Source of the DNA: Caulochytrium protostelioides
Taxonomy: Eukaryota > Chytridiomycota > Caulochytriomycetes > Caulochytriales > Caulochytriaceae
Length of the DNA: 64,000 nucleotides
Direction: 5' to 3'
Assembly: GCA_003615045.1 (NCBI GenBank)
Contig: ML014146.1
Location: forward strand, 63,070 to 127,069
Position 1 is the stretch's first letter. Every line of letters begins with the position of its first letter. The position numbers were made by a program, and so were the translations under genes. Below are positions 1 to 64,000 of this stretch, one piece after another. The notes below the pieces were generated by a model that was not told the origin of the DNA, ran no database searches, and saw only the letters and a program-made list of their open reading frames with translations.

Positions 1-1
1 G

Positions 2-364
2 CCGTCGCTCGCGATGCCGGACGCCATCGTCGAGAAACTCCGACAGAAGGGCATGCTCGGCGTCGTCTCGCACGACCTCGCGGCGGTCATGCCCACCACC
101 GATGTCCTGTACGTGACGCGGATCCAGCGCGAGCGCTTCGACGATGTGGCGCAGTACCATGCGACGGTCGGCTCGTACGTGATCACGAACAAGGTGCTCC
201 AGCGCGCGAAGCCCAACATGATTGTGATGCACCCGCTGCCGCGTGTCGACGAGATTGCGATCGAGGTCGATGCCGATCCGCGTGCCGCTTACTTCCGCCA
301 GATGAAGTACGGCATGTATGTCCGCATGGCTCTGCTCGCCCTCATCCTCGGCGGGCAGCTGTAA
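2..364 (+). CDS. URA2: CAD/URA2 multifunctional pyrimidine protein, C-terminal end of the aspartate transcarbamoylase domain (partial)
   Basis: Only the last 120 or so codons are inside the window; the frame is open to the left edge and ends at TAA 362-364. The segment is the C-terminal half of an aspartate carbamoyltransferase domain. It has the TRIQRERF segment, the MHPLPRVDEI motif that contributes to the carbamoyl-phosphate/aspartate site, and the DPRAAYFRQ...GMYVRMALLA ending found at the end of eukaryotic CAD and fungal Ura2. In that family the domain condenses carbamoyl phosphate with aspartate in de novo UMP synthesis and is the last domain of a polypeptide of more than 2000 residues. 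That the missing upstream part carries the GATase and CPSase domains is inferred from this family architecture. A stand-alone ATCase is possible but unlikely in a fungus. The nearest downstream gene is 1.8 kb away on the same strand. Confidence 0.9.
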   Translation, partial: PSLAMPDAIVEKLRQKGMLGVVSHDLAAVMPTTDVLYVTRIQRERFDDVAQYHATVGSYVITNKVLQRAKPNMIVMHPLPRVDEIAIEVDADPRAAYFRQMKYGMYVRMALLALILGGQL

Positions 365-803
365 ACCCCTCTCGATCGCCTACAACAGAAGCGCGACCCG
401 TAGCGGGCTTTTTTTCGTCAGCCCACGGTTTTAAAGTAGCCCCCATCTACGGTCTTTGAAACACTTAGCATTTAAGACGTGAGACGACGGGAGACGTCTA
501 CGCGAACGCGCGCTGCAGGACAAATGACGTTGTCGGGTCCCGGATGTATGCGTGTATGTGGGTGCGCGCTCAATCGTGCGAGCGGCTCTTGCCAGGCGGA
601 GCGCCACTCTCGAGCGTGGCAGGGTGAACGCTGCGAGGGCGGGCGGGGCCGCATCTGGAAGCGCCGATCGGTGGGGCACTTTTCGTTTCGTTGCGGGAAG
701 CGTGCTTGGCCTTCCGGCCTTCCAATCCGCCGCCGCCGCCGCCGCCGCCGCGTTTTTCACCACCTTCCGTAGTCGCTCGCCGCCACCCGGCTCGCCGCTA
801 TCA

Positions 804-872
804 ACGCCGGTGCCGGTGCCGGTTCCGACGCCAATGCCGATGCCGGTGCCGCTGCCGCTGCCGACGCCGCCG
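804..872. repeat. Imperfect GCCGGT-type hexamer array
   Basis: Consecutive six-base units vary around GCCGGT, GCCGAT and GCCGCT, with a few substituted units. The period stays at six bases while the fourth to sixth bases drift, so this is an old microsatellite. Similar arrays occur elsewhere in this window. Confidence 0.7.
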
Positions 873-1069
873 TCGACGAGGCGTGGCGAGAAATGACCGT
901 CGCACGGCGTCGACGTCGGCAGTGGCGACGGCGATCCTCCCCACCGGAAGCGCACGGAGCCGCCGCCGCAGGATTGAATTTGAAGCACGGCGGCGGGCGC
1001 TCGGGCCATCCATGCGGCGCGCGAGAGGCGCGAGCGAGGGAGAGCGAGCGGCGAGTCAGGAGGCGCTCC

Positions 1070-1140
1070 CGTGGCCGTGGCCGTGGCCGTGGACGACCCT
1101 GATGACGGCGGTGGCCGTGGCCGTGGCCGTGGCCGTGGCG
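1070..1140. repeat. GTGGCC hexamer array in two blocks
   Basis: Two runs of perfect GTGGCC units are separated by a short non-repeat insert (about 1093-1109, GACGACCCTGATGACGG). They are nearly perfect, unlike the drifting array at 804-872, which suggests more recent expansion. Confidence 0.7.
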
Positions 1141-2153
1141 TCGGTGGTGCCCGCCCTCCCCCGGATCAGGAGTGCGACGCGACGCCGTGGCGTGACGGAC
1201 GGCGAGAGGACGGGCCACGGCGGAAGTATCCAGAAGCGCTGCAGCAGGGGCCATCGTTCGATCAGAGGCGCGATCGCCGCCAGCCGCGGCCGTCCAGACC
1301 CTGAACGCTGTGAGTCCGCATGCAAGCACAGGCCGTCGGGTCGCGATGCTCGCGGACCGCAACGCAGGCCAGGGAGACGAGACGGCGTAGCGAAAGGGAG
1401 TCGCCAGCATCCGAGGTATCCTTTGATCCTTGTGGCTCCTGATGGTCGAGCGCCGAGCGGCTTCACCGTTCACGCTAGTCGTTGGCATCCTTCACATGAC
1501 GCCATCCGCCGCATCGTCACCTCGCTCTTGCCTCCAAGGGCTCTCGCCATCGCTTTCGCTATCGCTTTCGCCAGTGCCTTCGCCATCGCTCGTGTTGACG
1601 CCGGCACCGTCCCCAACGCGCTTGTCTTTCCGGCACTTGCTCTTCGCATCGGGTTCATACGCGACTCTCATCACATCATTGCCTCCCGGATACAACGATC
1701 CTCGGTCTTGCCACATACACCCTTCCCACTTCCATCGAGGGCGGGGTCGTGAGCACTCCCCCTTTTCCCCTTGTTTCCTCTGTTGCCGATCATTTGCCGA
1801 TCCCGAGCAGTGCCCCGTCCCAAGCCCCCGTCCGGCTCGAGGCTTGAGCCGCGGTGGCCTGCATTTGCGTTCGTTATACTCCGAATTGGATCGAATGGCC
1901 CTCGGCCCCTCCGACCGGGTCGGCTTGCCATATACCTAGACGTTGCCCGGCATCGGCATCGACGTGTATGGCGCTTTCCGGATTCGCGACACGCAGTCCC
2001 TGCCACGACCAACAGCCGTTGAGTCGACAGCCCTTGAGCCTTCGGTCGTTGGGCTGACGGTCAAAGGGCGCTCTCGGGAGCCAGGACGGGGGCCGCTCAC
2101 GCGCGGCCATCTCTCCATCCACGCGGGTCCTACGCGGGCCATCAACGCGAGGG

Positions 2154-4433
2154 ATGAGCGACGCGAGACCCGCGGCACCCGCCGCTTCGCGCAGCGACGA
2201 CCCGGCGCCCCTGTCGCCTGCGAAGCCGATGGCGTCCGTGTTTCCCTACCGCCTGGACGTCGCTTTAGGTCTCATGATGCGCTCTGCGCTGGATACCCCG
2301 ATGGACCTGCTCAGCAGCGGCAGCGCCTCGACGCTGCTGCAGCCGGAGTCGTCCGTGCCGTATGGATATCCCCCTTTTGCAACCCTCGGCAGTCCGTGCG
2401 GCGGGCCTGCAGACGACGACGAGGACGCCTGCAAGCCATCGCGTGGCATGCTGCCGGCGCTGCTGCCCACCCCGATCCCTTACCATGCGGCGTCCCTGTA
2501 TCCGGCGGCTGACTACGACCCGGCGGCGGCGTCCCCTCCGGCCGGCGGCGGCTCGCCGCTCGCGGCGCAGGCGATGGGCCTGCCGTCCCATCCCGATCTC
2601 GCCCAGTGGCTCCGGGACATGGTGCTAGAGTCCATCCGCGAGACGAACGCGCCGTTCGCCGCTATGCCCGCGCTGTCGCCCGACGCCGTCGCGCTGCCGC
2701 CCGCGCACCCGCTGGCGGCCGACGCGCCCGACGCGGCCTGGGCCGGCCGCGTGTCCGCGACGGCGCCGCCGCGGATGATGGGCCCCGCCGCGCTGGCAGC
2801 GGTGATCGCGGGCAGCCCCGCCAAGCCGGCAGCGGCCGTGGCGAGCCCCGCCGACGCGCTCGCCGTCCCGTGGGCCCACTGGCTGGCGCCGCCGCTGGGC
2901 GCCGGCGCCATGGACCCCTTCATGCCGGGCATGCCGTCCGCGGCGGCGATGCCCTTTGCGGACGCGCATGCCGCCACCACCCGCGCGACAGCGCCGCTGC
3001 TCGGGGGCTTCCCTCTTGGCTACGGCCTCGCGGCGGCGGCGGCGCCGCCGCCGTCGCTGGGGCCGCTCAACCCGCCGGCCGCGGGCGCCGATCGCGGCCT
3101 CGGGCTGCATCTGGGGCATCCGCTCGCCGGCGAGACCTACGATCCCACCCGCGTCCATGGCTCTAGCCCGAGCGCGCCGCACAGCACCACGACCAGCAGC
3201 AGCAGCAGCGGCGGACCCACGGCGATGGCGATGGACATCGAGAGCCTCCTGAGCTCGCCGAGCAGCCCGAGCAGCCTCAACAGCCATGGCACCTATGGTT
3301 ATGCATCGCCACACCGCACCTCCGCTTCGGCCGCTGCCACCGCGGCGACGGCCGCCGCTGCTGCTGCCGCCGCCGCCTTTACCGCATCCGGCCTGGCGCT
3401 GCCGACGGCCGTGGGCAGCAGCCGCCGCAGCCTCACCTGCCCGTCCGCCGAGCGCCGCCGGAGCAGCGGGACTCTCACATACCCACTTGCAGGCTCGCGG
3501 CCCCCCGCCGCGCGGTCCAGCACCCACGCGCTCGCGGCCGCGCCCTTGGCCGGCGCGAGCCTCAGCCTCCACTCGAGCCTCGACGAGATCTCGGAGGACC
3601 CGGCGGCGGCGACGCCTATGACCTCCCGGTTCTCCCGGTCGACGCCGTATCTGACGCCCGCTCACGGCCCCACTAAGTCGCCGATGGCGCTCTCAACGCA
3701 GAGGCCGCTGCCGCGGCTCGAGGACGGGTCCGACGGCGACAGCGCGTCAACGGCGACGCTCGAAGCACGCGGCATGCCGTGGACGTGGCCGCCGCACGGC
3801 GCGCCCGCCAGCCAGCCGCGCGCGGCCTACGGGAGCAGCATGGCATCTGTGGAAGCGCTGCGCCGCGCCTCGCACGGCAGCCTCGCGACGCGTGACGTCG
3901 TTGCGCGCGGTCTCGCCCTGCAGCCGAGCGACGCCGGTACGTACCACGGCCGCAGCACCCGCCGCGCCTCGCAAGTCGACCTGACGTCCACGCAGCGGCG
4001 GCGGTTCCACAACTACGAGTGCAAGCTGCGATCGTTCCTCAATCGCCGTCCGGACCGCATGTCGGCGGACAAGCTCGCGCGCATCGACGCGATCCGGGAC
4101 GAGCTGGCGGCGCACCAGATCGATATCCTTGACCGGGACCTGATCAGCCGGCACAAGAAGCTGTTCACGGGCCGGTTCGGGAACGATTGGTGGGAGGCGG
4201 TGTACCACTTGGGGGGACAGCCGCCGCAGATCGATGCCGACACGTATGCGCAGATGCTGATCCGGCTCGAGCTCATCGCTTCAGAGCTGCCCGAGTCGCG
4301 CAGCGCGGACGCACTGTTTATCATCTACGATCTGCTGCGCGAGTTCGGGATCGAGCCGTACTATCATATCCAGGGCAAGATGACGACGACGCGCATGAAA
4401 TACCAGCGCCGCACGTCCCTGTCCGCCCTCTAG
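2154..4433 (+). CDS. Unknown protein, long disordered N-terminus with a globular C-terminal domain
   Basis: A 759-residue open frame starts at an ATG at 2154 and ends at TAG 4431-4433. I do not recognise a family. Residues 1 to about 610 are low complexity: Ala, Pro, Ser and Gly-rich, with poly-Ser near 345 and poly-Ala near 400. The last 145 residues or so differ sharply. They are charged, contain Trp, Tyr and Phe, and look like an alpha-helical domain (RRRFHNYECKLRSF, then FGNDWWEAVYHLGG, then IIYDLLREFGIEPYYHIQ). That block is where selection on protein sequence is most visible and is the part to use for homology searches. There is no signal peptide or membrane segment. The length, codon bias and folded end argue for a real gene. 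A role in regulation would be a guess, based only on the disordered-plus-domain layout. Confidence 0.7.
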   Translation: MSDARPAAPAASRSDDPAPLSPAKPMASVFPYRLDVALGLMMRSALDTPMDLLSSGSASTLLQPESSVPYGYPPFATLGSPCGGPADDDEDACKPSRGMLPALLPTPIPYHAASLYPAADYDPAAASPPAGGGSPLAAQAMGLPSHPDLAQWLRDMVLESIRETNAPFAAMPALSPDAVALPPAHPLAADAPDAAWAGRVSATAPPRMMGPAALAAVIAGSPAKPAAAVASPADALAVPWAHWLAPPLGAGAMDPFMPGMPSAAAMPFADAHAATTRATAPLLGGFPLGYGLAAAAAPPPSLGPLNPPAAGADRGLGLHLGHPLAGETYDPTRVHGSSPSAPHSTTTSSSSSGGPTAMAMDIESLLSSPSSPSSLNSHGTYGYASPHRTSASAAATAATAAAAAAAAAFTASGLALPTAVGSSRRSLTCPSAERRRSSGTLTYPLAGSRPPAARSSTHALAAAPLAGASLSLHSSLDEISEDPAAATPMTSRFSRSTPYLTPAHGPTKSPMALSTQRPLPRLEDGSDGDSASTATLEARGMPWTWPPHGAPASQPRAAYGSSMASVEALRRASHGSLATRDVVARGLALQPSDAGTYHGRSTRRASQVDLTSTQRRRFHNYECKLRSFLNRRPDRMSADKLARIDAIRDELAAHQIDILDRDLISRHKKLFTGRFGNDWWEAVYHLGGQPPQIDADTYAQMLIRLELIASELPESRSADALFIIYDLLREFGIEPYYHIQGKMTTTRMKYQRRTSLSAL

Positions 4434-4754
4434 TCTTTTCGATAGATTAGATTAGATATGTAGATCGTAAACTACAGAAATGTCGCCGGGTTTCTCGCGA
4501 CAGTGGCGTCGCGATGTTTCGGCGATAGGGGAGTCACAAAAGCGACGAGCCGAGGAGATTAGGTGGGTGGGAGTGGAATTGGATGGCATAGGGGATGGCG
4601 TCGGGAATCAGGGGGATGGTGTAGAGCGGGTCGGTGGGGCGGACGGCACTGGAGTCGCCGTTGATGGGGGCTGGTGGATAGGGCAGGATCGGGTGGGGAG
4701 CAGATAGAAGAGGATGAGCCAACGAGAACAACAAGACCGCGTCGGCAAGCCGGA
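4434..4754. other. Convergent 3' spacer with a G-rich + strand tract
   Basis: This spacer lies between two genes that converge on it. After an AT-richer start with repeated GATTAGATTAGAT-like bases, the + strand becomes strongly G-rich from about 4550 to 4720, including GGTGGGTGGGAGTGG near 4563. No open frame here resembles a protein. Confidence 0.5.
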
Positions 4755-6623
4755 TCAGCCGTTTCTGGCATCAACGTTGAATCGGGTCATGCGATGCGCC
4801 GGCGGATGCATCGGCTTGAGCGCCGGGTGGTCTTCGGCGCACATGAGGGGAAAAGCGCCCTCCCCGCCGTGGGCGAGCGTGCCGTGCGCCCAGCCGTCCG
4901 AGAACGTCCGGAGCACCGTGACCGTGTCGCCCACCTCGAGGTCGAGCTCGTCGTGCCGCTGCGAGGCGTAGCTGCGGAGGATGCGGACGGCGCAGATCGC
5001 CGGCGGGTTGGACGGCGTGGCGGCGCCCACGGACCGGCGGTGCAGCAGATCGGCAAGCGTCATACTGGCCACGCGCGGCTGCGGCCGCGGCCGCGGCACC
5101 GGCGTCGCGGCCGGCATCGCGTCGTCGGGCACGCCGTCGGCGACCGAGATGGCCTCCGAGGGCGCGATCGAGAGGCCGCCGGGCGACGCGAGCGCCGACG
5201 GCAGCGTCCGCGGCATGAGCGCCGGCGCGTTCGGATGGACGCGGCCGACGGCGGTGGTGGCGACCCACGCGGCGTCGGACGAAAAGGCCTGCGGCGGGCG
5301 CTGCGGAGGCGAGTCGGCCGCAGCGACGCTGCCGGCGCTGCTGCCGACGCCGACGCCGTCCTCGAGCGCATTGAGCGTATACGTCGACTCGGGACGTGGC
5401 GGGACGGACGAGTGGCTTGATGGGCGGGAGCCGTGGCGGCTGCGGGAGCTGCGGCGCCAGGGCCACCACGCGGCCCATCGAGTGCCGCTCGTCGGTGCTG
5501 CCGGGTCGCACAAGACCGCTGCGTCGCGGGGTGAGCGGCGCCATGGCCAGACGCCGACGGTGGCCGCCGTCACCTTCGAGAGCGGCGCGCGCGCGCGACG
5601 GCGCTGCACATAGAGCAGCGCCGCAACCGCCAGCAGGAGCAGAACCGCCGCAAGGGCCACGAGCCCGCCGGTTCGCGCCGCGTGGCCGCCGTGGTAGGCC
5701 TTCCCGATGCGGCGACAGCACGCGTCGTCGCGCAGGGCTTTGGTATCGCAGCCCTTGGCGGCGGCGTCCATCGAGCGGAACCCGCAGAAGGCCGTTTCGG
5801 TGGCGCTGCCCATCGAGCACTGCTGCGTGCTGCCGTGGCTGCTCAGCTGGCTCGTCCACGAGGCGCAGACCGCGGTATACGTTCCCACGAGCTGCTGGCG
5901 CTGGCGCGCCATGAGCGACCCCGATTCCGGGACGGGACAGACGCTCGTGTCGTCAAGGACCCGGCGGACCGAGTCGGCGACCAGCGGACACGGCGCCGAC
6001 GGGCACAAGACCGGCCCCAGCGGCAGCGCGGTGGCGCCCGTGGGCGGCGGGCAGTTGCCGATTGTGATGGCGTCGTTGACGGCCTTGGAGCACCAGAAGG
6101 ACGTCATAAAGCGGAGTTTGCCCATCTCGTCGTCGATCTTGTCTTCCTTGCACCCCGCCGAGACGTACGCATGCGAGAGCTGCGCGGCGTCCAGCACGTT
6201 TTCGGTGAGCCAGGCATCGAAGCTCGCCGAGTCGCCCCAGTAGGCGGCAGTAATCGGGTACTGGGCATACTCGGGCCCGCACAGCGTGTTGGCCGCCAGC
6301 AGCGGGCAGCGCGTCGCCGGAGGGGTGGTGGATGCGGCCGCCGCAGCCGCGGTCGTCGTGGTCGCGGCAGCGATGGCTGTCGGAGACAACGCGTTAGCCG
6401 GTACGCGCGTGGGCGTGCCCCCTGCTGCATTCACGCGCTGTCCTTGTTGTCCTTGTTGAGCTTGCTGGACTTGCACCTGTGAAGACGGTCGCTGGGACTG
6501 CGGGTTGGGGATTGACGCCACGACCCGCGGCTGTTGGCCCGCGACCGGGACGGGCGCTGCAAGGAGCAGCAGCCAGACCACGAGTCCAAGCAGGGGCCGG
6601 CCATGGCGGACCGAGGGTGGCAT
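4755..6623 (-). CDS. Secreted-domain, single-pass transmembrane protein with C-terminal SH3 domain
   Basis: Read from the ATG at 6623 the product is about 622 residues. This start is preferred over the upstream in-frame one at 6683 because it puts a classic signal peptide at the very N-terminus (hydrophobic LLGLVVWLLLLAAPVPVAG). A Gln-rich linker follows, then a Cys-rich ectodomain (about 100-300) with many paired cysteines, ending in ACCRRIG. A single membrane span lies near 316-340 (LVALAAVLLLLAVAALLYV) followed by RRRAR, which suggests a cytoplasmic C-terminus. A disordered cytoplasmic stretch leads to an SH3 domain at about 541-604, recognised by the pattern LDLEVGDTVTVL...DGWAHGTL...GAFPLMC. 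Single-span plus cytosolic SH3 proteins of this layout are common in early-diverging fungi; their ligands are mostly unknown. Inference: it links an extracellular or wall cue to SH3-bound cytoplasmic partners. Confidence 0.8.
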   Translation of the reverse strand: MPPSVRHGRPLLGLVVWLLLLAAPVPVAGQQPRVVASIPNPQSQRPSSQVQVQQAQQGQQGQRVNAAGGTPTRVPANALSPTAIAAATTTTAAAAAASTTPPATRCPLLAANTLCGPEYAQYPITAAYWGDSASFDAWLTENVLDAAQLSHAYVSAGCKEDKIDDEMGKLRFMTSFWCSKAVNDAITIGNCPPPTGATALPLGPVLCPSAPCPLVADSVRRVLDDTSVCPVPESGSLMARQRQQLVGTYTAVCASWTSQLSSHGSTQQCSMGSATETAFCGFRSMDAAAKGCDTKALRDDACCRRIGKAYHGGHAARTGGLVALAAVLLLLAVAALLYVQRRRARAPLSKVTAATVGVWPWRRSPRDAAVLCDPAAPTSGTRWAAWWPWRRSSRSRHGSRPSSHSSVPPRPESTYTLNALEDGVGVGSSAGSVAAADSPPQRPPQAFSSDAAWVATTAVGRVHPNAPALMPRTLPSALASPGGLSIAPSEAISVADGVPDDAMPAATPVPRPRPQPRVASMTLADLLHRRSVGAATPSNPPAICAVRILRSYASQRHDELDLEVGDTVTVLRTFSDGWAHGTLAHGGEGAFPLMCAEDHPALKPMHPPAHRMTRFNVDARNG

Positions 6624-7695
6624 GGCCAGCACGCACCATGGACCAGACGCCAGCGCCGGTCCGAAACCAACGATGAGGGGCAATCGGGACGAGCCGGAGC
6701 CGTAATCAACAGCACTGTCAGAAAATCGGGAGATCGGTATGAAAAAAAAAGGCGCGAGGATCGCTAGTAATATGGAGCGTGGAGTCGGTTGGGAAGGAAG
6801 GGTCGTCTACGGGGTGGGAGAGAGGGAACGTCTGCGGGGGGATGATCGTGGGGAGTGTGGAAAGCGAAGGAAACGTATGGCCTGGCAGAGTGGGACCCCT
6901 GATGACGAAGCAGAGAGCCGTCGATGCTTGCTGTCCACGATCTTGCGTGTTTATCTCTTGTACATCCACCGTATCCATACGCGGCATTTCCGGCGTTTGC
7001 ATGATGATTGGTCAGACATCGGCCACGCAGCATACCATCGAGATGGGGTTGGCGCGACACGAACGCTGCACCGCTGCAACGAGCGTAGCCAGCCGTTGGT
7101 CGAGAGCATCCGCTCAGGCAACCCAGGCAATCTTGGGATGTCTTGAGACGTACGTCGGCTTCGGTTCAATCTTCTCTCGGCACGCATCATGCAGAGACGA
7201 GTGACCCGAGTAAGAAGACTCCAAGCTACCGCATGGACGGCAGATCCTCGCCGCGACATGGACGACCACACGGGCTCTCGCCGCTCGGCGTGCGGCAGGT
7301 CCACGCCGCCGATCCCTGCCGCTGCGCCTCCTGCGCCTCTGCCTCTGGTGGTCTCCACTAGGCCGAGGAGCAAATGCGACAAAATTCATCCGAAGAAGCG
7401 GCGCCGCAGCAGCACCGCCCAGTCGGCCGTTGATTCAACTTACGTAACGTAGTGCCCCCCAACTCAAAGTCGTCCCGCAGGCGGAGTCATTCTCCACGCC
7501 ACCGCTCAACCAGCGCCGCCGATCCATGTGGCCGACCACAACATGCCATGTGACAGCGATGCGGAGCTATGCCGCTGCAATGATCGAACATCACAATGGC
7601 CGGCGCTCCACCACGTCTCTGACACCTGCGTCGTGGTTCATAACAGATATGTTCTATGTACATGTCATCCGGCGTTGTAGCAGCAGCCGCGGCGT
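6624..7695. other. Spacer: upstream region of the SH3 protein and 3' region of the PX protein
   Basis: Two minus-strand genes flank this 1.07 kb. The left part must hold the promoter of the SH3 membrane protein. The right part holds the 3' end of the PX gene. The short open frames here are not protein-like. I see no RNA gene. Confidence 0.5.
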
Positions 7696-10600
7696 TTATG
7701 CCGCGTCGGAGGGCGGGACCACGGATGTCGTCTGTGCCACGAAGCGCAGCCACGGCGCCATCTGCTGGAGCACCGTCGGCTCGAGCGCCGGGACGAACTC
7801 GAGCTGGAGCGGGTCGCGCCACGCCTCGCGAATCCGCGTGCTGCTCGCCGCCGTCGGCGCCACAGAGGCGCGACCGCTGCCATCGATGGCGGCGCCGTCG
7901 GCGCCCTCAGCCGAGACCGGGAGCGCGGCCCGCGGATCGAGCCGGATCACGGGCGCCGCGGCCTGGCGCGCGGCCTCCTTGCCGACCAGCAGGCGGTGCA
8001 GCTTGCGCTCAAGGAACCCGAGCTCGTCGACGGCGCCCGCTGACCCCGCGGACGGCGCCGGCGAGGGCGCTGCCGGCGTGCTCGACGTCGCGGCCTCGTC
8101 CGTGCCGGCCAGCGCGCTGCTCTCGGAGTCACTCGTGGCGTCGCCGCTGCCGCTGCCGCTGCCGCTGCCGCTGCCGCTGCCGCTGCCGGCGTCCGCGGCG
8201 TCCGCAGCGATGTGGAGCTGCCGCCGCGGCACGAGCCCGGCGTCCTCAAGCTCTTCCTGGAGCACGTCGGCGGCCGTGGCTTGGCCCTGCACGCGGCGCG
8301 CGATGCGCTCGGCTTGCTTGCACTGGCGCACCTGCTTGCGCAGCCAGAGCTTTTCGAGGTCGCGGCCGAGCATCGCGCGCAGCGCGTCGGGTGGGGCGTG
8401 CGGCTGCTGCGCCACGACGGCGTCGCGGACCGCGTGCGCCAGCGGCAGGGTGGGCCCGATCGGACGGAAGAAGGTCGCGACATCGTCAGCCCACGTGCCG
8501 ATCTCGCCGAGGGCCTGCATCTTGCTCGGCTTGGTGCGCACGGCGGCGCGCACAATCGCGTAGATGGACGCCTGGTGCCGCGTGTACAGCGCTACAAACG
8601 GCTTGAGTGGCGGCAGCTCGGGCCGCGCGGCGCTCGACGCCGTGCCGCGGTGCTGCTGCTGCTGCTCCGCCCTGTGGCGTCGCTGGGCGGCCTTCTTGGC
8701 TTCGGCCGAGCAGACGTCGATCATGTCGCCGATCATGTGGCGCAGCATCGTCACGATGCGTGCGGGATCGAGGGCGTTGTACATCTCGGTGAGCGGCTTG
8801 TACAGCAGGGCCAGCATGTCCCGCGCGACCGTGATAAACTCGTCGCGGACGACGATGTACTTGAGCTGCTCGATGCGGTGGATGCGCGTTTGCATTTCGA
8901 TGAGGCGCTCGCACGCCTCGTACAAGCGGCGCTGGGCCGGATCGCGCTGCTCCGGGTCGGGCAGCTGCACGTCCTGCAGCAGCAGCCCCGCGAGGTCCGT
9001 GCTGGTCGGGAGCCCTTCGGCGGGCGGATGGTAGACGAGCTGATTCGCGCGCGCCACCAAGTCCGACCGGCCCACCGCCTCGGCGATGGCGTGCATCTCT
9101 CGCTCCGTGTCCTTGATCTCCTCGTCCATATTGCCGATGAGCATCGTTTGGAGCAGACACTTCGAGCCAAAGAAGCGCGCGAGGAACAGGTTGGTCAGGG
9201 CTTTAATGAGCAGCATGGGGTTGGTGGTATGCATGATGGCGGCCCAGGCTTTGTAGGGCATCGTCGCGTGGAAGCGCTTGAGCTTGCGCAGCTGCTCGGC
9301 GGCGCGCTCGCCAGCGACAAAACTGCGGTAGAGGTTGGCGGCAGCCGCGAGCTTCCACCACTCGACGACGCGCTGGTAGTGCCACGGCAGATCCTCGAGG
9401 TCCGGCGTCTCGGACAGCGTCGCAAACAGCCGCGTCATGCCGCCGGGCTCGCAGAGCTCGCGGCGGAAGACTTCGCTCGCGAGCTCGAGCTCATACGCTT
9501 TGGAGGCCGCAAGCGCGGCTTCCGCCTGCTGCGTCGACGCGGCGTCGCCCGACGACGCGACCAGCGGTTCTTCCTGGCCGAGGAACACGCGGAAGGCGTG
9601 GGTATAGGGCTGCGGGATGGCGCGCAGGTACGCCTCGAGCTGGCGGGCGACGGCGGCGACGGCCTCGGCGGGGGCTTTGGCGCCGCAGTGGGCGAGGTCG
9701 GCGGGCAGCGCCTGCACGAAGGGCTCGACGTGGGGGGCCGTCGCGTGGCGCGGGCGCCGGGCCTGCATGGCGGCATGCAGTGCCTCCCAGTCGCGCGCGT
9801 CGCGGCGGACCGTGATCGTGCGGCCCGTGATCGTGGAGGTGATGGTCCACTCACGGTGCTCGGAGCGCGAGAAGACGCGGCGGCGGACGGCGACGACGCC
9901 GGCGGGCGCGACGGCGATGTGCTGGAGATCGAGCGGCTCGCCGGTCCAGCGCGCGCGCGGCGGCGCGCGGATGGCGCCCTCGCCGTGCTCGCGCAGCACG
10001 CGGTGCTCGGCGTCCGTGAGCAGCGCGTTGCCGAGCATCGCCGCGACCATCTCGACGAGCTTGTCGACCAGCAGCGTGATCTTGGCGGCCTGCGTCGCCG
10101 ACATGCCCGTGTGCAGGTGCCGGAAGAGGCCCAGGAACCGGCCGAACCGGTCCCAGTAGGCGCGGGCGCCGCCGGGCATGTCCCGCAGCGACGGTAACGG
10201 CAGCACGAGCCGCCGGAACAGCGGGCCCAGGATGGGGAATGCCGCGGACGGGTGCGGGGCCGCGGCAGCGGATGGTGCGATAGGGAGTGTTGCGGCGGCG
10301 GCCGCGCCGTCCTTGGGCGGCACCGACGGCGGCACCGGCGGCGGCACCGACGCACCCGGCGACGGCGCATCCAGCAGCACCGCAAAGGTCTCCGGCGCGT
10401 CCATCAGATGAGCCATCTCCTCGCGGATGAGGCGGGACAGCGCGGCCTTCTTGAGCAGCCGCTCCTCGAGCGCGGTGAGGACGGGCGCCGGGTGGATGCC
10501 GGCCTGCTGGGCGGCGGCGACGGCGGCGGGCGACGGCGGGCGTGCGAGCCGCTCGATCGGCGGCGGCGCGTCGTAAATCGTGGCGTCCTGCAGCGGCGCG

Positions 10601-10836
10601 ACACTCGCGGCGGCGGGAGACGCATGGGACGGCGCCGGCTGCCGCTGAGGCGGCGGCGCTGGGGACGGCGCCAGCAGCGTCGACGGCGCCGCCGCTGTCG
10701 ACGCGGTCACGGGGACGCCATGACCGGCGGGTTCGGGCGCCGTGAGGAACGGCGGCGGCACGGTGGTGACGGTGGTGTAGGACGGGCGGATCCACGTGGC
10801 TGCGGGAACCGCCGCGAGGGCGGGTTCACTAGCCAT
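7696..10836 (-). CDS. PX-domain protein of the YPR097W/DUF3818 family
   Basis: The first ATG of the frame is at 10836, giving 1046 residues. After a Pro/Ala-rich head comes a helical block (ALSRLIREEMAHLMDAPE, then PLFRRLVLPLPSL...), which fits the fungal PX-associated PXB region. Next is a PX domain with EWTITSTITGRTITVRRD at its start and an RQLEAYLRAIPQ segment at its end. The C-terminal half is a long helical region with YKAWAAIMHTTNPMLLIKAL and FLARFFGSKCLLQTML, which I assign to the DUF3818 type. This order is that of yeast YPR097W, a phosphoinositide-binding protein reported to act in sterol/lipid handling. A run of Gly-Ser dipeptides near residues 880-895 is encoded by a GCTGCC hexamer array. 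Family membership is seen from sequence; lipid binding and membrane location are inferred from the family. Confidence 0.85.
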   Translation of the reverse strand: MASEPALAAVPAATWIRPSYTTVTTVPPPFLTAPEPAGHGVPVTASTAAAPSTLLAPSPAPPPQRQPAPSHASPAAASVAPLQDATIYDAPPPIERLARPPSPAAVAAAQQAGIHPAPVLTALEERLLKKAALSRLIREEMAHLMDAPETFAVLLDAPSPGASVPPPVPPSVPPKDGAAAAATLPIAPSAAAAPHPSAAFPILGPLFRRLVLPLPSLRDMPGGARAYWDRFGRFLGLFRHLHTGMSATQAAKITLLVDKLVEMVAAMLGNALLTDAEHRVLREHGEGAIRAPPRARWTGEPLDLQHIAVAPAGVVAVRRRVFSRSEHREWTITSTITGRTITVRRDARDWEALHAAMQARRPRHATAPHVEPFVQALPADLAHCGAKAPAEAVAAVARQLEAYLRAIPQPYTHAFRVFLGQEEPLVASSGDAASTQQAEAALAASKAYELELASEVFRRELCEPGGMTRLFATLSETPDLEDLPWHYQRVVEWWKLAAAANLYRSFVAGERAAEQLRKLKRFHATMPYKAWAAIMHTTNPMLLIKALTNLFLARFFGSKCLLQTMLIGNMDEEIKDTEREMHAIAEAVGRSDLVARANQLVYHPPAEGLPTSTDLAGLLLQDVQLPDPEQRDPAQRRLYEACERLIEMQTRIHRIEQLKYIVVRDEFITVARDMLALLYKPLTEMYNALDPARIVTMLRHMIGDMIDVCSAEAKKAAQRRHRAEQQQQHRGTASSAARPELPPLKPFVALYTRHQASIYAIVRAAVRTKPSKMQALGEIGTWADDVATFFRPIGPTLPLAHAVRDAVVAQQPHAPPDALRAMLGRDLEKLWLRKQVRQCKQAERIARRVQGQATAADVLQEELEDAGLVPRRQLHIAADAADAGSGSGSGSGSGSGSGDATSDSESSALAGTDEAATSSTPAAPSPAPSAGSAGAVDELGFLERKLHRLLVGKEAARQAAAPVIRLDPRAALPVSAEGADGAAIDGSGRASVAPTAASSTRIREAWRDPLQLEFVPALEPTVLQQMAPWLRFVAQTTSVVPPSDAA

Positions 10837-11777
10837 CGCAGGCCTAAGTGGGTGATGTCGTTGGCACGGCGGAAGAAGTCTCAGGCCCCAGTCGTCAAAC
10901 GACACCACCTCGGGGGTATCCTAAAAGGGGTCTGACAATGGGGGGATTAAAGGATCATGCAAAGAGGCGATGGGAGGAGTCTCCAAGACGCATGCGGCAG
11001 AAGCGCCCGTAGGAAGGACCATGAGTCGCCGGGTGATCGCGGCCGCTCGCTGCTGCGCGTCCTCCCCGGCCAGCGCCCGATCGGCGCCGTCCGTCGTCCC
11101 GAGCACCGCGACGCTGGTGCCTTTTATACGGCACGCGGCGCACCCGTCAAGCGAACGCATGCAATGCCGCCTCGTCTCAGCATCGCCGACGCCGCCATAT
11201 GGACCGTCCGCGGGGCGGCGATGATGAGGCGGCGCCGATGATACGGCGGCGATGATGCGCCGCGGCCGCCGACGTCGACGATGGTTTTGCCGCGGAAATG
11301 ACGCTCTTTCCCAACCCTAAGAGTGGCCCCAGCGCGGCGCCGGGGTCTTTCTTCAGGCGGCGCAGCGGCGCTCACACGAGGGGGGCTGAGTCGCTGCGCC
11401 ACGCTTCCGATGGGCCCGAGCGGCGGTGGCGCCTCGGGTCCGGGCGCCGCTGCGACCGGTCTGAGGGCGTGTGGTGACGCGGCGATCGCCCCGCTTCCCC
11501 CGGCGACGGCGACGGCGTCGGTGCACCGCCGCCAACCGGCGCTCTGGACATGCCACAGCTTGAGTGGGTTTTTGTTATACTTTACATCGAGACCCCAAGG
11601 ATCCGCGGGGGCGCACGGAAGGCCCAACGAAATGCGGTGGCCGATGGGTGCGGAGAGGATGGGCGATGCTCGTGCACGTGTCGCCAATGCTGCGACTATT
11701 GAGGCCTCGACGCATCGTTTCTTGGCGGGTCATGCACTTCGCATGCACGCTTCCGATACACGCGGCGCCGAGGTTCC
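10837..11777. other. Spacer: upstream region of the PX gene and 3' region of the H+-ATPase gene
   Basis: About 940 bp lie between two minus-strand genes. No protein-like frame is seen. The left end holds the PX gene promoter and the right end the 3' region of the H+-ATPase. Confidence 0.5.
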
Positions 11778-14543
11778 TTAGCCCAGCCGCTTGCCGACGC
11801 GGGGTTTGGACGTGCGGTCCTGGAGTCCCGCTTTAAAGGCGCCGGACACGAGGCAAATCAAATAGACGCGGCGCATCGCGTCAATATTGCAGTTGACGCG
11901 CTTCAACAGCTTCGCACGCGCCTGGCGGCGGCGCAGCTCGTCGCGGCGATGCGCGACCGGCCACAGGTGCGCAGTCAGCTCAAAGCTCCACCGCCTCAGC
12001 ACCTGGACCTTGAGCGCGTCGAGCAGGAACATGGACAGCAGCGAGGTCCCCATGATACTGAGGCCCCAGCCCCAACCGATCGGATACGCTTCAAAGAAGT
12101 CGACGCCGTAGATGGACATGAACATGGCGATGATCTGGGTAGCCCCGATGGCGACAATGAACGTCCAGGAGGGCCGCGAGGTCCACAGGTACGACTCGCA
12201 GCGCGTCGCAAAGATGAGGAAATGCGGCGCGGACGAAATCTGCAGGTACATGACGGTGTGCAGGAACCCGCGAGCCTCGCCGGCGTCGAGATGGCCGAAC
12301 GCATACCGCACGACAAAGAAGTGCAGGAACGACAGCACCATGAGGCCGAGGCCGAGGATAAAAGACAGCGTGATGAGCTGACCGAGACGCCACTTGTCGG
12401 GGCGGCGGGAAATCGTGACGTTGTCGACAGAGATAACCATCGTCGCCGCGTCGTTGAGCACGGCGATCATGATTATGAGGCGGTCGGGAAGGGCGAAGTC
12501 CCAGACGAGCAGCGTGATAAAGAAGAACAGTAGAAAGTGGATCGTCGAGGCAATGCGGTAGAGTGCGTAGGAACGCATGCGCTGGAAGATGGCGCGCGAC
12601 GTCTTGATACCATCGACGATCGTGGAGAGCCCCGACGCCAGCAGCACAATGTCGGCGGCCGAGCGTGCGGCCTCGGTGCAGCCTTCGACGGCGATCCCGA
12701 CGTTGGAGCGCTTCAGCGCGGGCGCGTCATTGACGCCATCGCCTGTCATGCCCACGAGGTACCCCTTGTTCTGGAGCAGCTCCACGACGCGGTACTTGTG
12801 TTCGGGGATGACCTGCGCAAAGCCGTCGGCCTTCTCGACGCGCTCGGTGAGCATAGCCACGTCGAGGCGGTCGTCGACGAGCAGCGACGCGTCGAGGATC
12901 GTGCGCTGCATGCCGAGCCGCTGCGCCACCGTCTTGCCGATCACGAGCTGGTCGCCCGTGATCATCTTGACCTTCACGCCGAGGTCCTCGCACTCGCGGA
13001 TCGTCTGCGCCGAGTCGGGCCGCGGCGGGTCGATGAGCGAGATCATGCCCACCAGCTCGAACCGCGTCATTTCGGCATCGACCGACCGCGCGACGCCGAG
13101 GGCCCGCAGGCCGCGGTGCGCAAAGTCGAGCACTTGGGCCGTCGCCTCCGGGTGCCCCCCGACCATCTGGATGATGACCTGCGGCGCGCCCTTAATGGCG
13201 CGAAACGACTGACCCGTGGCGAGGTTCGTGACGCGGGCCTCGGTATACTTGACGTTCGGGTTGAACGGCACGAACTGGTTCACCTTGTACCCGGGGATGT
13301 TGTGGTCGCGCACGCCGCTCAGCAGCGCGACGCGGGCCTGCGCGGCGCCGCGGACGGCCTTCTCGATCGGGTCGCCGGCGCCCGGCTCAGAGGCAAAGTA
13401 CGCGTGGAGCAGCAGGTCCTGCTCTGTATAGGGGATCCCCGCGTCGCCGATGGGATGGTCGCCCGTGTTGCCCACGTGGCAGAGGTAGGGCGCATCAAAG
13501 GTGAGCTGGTTCAGCGTCAAGGTGCCGGTCTTGTCAGAGCACAATACCGAAACGGAGGCGAGCTCCTCGATTGCAGTGAGGCGCTTCACGATGACTTGCT
13601 TCTTGGCGAGCTGCGACGCGCCGACGGCCATCGTGACCGACATGACCGTCGGCAGTCCCACGGGGATCGCGGCCACGGTGAGGATGACGACCTGCTTGAG
13701 CGCCGTCAGAAACTCGACGCGCTTGACGGCGACGTTGACGAGCAGCAGGATGAGCACCATCGCGACGGTCACCGCGATGAGAAAGTTGCCGATGTGGTTG
13801 ATGATCTTTTGGAAGTGGCCCTGGTCCTCGGTCATGGAAATGAGGTTGGCCGCGCGCCCGATGTAGGTGTTGGCGCCCGTCTTGGTAACGACTGCGAGCA
13901 TCTGACCCTGCTTGACGATGGACGACGAGTACGCGGTCTGACCCTTGTGCTTGTTCACGGGAAGCGACTCGCCGGTGAGCGCCGACTGATCGATCTGGAG
14001 CTCGCCCCCGGTCTCCTCGCCGGTGGCGCCGACCCCCAGCAGGAGCGCGTCTGCGGGGACGATGTCGCCCAGGCGCAGCACGACGATATCGCCAGGCACG
14101 AGTCCCGAGGACTCGACCTCGACGAGCTGCCCGTTGCGCCATGTGCGGCATTTGAGTGCGAGCGTGCCCTTCAAGGCGTCCAGCGCCGATTCGGCTTTCG
14201 CCTCCTCGAGGTACCCGATGACCGCATTAATGACGAGCACGAAGAGCAGAATCCCAAAGTCGATCCAGTCGCGAATCACGGCCGTGAGGATGACGGCGAC
14301 CTCGAGGAGGATGGAGATGGCGCCGCCAAAGAACGACAGGAACTTGAGGATCGGCGACGTGCGCTTCTCGGGCATCTGATTGGGCCCGAACCGCAGCAGC
14401 CGCTCGGCGACCTGCGCGTCGCTGAGGCCCTGCTGGTGGTCCGTCCCGATGAGCGCCTGGATCTCCTCGTCGAGCTCCTCCGCGATCTCGACATGGGCAT
14501 CATACCCGGCCGCATCGACCTTTGTGTCGCCGGCGGCGCCCAT
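11778..14543 (-). CDS. PMA1: Plasma-membrane H+-ATPase, P-type IIIA
   Basis: The 921-residue product, starting at the ATG at 14543, has the whole P-type IIIA architecture. Membrane helices M1-M2 are followed by the actuator motif LTGESLP. Asp337 in CSDKTGTLT is the residue phosphorylated by ATP. The hinge motif MTGDGVNDAPAL lies in the P domain, and M5-M10 contain LLFFFITLLVWDF and IIMIAVLNDAATM. The length matches yeast Pma1 (918). These enzymes pump protons out of the cell and energise nutrient uptake. The C-terminal tail after M10 is rich in Arg and Lys, which is where Pma1 regulation by phosphorylation occurs in yeast; whether the same sites exist here I cannot tell. The gene is intronless. 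Plants have the same subfamily, but the neighbouring genes point to a fungus. Confidence 0.97.
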   Translation of the reverse strand: MGAAGDTKVDAAGYDAHVEIAEELDEEIQALIGTDHQQGLSDAQVAERLLRFGPNQMPEKRTSPILKFLSFFGGAISILLEVAVILTAVIRDWIDFGILLFVLVINAVIGYLEEAKAESALDALKGTLALKCRTWRNGQLVEVESSGLVPGDIVVLRLGDIVPADALLLGVGATGEETGGELQIDQSALTGESLPVNKHKGQTAYSSSIVKQGQMLAVVTKTGANTYIGRAANLISMTEDQGHFQKIINHIGNFLIAVTVAMVLILLLVNVAVKRVEFLTALKQVVILTVAAIPVGLPTVMSVTMAVGASQLAKKQVIVKRLTAIEELASVSVLCSDKTGTLTLNQLTFDAPYLCHVGNTGDHPIGDAGIPYTEQDLLLHAYFASEPGAGDPIEKAVRGAAQARVALLSGVRDHNIPGYKVNQFVPFNPNVKYTEARVTNLATGQSFRAIKGAPQVIIQMVGGHPEATAQVLDFAHRGLRALGVARSVDAEMTRFELVGMISLIDPPRPDSAQTIRECEDLGVKVKMITGDQLVIGKTVAQRLGMQRTILDASLLVDDRLDVAMLTERVEKADGFAQVIPEHKYRVVELLQNKGYLVGMTGDGVNDAPALKRSNVGIAVEGCTEAARSAADIVLLASGLSTIVDGIKTSRAIFQRMRSYALYRIASTIHFLLFFFITLLVWDFALPDRLIIMIAVLNDAATMVISVDNVTISRRPDKWRLGQLITLSFILGLGLMVLSFLHFFVVRYAFGHLDAGEARGFLHTVMYLQISSAPHFLIFATRCESYLWTSRPSWTFIVAIGATQIIAMFMSIYGVDFFEAYPIGWGWGLSIMGTSLLSMFLLDALKVQVLRRWSFELTAHLWPVAHRRDELRRRQARAKLLKRVNCNIDAMRRVYLICLVSGAFKAGLQDRTSKPRVGKRLG

Positions 14544-16229
14544 CCTGGCAACGAAAACGGGCGACGCACGCGCGAGTCACGCGCAAACAGCCACGTGTGA
14601 GTTAGGAAAGAGCGATGGACGAGCTACTGCGGTCGTCGTCGTAATGTCGTAGGGGATCGGCACCCCGCGACAGAGAGGGGTAAGGAAGGCGGGAGGCGGG
14701 TTCAGGACCAGGGGGGCTTCCTTTGTCGGGGGCGGTGGCGAAGGCGGGCGACGCTTGTGGGGGCGGCGTTGAAGGCGGGGTCGGTGGGGAAGGCAGGAGC
14801 TGCGGAGATGCTCCGTGCAGCGGGATGGATGATGGCGAGACCGCCGGGTCGTCGTGACCCCTTATACGCGAACCCTTTATAAACGAGCTGGCGCCAGGTC
14901 ACGCTTCGATGCGCTGCGGTGCAACACGATGCGAGGCCATGCGAGAAAACGAGGGCGTGGCGGTGGATGCGTCAGGCAGTGCGGAGAGCGTGAGATACGC
15001 CACTTGCCGCCGGATCGGCCGAGACGTCAACGCTGGCCCGATCGGAGGGAGGAGCTCCATCCATCCGACATGCCAGGAAGAATACCGCCGAGATCCGGAC
15101 CGTCAGCCCTGAGCGCCGCGCGTGAGCGTCAGCCCTCAGCGCCTGCTACACGCCTCGGCCATCGGCGCCGGCCATCGGCGCCGGCCACGGATGCCGATAC
15201 CCGCCGAGCCAGCGCCGCCAGCCAGGTGCCAGCAAGCCGAGGCACGCGGCCGCGTCGTGGCCACGAGTGGCGGTCGGACGGGTCTTGACACGCAACGCTG
15301 CTCAAGGTTGTGGCGGAGAGCCCGGTATGTGATCGGCGCTTGGCCCCATCACCGCCGCCGCCGTCGTCGCCGATCCGCTCGGACCCCCTCGCGCAGACTA
15401 CACGCGGGTCCAGCTGCAGCATGATGTCGGCGACGCCACATGTGCTGAGGGGGGACCGGAGCGGGGGGCTCGTGCGCGCCGCCGTCGCCGGTCCCGTGAG
15501 CTTCCGCGGCAGCACTGCTGATTCGGTGCGCTTCTGCCGAGGGCGAGAGCATCCAAGAAGCGAGCAGCTTCATGTCAAGACTATCTTCTCTCGAGGCCCA
15601 TGCACTCCGCATCCCAATTTTTTCGCATTTTCGCGTCATTTTGACAGACGCTGCCGTTGATTATTATTACTATTTTTTTTTGCGGATTGGCGCGATCGAC
15701 ATGTCAGATGGGCGAGCGGAGTTTGGAGAAAGTGTTGACATTTCAGCCGAAAGGCTGGAGGGGGAAGCCTAGCATCGCATGAGAGAGAAAACGGACAAAG
15801 AGCGCGGCAGCGGCTCGGGATACCTCCAGCACGGCCTGCCGCTTGACATGATCCGTCATTCGGCGCTGAATGAGACATCGCCAGAGAGACATTACGAGAA
15901 GAGGCATCATGACCGAGACATTGTTTGACTTTGCCGGTGCGTCTGTTGTCTTAGAAGAGTGCGAGGTCGCGCGACGGTCCTCACAATTGGCGTGTGAGTC
16001 AGATGGGATTGTGGTGGCAGTGCCATGCACGAACATCGTGTGTCCTGCGTCTATCACGACCCCCCCCCCCAACGCTGATGGTGTCGAGCAAGGAATCCAC
16101 CGAGCGATGTGTCTACAGAAAGGGCAGCATCGAGCAGAAAGTTTCGAGTAGAGTGCGTCGAGCAGTGTTTATCAAACAAGGTGCATAGATCAAGATCCGA
16201 TCTGGTCCATCGCTAATTTATGGTCCGGT
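14544..16229. other. Spacer: H+-ATPase promoter and chorismate mutase 3' region
   Basis: Both flanking genes are on the minus strand. The left 400 bp or so should be the H+-ATPase promoter and contains the TATA-like palindrome listed separately. The rest, to 16229, is of lower GC toward the right, with an A/T-rich stretch near 15657-15680 and a run of C near 16061. No frame is protein-like and I recognise no RNA gene. Confidence 0.5.
14876..14883 (-). promoter_or_regulatory. Possible TATA box of the H+-ATPase gene
   Basis: TTTATAAA lies about 335 bp upstream of the H+-ATPase ATG in an otherwise GC-rich stretch. Because it is palindromic it cannot indicate direction by itself. A strongly expressed gene such as PMA1 would be expected to have a TATA element, but no transcription start is known here. 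Confidence 0.35.
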
Positions 16230-17388
16230 TTATTCTTTGGAAGCGACAGTCGCCGCAGCCGATCGGGCTGCGGCTTCTTGGGCCATCTCTTCTTGGACCC
16301 GGATCATTAGGTACTCGACCTCGACATCCTTGGTGGTTGGAATGACAAACTCGCGATAGAGCTCCACGACCGTCTCGACGGGCACGCGCAAGAAGCCGGG
16401 CGCGGGTTGGCGATCATGCTGCTGCGCCTCGTTCGATGGGGGCGCCGTTGTCGATGCCTCGTTCGTGGGTGGCGCCGTCGTCGCGGACGACGATGCCGCA
16501 GTGGATGGCCCAGGCGCGGGCAGCGTTGGGTCGTTGTCGTCGTTGAGGTCCTGACCGTACGTGCGCGCCTTGCGTTCTAAGCGGCGCAGCAGTTTGTCCT
16601 CGACAGCCTGGTGGGTGATGAGCGCCATAATGGCGTCGCGGTCGTTGTTCTGCACCGCGGCGCGGACGGCCTCGCGAGACTGGCGGTACTTGATTTCGGC
16701 CACGAACTTGCCGAAGTGGATGCGCCGGCTTAACCGCTGGAGGCACTCAATGTCGCAGACCGCGGCGCAGCCATACTCGCCGTCGTCGTTGTCCTTGAAG
16801 GCGCTGCCACGACTGCGTGTCAGCTGCGGCACGAAGTGCGACAGGTACGCGTGCTTGATCCTAGAATTCACGTCCACCGTGTTGGGCCAGAGCATGGAAG
16901 CGGAGCCGTGCTCGTATGGCGGCAGCTCTGGGAGCGGCGGCGGCAGGTCCGCGCGCGGGAAGAAGGGGTACTCGTCCGGCGAGGTCCACCGCCGCACGGT
17001 CGCATGAACAGCTTCGATGCCGAAGTGCGTATGGTCCAGAAACGATGTCGGCCGGCCGTGGGCGTCCTTCAGCCCAAACGCGGTCTCCGAGTAGACTTTG
17101 GCATTATGCGCAAACTGGGCACGTTCGATCAGCGCTGTGATGTCGGGTATGAAGCGGCAAGGGGTGAATCAACGATCCCATTGCCATGTCGCGTCGCGTC
17201 ATGTCATGTCACGGAGCGCTCAGATATCGTCGGGTGAGTATGAGACGCGTGAAGCATCGCGAAGGAGACTAAAGCCGATCGCGACCGCGATCAGACGCGT
17301 GCGACAGAGACGTACCAAAAATGATACTGTCCTCGAGGCGAATCAGCTCGCGGCGGACCTGGTCCAGCGTCAGGTTATGAAAATCCAT
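16230..17388 (-). CDS. ARO7: Chorismate mutase, two exons
   Basis: The coding sequence joins exon 1 (17388 down to 17316) and exon 2 (17134 down to 16230), giving 325 residues. The 181-nt intron starts GTACGT and ends CACAG, and the phases match (73 nt, then 2 nt completing codon 25). The junction reads EDSIIF-A-LIERAQF, as expected for AroQ-type fungal chorismate mutase. The enzyme converts chorismate to prephenate, the branch point to Phe and Tyr. Visible family motifs are RRELIRLEDSIIF, FLDHTHFGIEAVHATVRR, IECLQRLSRRIHFGKFVAE and IPTTKDVEVEYLM. The last two carry the Lys, Thr and Glu that line the active site in yeast Aro7. An extra Asn/Ala/Thr-rich insert of about 40 residues lies near 225-265. 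At the usual regulatory loop the sequence reads YGCAAVCD (145-152); see findings. The acceptor was placed by eye. Confidence 0.95.
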
Positions 17389-18248
17389 GGCAGATCCAGC
17401 AAAAGAACGGGCCCAGAGAAAAGGGTCCTCACACCAGAACGAAAAGGTCACGTGACGGGCAGGAAGCGGAGTTATCGCCGAGAGCCAAGCGACGCGGTCA
17501 CCTTCCCATTCGAGCGCTTCGTCGCCGACGCAGGATCGGCATGCGCCCTCGTGCCGCCCTCCTGCCGCCGGCCGCCTTCATCGCTGGGCACGACGGACGA
17601 CGTGCTCATCCCCTGGATTGGATGAGTCATCGACGAGTTCCGGACGAGTCATTTCGCGTCCGAACGGGCGACACGGATCACTGTCGTGCCATCGTGGCGG
17701 AGCGACCCTGCACCCCACATCACTGGTGCGCACGGCCGTCGCGCACTCGCCGCGAGCGTGACGCGCCGTGCACTCGGGCCGCCGCCGCCGCCGCCGCCAC
17801 TGCCGCTGCCGCCACCGGCGCCTGACTTGGCCACCCGCGTCCGCCCTCAGCTTTCTTGTGCCTTCGCCGGCTTTCCAGAACCGATGGTCGCGGGGGTCCC
17901 GCTCTCCTCCCGCGGCGGCGGCGGCGGCGGCCAAGCATCGCCATGACGCTCTCGGGTCGCCGACCCCGAAGCGCCCAAGGGAATGATCACGCCTGGATCA
18001 CGGCAGGTATGATCGGCATCACACACTTCGGAGCGGGTCAACACCATCGTATGAGGCCAGTCTGTGAAGCCTACGAGCCATCAAGCACATCATTGCGATG
18101 GCGGGGGCGCGATCCTACGTGCTGTGAACAGATTCATTAATTCGGGATCGCTTCGCTGCTGCTGCTGCTGCTGATGGCAACATCCCGCCTGCATCGATTC
18201 GCTGCCTTGTCTGCTTCTGGATCCTGAGTATCCCAATCGCCTCGCGCC
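17389..18248. other. Divergent promoter region between chorismate mutase and SGT1
   Basis: ARO7 reads left and SGT1 reads right from this 860 bp. It contains CCG-type microsatellite runs at about 17779-17816 and GCG runs near 17910-17935, plus a CTG run near 18158-18172. Frames crossing it are repeat-derived. No gene is seen. Confidence 0.5.
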
Positions 18249-18971
18249 ATGAACTCGTCATCGCTGCCGACCGCGTCGTCGGGCTCGGCCCTGCGGCATG
18301 AGTTCTTCCAGACGGACACGTTTGTGACGATCTCGGTGTTCGCCAAAAACCTCGACCCCGCCACGGTCTCGGTGACCTTCGAGCCCACGCGACTGCACCT
18401 GCAGGGCCGTCTGCCGCCGCCGCCACCCGCGGCCGACAGCGATGCTGCTGCGCCACAAGACGGCGCGCCGTTCGAGCTGACGTGGTCGCCGCTGACGGCG
18501 GAGATCGTGCCCGAGGGGTCGCGGTATGAAGTGCTCAAGACCAAGATCGAGCTGAAGCTCAAAAAGGCGCAGGAAGGCGTGCGTTGGCCGTCGGTCGAGG
18601 GGACGCCCATGCAGGGCGCGCTGCCCGCGACGATGGCGCCGCTGCCGTCGGGCACCAGCGCGGCGGCGCAGGCCGCGGCGTCGACGCCGGCCGCGGTATA
18701 CCCGACCTCGTCCAAGAAGCCCAAGAACTGGGATCAGATCGAGAAGGCCATCGAGGCCGAGACGGACGAGAAGCCCGAGGGCCAGGCGGCGCTGAACGCG
18801 CTGTTCCAGCAGATCTACCAGAACGCCGACGATGCGACGCGCCGCGCCATGATCAAGTCTTACACCGAGTCCGGCGGTACCGCCCTCAGCACCAACTGGC
18901 AGGACGTCAGCAAGGGCCCGGTGCCGGTGACCCCGCCCGAGGGCATGGAGGCCCGCAAGTTTGACCAATAA
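18249..18971 (+). CDS. SGT1: SGT1-like co-chaperone, CS and SGS domains without TPR
   Basis: The 240-residue frame starts at the ATG at 18249 (GCGCCATGAAC) and ends TAA at 18969. Residues 14 to about 115 form a CS domain (HEFFQTDTFVTISVFAKNL near the start, FELTWSPLTAEIVPEGSRYE in the middle, KIELKLKK...VRWPSVEG at the end). Residues 155-240 form the SGS domain (KNWDQIEKAIEAE, then LFQQIYQNADDATRRAMIKS, YTESGGTALSTNW, KGPVPVTPPEGMEARKF). Sgt1 bridges Hsp90 to SCF ubiquitin ligase and kinetochore assembly. In yeast, plants and vertebrates a TPR domain precedes CS; here the protein begins directly with CS, and I find no TPR-coding frame in the 860 bp upstream. The identity is secure. Whether a distant upstream exon supplies TPRs is the only open point. 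Confidence 0.93.
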   Translation: MNSSSLPTASSGSALRHEFFQTDTFVTISVFAKNLDPATVSVTFEPTRLHLQGRLPPPPPAADSDAAAPQDGAPFELTWSPLTAEIVPEGSRYEVLKTKIELKLKKAQEGVRWPSVEGTPMQGALPATMAPLPSGTSAAAQAAASTPAAVYPTSSKKPKNWDQIEKAIEAETDEKPEGQAALNALFQQIYQNADDATRRAMIKSYTESGGTALSTNWQDVSKGPVPVTPPEGMEARKFDQ

Positions 18972-20418
18972 GTCGCTAGACAGGCTTGCGACCTTATTGC
19001 AGCGTGACATCACGGCATGGTACCATTGTGGCGTTGCGACATTGTGATGCCTTGCTGATTTGTATGAAAATTAACATGAAATAGGGTGAATCGCGTCCTC
19101 TTCCGCAAGATCACGCTTGGAACTGGTCACTGGCCGCACTGGGAAGGCGGCGCTGGAATGGCTTGCCATGCCGCCTCGGCACCAGATGGCCCCCTCTTCG
19201 CGCGTGGCCCATGAAGAAGCGCTGTGGCGCTTGGCAGGCCGGCGGGGCAGTGAGAGGCGAGGGCGGGGACCAGAGCCCGCCAAGTGAGAAGGCGGTCGTG
19301 CCTACCGTCGGGTCACTCGGTTCGTCTCGCTTATCCAAGCGGGGTCCATCCATGCTGCTGCTCAGCGTAGCGCTCCACCCGTATGAAACCACGCATGACA
19401 CTGCTTCATACATGTGGGCAGCGAATGCTTTGTTGTCCCGTGAGCAACCGACGCGTTCTCTGGACCGCCCTATTTCGTGCCGCTGTTGTTGCTGGTGCCT
19501 TGACGGTCGGCTTCTTAAAGACCAACGCTCGCTATCCCCGCAATCAGACCATTCTGCTCGTCCGTCGATACCCCGCTACCCGATCGGATTCGTAGACGCA
19601 TTCCTGCGTTCGAGCGTTCGAGCGATACCGATCCGTGGTATCGCGCACGCCGACAGCGAACATTGAGTCCTCACGTCTTTGACGGCGCTCGCCGTCTCAT
19701 CGTCCAGAAAGGATACCGCGGGACCGATCCCATAGCAAACGCCGTTGATTGGCGGCGCTGCCGTCGCCCATTGGTTACGATATCGATTTGATACGACGCG
19801 GTCCGAGGACCGACAGAATCGCCGGTCCTCGACCCAGCCGACGCGGTTGTCTGCTCCTCCGCTCGTCAATCGCCGCCCGTGGCCGCATTTGTCGGCATAC
19901 TGAAAGACGCGTGGCCGGCGGGTGGTCGCGGCACATCGCTCAGGCGAGGGCCTCTTGGCGGACGCACCGACTGGGCTTGTCGCCGACGGCGCCACTGCGC
20001 GTCGCGCTCCTGACCGGCCGCCGTCGTCGTCGTCGTCCTTGCCGTAGCCGTAGCCGCAGCACAACCGCAACCACAACCACAGCCACGGTCACGACCACGA
20101 CCACGGCAGCGGCTACGGCGGCGGCGGCAGTGGCGGCGGCGGTAGCCCTTGCGGCGTCCTCGGCGCCCGGTCCGCGCCGATCCGCGTGACAGCGCGGGAC
20201 ATCGACGCTCCGGGCCGCGCATAGCTTCCTACCGCGGCGCGTCCGACAGCGCCACCGGCCGTCCCCCGCCCTCCCATCGCCAATCGCGCAGCAGCGGCGA
20301 CGCGGTGTCGGGCTCGACGGACGCACCTACGGGCCACCCGCCACACGCGTCGTCGTATCAGCGCGGCGCCTCGTTTACCTACGGCGGCCCCAGCTCCACC
20401 CACGGCGCCGGCGCCGGC
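18972..20418. other. Spacer and promoter of the CTK3-like gene
   Basis: This is 1.4 kb between two + strand genes. A degenerate array around ACCACG/GCAGCC lies at about 20036-20108. The frame of the CTK3-like gene is open leftward to about 20149 but has no ATG before 20419, so that stretch is treated as leader. No other gene is seen. Confidence 0.5.
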
Positions 20419-21960
20419 ATGTCAGCCGCGGGGGGCGGCCATGGCAGCGGCGGCCCCGGCACGCCCACGAGTCGCCACGCTGCATCCGCCGCCGCCGCCG
20501 CCGCCGCCGCATCGGCGTCGGCGCCGCCCGACTTTGACGCGAGTCTGGCGCTGGACCACTTCCGGAACCTGCTGACGCGGTGCTCGACGTCGGAGCGTGC
20601 CATCACGGCCGTTGTCGGCCATGCGACCGCGCACGCCGCGTACGCCGCGGAGCTGTGGACCATCTTCATGACGCGGCTGCGCGCCGCCTCGAGCCACGAG
20701 CGCCAGAACATGTTCTTTATCCTCGACGCGCTCATGCGGGCTTGCCGCCGCTCGGGCGAGCCCCGATTCGCCGCCGTGATCCAGGCCGATTTCCCCGAGA
20801 TCGTCGAGTTGGTCGCGCCGCCCCGCGTCGCTGGCGGCGTCAACCTGCCCCACCTGCGGCGCCTGCTCGCCAAGTGGCGCGAGCACGCGTACGTCCCGGC
20901 GACGCTGCTCGATGCCGCCGCCAAGCACCTCGAGTATGTCGAAGCGAGCGTCGAGAGTATGGCGGCAACGGCGCTCGCCGCCGCCCATGGCGAGCTCGTC
21001 GAGGCCGCGCAAACCGCCACGGCCGCCGCGAGGGCGAAAGCCGCGGCCCAGCATGCGGCGTCTGCGACGCCGATGTCCGTGGACGGCGAGCCGGCGCAGG
21101 ACGACCGCGCCGTCCCGGTGCCCGCGAGCCCGCCGCCCGTCAAGCCCTTCGATGTGCTGCTCATGCACAACGGCCCGCTGCGCGGCAACCGCGTGTTGTC
21201 GGGCTTCAGCGAGGAAGACATCGCGCGCCGCATCGAGGAAGACCGCGACCGCCACAAGCGTGCGCGCGAGGAGATCTGGTCGCGCCCGACGACCCTCGCC
21301 CCCGCCGTCGCCGCGCCGTCCTCGCCGCCCCTCGCCGCCGTCGCCGCCGCCGCCCACCCGCTGCCCGAGACGAACGGCGCGGCCGATCCCGACAGCCGCG
21401 CCGTCCGCGCCGCGGAGGCCGCGTGGGCCTGCGGCGACCGGCGGCCGGGCGACGCGGGCCTCTCGCCGGAGTTCGACGCCCTCTGGGACGCCTGGGCGCA
21501 TCCTTCGGCCCTGGGCCGCCGCGACTCGAGTCCCGCGCGTGTCGCAGCGACGACGACGGCGAGCGGGGCGGCCGCGGCGCCATCCGCCGAGACGGTTGAA
21601 GCCGCCGACGCTGCGGCCGTGGCCGCGACAGAAGCGCTGATTCGGAAGCAGGTCTGGCCGCGGGACGACGCGCGGTCGCTGTGGGTCGAGCACCTGCGGT
21701 GCGCCGCGAGCGGCTACCAGCGACAGATGGACGCCGTCATGCGGCTGTATCGCGCGCAGACGCAGCGCGTCTATGCGGAGCAGATGGAGCAGATGCAGCA
21801 GCAGATGGCGAGCGCCGCCATGGCGGGCGCGGCGACCACGAGCGGCGGCGCCGGCGGCGGTCCCTCGGGCGGACCGCGTCCGTATGGCCGCGGCGACGGC
21901 AAGGGGCCACGCCGGATGAGCCGCCGCGGGCCTCGGCCCTTCCGCGCCACCCGCCGATAG
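20419..21960 (+). CDS. CTK3: CID-domain protein, likely CTD-kinase gamma subunit (Ctk3/Lsg1)
   Basis: The first ATG of the open frame is at 20419, giving 513 residues; the frame extends upstream without an ATG. After a Gly/Ala-rich head, residues about 35-150 form a CTD-interacting-domain fold: LALDHFRNLLTRCSTSERAI, AELWTIFMTRLRAASSHERQ, FILDALMRACRR, then LRRLLAKW. The segment SEEDIARRIEEDRDRHKRAR with EEIW, followed later by LSPEFDALWDAW, resembles the region after the CID in fungal Ctk3. Ctk3 is a non-catalytic subunit of CTDK-I, which phosphorylates Ser2 of the Pol II CTD during elongation. An Ala-rich coiled stretch (YRAQTQRVYAEQMEQMQQ) precedes a Gly/Arg tail ending in RRMSRRGPRPFRATRR, an RNA-binding-like extension not typical of yeast Ctk3. 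Another CID protein (Pcf11, Rtt103 or Nrd1 type) is the alternative. The kinase and cyclin partners are not in the window. Confidence 0.75.
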   Translation: MSAAGGGHGSGGPGTPTSRHAASAAAAAAAASASAPPDFDASLALDHFRNLLTRCSTSERAITAVVGHATAHAAYAAELWTIFMTRLRAASSHERQNMFFILDALMRACRRSGEPRFAAVIQADFPEIVELVAPPRVAGGVNLPHLRRLLAKWREHAYVPATLLDAAAKHLEYVEASVESMAATALAAAHGELVEAAQTATAAARAKAAAQHAASATPMSVDGEPAQDDRAVPVPASPPPVKPFDVLLMHNGPLRGNRVLSGFSEEDIARRIEEDRDRHKRAREEIWSRPTTLAPAVAAPSSPPLAAVAAAAHPLPETNGAADPDSRAVRAAEAAWACGDRRPGDAGLSPEFDALWDAWAHPSALGRRDSSPARVAATTTASGAAAAPSAETVEAADAAAVAATEALIRKQVWPRDDARSLWVEHLRCAASGYQRQMDAVMRLYRAQTQRVYAEQMEQMQQQMASAAMAGAATTSGGAGGGPSGGPRPYGRGDGKGPRRMSRRGPRPFRATRR

Positions 21961-22061
21961 GCCACAGACGCCTGAAAGTTTAAAAGTCTGGCGTGCGTGA
22001 TGATGTAGAATGAGTGATGGGATGCGAATCATGCGGCAAGAGGCGCGATCGCGCGAACGGG

Positions 22062-22877
22062 TTACATGAGCTGGCCGAGGTAAACGACGTTGCGGTGCTG
22101 GCCCGCCGGCGTCGCGAGGAGCTCGGGCCAGGGGACGACGAGCACGTCCACGAGGGGCCGGCAGAGCCGCGCCGTGAGGCTGAGCCGCCGGACGCGGGCG
22201 AACGTCTCGACGAACACCAGGCGGGGCCGCCAGCGCGGGCGCGGCGCCGACGGCGCGGGCAGCAGCCGCAGCGGCAGCGCGAGCAGCGCGACCGTCCACA
22301 CGGCGACGGCGACGACGGCCGCGGTGCCCGGTCCGTTGAGCAGGACGAGCCGGGTGCGGGGGCGCTCGCGCGCGGCGAGATGCAGCGCGGCGGCGAGCGA
22401 GACGGCCGTGGTCCACGGCGTCGACCGCCATGATTGTGCCACGCGCCGGGCCCGCGGCAGGGTGGACGCCGTCGGCGTGCGCTGCGACGGCGAAAGCGCG
22501 CGCGCCGCGGCGCTCAGCGACCACGCGTCGCCGTCCGAGACGACGAGTTGGAAGCGGCCGTACGGCGGCGGCGGCGGCGGCGGCAGCGACGATGACGGAT
22601 CGTCCACGTGGCGTGACGGCGCGGCGGCGCGAGCAGATGCCGTCGGCGCCGACGCCTCGGACGCCGTCAGGTGACGCAGCAGCTGGAGCATCTCGGCCGA
22701 GTGGCCGCCCGAGCCAAGGACGACGAGGACGCGGGCGTCGGCGGCCGCGGCAGCTGCGGGCGCGGGCGCCGCGAGGACGGCGAGGAGCGCGGCGGCCGAG
22801 AGCCAGAGAGCGGCGAGCAGGCCGATCAGCGCCGCGACGGCGGCGCCGACGGCGTCGATGTCGAGCCACACGGGCAT
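22062..22877 (-). CDS. ALG14: ALG14, membrane subunit of the UDP-GlcNAc transferase of N-glycan synthesis
   Basis: Read from the ATG at 22877 the product is 271 residues. An in-frame extension to 23024 exists, but it would bury the membrane anchor, so the later start is preferred. An N-terminal hydrophobic helix (AAVAALIGLLAALWLSAAAL) anchors it in the ER membrane. Then come the Alg14 signatures VLVVLGSGGHSAEMLQLL, a GPGT loop in LLNGPGTAAVV, FVETFARVRRLSLTARL and the ending VPWPELL...YLGQLM. Alg14 recruits the catalytic Alg13 to the cytosolic ER face, where they add the second GlcNAc to dolichol-linked GlcNAc. It is longer than many homologues because of Ala/Pro/Ser insertions near 85-125. 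It converges on the CTK3-like gene with 101 bp between the stops. Alg13 is not in the window. Confidence 0.93.
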   Translation of the reverse strand: MPVWLDIDAVGAAVAALIGLLAALWLSAAALLAVLAAPAPAAAAAADARVLVVLGSGGHSAEMLQLLRHLTASEASAPTASARAAAPSRHVDDPSSSLPPPPPPPYGRFQLVVSDGDAWSLSAAARALSPSQRTPTASTLPRARRVAQSWRSTPWTTAVSLAAALHLAARERPRTRLVLLNGPGTAAVVAVAVWTVALLALPLRLLPAPSAPRPRWRPRLVFVETFARVRRLSLTARLCRPLVDVLVVPWPELLATPAGQHRNVVYLGQLM

Positions 22878-24355
22878 CGCGCGCCAACGAGCGTGCGCGA
22901 CGGGTGAGACGAGCTCCGCGCCGGGATAGCGCGCGTCGCCGGCAGCGGCCGTCCAATCGACGCGTCGCGTCGGGGCCTTCCATTCGCGGATCACGGCACC
23001 ATGCGGCGGCTGCAGCGCGGTCACGGCATCGGCCTGGTAGGCCTCTGACGCCTGCGACGACGACGTGCCGATGCAGGAAGCGTGCCGATCCCTGGCTGCG
23101 ATATGATCGCCCCGCGTCGGTGAAGGGGGCCCCGTCCTAGGCCGTCAACGCGCCGACAACATGAGAAGCGACGTGCCCAAGCCACGTGCCGATGGGAAGC
23201 GTCGTCGGGGCCACCGATCCGGCTGCTCGATCGCCGCGGCTGTCACTCGATCGTTTCACGGGCCAGCTTTTGTCATCATGGGCCAAAGATCAATCCTCCA
23301 CGTTCGGCAAGCGTGTATACGAGGGGAGCTTAGCCGCGTCTCCTTTGTCACCGAGCCTGCGATCAGCGATCATCGCTTCATGACTGCCTGCGCCGACGTC
23401 GACGCCGACGCTGATGGTGATGGGTCGGTGTCGTGTGGACGAATACGCATACGCGCAATATTGAAGGCTGCTCCTCCAAGACGCCCCTTCATGACACATC
23501 GCGTGAGACGGCAGTGATCCACAAGGAGCGGCCTGAAGAGCAGCCCCCGCAGCAGACGCACGTGTTAGCGCGCAGGGCCAGCAGCATCCCGCCGAGCGAT
23601 CCACAGCGGCTCCCAATCACCGAGGGGTGAACGCTGACACATCGCCCATGCGGCGGCATCACCGGGCCGCCGCGGGCGGACTTCTATGCCGATGCCAATG
23701 CCCATGTCAATGCTGATGCTGATGCCAAAGCCAATGCCGATCCTGTCGGAGTTTAGGCTCGAGACAGATCCGCGCCCAGCGCACGCGTCGAGCTGGCTCG
23801 CGGCCCAAGCTCAGCCACGCGTCGGCGCGCCCACGGGGAGAGGCGAGTAAAGCTCTGGGGCGCCCCCCACCCGCCAAGAGGGTCCTCAGACGAAGCCGAT
23901 CGCCCACCCATGGGCGACACGAGCGGCGGCACGGGCGACCATGAATCACCGGACACCCGCAGGTGAGACTGACACAATGAAACGATACTCAGACGAGAGG
24001 CGGATACGTTGATACGCTATTGAACAGAGGATCACCCCATGGGTCTCGGCTCGGGGGGTTGGCTGGATCGGTTTCACCGAGGCCGGGTCGCAGCATCCAT
24101 CCGCCACGAGCCAGCATCGCCTTCTCTCGTGCCGCGGCAATCCTCCTATCCTCGTGCTGGCCGCTACGATCGAGCGTGTCGTGCCTGTCGTGATCCACGC
24201 GGCCTACCGCAGGATGCGGCGCCCTGCTCCGCATCCGACCGCCGCTCTCTGCCCATGACGAACCGCCAGACGGACCTGCTTGTTCTGCTGCCGTCGCCAT
24301 CGCGCCTCGCGGCCCGGCTGCCACGCATCATCGAGAGACCGGCCTTCGCCGCACC
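22878..24355. other. Divergent promoter region between ALG14 and the C2H2 gene
   Basis: The spacer is 1.48 kb with genes leaving on both sides. It includes a degenerate GATGCC array at about 23683-23745 (units such as GATGCC, AATGCC, GATGCT) and a shorter GACGCC-like run at 23394-23425. I see no supported gene or RNA here. Confidence 0.5.
23683..23745. repeat. Imperfect GATGCC hexamer array
   Basis: About ten six-base units vary around GATGCC (AATGCC, CATGTC, GATGCT, AAAGCC). The period is constant and the sequence drifts, as in the arrays at 804-872 and 51080-51127. Confidence 0.7.
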
Positions 24356-26032
24356 ATGAACCCGCCCGCGCTGCGGCATGGTCATGGGGCCGCGGCCTCG
24401 GCCGCCGCCGCCGCCGCATCGGCCGTCGCCGCCGCTTCGGCCGCCGCTGCCGCCGCTGCCGTTGCGGCGATGCACGCCGACGACGGCGAGCCGGACGTGC
24501 TGCACCACAATGCCGACACCGACGACATTGGCGAGATGCGCGTCGCCGCGCCCGCTGCCGCCGACGAGCGTCTCGATGACCGGGCGGCGTCCATATCGGC
24601 CGGCGTCTCGGCGGACCACGCGGCGGCGGCGGCGGCGGCGGTCGCGGCCACGGCCATGAGCTCGGCTTCGCCAGCGGCCGCAGCGCGGCTGGCGCGGGAT
24701 CGGCCAGAGCTCGAAGGTTTGAATGCCTGTGACCAATGCCCGAAAGTGTTTGTCTCGTTCGAGTCGCTGAAACGCCACTACAAGGAGCACACGGGCCGCA
24801 AGCTGCCGTGCCCGTATACAGCCTGCGACAAGACGTTCTTCAGCGAATCATCCCTGAAAACGCATCTGCTGATCCACTCGGGCGACAAGCCCTACCAGTG
24901 CTCTGAGCCGGGTTGCACCTTCCGGTGCAACCAGGTGGGCAACCTGCGCGCGCACGTCAAGACCCATCGGCAGATCAAGAGCTGGGGATGTCCCTTCTGC
25001 GACATGCAGTCAGGGAGCAAGCGCTCGATGGCCGTCCATATCCGCATCCATACCCGCGACCGACCGTACGCATGCAGCTACTGTAAGCAGACGTTCAATA
25101 CCCCCGGCAATCGCCGCCGCCACGAGCGCATCCATGAGCGGCGCCTCCAGAACGGCCACGACGCCTTGGCGCCCATTCGACCGCCGCGCCACCCTTCGGC
25201 GCCGCCCTCAACCTCGAATGGTGACCCGAGAGCGACGACCATGACAGCGACAGCAGCACCAGCACCAGCACCAGCAGCACCAATGACCACAGCAGCCTTG
25301 GCGGCCCACGGGTCGGACGCGCTGGTCCTCTCCCCGTCGCCCTCGCCGTCACCCGCGTCCCGCCACCCGCCCAACGCGATGATGATGGCCATGACGATGG
25401 CGACACACAGTGACGAGCCGCCCTCCGCAAGCTACGACGACGACGCGGCCAGCCTGCGCCAGCCCCCCGCCAGCGCCTCAACCCACGTCCACGAGTCCTT
25501 CCACCCCGGCGACGGGGGGCCCTGGTCGGCGCCCATGGACGGGTTGCCCGGCCTCGCGGACGCTGACGCGTACGGCATCTACCCGCCGCACGCGGCCTAT
25601 GCCGCATATGGCCACGCGGGGCTGCTGACCCACGCGCATACGCATCCACACTCGACGCCGACGCCGATGATGCCGACGGACGCGCATGCCGCGGCGCAGT
25701 GGGAGGCGGCGGTCGCGCCCATGCCGCAGGCGACGGGCGCGGCGCCGCCGTCGCCGCGACGCACCGATCACGCGCAGGCCGCGCTGACGCCGCAAACGGA
25801 CGGGGACATGATGGTCGCCCTCGGCGCGTTGGGCGCGGCGGCAGCCATGGGTCATGCGTCTCGGGCGGCCCTGGGCCACGCCTCGCATGCGGCGCGTGCG
25901 CCCGGACCACCGGATGCGCTGTCGTCGGACCTCGACGACGACGCCTTTCTCATGGGCCCCGAGCACGCGATGCCCGCGACGCCCGCCTCGGGGTCGACGG
26001 AGGCCTTGGACACCCACATTCGCGAGCGCTAG
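24356..26032 (+). CDS. C2H2 zinc-finger protein, five tandem fingers
   Basis: The 558-residue frame starts at an ATG (24356). Residues 1-115 are Ala-rich. Five C2H2 fingers run from residue 125 to about 265. The first is CDQC...HYKEH; the second and third are of the C-x4-C type (CPYTACDKTF and CSEPGCTFRC), typical of TFIIIA/Zap1-like fingers. The fourth is CPFCDMQSGSKRSM...H and the fifth is CSYCKQTFNTPGNRRRHERIH. Linkers such as TGRKLPC and SGDKPYQC are near the TGEKP consensus, which points to DNA binding. The remaining 290 residues are disordered: Ala/Pro/Thr runs, Met-rich and His-rich patches, with an acidic end (SSDLDDDAFLMGPEHAM) that could be an activation region. I cannot name the target or ortholog. 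Its stop lies 152 bp from the RPA190 stop, convergently. Confidence 0.85.
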   Translation: MNPPALRHGHGAAASAAAAAASAVAAASAAAAAAAVAAMHADDGEPDVLHHNADTDDIGEMRVAAPAAADERLDDRAASISAGVSADHAAAAAAAVAATAMSSASPAAAARLARDRPELEGLNACDQCPKVFVSFESLKRHYKEHTGRKLPCPYTACDKTFFSESSLKTHLLIHSGDKPYQCSEPGCTFRCNQVGNLRAHVKTHRQIKSWGCPFCDMQSGSKRSMAVHIRIHTRDRPYACSYCKQTFNTPGNRRRHERIHERRLQNGHDALAPIRPPRHPSAPPSTSNGDPRATTMTATAAPAPAPAAPMTTAALAAHGSDALVLSPSPSPSPASRHPPNAMMMAMTMATHSDEPPSASYDDDAASLRQPPASASTHVHESFHPGDGGPWSAPMDGLPGLADADAYGIYPPHAAYAAYGHAGLLTHAHTHPHSTPTPMMPTDAHAAAQWEAAVAPMPQATGAAPPSPRRTDHAQAALTPQTDGDMMVALGALGAAAAMGHASRAALGHASHAARAPGPPDALSSDLDDDAFLMGPEHAMPATPASGSTEALDTHIRER

Positions 26033-26184
26033 CGCTGTCGCGAGATGGCCCACGGCGTGATGAGCCGCCAACCGATGGCATGATGAGAGGGCATAACGCC
26101 CGGTACGATGATGTGATATCATGAGATGGAACATTAACGAAAGAATAGAATAGAAGAGCAAGCAAGCGCGCTGGACGGCGGCGC

Positions 26185-29100
26185 CTAGGCTTCGACGGGC
26201 GGCGCGAGGGCTTGACGCAGCTCAAAGGCACCCGTCCCTGTCTTGACCGGCTGGCCGAGCACAATGGAGGCCGAGGGCCCGCGGAGATCGTCAAAGTCGC
26301 CCCCCTGCGTCGCCGCGGTGAGGAATGTCGCGGTGGTCTCGAAGGACATCTGGGCAAAGGGCGACGCGTTCGAGGCGATGCCCATGCGGTTGAAGGGCTT
26401 GTAGCCGCCCTCGAAGGTCATGTAGTCGGCGATAATGGTCAAGTGGCGGGTGTTAATCTTGATGCCGTACACGTCGAACACACCCGCGATCTGCTGCATG
26501 ATGCTGGCGCGCGCGGCCTCGACACCGTACGTGCGCAGCACGGCAGCAATGTCGTTGGTGCTGATCGTGTTCACGTTGATGATATCGGCAAACTCCCACA
26601 TGCCCGCAAAGTTGACGCCCTCGGTGCAGACGCGGCGCGTCTTGTCGTCGGAGGCGTCATTCACGAGCGGGAAGCAGCGCTCGATGTGGCGGATCTCGTG
26701 CAGCGTCGACAGCGCGCAGGCCTGCTCGACGAGCGGCAGCATCAGGATCTTCTTGGTCGCCATGTCCATTGTCAGCTCGACCTCCGCCCAGCGGCCGTGC
26801 GCGCGGTCGAACTTGTAGCCCGTCACGTAGCGCGCCGTCGCCAGAATGCCCTGCGCGCGCGACGTCGTCGACACTGCGGGCTTGACGTCCTCGGCCTCGT
26901 CGGCCATGTCGACGTCCGCGGCGCCCATCGCCGCGTCCACATCGCGGATCACCGCCTCGTCGTCGTCGTCGGGCGCGTCGTAGGACGCGTGCTGCTGCTG
27001 GCGGCGCGCACGCACCGCCGCGGTCGCGTCGCCCTCGCCGGCCTCATCGTCGGACGCGCCGTCCTCGGCCGCGTCGTCGTCGTTGAGCGCGTTGCGGTTG
27101 TCGTGCTTCGCGCTCGCGCGGCGCGAGCCGGACGGACGGCCGTCCTTGTCGGCATCGTCGTCGGCGTCGGCGTCGCCGCCGGCGCCGGCACGGACGCCCG
27201 CAAACTCGTCAAACTGGGCAGTCGAGACGGCGCGGCCGACGGCCTCGGGGCCCGAGGCGCGGCGGCCCTGCAGGATGCGGCCAATGGCCTTCTCGAGCTG
27301 CCGGACAAACGCGCGCTCGAGGACGTCCTCGAGGTCGGACGGGCCGAGACCATACTCGGCCGTGTACGCGGCCTGCGGCCAGAACTGCAGACGCACCGTG
27401 TACACGCGGGAGCGGTCGCCGGTGAGCGGGTCGCGGCGCATGACCTCGTGGACGGTGGCGTGCTCGACGACCTGGTTGAGGAGGACGCGCGACGCGTGGC
27501 GGCAGAAGTCGGCGGACTGCTCGGCCGTCACCTCGGGGCGCAGCTCGAGGTCCATCGTCGGCGTTTTGATCGCCGCCGACGCCGTCATGATGATCTCGCG
27601 GAGACGCGGGATGCCCAGCGTCACGTTCTTCGCACCGAGACCGGCGAAGTGGAAGGTGTTGAGCGTCATCTGAGTCGAGGGCTCGCCAATCGACTGCGCC
27701 GCGACGAGGCCGACGGCTTCACCCGGGTCGATGAGCGACCGCATGTACTTGATGTCCATCAGGATGCGGAACCGGTCCTTCGTAGTCGGCAGACCCGCCC
27801 ACACCTTGGACGCCGCCGCGATGCTCGCCTGGTCGTGCTTGTTCGCCAGCAGGCGGTCCGGGTTGGCCGCCAGGTACGACTCGAGCTGCTCGTGGAACTT
27901 GTTGCTGGTCGCGCCCAAGTAGCGGCTCGGGAAGTAGCGCTCCATCAGGTTGGCGTCGTCGTCGCTGTCCGTGTCGCTGCTTCCAGAGGAGCTGTCGCTG
28001 TCAGCCTGGCGCGCGCGCAGCTCCGGCACCGTGTCCAGGTCGATCTGCTGCGAGGCCACGAGCTTCGGCACGTCGTAGCGGTTCAGCAGCGCGCGGTAGT
28101 TCATCGCGTTAAACGCAAACTTGGTCAGCGTTGTCTGCTTCAGGATGTCGAGCGAGTCCTCGCCATAGTGGAACTGCAGCACGGAGCCGTCCGAGTCGCG
28201 GACCGTGTGGTCGTAGTGCACGCTGATGCCCTCGAGGTGCTTGATCAAGCAGCGCTGCAGGTAGCCCGACCGCGACGTCTTGACGGCCGTGTCAATGAGG
28301 CCCTCGCGGCCGGCCATGCAGTGGAAGAAGTACTCCTGCGGCTTGATGCCTGTCAGGAAGCGGCCTGTAATGAACCCGCCGGCGCGCGCTGCAGGGTCGA
28401 AGGCACGGAACGAGGGCAGTGTCTTGCCGCTGATCATGACCGGCACACGGCGGCCCTCGAGCTCCTGCTGGCCGAGGCAGCACGAGATCTGCGAGACGTT
28501 GACCGGCGAGCCCTTGGCGCCCGACACGGTCATGAGCTGCAGGTTGTTCGCCGGGAACGGCTTGTAGAGGTGGCCCGGCACGCACGTGTTGATGATACTC
28601 GACGTGCAGCGGTTGGTATGCTCCTTCATGGCCGAGTCGAGCCCGGCGAGGCGCTCGTTGTCGCGCACGACGGCCTCCAGGCGCGACTGCAGCATGTGGC
28701 TGCTGGCACGGGTCTCCGGGTCCACCGCGTCGGCCATGTCGACCTTGACGTAGTCGGCGGCGGCCTTGAGCCCGATCTCGCTCGAGCCCGCAATGAGCTC
28801 GCGGCGGATCACATCGCCCTCCGCTGTCAAACGCAGATCGTCGAATCGGCACGTCAGACCGAAGTGCTGCCAGTAGTGCGTGAACAGGCGACCAAGGATA
28901 CCGAGAAGCTTGCCGGCGTACGGGGCGCCGTAGACTTCGTAGATACAGTGCACGAGACCGTTGGACGTCGCGCCGAACTGGCTCTTGTCGAGCACACCCG
29001 TCACCAGATCGCCTTCCATGACCACCACCTGGTCTTCTTCGGGGGCGATCAGCTGCATCCGGCCGTCGACGGAGCGCCCGCCCCACGCCTTGGCGGGGAC

Positions 29101-31620
29101 CTTCGCTTTGCTGATCATGTTCAGCGGGTGCTGGTTGTACGTGAGGTTCAGCAGGATCGTCGAGATGACCTGCTTGCCGGTCCACATGGGGCGCGGTTTG
29201 ACGATCGCGGGCGGCAGCGTGATCAACTTGCCGCGGTCGCCCATCAGCAGGCGCTGCTCGATGTTGCCGTCGCCGGCGGACGCGACGTCGTGGTCGGGGC
29301 GCAGCGCCACGTACAACAGCTGCATGTACTTGTCGCGCGAAAGCAGCGTGCCGCGCGCGGTCATGTCCACGCCGGCGCAGACGTGGTCCTGGATCAGACC
29401 GCTGAGCACACCGCCATCCGTCGGGACGAGGTACTGTTGGTCAGTGCGGGCGATCACCATCGCCTCGGCACGGCCCAGCTCCGACTGCGGGAAGTGGCAG
29501 TTCATCTCGTCGCCGTCGAAGTCTGCGTTGAACGCATTGCAGCGCGCGAAATGCATGCGCAGCGTCTTTTCGCCGGGCAACACGCGGGCCGTGAAGCCCT
29601 GAATCGAGGGCTTGTGCAGCGTCGGCTGGCGGTTCATCAGCACAAAGTCGCCGTTGCGCAGGTGGCGATAGACCTGCTTGTTGACGCCGGTCTGGTAGAA
29701 CGCCTTCTTGGAGAAGTGGTTCGTCGGCGCCATCAGCAGCGAGTTGGCGACGGCGCGGCGGCCCTCGATGTCGAGTGAAGCCAGGTTCATCATACTGCCG
29801 TCCTCGTTGCGCACGAACTTGGCGCCCGGCCACACCTTGGGGCCGTTGATCACGGCATCGGCGAGAACCTTGACGTTCTCCTTCGTCACCGGCTCCGGGT
29901 AGGTGAGGGTCGTCGCAAACACAGGCGGGATGCCGATTTCGTACGTCTCGATGTTCGGGTCCGGCGAGATGACAGAGCGCGCGGCGTAGTTGACGCGCTT
30001 GCCCATCATGTGCTTGCGGAAGAGACCCTCCTTCTTCTCGAGCGTCTGGCGCACGCCCGGCGACGGGACCTTGCCCATGGGGGCCGGGGCCTTCGACGAG
30101 TCGATCACATAGGTGCACGCGGCCTGCAACTGCGTCCAGGCCTCCATCGAGCGGCGGATCATCTCGGAGCGCTTCGCGTGGACCGCGGACGCGTCGGCGC
30201 CCTCAGCGCGCATCTCGGCGAGGGCGCGGTGCTCGTCTTGACGGATGCGCAGCAGTGTGCGGTTCGCCTTCAGCACCTCCGTGAGGAGCAGGTTGCTGGG
30301 GTTCTCAAAGACCATGTCGCCCATTTTGCTCGCCGGGCGGAAGCGCGTCGGGGCGACCGGCACGAGGTGCATGAAGAACATGTCGTACGAGGACTTGCGG
30401 ATCCACGCGGTGCCCTGCACGGGCTGGCCGTACAGCAGATCCAGCAGCTCGCGGTCGGCGCGCCACAGCATGCGCATGTGCGCGCGCACGTGCGACGGCG
30501 GCAAGAACACGTCCTCCGTCGGAAACAGCGTCGCCTTGCGCTGCAGCAGCGCGCCGGGGACCGTGGGCGCGGACACAAGCGAGCCGGCGTGCGAAACCGC
30601 GTCGTCGTCGCCCTCGCCGGCGGCAGCGGCGCCTGCGGTGGGGCCGGCGGCCGACGACGCCGCCGACGAGGCGTGTGTCGAGGCGCCGTCGTGAGCCGAG
30701 CCTGAGGCCGAGCCGCGGCGCGCCTTGGCACGCGTCAGCAGATCAAGCGGCTCGAAAGACATGCCCTTGTTCTCCATCGTGAGACGGTTCTTTTGCGAGA
30801 GCGCACGCTGGAAGACCTTGATGTTGGTGTCCTTGCGGAAGCGCGGCGAGATGCCGCCGCAGTTCGGGCAGCCGTTGAGCGCGAACGCCTTCATGATCGT
30901 CTTCTCGATGTGGCGCAGCATCTCGGTCGCGTGGATCGACTTGAGCTTCGACGCGGCCGCCGGGTCCGTGATCGTGCTCATCGCCCCCTTCAGGTACGTC
31001 TGGAGCAGGCCCTGCAGGCGGCGGTCGGACTCGGAGGACTCCGAGTTCACGAGCGACGCGAGGACCGAGGCCTCGGTGTCGTTGACCGCGTCAGCGCCAT
31101 CGGTGCCGTCGGCCATGTCGGCATCTTCGGCATCGTCGCTGCGCGACGCCAAGGCCTTGAGGTCCGGCTTCTGCGCCGCTTGGTGGCGCGCCGACGTGAT
31201 GAACGAATCGAGCTCCGCGGCCTCGACAATCAGGCCCGCACGGATCAGCGTGAGCTTTGTGCAGAAGTACAGCACCTGCGCGCGCGAGAGGCGCAGCCGG
31301 TGGCAGTAGAAGCACAGGCTCTGCAGCAGCTTGTACAGCAGCGGGAAGGAAATCGGGTTGTAGACGGGCACCGCGAGCTCGATGTGGCCGAAGTGGCCCG
31401 GGCAGTTTTGCGAGTCCTGGTGGCACGTGGCGCAGACGGCCTTGCGGTCGAGCGGGCCAAGCGCCGGGTCGTAGAGACCGCCGGGCATCGGCGCATCGTG
31501 CACATCGAACAGCACCGGGTTGTCGATCGCTTTGACGGACAAGCGCCGGATTTGCTTCGCCGTGTAGAAGCTGAAGCCCACGGATTTGACCTCCGCGGTC
31601 GACGGCACGGCGATATTCAT
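26185..31620 (-). CDS. RPA190: RNA polymerase I largest subunit
   Basis: From the ATG at 31620 the product is 1811 residues in one exon; an in-frame extension to 31884 is Arg/Pro/Ser-rich and unconserved, so it was excluded. Class I identity comes from the start (GFSFYTAKQIRRLSVKAI), PGGLYDPALGPLDR, the zinc-binding CATCHQDSQNCPGHFGH and VPVYNPISFPLLYKLLQ. The catalytic Mg-binding loop NADFDGDEMN lies near residue 700, and PFPANNLQLMTVSGAKGS lies in the bridge/funnel region. Late in the protein an acidic, Asp/Ala-rich insert (DADADDDADKDG to DMADEAEDVKP) sits in the jaw. It corresponds in place to the DNA-mimicking loop of yeast A190. Pol I transcribes the rRNA precursor in the nucleolus. A second acidic insert (TDSDDDANLMERYF region) and a Ser/Ala-rich insert near residue 320 are lineage-specific. 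The partner RPA135 lies about 9.5 kb further right on the same strand. Confidence 0.97.
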   Translation of the reverse strand: MNIAVPSTAEVKSVGFSFYTAKQIRRLSVKAIDNPVLFDVHDAPMPGGLYDPALGPLDRKAVCATCHQDSQNCPGHFGHIELAVPVYNPISFPLLYKLLQSLCFYCHRLRLSRAQVLYFCTKLTLIRAGLIVEAAELDSFITSARHQAAQKPDLKALASRSDDAEDADMADGTDGADAVNDTEASVLASLVNSESSESDRRLQGLLQTYLKGAMSTITDPAAASKLKSIHATEMLRHIEKTIMKAFALNGCPNCGGISPRFRKDTNIKVFQRALSQKNRLTMENKGMSFEPLDLLTRAKARRGSASGSAHDGASTHASSAASSAAGPTAGAAAAGEGDDDAVSHAGSLVSAPTVPGALLQRKATLFPTEDVFLPPSHVRAHMRMLWRADRELLDLLYGQPVQGTAWIRKSSYDMFFMHLVPVAPTRFRPASKMGDMVFENPSNLLLTEVLKANRTLLRIRQDEHRALAEMRAEGADASAVHAKRSEMIRRSMEAWTQLQAACTYVIDSSKAPAPMGKVPSPGVRQTLEKKEGLFRKHMMGKRVNYAARSVISPDPNIETYEIGIPPVFATTLTYPEPVTKENVKVLADAVINGPKVWPGAKFVRNEDGSMMNLASLDIEGRRAVANSLLMAPTNHFSKKAFYQTGVNKQVYRHLRNGDFVLMNRQPTLHKPSIQGFTARVLPGEKTLRMHFARCNAFNADFDGDEMNCHFPQSELGRAEAMVIARTDQQYLVPTDGGVLSGLIQDHVCAGVDMTARGTLLSRDKYMQLLYVALRPDHDVASAGDGNIEQRLLMGDRGKLITLPPAIVKPRPMWTGKQVISTILLNLTYNQHPLNMISKAKVPAKAWGGRSVDGRMQLIAPEEDQVVVMEGDLVTGVLDKSQFGATSNGLVHCIYEVYGAPYAGKLLGILGRLFTHYWQHFGLTCRFDDLRLTAEGDVIRRELIAGSSEIGLKAAADYVKVDMADAVDPETRASSHMLQSRLEAVVRDNERLAGLDSAMKEHTNRCTSSIINTCVPGHLYKPFPANNLQLMTVSGAKGSPVNVSQISCCLGQQELEGRRVPVMISGKTLPSFRAFDPAARAGGFITGRFLTGIKPQEYFFHCMAGREGLIDTAVKTSRSGYLQRCLIKHLEGISVHYDHTVRDSDGSVLQFHYGEDSLDILKQTTLTKFAFNAMNYRALLNRYDVPKLVASQQIDLDTVPELRARQADSDSSSGSSDTDSDDDANLMERYFPSRYLGATSNKFHEQLESYLAANPDRLLANKHDQASIAAASKVWAGLPTTKDRFRILMDIKYMRSLIDPGEAVGLVAAQSIGEPSTQMTLNTFHFAGLGAKNVTLGIPRLREIIMTASAAIKTPTMDLELRPEVTAEQSADFCRHASRVLLNQVVEHATVHEVMRRDPLTGDRSRVYTVRLQFWPQAAYTAEYGLGPSDLEDVLERAFVRQLEKAIGRILQGRRASGPEAVGRAVSTAQFDEFAGVRAGAGGDADADDDADKDGRPSGSRRASAKHDNRNALNDDDAAEDGASDDEAGEGDATAAVRARRQQQHASYDAPDDDDEAVIRDVDAAMGAADVDMADEAEDVKPAVSTTSRAQGILATARYVTGYKFDRAHGRWAEVELTMDMATKKILMLPLVEQACALSTLHEIRHIERCFPLVNDASDDKTRRVCTEGVNFAGMWEFADIINVNTISTNDIAAVLRTYGVEAARASIMQQIAGVFDVYGIKINTRHLTIIADYMTFEGGYKPFNRMGIASNASPFAQMSFETTATFLTAATQGGDFDDLRGPSASIVLGQPVKTGTGAFELRQALAPPVEA

Positions 31621-34600
31621 GGTGGCAACAACGGACGGCGCCCGCGTGACGAAGGCTCCGACGCTCGGAGACGGGACGACCGCTCTCCTCGCCGCTCGTG
31701 TCGTTGCAACGGCCGCTCGCTGCGCTTCACCCCGCGTCAGAGGCGGCGATGGGGACGATGGGTCGGGCAACGGTAAGGAAACGGGGAAGTACCGGCAGCG
31801 CGACCGCGAGGAGGGGGGAAATGCAGGGGAAGGGCACCTCGTGGCCGGGGCGGAGTGGTGAGAGGGCGTGTTCGCCCTGCGCATCAGCGACGTCGTCGTG
31901 GGCTCGCTCGTATACGGCGAGGGTTCTCTGCGTTCACGCCAGCGGGGCGCGCGTGAGCTTCCCGAGGCCGGTGATACCGCGTCGCCCTGCGCTGACTTTC
32001 AGGCCAGGGTCAGCAAGACCCCCCGGGACGCTCGCCGTGCCCTGGGCTCGCCTCCTCCACCTCACCGCCGCCCAGCTCCTTCCCCGACGTCCGGCCGCCG
32101 CCGGCGGGAGCCAGCGGGCGGCGGACGCGGCAGCCGCGGCGGCCAGCGTGGACGCCGTGGTCGCCGAGGACGCCGTGGACGCCGTGGACGCCGCGCCCGC
32201 CGACGCCCAGCCGCCGGTCCTCGGCGAAGCGGGTGGCGCACTCCGTCCCTATGGCCGTCGAGCGGAGATTGCGGGACGCGCGCAGAGCGGAGGGGGTCGC
32301 CCCCTCTCGCTCTGGCACGGCGCCCGCGGCCCTGTCCGAGCGCCGCGGTGGGCCCGGACGCCGTCGTCGTCGTCGTCGTCTGCACGGTGGCGACGTACCG
32401 GTCCGAGCCGTCGTCCAGGACGACGCGCCGTCCGCGGGAGACGACGTGTCCACGCCGATGGCCGAGCCCCCCGAGGCCGGGGCGCCACGGCGGCCGGCCC
32501 CAGGTGCGCTCGGTCGGCGGAGTTTCTCGTTCTCGCGGGTGCTGGGGAACTGAGCGTCAGCCAGGCGCCTGGCGCGTCAGGTGGCTTGGACGCGGCGCCC
32601 GCCCGGCCCGCAGCTGTCCAGCGGGGCGCGCTCTCGCATCCCGGAGAACGGCGTCACGGTCGACGCCGTCGACGCGCAGGGCCGTGGCCGCATCGCCCGC
32701 GACGCTGGGGCTCGCTTCGCTGGTCTCGTTGGCAGCGACCACACAAGAAAATTCGATCGAGATACAGCGACAAATCTGGAGGACCACGCTTCCATTGGCC
32801 ACGTCCCACCGGTGTTGTCACACGGAACCGTGTGGCGCAGCATGCCGGCAACAGCCAAACCACCAACGGCCTGGATTGGATCATCGTCGAGTCGAGTGAT
32901 CGGCGGGGGCCAACATTGGCGAGGATTGACCATGCCCTGGATCGTTCGATCGTTGATCTGTTGTCAGGTCACGCTGAATCACCCAGCGAGAGTCGTGTGC
33001 GAGTGGACACTGGCGACACAGCACCACGGATCGGCCGACGCCGACGACCATGAGATCCGTATGAACGGCCCAAGGGCCCCTCAGAGAGGGCCAATCCGGG
33101 ATCGGCCAGGACGATCGCGCCACGCGCCGTCCTCTGTTTTGGCCGAGACAGCCGCCGCCCGCCTCCAATCGCCATTTTCTGTCCAGTTTCTCGCGAGAGC
33201 TGTGAGAGTCTCCAGGCCTGGCTTCGAAGGGGATGAACTTTTTTTTTTTTGCTGAGACTGTCAGGGTCATAGACCGTCCTGTTCAGGTGTGCCGTAAAAA
33301 AAACAGCGTCATGTCTACCGCCTCCCTCCATCGATCCGGCGTGCCCACGGATCCGAGGGGTTCGAAACCCGGCAAAGGCACCGAGAGTCGCGGCGTCATG
33401 GTGCCGGGATCGGCACTGCCGATGGGCAGCGCGCCGACGCGCCTCCGCCTCACCGATCTCAACGCCACGGTGCCGATCGCAGAGGCGTCGCGGCCGCTCG
33501 ATGCCGCTCGATGCGACTGGTCAGGGGCGGCAACGGAGGTGCAAGGAACACACAGCGTCAAAAAGTGCAAATCCATTCAATGACCAAAAAAAATGAAAAC
33601 CGTAGCGCCTTCGTGACCCCGCGTACTCGCAGGAGGGTGTGGGTTAGAGTTGGGAGACACGGTGTGGGACGACGCAATTCCCGGTAGGCCGGCGACACTT
33701 CGGTCGCTCCGCCCCATGCCGGCGTGGTATGGCGGCAGATGCTCAGTCCTGGGGCCGATCACCAGCGGTCTCGGCCAAGAGGCACCCAGGATGGAGGGTA
33801 TGGTCGGGAAAACCAACGAACGCTCGGAATTTCAGCGGATTCAGTCGATCTCACTGAATGCAGTCCTAGCATTTTCTTCAAGATCGGACCCTCTTCTGGA
33901 TAATAAGGGCCGCTCGCCCCGCCTTCTGATCCACTTCCTTGTCCACCTCACCGACGGCGACTGCGTTGCGTTGATTAGCGACGAGGTGACCGTGGTCTGC
34001 TCCTCCGCGAGACGCCGGTGATCCCGCAACCCCCCACCCTGTCTCGACGCTGAGTCCCTGACTTCCGCTGTTCGAGGTGCTCCGCTTGGCGAGCCAGAGC
34101 CTGGTGAGACCCTCTTTTTCCTTGGCCTCGCTGACTCGGTATGTCGCCAACGCTGGCCCTTGTCTTGCTTGAGCGATCCCGCAGATGCATATGCCGGTGC
34201 AGATCGACGCGGTCGATCCAGCGTGTATCCACCGTCTGAGCGGTTGTTAAATGTATCCCATGAAAACAGGGATCGCTCTCTGGTGAAGTCTCCCATAAAA
34301 GAGCCGCGACTCATACGCGTTGTGTGACTCTTGTCTGTTTCTCTTTTGGTGATATATCTCCCTGCGCGGAGTCTTTCCATGTGATTTCCAATACTTCCAT
34401 GATGTCAATCGTCCATCCTCCCTCGTACCAAAACACATCTCCATCTTGCCAACGAACCGCCTGGCTCGCTGCTGATCACGATGTCTTTGGCCGGCTCGAC
34501 CGGTGCCAACCCATGTGTTATGTTGGCTTCCGGGGTCATGCTGATGGCCCTCGCTATCGGCCTGTCGACGCCGACGCCGGGGCCCCCTCCTTACTTCCTC

Positions 34601-36804
34601 ACTCGCGCAATCGAACGGGTGACCCGTCTGTGCCACCCTGGATGGACCACGCTCGTGCTGCCGGACACGATGACGCGGCTCGTGACACGCACTCGCTCCG
34701 GCGTGGCACGGCCAACAACACATAACCACGATGCGGCCCTCTGTCTCGCTGCGGTCCGCCGTGCCACATCTGTTGTGGCACGCTCGGGTGACCGTCCAAA
34801 CAATCCCGTCCCCAACAAAGCAACATCCGACTTCATCTGCCGTGATGGAGGGGACGCGCGCTGCCCTCGGCCTGGCATGTCCACTCATGCACGGTGGCAT
34901 CGCTTCTAATCGGTGATCTTCCACGGTCGCTGGCCTGGCTGACACCCACACGCACGCACGCCGATCACGTGCTGGCACGATGTTGTATGGCGACTCGGGC
35001 GATGATCCATCGGCCCCATCGGATGGATACCATCGGGGGGTGACAAAACGCGGTGGATGATGGAAACGGACCATGATGCGGCTCATGATGCGACAAATCG
35101 CTTTGATTTCTTTTCATACGCTTACCGATGCGACTCCCCGTCGTCGAATGCTCACGTGTTCGCGTGACTTACGGTGTGCGGGGGCCTGGGTGGAAAACGA
35201 ATCGACTGATGGCCGTGGGGGCAACGGGGATACTGTTCTAGGATGGATGGGCGGACGGATCCGTTGACGCCCAACCATGAATCGTGTCTGCGAATCTCTA
35301 CGACGCGCGTCGTTGACCTCGGCGGCGCTCCTGTTGCCCGCTGAATGCACCGCCTCGGAGGCTCGAATGCCGTACTCGCGCATCTGTCTTGCGGGAGTTA
35401 TGTTGATGATGATGAATCCCTGCTCGCATCATGGGCATCCGTGTAATGCTTGTTGGATACGGGACGGCGTGCTGTCAATGAATATGGACGCGGGGTGCCG
35501 ACGGACGTCCTTGCACGATATGGATGTTGATGGTCCTCGCCTCGCCGATGTGATGATGCCACCCGGGATTTCCCGCGCTGTGGAGGGATAACTTAATGCC
35601 GTGTTGATGGTGCTGCGAACATCACCCTGCTTCATTCCATCCGTTTTCCCTTCTCGATTTTGCATGGCATAAATCCTATCACGACCGAGACCGTCCCTGA
35701 CCTTCTCTTGACCCCACATAACGCGTAGTTCCCTTTTCTTGTCGCCTCTGCTGATGCCCCTGCAGATATAGGTCAATAGGTAAGACCCCCTGCGTTCCGT
35801 GCTTGTGTGTGGTGGCGATCCCTTGTTCTGTTTCCCGGTCGCGTGACGACTGCCGGTGTCTTCGATTCATGCCCAGGGCATGATCGTTGCGGCTCAGTTA
35901 ATCGTGAACATGACCACCTCCAGCGCCGTCTGAGCAAGCCGCGCTCGATCTCCTGAACGCGGCCCGTCCTGGGCCCGAATCAGAACACGCATCCGCGCAT
36001 CCGCTCAGGAGGATCGCCGCCCTTGCTGATCATCGGATCGCGGGGCTTCTCCCTGCTTTCGGGTCACGTTGCCCCTCTTCGTTTCTCCGTGGCGGTGTTG
36101 TGCTTCGACCGAGGGCAGCGACGGGGCGCACCGACGGTGCCCTTGCCTTCGCTGATGGGGCTCTGCCATCGGCGACAACGGCACTCAGCGGCAACGATGA
36201 GCAAAGGGCCATGCAGGCTCCGGGCGTGGTATACGCCGCGTCGGGGGTTCCAACCGGACGGCTGAGGCCCGTTGCCGGCCCGTCGCGCATGACGGTCGCC
36301 CGTGGCGGTCGCGCATGATGGCGCACAGTCACCCGGCGACAGCGATGCATGCCCCCTGCGCCCTCCATGGCCATGCAACGCGCGCGGTGGCGTTATGCTG
36401 AGCGCGATGCACCGCATCCCATGACACCGTGAGATGATGGCTCTCACGCAAACATGCATGCACTCACTCACCTTGTTGAACGATTTGTCCTCGCGTCCGA
36501 TATGGTTCCTGCTTTCCCCTTCCCTTTCGCGCTCGTTGTTGCTCTCGTGCATGGATGGATGGATATGCTGCGCGGCTGGGGGGATATACCCGCCTCACTG
36601 GACCGAACAATGTTGAACGCTTCATTCGCTCGTCGCTTTCGCTCCCGGGTCGTGGTATGACCGACGCGATGCACGGACGCGATACACGCATGCACGGACC
36701 CTGGCCCTTGCACACCATCAAAATGGCCGACGCTTGACGATGAATCACCTCTGGCCATGGAATGCATGGCATGGGCCCACCCGGCTGTAACTGATCTTGA
36801 TGGA

Positions 36805-36842
36805 TTTGGGTATGGGTACGGGGATGGGTATCGGGATGCCAT
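36805..36842. repeat. GGGTAT-type hexamer array
   Basis: Six or so units vary around GGGTAT, GGGTAC and GGGATG. It is another imperfect six-base array in a spacer. Confidence 0.6.
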
Positions 36843-37246
36843 GTCTTATCCCGCGATGTGATTTTCCCCTTTCCTTTGTCTTCCTTTTTCGACCGGATCG
36901 ACGACTTCCCACACATCACTGACGACGCTGTTGCTGCTGCGGTTGCTGCCGCCCTTGCCCGCCCTCCTCAGCCTGGCCCGTGTCCCTTCCGTGCATCGTC
37001 GCCACCGCCACCGCCACCGCCGCTGCTGCACATCCGATTCCGGGACCTGACACCCCCGCGCTTCCCTCGCCAACAGCGCTCGCGCGACGGCCCACCGGGA
37101 CGTGTCCGAGCCACGTGAGTCCTTGACCGCCGCCGTCCCTGTCGCCGTTGCTGTCGTCGCCGCCGCTGCCGCCGCTGCCGCCGCCCCGCCGCCGTCTATC
37201 CATCCGCCGTGACAGCCGCCGGCCAGCCCCACGACCGTCCCTCGGC

Positions 37247-37312
37247 TCCGCCCCGCTCCCTCTCTCCCTCTCTCTCTCTCGCTCTCTCTCGCTCTGGCTC
37301 CCTCCCTCCCGG
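37247..37312. repeat. CT-rich microsatellite upstream of the CK1 gene
   Basis: Long CTCTCTC and CTCGCTCT runs lie about 630-690 bp upstream of the CK1 ATG on its coding strand. A similar CT tract occurs at 50671-50745. Such tracts are common in fungal leaders and promoters; whether this one is transcribed is unknown. Confidence 0.6.
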
Positions 37313-37938
37313 ACGCCGAATTTCGCTTCTTGCCCTTCGGCTCCTCGCACCGCCTTCGCCTCCCTCTCTTGCGGCAGCTGCTGCTGGTTTGGCCCCGACC
37401 CGACCTGACCCGACCAGGTTGGGTCTGGCCCCTCGCGCCGGTGACGCCGTTTTTCTTTTTTTGTGTGCTCGAGGCCGTCTGAACCAGGGAATCCACGCGG
37501 AATCTGGGCATTGACGCCCTGGCCACCCATCCTTGATCTCTGGCCAGTCTCTGCTCGTCGGTTCGTCCGCGGCGCTCCCGGTATCTGCCGAGTCCAGCCC
37601 TCCCGCCCTTCTGCGCGTGGCCCTCCTTGTCCGCCTCCTGCATCGGTTGTGCGAGCCTCCGCTGCCCCTCGACCCTCGCACGGCGACGTCGGCGTTTGAT
37701 CGAATTTATCTGACCCGTGTTCCTGACGCGTCACTGGACTCGTGGTGTCCCGGTGGCCATCCCCTCTCCTCTCGTCCCTGGACGACGCGCGTTTTACTCG
37801 CTTGCCGGTGTGACCGACGTGTTTCAAGACGAACGGCGGCCCGCCCCCGCGTCGCGTCTGTCTGCTTCGTGACTTCCACGTGCCTTCCCCGTGCTTCACC
37901 CCCCCCAAATCGCCACGACGGCGTCCCCACCGGCCGGC

Positions 37939-39198
37939 ATGAATGCCTTCCAGGCCGCGGCCAATTATGGCCACGAGCTGCGGGTGGGCAACAAGTACCG
38001 CGTGAGCCGGCGGATCGGGTCCGGCTCGTTCGGCGAGATTTACCTCGGCACAAACGTCGTGAACGGCGAGGAGGTCGCGATCAAGGTCGAGCCCCTCAAG
38101 GCGCGGCATCCGCAGCTCGAGTATGAGGCCCGAGTCTACAAGAGCCTCGCCGGCGGCGTCGGCATCCCCTTTGTCCGGTGGTTCGGCATCGAGGGTGACT
38201 GCTCCTGCATGGTCCTCGACCTGCTCGGCCCCTCGCTCGAGGACCTGTTCTCGTTCTGCGGACGCCGCTTCTCCCTGAAGACGGTGCTGCTGCTCGCGGA
38301 CCAGCTGATTAGCCGGATCGAGTATATCCACGCCAAGAACTTCTTGCACCGCGATATCAAGCCCGACAACTTCTTGATGGGCCTCGCGAAGCGCGGCAAC
38401 CAGGTCAGCGTCATTGACTTTGGTCTTGCCAAGAAGTACCGCGACCCGAAGTCCCACTTGCATATCCCGTACCGTGAGCACAAGAACCTCACGGGCACGG
38501 CGCGCTACGCTTCGATCAGCACCCACCTGGGCATCGAGCAGGCCCGCCGCGACGATCTCGAGTCGCTCGGCTACGTGCTGATCTACTTCTGCCGCGGCGT
38601 GCTGCCCTGGCAGGGCCTCAAGGCCATCACCAAGAAGCAAAAGTACGATCGCATCATGGAGAAGAAAATGACGACCCCCGCCGATGTGCTCACGCGCGGG
38701 TACCCGAACGAGTTCACCGTGTACATCAACTACACGCGCTCGTTGCGCTTCGACGATAAGCCCGACTACTCGTACCTGCGCAAGATGTTCCGCGACCTCT
38801 TTATCCGCGAGGGCTACCACTACGACTACATCTTTGACTGGACCGTCGTCAAGTACCAGCAGACGAAGCTGGTTCGTGACATTAACGCGCCGTCCCTATT
38901 GGCGCTCGGCAGCCCCATGTACAACACGAACGGCGCGAGCAACAACAACGCCGGCGATCAGCAGAGCAGCGACTACCGCTACCCCAACAACGGCGGCGAC
39001 AACGCCAACAATGGCGAGCAGAACCAGGACGGCAACGGGAATGATGATCTCATCGACATTGTCATCCGCACGCTCAAGGAGTACTCGGAAGAAGACCGCG
39101 AGCGCCTGGACATTGTCGTTGCCAAAACCCTCGCTGGCGAGAAGCGCCGCGATGCCCCGGGCATGATCCACCACCAGCCCGCCAACACGCGCCCGTAA
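37939..39198 (+). CDS. HRR25: Casein kinase 1, delta/epsilon (Hrr25) type
   Basis: The first ATG of the frame is 37939 (GGCATGAATG; upstream codons in frame have no ATG), giving 419 residues. The kinase domain spans about 15-290. It has the Gly loop [12 protein letters not shown], the Lys in EEVAIKVE, the catalytic loop [12 protein letters not shown], the [10 protein letters not shown] segment and the CK1 signature [29 protein letters not shown]...LPWQGLKA with the KKQKYDRI stretch is characteristic of CK1 delta/Hrr25 rather than the lipid-anchored Yck kinases, and the C-terminus has no Cys-Cys palmitoylation end. The tail after 310 is Asn/Gly-rich ([21 protein letters not shown]) followed by a short helical acidic end. 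Hrr25/CK1 delta phosphorylates primed Ser/Thr sites in ribosome maturation, DNA repair, vesicle traffic and flagellar biology; which applies here is not shown. Confidence 0.95.
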
Positions 39199-41169
39199 TC
39201 GTCGGATGGCTGATCTCACGTTCGTGACGGGCATCACCGGCGATCAGGTCGGGCCTCCGGCTCATTCCTTGTCTTGCATGCGCGCATCGTTGGCATGCGT
39301 TTTGTTTTTATGTTCTTCTTTCCGTTTCTTGCCCTTTCCGCTCTCGTTTCCACTCCCGCTCTTGGCTCCGATGTCCCAGTTCAGTGCTGATCGGAGTTCA
39401 TTTCTCCTGATTGTTGGTCCGAAGCCGCCGCCGTCCATCCTCGCATGATTTGATATCTTGATCTTGCCCATCCGCGTCCCTGGAGTGGGCAGGATTCGGT
39501 ACCCACGTTCATCTTGACGCCAGACCTCTCTCTCGCTCCTCTCTCCGCAACGACGTGGTCCCGCCTTCTCACTCCCTCACATCACATCATCAACGCTTCT
39601 AACGGCGTCCGTTCTTACGCAAAGTCATCCACCTAGAGGGCACGAGCCTCCTGCAATTGTGGATGCCATGACGTGCCCGGACGGCCGTGCTTTTCCGTTG
39701 TATACCCCTGTGCACTCTGTCGTACACTGTTTCCCCGAGCCACCGTTGCCATCGGGACCGCCCGCCCCGTTTTTGCCGGCCGTTTCCTGCTTCTCCTGTC
39801 CGCCCGTCCGGTCAATCTTTTCCTTCTCCTTTTGGCTCCTTACATATGGCTTCATCGTGTTTTTATGCAGACAGCCTCGTCGATGCAATCGCATGGCTCG
39901 AGGCCCTCTCGCTTCTTTCGTTTGTCCCACGATCTTGGCTGTTTGACTTGGAATGCCGCCATCAGTAGCCCTTACAGGACTGCCACGTGGCAGGCACGGT
40001 GTGCCGCATGGATGACCTCCCCCCCCCTCATCGCGCCCGTGTTTCTGACGACTTCCCCATCGTCTTCCTCCCTACCAGGCCCTCGCCGCGCCGCAATGTG
40101 ACCGTCCGACTGCCTTTTTCACGCGTAAACACGCGTATCTTTTTTTTTGTTACGGTCGACGGTCGACATCACAGGCGCCGAGACGATGCTTTTCCCCACA
40201 CGGCTTCGCGGCCGCGTCATCATTTGTAGACTCTCGATGATGACGCTCCTGCACGCATGCTTGTGTCGGGCCCTGGGCCCCGAACCGACGTGACACGGAC
40301 ATCCTGTTGATGCGTTTTCATATCCTCTGCTTCCTTCTTGCAGTTGCGATGTGGATAAGCATGCTGTCTTTTTTGATGTCCTGTCGCGTGCTGTTGTCGG
40401 TGCGCCTGCATCGCTTCATCCCGATGGACCGGCCGGTGCCCTCCGCCATCCCTCGCGCTCTGGCGCTTTGCCTCCTACGCACATTCCCTCCGCCCCCGTC
40501 GATCACGGGGTTCTACCTCCTCCGCCATGTGTGATGTCTTCTCCCCTGTTTCTCATACCATGCCCTCTTATTTCCACCCTGGCCCCGCGATCGAAGCTCG
40601 ACGCTCACGATCCCGTCTCTCCCGCTCCCTTTCCGCATCGGCACGGCTTGCCGCTCCTTTTCTTGTTTCTGGCACCCACAGGCCCATGATGCCTGCTTAG
40701 GCCATGACGGGCCTTAACCATGCTTGGCGCCGCGTCGTCGCATCCTCTCGGTCGCGCCTCCGTCTCTTCCCTCCCTAGGTGATCCGTTTCGTGACGGCGA
40801 CCCGGACCAATCTGGATGCTTTGGCCCCTCTTTTTCTCTCTTTCTGGCTTCCATCCTCCCTTATTTTTTCAGTTGTTATCCCTTCCCCCTCTCCTCAACC
40901 TCAATCTCTACGCACGTTGCTCCCTCTCCCCATTACTTTATACGCATTCGTGTTTTTTTTTTCTCGTGTTGACCAGCCCCCCGTTAGCTTGCGGATGATA
41001 TGATGTGGTCGGCATTTGGCCATTACGTAGGGGGTCATGAGGAAAAAGCTCATGGTCCGCATTCGACGAACCAATCGATGTTGAGCCAATGTCGAGCCAA
41101 AAGATATAAAATGTCGCGTGTTGTACCCGGAATTCGGGCATTAAATTAAAAAAGTGCGTCATGGTCACA
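39199..41169. other. Convergent 3' spacer, pyrimidine-rich on the + strand
   Basis: Nearly 2 kb lie between the 3' ends of CK1 (+) and RPA135 (-). The + strand is strongly C/T-rich; in 39301-39360 about 85% of bases are pyrimidines, and 40801-40975 looks the same. This is long for a convergent spacer here (others are 100-320 bp). Frames on the + strand are Leu/Phe/Ser/Pro-rich, as expected from composition alone, and none resembles a known protein. See findings for the idea of an unannotated transcript. Confidence 0.5.
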
Positions 41170-44100
41170 CTACTCCTTCATGTTGAGCGTCAGACGGACG
41201 TTCATGGACACCAGCTCGGTGGCCAAGTAGCGGAAGACATACGGTACCGTCACCGACACAATGTCGCGGCCATGCTGGCAGACCAGGCAAGTCATGCGCT
41301 GGTTGGCCTTTCCGAAGCGCTTGGCCACGTTGCCCGTGGGCAAGTCGTGGATAGCCGCGCCGCCCTCGTGGGCCTGGGCCGCCGTCTCCATGATCGTCAG
41401 CGGCGACACGAGCGAGCCGCACCCGCGGCATGCGTAGGCCTGCGAGTAGTCCGAGCAGTTCATCAGACGGTCCTGCAGCAGGAACGCGGTGCCGTGCGCC
41501 AGCAGCGAGTCACGCTCCATCTCGCCGAAACGGATGCCACCGGCGCGCTTACGGCCCTTGATGGGCTGCTGCGTTAGGTTGTGGACGGGGCCCGTTGTGC
41601 GCACTTGGTACTTGTCGCTGACCATGTGGCGCAGGCGCTGGTAGTAGACAACGCCGATGTAGATGTCGGCCTTGAACTCTTCGCCCGTGATGCCCGAGTA
41701 CATGGGCTCGTTGCCGTGATAGTTGAAGCCGGCAGCGCGGAGCTGCTCGCCGAAATGATCGGCCGCCGGGTAATCTTCCGAGAAGCGGAAGGGCGTGGCA
41801 TCCTGGGCATATCCGTGAAGCGCGCCGGCTTTGCCGGCGAGCGACTCGACGAACATGCCAATCGTCATACGCGACGGGAAGGCGTGCGGGTTGATAATGA
41901 CGTCCGGCTGGATGCCGGATTCGGAGAACGGCATGTCAACGGCCGGCCAGCGCTGCGACAGCACACCCTTCTGGCCGTGGCGCGATGAGAACTTGTCGCC
42001 AATGAGCGGCGCACGCGGGATGCGGAACTTGATGTGTATCTTCTGGAGCGGCTCACCAGGCGTGTCGCCGCCACAGACGCGGACTTCGTCGACAATCCCC
42101 GCTTCCGCAGACTTGTAGGCCTTGAGGGTGACTTTGCCCGTGACATCGTCCGTGTAGGCACACATCACGTCGCCCTGCTCCATGCGGACGCCAACCTTGG
42201 GCAACCCGTCGAGGTCGATGGTCTGCAGGGCCTTCGCGAGGGTCTCGGCATCAAGGGCTGGGGTCTCCTCGTTCTCGAGGGTCAGGCCGAAGTAGTGGCT
42301 CACCGGTTCGCCGCGACGGCGGAGGTCCGAAAGATCGACCCACTCGCCCTTGTACACCGTACCATAACCGTACCCACGCTCGTAGGCGGACTTGTTGATA
42401 ATGGAGGCATCTTCCATATCGTAACCGGTGTACGAAATCACACACACCACGGCGTTCGTGCCGTTCGGGTAGTTGTCCATGCCAAAGTTGGCGTGCATGT
42501 CGTTCGGTCGCACGATGGGCGTCTGGCCCGATTGGATGCGGTAGAGCTTGTTGTCAGCGCGGTGGGCCAAGTTCTGGGCCGGCGTGCCCATCGTCTGCTT
42601 GCCCATCTGGCACTGATACATGTTACGCGGCGACTGGTTTTGGTCACTGAACGGTGTCAGGTTGGCAACGACCGACAAGATATGGGTCGGCGACACTTCC
42701 ATGTGCGTTGTGATGCCGGGGACAATGTCTTCGGTCGTGCACGCAATGTCCATGTACACCTGTTCGAAGGGGCTGACCCAGTCGAGCTGCTCTTTCAGCA
42801 GAAGGCTCTTCACGGGTCGGGTCATGCGGCACATCGTAGTGCTGAGGAACAGGCCCGGGTACTGACCGCCCGTGGAGGGCGGCACGTAGCCGATCTCGAG
42901 GTTCGCGGGCACGCCGTGCTGGCGGGTTACTCGGTAGTGGCGCAGCGATGCCACGATCTCCGCAACCACGTGGGCCGGCGCCCACGCCACGCAGCGGCCG
43001 TTGATCTGGATCGAAAGCAAGCGGCGGCGGCGCTGCTCCTGGAGCGCCATCGCGCTGGCCTCGTTGCTGGACTCCCACTCGTCAGGACTGACCTGGAGGC
43101 GCATGAGCGCCTCGCTCTTGGTGGCGTCCTGGCCGCTGGTCACGCGGGAGTAGCGGGCGCCAGGGCCAACCATCGGCTCAGCGCCGAGGGCGACGACCAG
43201 CTCGCCAAGGCCGTCGGCTGGGACGTGCTCGGTGACGATGTGGCAGGTGTGGCTCAGGTGGTTGAGCAGACCGCAGGGCGAGCCGTCGGGCGTGTGAACG
43301 GGGCACAGGAAGCCCCATGACTCCGGGAGCAGCTTGCGGACCGTCGTGGTCTTGAGCTCGGCAAAGAACGAGCCGCGGTGGACCGAGCGGTAGTGCGAGA
43401 GGTATCGGTAGAAGTTGAGCTTCTCGGCAACGACGGTGTACCCCGCGGCTTGCTGCAGATCGAGACCGGTGCGGGAGACGAGGTTGCCCGTCGCCAGGAA
43501 GTATTCCATCTTCTTCCCGAGGTCCGAGGGGGATTTGCTGAACGTGCGGGCCAGGTACTTGGCATCGTAGAAGTCGACGGCGACCGAGCGGCGCTGGTCA
43601 ATGAGGACCTGGGTGCGGACGCCCTCAAGCCAGTCGACCATCTTCTCTTTCAGGTACGACACGTAGAGGTGGCCGCCGAGCAGAATCTCCTGGTGCTGGG
43701 GCGAATCGGGGTTGTCCGGGCTACACTCGCCGCTCGCGACCGCATACAGCTTCTGCAGCATGTGAATTAGCATGTTGTACTTGTCCACGCCCTTAGTGAG
43801 GTGCACGAGAATCACGCGGTCAAGGAAGGCCTGACCAATCTCCGCCGCAGGCATATCCTCGGGCGTGTCAAGCATGACGGCGAAGCGGGTGCCGATAAAC
43901 TCCAGCGCTTCTTGCTGCGTACGGATACTGTAGTCCTCCTTGAAGTTGCGCAGCATGAGCTCGGCGCGGTCGGTCACGAAGGTGTTGTCACTCTCCACCA
44001 TCGTCACAGCCTGAAACACCTCACGGTCCGAGCGGTACGCAAGCGCCTTCAGCACGAGCAACAGCGGGACCATGTATTCGGACTTATTGTAGATGAAGCG

Positions 44101-44985
44101 CAGCGTGACGGCGCCGTCGGAGAGGTAGTGCAGCGTCAGGGACTGGGCCGACTCGTCGTCCCGGACGGAGCGGATCATCACACCGTAGTGGGTGTAGGTG
44201 GGGCCGCGCTTCTGGAAGCTGGGACGGATAATGGCCATCGGCGCATTGCGGCGCTGCACAATCAGCAGACGGATAAGTCGCTCGATACCGTTCACCAAGA
44301 AGAACCCGCCAAACTCAGTCGGGTCCTCGTGCTTCTCGATCAGCTCGTTCGGGGAGAGCCCGTTCAGGTGGCAGCGCGTCGACTTGACCATAATGGGCAG
44401 CGAGCCGAAGGAACGGTCAATGACACGCGGGGGCTCCGAGTCGATCTGGTACATGATCTTGGCATTAATGCGCGCCTTGTAGGTTACCTGGCGCTCACGG
44501 CACTCGACCGGGTAGAGCGCAATCGAGGCCGCACCCTTGCGGTTCTCGAGACTCGGCTTGCCGACCTGGATGCTGTCATACCACATCGTCAGGCGCTGTC
44601 CAAGCGGCTCGATGCTCGTGCCGTGGTCGGTGCGGCGGCGCTGGAACACGACCATCTTGGGAATGTTCTTGACCGACGACTCGAGCAGGCCCGGGCCGAC
44701 CCGGACGCCGTTCGCATCGCGGCGGTCAAAGATGTTGTTGAACGACTCGACGTGCGGCTTCACGAGCGCCTCGAGCATCGGTTTCTCAGGCTTGCCGTGG
44801 CGCGAGGGCGCGCGCGCCTCGTGGATGTAGTCAAGCGTGTTGAACTGGGTCTTCTTAACCTGCGCCGCGGCAATCGAGGCGGCGCTGCGCTTCGCCGACG
44901 TCGCGGCCGACGACCCGGACATGTACGAGACCGTCGAGCCGTGGCCCAGGCGGGACTTGTCGCCCCGCGGCGTAAATGACGGCAT
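41170..44985 (-). CDS. RPA135: RNA polymerase I second-largest subunit
   Basis: Starting at the ATG at 44985 the product is 1271 residues in one exon; the in-frame extension to 45267 lacks conservation. Pol I rather than Pol II or III is shown by GGFFLVNGIERLIRLLIVQR, IIRPSFQKRGPTYTHYGVMI and the LHYLSDGAVTLRFIYNK stretch, all class I features. The hybrid-binding and active-centre core is present (GYDMEDASIINKSAYERG; GDKFSSRHGQKGVLSQRWP; MPFSESGIQPDVIINPHAFP). The C-terminal zinc motif is CRGCGSLVSP...CLVCQHG. A135 pairs with A190 to form the Pol I cleft. An N-terminal extension of about 60 Ser/Ala-rich residues accounts for the length over yeast A135 (1203). Upstream is a perfect inverted repeat (45052-45072). 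RPA190 is its functional partner in the same window. Confidence 0.97.
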   Translation of the reverse strand: MPSFTPRGDKSRLGHGSTVSYMSGSSAATSAKRSAASIAAAQVKKTQFNTLDYIHEARAPSRHGKPEKPMLEALVKPHVESFNNIFDRRDANGVRVGPGLLESSVKNIPKMVVFQRRRTDHGTSIEPLGQRLTMWYDSIQVGKPSLENRKGAASIALYPVECRERQVTYKARINAKIMYQIDSEPPRVIDRSFGSLPIMVKSTRCHLNGLSPNELIEKHEDPTEFGGFFLVNGIERLIRLLIVQRRNAPMAIIRPSFQKRGPTYTHYGVMIRSVRDDESAQSLTLHYLSDGAVTLRFIYNKSEYMVPLLLVLKALAYRSDREVFQAVTMVESDNTFVTDRAELMLRNFKEDYSIRTQQEALEFIGTRFAVMLDTPEDMPAAEIGQAFLDRVILVHLTKGVDKYNMLIHMLQKLYAVASGECSPDNPDSPQHQEILLGGHLYVSYLKEKMVDWLEGVRTQVLIDQRRSVAVDFYDAKYLARTFSKSPSDLGKKMEYFLATGNLVSRTGLDLQQAAGYTVVAEKLNFYRYLSHYRSVHRGSFFAELKTTTVRKLLPESWGFLCPVHTPDGSPCGLLNHLSHTCHIVTEHVPADGLGELVVALGAEPMVGPGARYSRVTSGQDATKSEALMRLQVSPDEWESSNEASAMALQEQRRRRLLSIQINGRCVAWAPAHVVAEIVASLRHYRVTRQHGVPANLEIGYVPPSTGGQYPGLFLSTTMCRMTRPVKSLLLKEQLDWVSPFEQVYMDIACTTEDIVPGITTHMEVSPTHILSVVANLTPFSDQNQSPRNMYQCQMGKQTMGTPAQNLAHRADNKLYRIQSGQTPIVRPNDMHANFGMDNYPNGTNAVVCVISYTGYDMEDASIINKSAYERGYGYGTVYKGEWVDLSDLRRRGEPVSHYFGLTLENEETPALDAETLAKALQTIDLDGLPKVGVRMEQGDVMCAYTDDVTGKVTLKAYKSAEAGIVDEVRVCGGDTPGEPLQKIHIKFRIPRAPLIGDKFSSRHGQKGVLSQRWPAVDMPFSESGIQPDVIINPHAFPSRMTIGMFVESLAGKAGALHGYAQDATPFRFSEDYPAADHFGEQLRAAGFNYHGNEPMYSGITGEEFKADIYIGVVYYQRLRHMVSDKYQVRTTGPVHNLTQQPIKGRKRAGGIRFGEMERDSLLAHGTAFLLQDRLMNCSDYSQAYACRGCGSLVSPLTIMETAAQAHEGGAAIHDLPTGNVAKRFGKANQRMTCLVCQHGRDIVSVTVPYVFRYLATELVSMNVRLTLNMKE

Positions 44986-46700
44986 CGCGGCGAGTATAAA
45001 AAGACACAGCCGGCGGCGACCTGCGTCGGGGAGGGGGGAAGAGTTGGTCGGGCAGTATACTCCGTATACTGCTGATACGGTCAATGACGCACCAGCGAGA
45101 GACCAGCGAGCGAGAGTAAGGGGGAATCGGAAGAGGGCAGAGGCAGCGTGCTTGCGCAGGTGCGTCCGCAGTCTCTCGGAGCGTGTCGGCGGCCTCCCTG
45201 GGTTGGAGAAGTAACAGAAACCCAGCAATGTCTTGTCTTGTGGGTATTTCCGAAAATACCCCTTCAAGCAAGAACAAAGATGTTTGGGAAGCGACCGGTC
45301 AACGCCGCGCCAACACAGGTACGCACTCTATCCACTTCAGCAAAACCAGATGGCTCGCTGATGCTCTCTGATCGAAGCCTGCGTGGTCGTTGCTGCAGAC
45401 GATGGCGGATGCGGCTCATGTGTGGGCTCGGGACGGTCTGGACGACGGAACCGCGGAATCGCGGAACCGCGGAACTGAGGACGGGTAACACTGACCCTGC
45501 TTCCGACTCGACTAGCGGAGTTTGGTGCCGCAGGCCCGAGGACGGGTGGGCGGGATGAACAGTGAAAAAAGGGATAAAAAATTAAGAGACGGCTGGGGCC
45601 GACATGCCCCATGCGACGTTCGACGACCTGGCCCGAGCAAGGGTGGAGAGAGCATTTGGCAGACCGACAGGAATATGTCTTCATAAATAACAGCGATCAT
45701 GGGCATCGTGAGCTTACGCGCGATGTCCGTCTATGAGCCCGGCGCAAAGCACCGTGCCGGTCTGCCGTCGTGTGCCGGCTTTACGACGCGCTGCATCACC
45801 GAATCCTCCATTTAGACGTATGCTAGCGATACTACTTACAGGATAGCGACGAAACCGCTAGCGATGTCCATTCATCGATTTGTTGATGCCTGATGCCTGA
45901 TACGTGGATTCCTTCTATCCTTCGTCTTGGGGACACGATCATGACCCATTGTACGAGGCAAGCAGCGAACAGGCGTAGTTCTCAGGCCTCCCAAACAGTT
46001 CACGAGCGAGAAAAATGGCCGATCGGGATAAGGGCGGCCTCCGTCGATGGGCGTGAACCTGACTCCGCGTGGGCGGAGTTTTGGGTGCAGCGTGACGGAC
46101 CTAGCTATGAAAAACGGGCGCTGCCAGAACTTTCTTTTCCGCAGCAGTGGCCGCGAACGAGATCGGCCCAGGGTCTCCAATCGGCCAACACCATCCGCAC
46201 GCTGATCCAACTACTTTCGTTATCCGTATCCACATCAATGTTCATATTCACGATCTTTAGCTGTCCTTATATATTTATACGGACGCCGTTGTCAATGCAC
46301 GAGTGAGCGGATCACGATAACGCGAGTCTGATTTCTCGTCGAGAAGAGATTCCGTCATCGTTATCGTACACATCGCAGAGAGAAGGAAAATAAGAGGCAC
46401 ACTCACTGCCCGCAGGCGTTGATAGATCGTGGCACGCGGCACGTCATCGCCAGCGAGACGTGCCATCGGAGCGAATACAGATATCGCATTACGGGATCAG
46501 CAAGATACTCAATCGTGCCGGATCTCGTCGGATGGCGAGGCTGACGGGCTTAGACAATAGAGCTGGACACGGCCTGAACGACCTGGAAAGCCGACAGCTT
46601 CAAGCGTTCCCTTATGTCGTGGGCTACGTTATGCGCTTAATGGCGATTGATCACATCCAACGATCGTATGGAACAGATGCGTTCGGCAGAAACCGACATC
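44986..46700. other. RPA135 upstream region and TXNDC9 3' region
   Basis: Both flanking genes are on the minus strand. The left part holds the RPA135 promoter, including the palindrome at 45052-45072. A short GAATCGC/GGAACCGC-type direct repeat sits near 45448-45478. The right part, near 46200-46400, is AT-richer. No gene is seen. Confidence 0.5.
45052..45072. promoter_or_regulatory. Perfect inverted repeat upstream of RPA135
   Basis: GCAGTATAC and GTATACTGC are exact reverse complements of nine bases separated by TCC. The repeat lies 67-87 bp upstream of the RPA135 ATG. The geometry fits a site for a dimeric DNA-binding protein or a small hairpin in the leader. Function is inferred from position only. 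Confidence 0.45.
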
Positions 46701-47556
46701 CTACTCCGACGCTTCATCGCTGTCGTAGGCTGTCGCGCCAAAGATAGTCTTGCGCTGGCGGGGGTTCTTTTTAGGCGCCTTGAGTTTGATGACCTCTGTC
46801 GTGGAGCGTCGGGACGGTTCAACAAGCAATTGAGAAGAAATATGGTGAGTCGCAGATCATGACACGCGAAGCAAGTATCGCTCCGTCGAGCGCAATTGAG
46901 CAGGATTATGGAGCAAGGCGCTAAAAAGACAGCCGTCACTTACTGCCGTTGGCGAGACGTTGTGCAATGTAGCTGGTCTGGCAAGAGTCTCCGCCCGGGA
47001 TGTCTTCAAAGCCGATGATGCGGTCGACGGCGATGCTCTTGACGAACATGATCACGCATGGCAAGACTTGGATCTTCAGGCGTTCCACAATGAACGGACA
47101 GCGGTCGACATCGATTTTGACAAAGCGTGCCTCGATGTGGACGGGTGCGAGCAGAGAGAGATGCTTGTCCATGATCTTGCAGCGCCGGAACTCTTTGTGG
47201 TAAAAATGGACGACGACCTGTTCGTCGCTCGTCGTCAGCTTGAGCAGCTCCTTCTCGTCCATGATGTCTTCATACGTCCCGTGGCGGTTGGATCGCAACA
47301 TCTGCGCCCGCTGCGCCGCGGCCTTCAGCTCCTCCATGCGACGCTCGCGGAACGTCGAGACAACACCGTCTTCTTCGACCTCGCGCTCCAGCTTCTCAAA
47401 GAAGGCATCAGCGGCATCGCCACCCGCGTCCGGGTCGATCACGAGCTGCGAGTCCGGAATCTCGCCGCCGGCTAGGATCTCCTCGCGGAGGGCTTGCGTG
47501 GTCTGCTCGGCATGCACCGCCGACTCGGAGTCGCGCTGGAAGTTGTTGGACAGCAT
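46701..47556 (-). CDS. TXNDC9: TXNDC9/Plp1-like thioredoxin-fold protein, two exons
   Basis: The coding sequence joins exon 1 (47556 down to 46944) and exon 2 (46795 down to 46701), 235 residues in all. The 148-nt intron begins GTAAGT and ends GACAG; phases fit (A, then AG, giving Lys). Without splicing the frame would stop right after LANGSK. Exon 2 supplies the family ending KAPKKNPRQRKTIFGATAYD with an acidic SDEASE end. Exon 1 has a helical N-terminus (residues 1-80, with the FFEKLEREVEED and FRERRMEELKA segments). The thioredoxin-like fold follows, from about 85 to 195: VVVHFYHKEFRRCKIMDKHL, then RFVKIDVDRCPFIVERLKIQ, then VLPCVIMFV. The CxxC is replaced by FRRCKIM, as in phosducin-like proteins, so no redox activity is expected. 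These proteins modulate CCT chaperonin folding of tubulin and actin. It stands back to back with DNAL1, 1.5 kb apart. Confidence 0.93.
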
Positions 47557-49067
47557 CCTGGTAATGGGCAGCAGCGATCAGTCTGAGATATCAATAAATC
47601 AATGATCAAAATGGCGGTCCAGTGGGGGGAGTCGGGCAACGTTTACGATGTCGCCAGGTGATAGATGTCAAAGCGATTGAACTGGTATCCCATAGCGAGA
47701 CGTTCGTGCATGAATACCAATCGAGCAAAGCATGCCTGACCATGCATGATGAGACAAAGTTTGCAAGCTTCGGTCTCATGGTTCATGGCACCTATATCGT
47801 ATGCTGATGGCGGTTCAATATGCGTAGGGTGCCAACGGGCCGTTGGGCTGAGACCTAGGCTCTCGGCCCTCGTGTCGTTCGACAAGCCCGCGAAGGCAGG
47901 CGTGGCGGCTGGTGAGGCGCACGGGGGTGCGGAGGGCGCCGGGCCGGCGGTTTCGAGCGGCCGTGGCTACGTGACTACCAGGAGGGGGCGCCGCCAGCCC
48001 AGCACGGGCGTGCTTGAGACAATGATCCCACAGCAGGTCCCCCGTCACGTTGGGTGACCGCCTTCGCGAGCCTCATCCATCAAGTGAATCACGGGGGTTC
48101 CAACGTCTTCACAGGCCGAGCTTCATCGGCATATCAAAGTGGTATCAGCGTGGGGCATGTCAAGCTGGTGGGTGAGTTCCTGCTATGCTTTTTTTTTTCA
48201 GGACGGTCCGCACTATTCAGACGGTCTGAGCCATCTGGGACGATGCGATGCGAGATGATGTCGTGCAATGCCATGCGAAGCACTGCGATGCAAGGCACTG
48301 CAGATCCTTATGATCACCAGAACATGCTGGCCGGAAGATAGGGGCATATCACGGCATGGTCATCGTTATCATCAACATCATCGGATTCATAGGGAGCATG
48401 CATCGTCACGTATCAAGTGGCTTTGTCGAGCAGCCGTAGATGTATGTGGTAAGTCGCTCTCTGCTGAGCTTGGCTCGCGATGGGCATGCTGGGGAGGCTC
48501 GGTGCCGTTGCTGCCCCACGCGCACGCTGGACCCGACATGGTCCGGGAAAAGGCGGCGAAGCGCCCCGCCCGCTTCGGGCCGACCGACCGATCGCCCCCG
48601 TACATCACACCACGCAGCAGCGGCAATGATCTCGGCGACGCTGGCGAACGTGGCGGAGAAATGGAGATTCGGGCCATCGAAAACGACAGCGAGACAGAAT
48701 TTGAAGATATCCTTCATGGCGTGCTGGATAGCGAGGAGTCCCCATCACTGGCATCCAGCAGGTGATCCCTGAAATAGAATACGACGTAGACGTTTCCCTC
48801 GTAAACTGTCCCGACTATATCGCCAATTGCGTTGGAACTTTATTTCTGCTCACAGCGTGCCTTTCTCCTGCTCGTTTCAGTCAGTAACGCTGCCGTATAC
48901 ACAGCCGAACCTCACTCAAGGCGCTGCGTCACATTCATAGCATTTCACCACGCCCGTGTTTTAGCACCGCTGATCTCTGTCTCTACGACACGAGAGATCG
49001 TTCAACGACGCGATTCATACCTTGGTTTTGACCCGTTAAAGTCCATCAGAGCAGGACCGCAGCCGCC
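47557..49067. other. Divergent region between TXNDC9 and DNAL1
   Basis: This 1.5 kb must hold both promoters. Weak gene-like pieces occur on the + strand: a T-run followed by CAG near 48189-48200, a GTAAGT near 48449, and an acidic frame ending at 48765 (EIRAIENDSETEFEDILHG and on). On the opposite strand a 103-codon frame (48406-48717) overlaps it. I cannot assemble a convincing gene from these and leave the region unannotated. Confidence 0.4.
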
Positions 49068-49652
49068 ATGGCCACGGCCAAGCCCACTACCATCAAAGAT
49101 GCCCTTAAGGCATGGGAAGAGAAGACTAAGCAATCGCCGGCCGAGGCGACGACGGTCAAGCTGCTGATGCAGCAGCCGTTCATTACTAAGATGGACAGCA
49201 CACTCAGCACGCTGGTCAAGGTCGAGCATCTGGCCCTGTCCTCGAATATGATTGACAAGATCTCGAACCTTCAGGGCCTCAGCAACCTCAAAATCCTGTC
49301 GCTGGGCCGCAACTGCCTCAAGAAGATTGAGGGTCTGGACGCTGTCGCCGATACACTGGAGGAGCTATGGATCAGTTACAACCAGATCGAGCGACTCAAC
49401 GGCATTGAGTGTTGCAAGAAGCTCCGCGTGCTGTATGCCTCGAACAACAAGATCAAGGCATGGGACGGCATCACGTGCCTCAACGCGCTGCCGGTGCTCG
49501 AGGATATCCTGCTGCAGGGTAACCCTTTGGAAGAGCGCGCCACAGCCGACGGCAATTACGTGGCCGAGGTGTCCAAGCGTTTTACCACGGTCAAGAAATT
49601 GGACGGCAAAGCCATTTTCCGCGACGAAGAGTTTGCCGAAGAAGCGGCATGA
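49068..49652 (+). CDS. DNAL1: Axonemal dynein light chain 1 (outer-arm LC1)
   Basis: The 194-residue frame begins at an ATG in good context (GCCGCCATGG). It is a leucine-rich-repeat protein of the LC1 type along its whole length. It starts TTIKDALKAWEEKTKQSPAE, continues ITKMDSTLSTLVKVEHLALS, and has the family hallmark LKILSLGRN. The very conserved DTLEELWISYNQIE follows, then KKLRVLYASNNKIK and ILLQGNPLEER, and it ends VKKLDGKAIF. The length matches vertebrate and algal LC1 (about 190-198). LC1 binds the motor domain of the gamma/beta outer-arm dynein heavy chain and tubulin and tunes beat. It is found only in organisms with motile cilia, so this gene shows that the source makes flagellated cells. 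No intron is seen. The neighbour on the right converges with 103 bp between stops. Confidence 0.96.
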   Translation: MATAKPTTIKDALKAWEEKTKQSPAEATTVKLLMQQPFITKMDSTLSTLVKVEHLALSSNMIDKISNLQGLSNLKILSLGRNCLKKIEGLDAVADTLEELWISYNQIERLNGIECCKKLRVLYASNNKIKAWDGITCLNALPVLEDILLQGNPLEERATADGNYVAEVSKRFTTVKKLDGKAIFRDEEFAEEAA

Positions 49653-49755
49653 TCAGCGACATGCAGCGATCACATCGCGAAAAGAAAGCATCCCCGAAGG
49701 CCGTCATACTGACGATTCGACATTCCCAAATACTATTATATCCTATTATGAGGAT

Positions 49756-50286
49756 CTATTGGGCCGAAGAAGACAAGACGACCGGGCGCAGCGGCATACC
49801 GGTCAGGATATCATACCGTTCAGCCGTTGCGGGTTTCTGCTGCTGCTGCTGTTGGTGGTGGGGCTGCTGTTGTTGGGACGGCAGGTGGACGTTCGTCGGG
49901 TGGGCCGACTGACGCGGCGCATGCGAGTTCACGAGCATCGCTGGCAAGATGAGCGAGGTCTGGTACTGCCACGGGTTGTCGTTCACGGGCGCGCGAGCGT
50001 CAGTCGCAACGTGCAGCGGCGCAGCGGAGGAAGCCCGAGACTCGGCGGTGGAGGGCGCTTGGACGGCATGGTCAACGTGGGTCGGAGCCAGCGCGGTCGA
50101 GGGGGTGACCGTGGATGCGCCGGCAGGACTCGATGCAGCGACGGCCACGGGGCCCGACAGCGAGGTCGTCGTGGCAGGTTTTTTGGTAGGCGATGCGGGG
50201 GCGCGCTTGGTGCTGCCGCCCTTGGTGGGCGCGCGGTGGTTGTGGTAGACTGAGCGGTACTCGCTCTGATAGCGCTGGATGGCCAT
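49756..50286 (-). CDS. Unknown small Gln/Ala-rich protein with conserved-looking ends
   Basis: From the ATG at 50286 the frame is 176 residues (two in-frame codons upstream do not change the picture). I do not recognise it. The N-terminus MAIQRYQSEYRSVYHNHRAP and two C-terminal segments, NPWQYQTSLILPAMLV and RYDILTGMPLRP, are rich in Trp, Tyr and Pro and look constrained. The rest is Ala/Ser/Thr-rich, with runs of Gln and His around 135-150 encoded by CTG-type repeats on the + strand. There is no signal peptide or membrane helix. Short motif-bearing proteins with x-I-L-T-G endings are seen among microtubule inner proteins, and it faces DNAL1 tail to tail, but that link is speculative. Lack of a stop over this length in a moderately GC-rich region gives some support to its being real. 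Confidence 0.5.
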   Translation of the reverse strand: MAIQRYQSEYRSVYHNHRAPTKGGSTKRAPASPTKKPATTTSLSGPVAVAASSPAGASTVTPSTALAPTHVDHAVQAPSTAESRASSAAPLHVATDARAPVNDNPWQYQTSLILPAMLVNSHAPRQSAHPTNVHLPSQQQQPHHQQQQQQKPATAERYDILTGMPLRPVVLSSSAQ

Positions 50287-52465
50287 TATGGAAAAGCGCA
50301 ATGATGAAGCCGGTAGATCGTGAAACCAAGGGGGGCAGGATGAACACGATTCGCCGATATGACCAAAGGCGGAGTCAAAGCGTACGTTGGGACATCATCC
50401 GTCGCTCATGTCCATGTGACTCATTGATAAGACCGGTTCCGGCCATCACAAACCCTTCACGCGACATGCGGCAAGTCATGATCCGAGAATGACGAGAAGA
50501 TCGGCATGCGGTTCCTGTTTGAATTTATACGACAGGATTAACGAGCGTGATGTCCGCTCCCCTACGTTCATGAGCCGGCGCCAACAAGCTTGGACCCGGA
50601 AACGACCATGACTGTGGCGGCGGGGAGGCGCGCCGCTCCACGCAGGCCATGCCTTCACTCGTGCTCACGCGGGGGTCTCTCGCTCTCTCTCACTCTCTCT
50701 TTCGGGAATCGACTTCGTCTCTCTTTTTTTCTCTTCTGAACTTCACTGCTTCTCCATGCCGCCGCCTTCTTCCGCTCTGCGGGTGCACGCGGGCCCGCTT
50801 GGATAGGCATCGCCGTCACCTTATATTTATCGTTCGAGCGTGTGGCGGACGGGTGATCTGCCCGTGATGGGGTCTGACGGACCGAGCTGCCATCACCTGG
50901 CAAAGGGGTCCCCAAGCTGGCGAATCGGCGCGACAGGAGGATCGACGCGACGGGCCGATCGGCAACGGCCAGCGAGAGTCCGCGCGGACCGAATGCACGC
51001 TGACTGAGGCCGCTTGAGCCCGCGCTCAGGCCAAAGCCTCTCTCGTTCTCCCTCCTTCTGCCGCACGTTCTCACATTCCTGCTCCTGCTCCTGCTCCTGC
51101 TTCCACTCCCGCTCCCGCTCCCGCTGTTGCGGCAAGCGCACGGCGCTGATCGTGCCTCGTCGCGAAAGTGGAAGATGAGGGGGAGACGGGCATGGTGCGC
51201 CGCCATCGTGCCATGGCGGACCAGGATGGGAGGATGGGGGCAGATTCCATGGCGCAAATCAATCACGCCCGAGCTGACGCGATCGGCATCAGAGCCGCAC
51301 ACTGGGGACGCGGCCGTTCCGTAAGAAGCACGCAGGGGACCGGTGAGTGAACCTCCGACCGGGTAAACCAATGCACATGCTCCTGCTCGTGCTCACGCTC
51401 GCTCACTCTGGCTTGTCCCGGGCTTTTGGTGCTTGCGAGCCGGCCCGATGCTGCTCGTGCATCTTGCGGCGGTGCCGCCCGCGGCGGTAGGCACGGCCTG
51501 GCGCGCGCTCGCGCTCAGCGGTTTGTTTGGATTTGGCGACGCCAGCGTTTATTGAGCTCGCCGCTTGATTGACTGTGCCACGGTGCCGCTATCGAGAGGA
51601 GGGTTCCCGATGCTCACGGCCGTGAGCGGGAGCACATGATCAGCGATGTGGCCCCCCTGGGTGGGCGCAGACCATGCCGGGCAGACGCCCCTTCCTTGAG
51701 AGATCGGCGGCAGCCGTCGGAGGCCGGGAGGCCGGAGGGACCGGGGGCCGGACGGGCGGAGGCGACAATTCCTCGGAGCCCAACTCGACTCGATCGACAG
51801 AGGTGAAGATCACGCTTGCTCGCCTTCAACGAGGTGCCCATACCCACGTTGGATGCCCATGCGCTCTGGTGGCCGCGGACCGCCATGATGTGGCGAATGG
51901 CATCGCCACGCAGACACATCATTGTCAAGCGGGAGCGCAAGAGCCACCGTGGTGAAGGGTTCGGCACCGACCCAGTTCCCGCGCCGCAACCGAACGAGAC
52001 CGACGCGGTTCTATCCGGCCTTGGTTACCAAATACAATAATAAATAATAAACGCCACCCATGGTAGAATTCTAAGTGAGAACGGTTCATGCCGAGACCGG
52101 AATCGGGCGTCTTGGAAGGTATTACATTGCGTCATGTCACCGAATATTCGTTAAGAAGCCGAGCGTCGGCGTGGACAAGGAGCAGCCAGCCAAACGATAC
52201 TGCGGAGCACACCCCATAGAAGAAATGGTTTCTCTGTATAAGCTTTGCTGGCGTTACGTTTATGGCAAGGGTCTTCATTGGCCTTCCCGAAGAGTCGCTC
52301 CCTTGTCCACAAAAGAAGACATCGTCCTTGGACCACGTGCTGCCGATACCCTACGCCTTGATACCTCATTGAACAAGAGCTCGGACGATACCGACCATAC
52401 ACTTCGCTATCTTCATTTTCTGTGCCGCCGTTGCGTCCCAAGCCCACCCTCGACACACCGCCGCC
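50287..52465. other. Spacer upstream of the unknown protein and of the paxillin-like gene
   Basis: About 2.2 kb between divergent genes. It includes a CT-rich tract (50671-50745), a CTCCTG/CTCCCG hexamer array (51080-51127) and an AT-rich patch TACAATAATAAATAATAAA near 52030-52050. A 238-codon minus-strand frame across 50655-51371 owes its Gly-Ser and Arg-Ser stretch to the hexamer array. I see no supported gene. Confidence 0.5.
51080..51127. repeat. CTCCTG/CTCCCG hexamer array
   Basis: Four CTGCTC-type units are followed by CTCCCG-type units, so the array changes unit halfway. It belongs to the same imperfect six-base class as the other spacer arrays. Confidence 0.7.
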
Positions 52466-53296
52466 ATGGATGACTTAGGTAACGCTTTGTTTGTGCTGCT
52501 TATATCGAAAATCTGCCAAGTCGTCAGACATCAACCAACGTGGCTACTCACGCTCGCTCGCCTTTTTATTCCATCTCTGGGGATTCTGATCGCATTAATA
52601 TGCGCGTGCATTTATGCTTATGCACTGTGATGTCTTACAGATAAGCTGCTGGCCGACTTGTCGGCCAAGGTCCACGGCCAAGGCTCGGGCGATCCGCTTG
52701 CGCCCTGCATAGACAGCACGCCCGAAAACGCGGTGACGTGCAACTTTTGCAACGAATTCATTATGTCAGATGATTACATTATTGCTGGCAGCAACACATT
52801 CCACAAGGAGCACTTTTTTTGCAGTCAGTGTGGTGAACTGTTCCCGGAAGAGGCGACGTTTTACCAGCACGAAGGCCGCGCTTACTGCGAGGCTGACTTT
52901 ATCGCCATGTTTTCCGAGCAGTGCTATGGCTGCAACCAACCTTTGTTGGACAACATTCTGGATGCGCTCGGCCACAAATGGCATACGCGCTGTTTTACCT
53001 GCCATTACAAGGGCTGCACAACCAATCTCTCGCAGCAGGGGTTTCTCACTCACAACGATGAACCCTTCTGCGCCACGCATTACCCAGCTGTGGCATCGAC
53101 GCTGTGCATGGGCTGTGACAAACCTATCGAAGGTCGTTGCTTCACGGTGAACGGCCGCAAGTTCCACATCGATCACTTTATCTGTTCCTTTTGCAAGCAG
53201 CGCATTGAGTTACCCAACTCACCAAATCAAGCCACCTTCCGGTGGCAGAGTGACAAACCATTCTGCATGAAATGCCATATTAAGCTCTACGGCTAA
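52466..53296 (+). CDS. PXN: Paxillin-like LD-motif and three-LIM protein, 13-nt first coding exon
   Basis: The coding sequence joins exon 1 (52466-52478, only 13 nt) and exon 2 (52641-53296), 222 residues. The 162-nt intron begins GTAACG and ends TTACAG; phases fit (G plus AT gives Asp). The spliced N-terminus is MDDLDKLLADLSAKV, a textbook LD motif (LDxLLxxL) at the same place as LD1 of animal paxillin, which also starts MDDLD. Exon 2 alone has no ATG in this region, which confirms the upstream exon. Three LIM domains follow: CNFCNEF...CEADF (about 32-85), CYGCNQPL...CATHY (about 93-146) and CMGCDKPI...CMKCH (about 152-215), each with the expected Cys/His zinc ligands. Animal paxillin has five LD motifs and four LIMs, so this is a reduced form. 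Paxillins scaffold cortical actin and adhesion sites; yeast Pxl1 acts in polarity and cytokinesis with Rho1/Cdc42 factors. Confidence 0.92.
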
Positions 53297-53653
53297 ATAT
53301 ACTTTATATATACACCGGTGCATGCCGAGATGGATCAGATCCTGACCAAGATGAAACCCCCGGACCCCACGGCCGTGCCGATCTCTCGCGCGTCCCCGGC
53401 AGGCTCCCACCCCACCGCGCCGACGGCGGTCAACCGGCTCCGCATGTCCCGGGTGTATGCCCAGACGCATGTGGTCCTGAAACCTCGTCAACGCCGGCGC
53501 AAGGGAACCTTGGTCCGAAGTATGCTATGGTGTGATTCCACCAACGGTAAGTTCGTGAGCCGCGATCGCAACGCCGCTATGAACATCCGACGCTATCTGG
53601 CCTCACGGGTCAGACCGATGGCGTTGTGTCGCCTCCCCAGCCAAACCCCATAG
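53297..53653 (+). pseudogene. Decayed C-terminal fragment of a Fanzor/TnpB-like nuclease
   Basis: A frame of about 111 codons (first ATG 53330) ends at TAG 53651. Its second half resembles the C-terminus of the TnpB/Fanzor (OrfB) family. RMSRVYAQTHVVLK (42-54) sits where the zinc ribbon's first pair lies (usual pattern TSxxCxxCxxxL). LWCDS (70-74) sits at the second pair. SRDRNAAMNIRRYL (81-94) matches the last RuvC motif, whose Asp is catalytic. The two cysteines of the first pair are replaced by Tyr and Thr, and everything N-terminal to this point (guide-binding and most of RuvC) is missing, so it cannot be active. It begins 21 bp after the paxillin-like stop and in the same frame. I infer an old insertion of which only the 3' part survives. 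No terminal repeats were identified. The family call rests on motif spacing, without a database search. Confidence 0.65.
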
Positions 53654-54678
53654 CAGCCCTTGGTCGGCAAGCTCATCCGACGATAAGCCGAATGCGCTGC
53701 CGCGGGAGACCCCTGGGGTCCACCTTGATCACCACGGAACCGCGAGCCAGTGTCATTCTGGGGTTAAACAACGTGGACCAGCAAGGTCGAAGCAGATCAC
53801 GCGTGCATTCTGCCAGCAGGTGTGGCCACAGGAGGTGGGCCCACGGATTCGGGAAGTAGGGGTCGAACCAAGGCAGGTGTGGACTAAGGGAGGGCCGGCG
53901 GCGTCATTTTCGCCCTCTGCGCCCCTCCACCCCTCTTGCACTCCCTCGCTTTCTTTGTCCCGCCAACCGCCGTGTTGCTCGGGTGGAGCAACGCGGCCTT
54001 GTGCGAATCATCTGAAACGTTGCATGTTGCATGAGCCGAGAACGATCTGCCGCATTCCAATGCATGGGTCTATAAATCTGAGCAAACGTTAACAAAAATA
54101 ATTGACTGATATGATTGCGTTGCTCGGGTGTATCTCATGATGCGGGTAGTTGAGGGACCATCTCCAGACTAGTCATCTCGGTGCCACGCGGCCCGTCGCT
54201 GGCCGAGCCGGCCGAGTCGCGCCCCATGCCCCAATGGTCAACACCAAAGGACTCAAAACATGCGCCGATCGGCAATCAACACGTCGGAGTTCACCCGGAG
54301 GCCGATCGGTGGCTGCGACATCCCCTTCTGCTAGCGCGCAACGCTGGATGAAGGCTTCCCCGGAACATCCATGTTTGTCCGGGTGCCCCTTCTTTATACC
54401 GAGGGATGCATATGAGATCTGTCTGGAGCATGACGACGATCAGGATAGCGTTGATGATCCCTCATAAGCGACGTGGAAGGGGCGACCTGGGGTCTTGAAA
54501 GCCTAAACATAATGACATCACATCTCTGCATCTCAGGAAAACCAAAACATCCCTCTTCGTCCGGCCTCTGAATCAATTGAATCAATTCCACATTGAATCC
54601 GAAGCACGCCATCCTGCCTCAGTCGCGGCCGTGCTTCTGCCAACATCGAACCATTCATGCCGCCCACGTAACATAGCC
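53654..54678. other. Spacer upstream of the type IIC ATPase
   Basis: About 1 kb between the nuclease relic and the ATPase start. It may contain more decayed element sequence on the left, but I find no motif. The ATPase frame is open from 54577, but its first residues are unconserved and the ATG at 54679 has the better context. Confidence 0.45.
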
Positions 54679-57600
54679 ATGGCCGACCCACCCCCACCCG
54701 CCTCGACGGGGAAATCCAGTGGGACGGGCAACTGGTTCCAGCGATCCTTCCACCGGCACAGCACCCAGCATGCCGCGCTCGTGCTTGCACAGCCCGAGAC
54801 CGCCGCCACGGGCGGACCCACCGATGGGATTCCGTTGACGCCGACTTCGCCCCACGGGGTAGGCCACAGCAGCACGAATGGCAGCGTGCCACCGACGTCA
54901 CCGATCGCAGCACCCGGCGAAGGCAAGCTGAATGGCGACCGTGGCATCGACGACGCGCTGCTGTCGATTGATATTGTGGAGCACCAATGGCCGATGACAA
55001 AGCTGCTGACCGAATATCAGACGCATTTCGTATCGCGGCGGCCAGCTGACTCGGAGGGCTTGGCCGAAATCCACGTGGTGGCCGCGCGAGAGAAGTGGGG
55101 CCGGAACGCCAATCCACCCCCCGCGAAGCGGCGTTGGTATGCAAAGTATCTCAGCTCGCTGCTCAATTTGTTCAATGTCATGCTGCTCGTCGGTGCCGTC
55201 TCGTACCTTATTCTCTATGTGTTTGACCAGGACGACACGGATGTACTCTGGATCTCGATTGTGCTGCTAGTTGTGGCGTTCGCCAATGCGGCGATTGAAA
55301 CCTACCAGACGATCAAAATTTCGTCGCTACTGCGCTCGTACAATGAGATGATCAGCCCTGTCTGCCACGTCATTCGCAACAAGACGTTGATGGATGTCCA
55401 CCACGACGACCTCGTTCCTGGGGATTTGATTCTCTTCCGCCCGGGCGAGCGCGTGCCCGCGGACTGTGTCCTTGTCGCCTGCAGCAACTTCAACATAGAC
55501 TCGAGCGCGTTGACGGGCGAGACAGAACCGCTGCGCAAGATGGTGATCGAGAAGGGCGCCCCCGAGACCTGCCCGCACATGGAGGCCAGCAATCTGCTGT
55601 TCAGCGGATGTAACGTGCTCTCAGGCGAAGCTTATGGGCTCGTGATTCGCACGGGCCCGCGATCCATGATCGGCCGCATCGCGAAGCTTTCGGGCCGCGC
55701 CTCGACCAAAACCTCCCGCGTCCCGCTCAACCGTGAGATTCGCCGGTTCGGCCACACAATCACACTGCTGGCGCTGGCGACGGCCATCGTGCTGTTTACA
55801 ATAGCGATGGCCCTCCGCCGCTCGTTCCGCAACTCTCTCCAGGTCGCACTGGGCATTCTGCTGGCATGGGTACCCCAAGGCCTAGCGGTGACCGTGACCC
55901 TGATTCTGAGCATTTCGGCGGGCCGCATGATCCACAAGAGTATCCTCGTCAAGGATCTGCATGGCGTGGAGACGCTCGGTGCGATCACGATGCTCGCGAC
56001 CGACAAGACAGGAACCCTGACGCGCAACGCGATGCAGGTCACGCATCTGTGGACCAACGGGATACTCGCTTGGGCCGGGATTGGCGGACCCGATCAGTGC
56101 CCCAAAGGCGAGCGCTACCTGCGCCGTGACGAGCCGGGTCTCCAGAATGTTCTGCACTGTAGCGTTCTTTGCGCGAATATTCAAGTCGAGCGTTCCGGCG
56201 AAAACAACTCGGAAGTCACCTATCGTGGTGATGCGACCGAAACGGGGTTGATGCGATTCGTTGCCTCAAGGCTGCAAAATTGGGACAGTCTGCGAAAACT
56301 GTATCCGTCCGTCTTTTCGATCAGCTTCAGCAGCACCTCCAAGTACCAGCTCTCGATCCACCGCAAGTCCCATGCGCAGGGCGGATTAACGTTGTATGCG
56401 AAGGGCGCACCTGAAGTAATTATGGGGTTCTGCGACAAGATCATGTTGGATGGCCGCGAAGCGCCGCTGACCCCGGCTCATCTGGCTGCCTACCAAGAAA
56501 TGCAGAACACCATGTCTGCCAACGGATCGCGCTTGATTGCCTTTGCCCAGCGACCCCTCGATAGCATGCGCTTTCCGGACAACTATGCGTTCAGCACCGA
56601 CAAGAACAACATCCCCACCTCGGGGCTCTGCTTGCTGGGGATCGTCGCGCTGGAAGACCCCTTGAAAGACCGCGTCAAGGAATCAATTGGAATCATGCGA
56701 TCAGCCGGTATCCGCGTGGTGATGATCACGGGTGACCATCCGCGCACCGCAGAGGCCGTGTCGCGCAAATGCAATATCCTGACGGGCCGAACCCGCGCGG
56801 AGGTCGCTGAAGCGCAGGGCGTCCGCGAGGCCGATCTGAACCCGGGGCAGTACAATGCTTGGATCATCTCCGGTAAGGACATGCTGACCATGACCCCCAG
56901 GGACTGGCTGCATGTCTGGCTGTGCGAAGAAGTCATCTTTGCCCGCATCAATCCACTCCAGAAAGTGGAGATCGTGGCACGGGCCCGTGAGGCGGGCCAT
57001 ATCGTGGGTGTCACGGGTGACGGCGTCAACGATGCCGCGGCGCTGAAGGAAGCCGACCTGGGAATCGCCATGAACCGAACCGGCTCGCAGGTCTCCAAAG
57101 ACGCCGCAGACATGATTGTGCTCGACGACCAGTTCGCCTCGATCGCAACCGGCATTCTCGAAGGTCGTCTCATCTTCCACAACTTAAAGAAGGCCATCCA
57201 ATACTCGCTCAGTCACATCATGGCCGAGATCATCCCTTATGTCTGCGCGATTCTTTTTGGGCTGCCCTTCAGTCTAACTTTCCTCCAGATCCTCGTCGTG
57301 GATTTAGGGTTTGAGCTCTTTTTGACCTTGTCATTTGCCTGGGATCCTGTCGAAGACCAGGCGGCCATGATGACGATGCCACCGCGAAGACCGTTCAATC
57401 CAGACTTGTTGCGGTGGAAGTATGACAATCCCGACTACGAAAAAAAGAGCGCGACCGCCCCCGCAGGCCAGGGCGTCGGCGTCGATGCGACCAGCCCCGC
57501 ACCGGACCAGAACGACGATGCTCAGGCTCTGTTGCAGGACGAGAGCAGCGACGAAATCAAGCTACTGCACAACCGTTACACAGGATACATGGCCGAGTTA

Positions 57601-58419
57601 CGAATGATGCTTACGCAGCGACGCTACTGGCTGGAACAGTACGCGGAGATGCGGGACATTAGCAAACGACAGGCGCACAACGCCCTCGTTGACCGTGAGC
57701 TGCTCTACTGGGCCTATCTCGAAGCCGGGATGCTCGAATTTTGCGCGGCCTACCTTACCTTCCTGGTGGTCTTCAGCAAGCTCGGCTTCAATCTGTCGGA
57801 TTTGCACCGCGCTGCGGTAGGAGAATACTTCCGTTCCTCATCGCCTGTCTTTGTGACGAATCACGGCCTCGAAATTTCGGCCGCCGCGCAAGTCTCGGCT
57901 CTCTGTCAAGCCCAGAGCGCTTATTATTTGTCCATTCTCATCATGCAGATCTGGAACAGCTTTTGCTGCAAAGCACGAATTCGCTTGCCTTATGGCCTGT
58001 TCATGTTCCGGTAAGCATTTGCATTTCCTTGCGAAGAGTCCTAATCCGATCAGTGGTGAAGGCAAGACTTACGTTAGCGAGTCGCATACTCACACATACC
58101 GGATCTTGATTTTTTTCTTTTTCGTGACGGATCCGCCGATAGCAACACGAAAACGATCATCTCGATCGTGGGGAGCGCCCTGTTCGCAATCGGCGTCGTG
58201 TACATTCCCTTCATGAACGCTGTGTTCCGGACCTCCTACCAACTCAATCCGCTGTTCCTCTTTATACCCTTCGGATTCGGCGCTTTCCTGCTGTGCTACG
58301 CGACGCTGCGCCGCTTGGCACTTCGACGCTGGAACCCTGAGAAGTGGGCTGTGACGATGACCGCAGGCGAGGCGCGATGGCAGGCATCGGAATGGGTAAG
58401 GCACTTCGCCAACTTTTGA
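54679..58419 (+). CDS. P-type IIC cation ATPase (Na+,K+-ATPase alpha-like), two exons
   Basis: Exon 1 (54679-58010) and exon 2 (58143-58419) give 1202 residues. The 132-nt intron begins GTAAGC and ends CGATAG; phases fit (CG plus C gives Arg). Exon 2 supplies the last membrane helices (TIISIVGSALFAIGVVYIPF). The start in CCATGG is preferred over an upstream ATG at 54577. Residues 1-90 are Ser/Pro-rich. P-type hallmarks are LTGETEP, Asp442 in DKTGTLT, TGDGVNDAAALKEADLGIAM and the ISLLN-type segment KYLSSLLNLFNVMLLVG. Class IIC is indicated by LLAWVPQGLAVTVTL, LHGVETLGAITMLATD and the M6 LVVDLGFELFLTLSFAWD. It should be an ion pump of the plasma or an internal membrane. Key ion-site residues differ from animal pumps (see findings), so the transported ion is uncertain. 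No beta subunit is in the window. Confidence 0.92.
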
Positions 58420-58662
58420 CGCTAAGAAGATCTGACTGACCCGTTGATGCACGCTCTTTGAGAGAAACCTGCACCGTACTCATTCGGCTGTTTCTATTCT
58501 AACTGCCCCTGTCCTTTTCCTTTCTTTTGTTTGGCACCCATTGCCTAGTCGCATGCCATCTCGAGCGAGTCTATCTAAACACATATGCCATATAGATACA
58601 GATCATGTCAGAGAGTGCGATAATGGAATCAGAGGAGCAGGCTACGCTGCTCGAAATTGCCG
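58420..58662. other. Convergent 3' spacer
   Basis: Short AT-richer spacer between the ends of the ATPase and PRP4 genes. Nothing else is seen. Confidence 0.5.
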
Positions 58663-60372
58663 CTATAAATCCGGACCGTAGAGTTTGAGACTTTTGTCGT
58701 AGGAACTGATGATCATCCGCGTCCCACTAGGCGAGAGATCCATCCCTGTGATTTTGTTCTCGAGACTCCGGTAAGTCTTGAACGATTTATACTCGTTTTG
58801 AGTCGACAGCCTCAAGCTACCGTCGTACCCGCAGGTCGCCAGGACGGAGCCGTTGGTTTGGTGGTGCCATAGCCATGACGACGGCGACGCCGCATGAGCT
58901 TCATCATCGGCCTGATCATCGTTGCAGTCGAGTTGCTGATCGTCGCCCGTCGTGGACGACGCCCTGGGCGAGGAAGGTAGTGCGAAGTCGTGGCGATGCA
59001 GGTAGCGCACACCACTGACGATGTTTTTGTGGACGGTGAGCATACTGGCTTGCCGCGTCTTGCGGAGGTCCCAGATACGCACGGCGTGGTCCGAGGCACC
59101 GGACGCGAGATGGAAGCCGTTCGGGCTCCAGTCCATGCAAAGCACAGTGTCCACGTGGCCCTGCAGCGCCATCACGCGGCGCCCGGTGCGGGTGTCCCAT
59201 ACGATCCCGTTGCCGTTGTCGTCGCCGGTCGCGACCAGCGCGCCGTCGTCCTGGACAGCGAGCCCGAACACGGGGCACGCATGGCCTTCTTGGAGCAAGA
59301 GCAAGTCGCCCGTCTCGACGTCTGTCATATGCCAGCTGTGGTCGAATGAGGTCGAGTAGAGATACCGTCCGGTCGGGTGGAACGCGACGCGGCCGACGCG
59401 GGCCTTGTGGTTGGCGAGCAGGCGGACGGGCGCCGACCGCGATAGCGACCACAGCGCCACCACGCCGTCGATCGCACCCGACGCCATATGGACGCGCTCA
59501 GAGGTCTCGTGGCTCGGCGTGTTCGTGTCCATCGCCGAAGCGTCGGTCATCTGCGTGTCCGGGTGGAAATCCAGACCGGTCACGCGGTCTGTATGCTCGC
59601 GGCATGTGCGCAGCACTTGCAACGTGTCAGCGTCCCAGATCTTGACGGTGCCGGACCAACTCGACGAGGCGATCAGCTTCCCGTCGCGGCTGAACCGGCA
59701 GCCCGAGAGCGGCCGGGAGTCCGCCACTTCGGAGGCAATGACGTCAACGTTCTGCCACTGGCGGTAGTACGCCGCCAGCGTCTGCTTGCGCTGCTCGATC
59801 GGCGTCTGCTGCAAGCGCTGCGCTACCCGCAAGCGGTCCCGTGACGCCACCAGACTGGTGGCCGCCACATGTAACCGCGCGCTCTTCAATGTCGCCGGTC
59901 CGCGGGTATAGAACTCGTCGTCGCTCTCGGATTCCGAGTCCGAGCCGGAGTCGGCTCTGCCGGAGCCGGTCTGCATTGATTCCGAGGAGGGGTGCGCCAG
60001 TGCGTGCTCGAGCATGACGTCGCGCAGACGCGCGCGGCGCTCAGCAGGACCCTCGCCGAACAGCGTCTGCGGCTGCTTGTACTGAAGCCGAAGCGCCTCG
60101 CGGACTTTCGCATCAGCCGTCGGCACCGCGAGGCGAGCCGCCATCTTTTTGCGCTCGAAGCCCAGCAGACGCTCCGCACGGGTCGGATCGTCGATGGCCA
60201 GGCCGGACGCACGGCCGAGAACGTCGCGCGGCGCGTCCAGATCCACGGTCACGGTAGGCGCATCGTTGCGGCGTGAGGACGCCATGGCCGCCTGCAGCGC
60301 CGCCGTGTGCTCGAGCGAGCCATAATGGATGCGGCCCGACTCCTGCTTGATCTCGCTCTTCGGGAGGTCCAT
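58663..60372 (-). CDS. PRP4: U4/U6 snRNP protein Prp4 (PRPF4)
   Basis: The single-exon product is 569 residues from the ATG at 60372. Residues 75-135 form the SFM (splicing factor motif) domain: LAVPTADAKVREALR followed by TLFGEGPAERRARLRDVM, the exact Prp4 pattern. An acidic Ser/Glu/Asp linker (SDSESESDDEFY) follows. From about 215 to the end there are seven WD40 repeats, for example SGCRFSRDGKLIASSSWSGT, VKIWDADTLQVL, DGVVALWSLS, GIVWDTRTGRRVM, SDHAVRIWDLRK and YDGSLRLS. A 40-residue insertion (SSTTGDDQQLDCNDDQADDE) sits between blades 6 and 7. Prp4 binds Prp3 and stabilises the U4/U6 di-snRNP, consistent with a genome that has spliceosomal introns. The upstream region carries a tandem decamer. 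Confidence 0.96.
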   Translation of the reverse strand: MDLPKSEIKQESGRIHYGSLEHTAALQAAMASSRRNDAPTVTVDLDAPRDVLGRASGLAIDDPTRAERLLGFERKKMAARLAVPTADAKVREALRLQYKQPQTLFGEGPAERRARLRDVMLEHALAHPSSESMQTGSGRADSGSDSESESDDEFYTRGPATLKSARLHVAATSLVASRDRLRVAQRLQQTPIEQRKQTLAAYYRQWQNVDVIASEVADSRPLSGCRFSRDGKLIASSSWSGTVKIWDADTLQVLRTCREHTDRVTGLDFHPDTQMTDASAMDTNTPSHETSERVHMASGAIDGVVALWSLSRSAPVRLLANHKARVGRVAFHPTGRYLYSTSFDHSWHMTDVETGDLLLLQEGHACPVFGLAVQDDGALVATGDDNGNGIVWDTRTGRRVMALQGHVDTVLCMDWSPNGFHLASGASDHAVRIWDLRKTRQASMLTVHKNIVSGVRYLHRHDFALPSSPRASSTTGDDQQLDCNDDQADDEAHAASPSSWLWHHQTNGSVLATCGYDGSLRLSTQNEYKSFKTYRSLENKITGMDLSPSGTRMIISSYDKSLKLYGPDL

Positions 60373-61389
60373 GGTGACGGCGTCCAGTGAATGATCAAGA
60401 ACGCCGGGGGACCTTCGACGCCAGGAACCGGTGAGACCTTCAGGGACCTTCAGGGACCTTCAGGGACCTTCAAGCAGCCCCCCTGTGAGACGTCAAGGAT
60501 ACCACGGGGCGATGATCACGAAAAATCAAGGCCACGTGGCGTCACACCCGCTTCACAGCGGCACGACTTCAGAATTTGGGCTTATTGCAAGAAGACGGGC
60601 TTGAGAGCAGCGGTCATGGCGTGACAGTTGGTCCCAATGAAGGGCGGCGAAACCAGAGATGAACCGGTCACCCAGGATAGCGTCGGGTCCAGGACGCGAT
60701 CGGAACCGTCGATCACTGGGGAAAAAGACCGCGTCAGATTCAGATAGCTGCTGATCCGTGCGTATCAAATCTAGAAGGACCGTAAGTGCTGAATAGTCTA
60801 AATCTTGCTGATGCCGTGTCTAGGTCGCGTTTTTCAGCGCGTGGCTTGCCGCGTGCTTAGAGGCGGCCGGAGCAAATCAGGGTTCAACGCGACCGGAAAC
60901 GATAGGATAACCGAGACGTCATCGTGACAGTACGAGAGGGCGAGCCATCGCTGCATACCAATACGCACTCGCCTTGAGTTTTAGCATGCATGTCGGGAAC
61001 GTCAAGTACATCTCCTCGACAGTCGCGATGCTTTAGGAAGTGTGGCGTCGGACCCACCCAAGTGGCCGTGCCGCGTGCCAACCCCGCCACAGTCGTGCGC
61101 CACACCGAGCTCGTCTCCGCCGACGGAAGGATGAACCCGGCACAGGGTCCGAGAACACCCGCCATCTCCTCAGCAGAAAATGGTTCATTACCGCCATCTG
61201 CCGATCAGCGCTCACGGGTTCACGTATCGTGACACACCATCATCTCACGTCCGAGACTATGATCAGACATCACAAAGCATGAATCCATCACATACACTAG
61301 AATACATCGCATGCACTGATCACTGCTCCCTTCGTTGTTGTTCGTCGCGTGATTCGCGTCGATCGCTGTCGGAGTTTTCCGCCGAAGCC
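60373..61389. other. Divergent promoter region between PRP4 and ZNHIT1
   Basis: One kb between divergent genes. It contains the decamer tandem repeat at 60438-60472. The remainder is of lower GC than the genes, with no protein-like frame. Confidence 0.5.
60438..60472. repeat. Tandem decamer CAGGGACCTT, three perfect copies plus ends
   Basis: Three exact CAGGGACCTT units (60441-60470) are flanked by partial units (ACCTT before, CA after). A further GGGGGACCTTC occurs at about 60406-60416. It lies 65-100 bp upstream of the PRP4 ATG, at a spacing close to one helical turn. Confidence 0.8.
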
Positions 61390-61932
61390 ATGACGTCGCA
61401 CGCGGCTAAACGGCACCGGCTCGCGGCACAGAAATGCGCCGACCGGCTGCTCGTCGAGTGCGACGCACTGGACCCGACGGCGCCACAGAGCTTCACGGGC
61501 CCGCTGCCGACCGCGCCGGCCGCCGCGCAGTGGCCCTGGAGCCCGACCTTACCGACACGGGCGTCGCCCACGCCGTCGTCGCCGCCGTCCGTGCGCGCCG
61601 CGGCCGTCTCGGCCGACCCGACCGTCGTGGCGCTGCGGACCGCGGCGCGGGCGAACGCCCAGCAAGACCGCTCGCTGGCCTCGTATCTCGCAGAGTGGCG
61701 GATGGCCGAACGGCCGGGCCCGCACTACCTCTCGGCGGCGATGCGGAAGGTACCCGGCGAGCCGCAGCCGCCGCATGCGTCCCACCGCGTCTGCGAGCTC
61801 TGCGGGTACGAATCCATTTACCGGTGTCCGGACTGCACCGCGCGGACCTGCTCTAGCGCGTGCATGGCCAACCACTCGCGCACCTGCTTGCCCCACGTGC
61901 CTGGGAAATCAGACCCGATCCCGCGTATCTGA
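61390..61932 (+). CDS. VPS71: HIT-type zinc-finger protein, ZNHIT1/Vps71
   Basis: From the ATG at 61390 (GAAGCCATGACG) the product is 180 residues; the in-frame stretch from 61180 is unconserved leader. Residues 1-85 are Ala/Pro-rich. Then come a conserved SYLAEWRMAE...GPHYLSAAM segment (compare the GPNYL of human ZNHIT1) and a HIT zinc finger at about 135-167: CELCGYESIYRCPDCTARTC followed by SSACMANHSRTC. All the zinc-ligand cysteines and the His are in place. ZNHIT1/Vps71 is a subunit of the SWR1/SRCAP remodeller that loads histone H2A.Z. The N-terminal half is divergent, which is common for this family. Its stop lies about 100 bp from that of the convergent gene on the right. Confidence 0.88.
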   Translation: MTSHAAKRHRLAAQKCADRLLVECDALDPTAPQSFTGPLPTAPAAAQWPWSPTLPTRASPTPSSPPSVRAAAVSADPTVVALRTAARANAQQDRSLASYLAEWRMAERPGPHYLSAAMRKVPGEPQPPHASHRVCELCGYESIYRCPDCTARTCSSACMANHSRTCLPHVPGKSDPIPRI

Positions 61933-62035
61933 GGGGATGGATCGCCTTGGTTGCACCTAGACCGCATGCTGCGCCACCGTTTTTTTTTTTTTGCGGTGAC
62001 CGATCGAGCTTCAAGGAGCCCTTGGTCGGTTTAGC

Positions 62036-64000
62036 TTAGAGGATGCCGATCTCGTAGCCCGGCATGGGCGACGCCGCCGTCGGCAGCTGCTGCGTGCTTG
62101 CACGCAAGTGAGCCACAATGGCTTCGATCACGGCCGCCGGATACACGATCGTATCGACTCGCGACGCGTCGCGATCTTCGCGGATAGGACGCCGGTAGAG
62201 GACCTGGCAGCGCGGCGCTAGTGACGCCGTCGCCGTTGACGGACCGCTGGCAGCATGCACGTGACCGTGCAGGAGCTGCGGCCGGAAGAGCCAGATGAAC
62301 AGGCGCGGCTGCGCCACGTCCGCCGGGACGGCTCCGCGGGCAGCGACAGCGTCCGGGCCGCCGACGGCGCTCAACACAAAGCGGTAGCAAGCATGCGCGT
62401 TCGCGGCGTCGCTGAGGATGCGGGCGACATAGGATGCCATCGGAGCCGGGGGCTCGCCGTCAATCGTGACGGCAAAACGATACAAGCACAGGCGGTGCGT
62501 CGACGTGGACGTCATCGTCACTGCCGCGGTCTCGCTGGCGGACGGCGTCTCCGATTCGGTCGCGCGGCGGAGGCCGCCGTCGGGACCGCCAAGCGTGGCT
62601 TGGCATTGCGCACATACGGGAATCTATAGACCGCAGCGCCATGAATCGCATACATGGTCGAGCACGTGCCATCAGGATCCATATCAACCATCAAACACAT
62701 CAAGTAGAGCATATCATCAGCGTGAGTCACATGCGACGGAAGAGATCCGCGTGCCGAGCGGAAGCATGGGGTGTGTAGGGTGAAACAGGGAAGAAGGGCC
62801 GATTGATGTTTCCTCACGTGTAGCTCTCAATCCCACTGACATATCGGGAGCCTGCAGCGCTGATTATGGCTGGGACCGGCCTATGAAAAGACGTTCTCAG
62901 TCACAGCAACAAGATGGCAAGGTCATGAGAATCGCGCTGACGTGTGATCCTCATGCATTGAGAGATGTTTTTGTCGTTGAAATCAGGAAATGAAGCACGC
63001 CAGAACGAGTCTTCACCTCGCAGATCGCCGCCTTGTCACACACGCTTCGTGTCACATGGATCACGGGATGGTTTTCGTCCAAACGCGAGCGACAGCGGGT
63101 CTCATTTCTGTGACGGTCAGCCGTTCGGCGTGCTTCCTTGCTTTGGGACGGGCGTAACAGAGAAGAGGCGAAAACGACGCAGGATAGCGACAGGAAAGCC
63201 TTAGGATGATCCGACCACCACGGTTGACCGCAGAAACGATCCACACGGAAGCCGGAGATTCCAGAGGGCAGCATCACGCCTGGCCAGGCCACACTCTTTT
63301 TTATACCGTCCGTAGCGATGGGGGCGGGTAGAAGGGCAAAATAAAGCTCAAAGTACGGAGCAAATAGCCGGATGACGGGGGGACACTTACCTTGGATCCT
63401 GGCATTGTGGTGTCAAACGAGACGTTGGACCAGCCCGAGCCGACGACATAAAGACGGTCCGTGCCGGCGAGCACCGTGTTTTGCTGGCGGTACGCATGCC
63501 ACATCGTGGCTCCGCCATTCCCATCCTGCGACGCGGGCGGCGGGGGCGCCGTCGCGGCATCGCGCAGGATTTGATCCGATCGGAGCTCGGTGCCAGGTGT
63601 CGCGTCGCACGCGATCTGCATCTGCATGTGTGACTGGAGTCGCTTCAGCATGGCAAAGTCTTCGGTATGGCAGGCCCAGTAGGAGACAAAGTCTTGCCAG
63701 TGGTCCGACGGCAGCGGCAGCACGCGGGCGCCGGCGTCGCCGAACGCGATCAAGGGCGCAGCGCACCGGGCGCAGGCGAGCCGATGGACGCGGCGCGCGG
63801 CAGCGGTGAGCGGCTGGTTCAGGGCGTGGACGCTCCCGAGCGGATCGATGTCGGCGAGGCACTCGGGCGGCACGGGCGCCGCGCAGCGGTACTTGACTTC
63901 GCAGCCGTGGGGCGTCCGCCGCGTGGTGAGCGGCGGCTCGAGCAGTGCCACCGGCAGCGCAATCGCCGCCAGCGGCGGTGGCGAGGTCGTGGCGATCGCG
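62036..64000 (-). CDS. IPA1: UBE3D/Ipa1-type E3 ubiquitin ligase (HECT-like E2-binding domain), partial at 5' end
   Basis: Two exons are visible: one from the window edge (64000) down to 63391, and one from 62623 down to 62036 (196 codons with stop). The intron is 767 nt, begins GTAAGT, ends TATAG and is phase 0. The joined protein reads TTMPGSK-IPVCAQCQATLG. Family marks are CEVKYRC, a zinc pair CARCAAPL, the signature LPLPSDHWQDFVSYWACH, the second pair CAQCQATLG, QPRLFIWLFRPQL and the ending CQVLYRRP...VIEAIVAHLRASTQQLP. Human UBE3D and yeast Ipa1 share this order; they bind E2 enzymes and influence mRNA 3'-end processing. An Arg/Ser/Thr-rich insert follows the second zinc pair. The start codon is outside the window, so roughly the first 50-100 residues are missing. 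The neighbour VPS71 converges with about 100 bp between stops. Confidence 0.88.
62624..63390 (-). other. Unusually long intron of the UBE3D/IPA1-type gene
   Basis: At 767 nt this is four to six times the other introns placed in this window. The junction gives a continuous family-like protein, so no exon seems to be missing. I see no clear snoRNA boxes or open frame inside. Confidence 0.7.

Follow-up and report, generated by a model that had tools for sequence, protein, structure and literature searches.

A survey in 2023 reportedly found Fanzors across eukaryotes. In Yoon 2023, the Fanzor fingerprint consists of a DPG motif together with a shifted glutamate, Fanzor1 carries a TDG motif in its WED domain, and a zinc finger is present in 'many' Fanzors. 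An earlier description treats the C4 zinc finger as strictly conserved in TnpB/Fanzor (Bao and Jurka 2013, PMC3627910). Three described systems are relevant here. Fanzor1 of the chytrid Spizellomyces punctatus (SPu-1/SpuFz1; PDB 8gkh and 9ceu-9cez) has a CCCC zinc finger, and its element is listed with 33-bp terminal inverted repeats (TIRs) and nine intact-ORF copies (PMC3627910). Fanzor1 of Parasitella parasitica (PDB 9cf0-9cf3) has cysteines at the aligned zinc sites. The Chlamydomonas reinhardtii families CRe-1, 2 and 3 are described there as having 5 or 10 exons, target-site duplications (TSDs) of 7-19 bp and Helitron-like ends, with an over-abundance of 3' sequence, 5' truncation, internal deletions and intact 3' ends, and Helitron2 elements are described as carrying end hairpins (Bao and Jurka 2013, PMC3627910).

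The window analyzed here is a 64,000-nt stretch of the Caulochytrium protostelioides genome (contig ML014146.1, positions 63,070 to 127,069 of the forward strand). We conclude, with a probability of roughly 0.9, that it contains a Fanzor1 element copy that is dead and truncated at its 5' end. The 118-aa open frame at 53297..53653 (plus strand) was confirmed, and the stop of a LIM-domain frame, the neighboring host gene at 52631..53296 on the same strand, lies immediately before it. A frame of this length would be open by chance with a probability of ∼2.4% given the base composition, so its openness by itself carries little weight. By blastn against the other copies examined, the nearest of which is 79.4% identical, homology begins at 53312, 15 bp past the LIM stop codon, and continues beyond the stop of the frame to about 53738; the relic thus defined (53312..53738, plus strand) comprises the C-terminal end of the ORF and a decayed 3' tail, and residues 1-5 of the frame precede the homology. 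The LIM gene transcript probably includes it as part of the 3' untranslated region. Downstream on the same strand, a 1171-aa frame (54499-58014) resembles a P-type cation ATPase, which we take it to be from its DKTGT motif.

When aligned to the other copies, the relic starts just past the RuvC-II glutamate with VHAEMDQILTKMKP (53318..53359), the beginning of the TNB segment that follows RuvC-II, in which zinc site 1 is His and site 2 is Met. It is followed by a P/A/R-rich, family-specific insert of ∼50 residues (53360..53509, limits approximate) that contains RVYAQTHVVL, and then by SMLWCDSTNGKFVSRDRNAAMNIRRYL (53522..53602), which forms the last TNB strands and RuvC-III and retains the catalytic aspartate (codon 53564-53566). 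The TAG that ends the frame (53651..53653) is premature, ten codons ahead of the next in-frame stop, the TAA at 53684..53686, which is in register with the stop of other copies. The segment at 53687..53738 may be what decay has left of the structured 3' tail, though the case is weak: a tail model matches at 53686-53725 with an E-value of 0.018 and does not find it at 1e-3. A search with Rfam at gathering thresholds found no match in the window. Since RuvC-I and RuvC-II are missing, this copy cannot cut DNA.

The assignment to Fanzor1 runs through other copies of the family, because the relic by itself did not reveal it: the 118 aa had no useful match in Pfam, the PDB or the protein collection. 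Searched against the genome, the 118 aa gave at least 159 matches, the window included (150 of 829 candidates scored; one copy may give two matches), the best outside the window having an E-value of 2.5e-41 at 61% identity. Judged at the level of sequence, the similarity of the frame to these copies is not due to chance. Below, L-numbers denote Caulochytrium copies, P-numbers related proteins, and C-numbers contigs of the same genome. An alignment of nine sequences retrieved at least 64 proteins at E≤0.01 (7,997 candidates sharing most words were scored), 51 of which are 580-725 aa long. Tetrabaena socialis is the named source of two (P0012 and P0058); most of the others, including P0023 and P0002, are probably metagenomic. 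A profile built from 50 of the 64 (566-922 aa) matched three PDB sequences, all of them Fanzor1, and the best was that of P. parasitica (E = 1.7e-19). The AlphaFold2 model of P0002 (pLDDT 91.7) is closest to Fanzor1 structures (Foldseek 1.5e-22), compared to 6.1e-07 for Cas12f, 4.2e-06 for mimivirus Fanzor2 and 1.2e-04 for TnpB, and resembles SpuFz1 over 523-531 of its 594 residues. P0002 also matches the window directly (E = 2.3e-13). The nine Caulochytrium rows group together (100/97) in a 66-row tree, with P0023 as their sister (100/99); the tree contains members of this clade alone, with no other Fanzor, and does not give the place of the clade within Fanzor1.

Thus, the first-pass annotation of the frame as a relic of a Fanzor/TnpB-like nuclease is supported by the genome copies, the order of their domains, a PDB profile match to Fanzor1 only and the Fanzor1 fold of a relative, and its suggestion that the genome hosts or hosted such elements agrees with the number of genome matches. 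The profile search that it proposed gave a divided result, with nothing matched by the relic itself and Fanzor1 matched by the family profile. Several other searches were less informative. Weak matches of a 12-row profile to IscB (best E 0.0076, no Fanzor match; profile positions 3-98, around DPGRTNI) were absent with alignments A3 and A4 and were discarded; A3 had no match in the PDB. NCBIfam matches of the 12 rows looked like chance. A search of viral contigs with a few peptide patterns each identified no relative of P0047, P0005, P0052 or P0030. The precomputed Pfam family PF26935 (PF26935.1) is present on 27 of the 64 proteins, P0002 and P0005 among them, so some of the clade is probably on record already. 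Among the papers listed in our literature search, none dealt with Caulochytrium Fanzors or with a Fanzor clade without a zinc ribbon, although such a clade may already be in print.

The catalytic motifs were examined by aligning 60 loci and the window, each against part of a single copy, by means of a script that tolerates frameshifts. The longer copies begin with an N-terminal part and an S/T-DG motif, followed by IIGNDPGRTNI (RuvC-I), VDEFRTT (RuvC-II), the TNB and NRDLNAALNI (RuvC-III); the RuvC order is shared with SpuFz1, which likewise has a chytrid host. The DPG of RuvC-I is kept in 17 of the 27 Caulochytrium rows long enough to include it (a count by eye), and among 50 relatives the aspartate is present in all and the proline in 43. 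The rearranged RuvC-II glutamate (Ealt), six residues ahead of the first zinc site, is found in 31 of 41 lettered rows and in 50/50 relatives, and the RuvC-III aspartate in RDxNAAxNI in 40 of 48 rows and 49/50 relatives. At the WED-domain TDG motif, D315 is invariant in alignment A4 and T314 and G316 are conserved at 90% or more; five Caulochytrium copies have SDG (four) or TDG (one). The LWCDS and SRDRNAAMNI segments of the window, on which the first-pass annotation had relied, do fall at the family's last TNB strand and RuvC-III in the alignment. By homology, an intact member of the clade should be an RNA-guided DNA nuclease.

The clade differs from SpuFz1 and P. parasitica Fanzor1 in having no C4 zinc ribbon. 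Cysteine occurs at zinc sites 1-4 in 6, 0, 32 and 0 of the 50 long relatives, in which the catalytic D-E-D residues are kept in 50, 50 and 49. Within the 130 residues before RuvC-III, none of the 61 proteins with that motif has two Cys pairs, and one (P0054) has a single CxxC; a stricter pattern count gave 0/66, in which fragments and DTG proteins are unable to satisfy the pattern. At the four sites the usual residues in the Caulochytrium rows are H / T / (Y or C) / T, with His at site 1 in 39 and Thr at site 2 in 34 of 44 lettered rows. The P0002 model has beta strands at the position of the ribbon (526-530, 533-546 and 549-554). As both the Caulochytrium rows and the relatives lack the C4 set, the absence of cysteines from the window copy is inherited rather than a result of decay. 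The first-pass annotation had taken RVYAQTH as a first Cys pair degraded to Tyr and Thr. This does not hold on either count: the missing cysteines are the state of the family, and the true counterpart of the pair is VHAEM (53318-53332), RVYAQTH being located in the insert, which P0002 and P0023 lack. In one subfamily (L018, L022, L023, L040 and L048) the insert is longer, with repeat-like AGASPAEPTPATPVR segments. Our filing of the clade as a Fanzor1 variant follows fold and profile, not the 2013 motif.

The family appears to be extensively decayed. A 594-aa relative gave at least 92 matches in the 337-contig assembly (74 of 979 candidates scored); among those listed, an open frame over the whole protein is never seen, and the longest covers residues 233-587 with an internal stop. 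The expectation of the first-pass annotation that full copies may exist elsewhere is, therefore, not borne out among the matches listed for this query, and no intact copy was found to set beside the nine of SPu-1. Of 31 copies in which 200 or more codons could be aligned, four (L010, L012, L022 and L025) are free of stops and frameshifts in that stretch; in the alignment that takes in RuvC-I, three of these four begin past the motif and L025 carries a stop. Difference rates at the three codon positions are nearly equal (0.243, 0.222 and 0.272; 41 rows), indicating mostly neutral decay. In the annotated protein CXG81DRAFT_23488 (P0001), a Fanzor fragment of the first ∼140 aa is joined to a part encoded 1.5 kb away (C6:206925-207350 and C6:208883-210124, 99-100% identity); it is either an exonized relic or a gene-model chimera. 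L051 (214-253) and L059 (∼33-72 in copy orientation) share sequence upstream of the Fanzor part; this may reflect a segmental duplication or a derivative element that acquired a different 5' portion.

The longest copies examined suggest that an intact element would be ∼2.5 kb long. It would comprise a leader of ∼150 nt, an ORF some 700-780 codons in length (an N-terminal part followed by RuvC-I DPG, RuvC-II E, TNB and RuvC-III D) and a structured 3' tail of ∼100 nt. One subfamily ends 3' near GTTAAACTCAATATA, and other AT-rich tails are found in the rest; this terminus occurs at 49 genome sites within 3 mismatches, compared to none for the reversed pattern. First-look candidates numbered 829, 453 and 247 for C-terminal, middle and N-terminal queries, and 443 and 52 for 3' and 5' DNA, counts that vary with query length and conservation. 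Among 20 loci from the N-terminal and middle lists, the 3' tail was present in 14 and the 5' end in 5, a rough comparison given the unequal sensitivity of the tail model (33 rows, 4 of them among the 20) and the 5' model (3 rows, all among them). These loci were hand-picked and 7 are also in the list from the C-terminal query; L032 is cut by the contig end, and the 5' end of L030 is on the other strand. In 20 copies picked by their tails, blocks range from 281 to 1086 nt, spread across the range with varying 5' ends; lengths are those of blocks bounded by blastn edges, as some 3' anchors were misplaced in a 43-copy TSD test. The farthest 5' edge is reached by L038 and L044 only. L055 (900-1004 and from 1010) and L041 keep 5'-end sequence and the 3' end and have lost the inner parts. 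The common 3' end and varying 5' ends suggest retroposition or one-ended replication, neither of which is proven. Copying would run from 3' to 5' by such a replicative process (retroposition or one-ended rolling-circle), often stopping early.

The 3' tail is of a size similar to known Fanzor1 guide RNAs, which are given as 90 nt (SpuFz1) and 75 nt. In 33 aligned copies, taken from the stop to the terminus, a CYTCGG/CCGARG stem is paired in 91.4% of cells; these are 33 of 39 tails, the 39 being 46 rows minus the window, L030, L034, L009, L015, L045 and L010. Compensation in this stem includes U-A to C-G in nine copies, which may represent a single subfamily split, and C-G to U-A, G-C to C-G and G-C to U-G in one copy each. 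The outer stem AATGCGC/GCGCATT is paired in 76.7% of cells with no double change. The stems counted were chosen after viewing the alignment; on them, double-changed cells numbered 12 versus 5.2±1.8 in shuffled alignments (reached by 1/500 shuffles), paired cells 83.3% versus 81.0% (0/500), and the covariation score was reached by 14/500. The number of pairs with double changes (116/500) and of further pair types (198/500) was not unusual, and one slid version of the stem gave 15 double-changed cells at 39.9% paired. RNA folding z-scores for four copies were -1.06, -0.48, -0.85 and -2.36, three of which are not unusual, and the structure that RNAalifold itself predicted showed almost no covariation. 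The conserved guide region that the first-pass annotation expected in the 3' flanks has a candidate counterpart in a conserved, partly compensated hairpin, which could equally be a transposon end. An intact protein would be expected to act like SpuFz1, as an RNA-guided DNA nuclease for which the 3' tail would supply the guide-RNA scaffold and host DNA next to it the guide.

Several processes could have produced these copies. Tentatively, we place first the possibility that a LINE-like enzyme reverse-transcribes Fanzor transcripts at the target from the 3' tail, leaving 5'-truncated copies. Varying 5' ends with a common 3' end fit this process, as do the tails, which are AT-rich and variable, short or tandem, and sometimes carry a doubled 9-mer (CTCAATATA occurs twice in L034 and L058; AAATAAATATAAATATA is found in L033 and L040). 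The three copies with 5'-end sequence show no recognizable terminal inverted repeat (one 13-nt inverted match in L032 is internal rather than terminal), and a suitable enzyme may be present, since a single 1165-aa frame at C234:2368-4338 has matches to Exo_endo_phos_2 (weak, E 0.0019) and RVT_1, as in a LINE-like ORF. TSDs, however, are only weakly enriched: a test of 36 copies gave a mean of 5.22 versus 4.85, and one of 43 copies found at least 6 bp in 4 (9.3% versus 2.9%) and at least 7 bp in 1 (2.3% versus 0.7%), with the 3' anchors of L034, L036, L042 and L035 misplaced by inspection. The best case is L066, whose two edges share an 8-bp match; this would suit retroposition and may be chance. 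Moreover, the reverse-transcriptase contigs C234, C311, C94 and C110 carry none of the 49 matches to the terminus. A reverse-transcriptase remnant upstream of the Fanzor copy in L023 (∼2160-2450 in copy orientation; C183:11550-11840) was considered as a mobilizing partner and dropped, as we take it from its motif to be of Ty3 type.

Ranking next, and also possible, is one-ended rolling-circle transposition of the Helitron2-like kind proposed for CRe-1, 2 and 3. The Caulochytrium copies share the truncation pattern of those families, compared here by description, including the retained 5'-end sequence and missing inner parts of L055 and L041; their 3' hairpin is similarly comparable to the end hairpins of Helitron2 elements, and the clade has members in Tetrabaena, a volvocine alga. 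No Helitron link was found in Caulochytrium, where TSDs are barely detectable: a search for the Helitron_like_N domain gave no match, though the control was equally silent, and the 3' terminus does not follow the CTRR rule for Helitrons (PMC3627910), although Helitron2 ends differ. An ordinary TIR DNA transposon such as SPu-1, with copies decayed by deletion, seems unlikely. Known Fanzor1 elements include several such transposons (PMC3627910, PMC10711439 and PMC10432273), but matching inverted ends were not recognized in the three Caulochytrium copies, and the 3' bias extends to loci not selected by their 3' end. It is very improbable that the frame instead belongs to a host gene, perhaps as the LIM gene's own 3' extension, and only resembles TnpB; its start, so close to the LIM stop on the same strand, would agree with this, against which the related matches across the genome read as fragments of one protein.

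With the relic taken as a dead Fanzor1 copy, a broader scenario can be considered, which we regard as doubtful. A clade with a plain beta-hairpin in place of the zinc ribbon would have spread by reverse transcription, the 3' tail doubling as guide-RNA scaffold and start of copying, and the short 3' copies would be 'ghost' guide loci. If true, these copies, each beside different host DNA, would have widened the target list of the master enzyme.

A clade that keeps the catalytic triad and has no C4 site provides a natural test of the role of the ribbon. It also affects how Fanzors are counted. Among 12 rows and 12 relatives scanned with PF07282, the zinc-ribbon model, P0005 alone passes the cut-off (27.1 bits; cut-off 26.3 bits); as 11 of the 12 relatives are missed, searches leaning on this model under-count such Fanzors. 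Finally, the 3'-biased dispersal of the Caulochytrium copies, which resembles that of the Chlamydomonas Fanzors, is relevant to the question of how a Fanzor serves its element.
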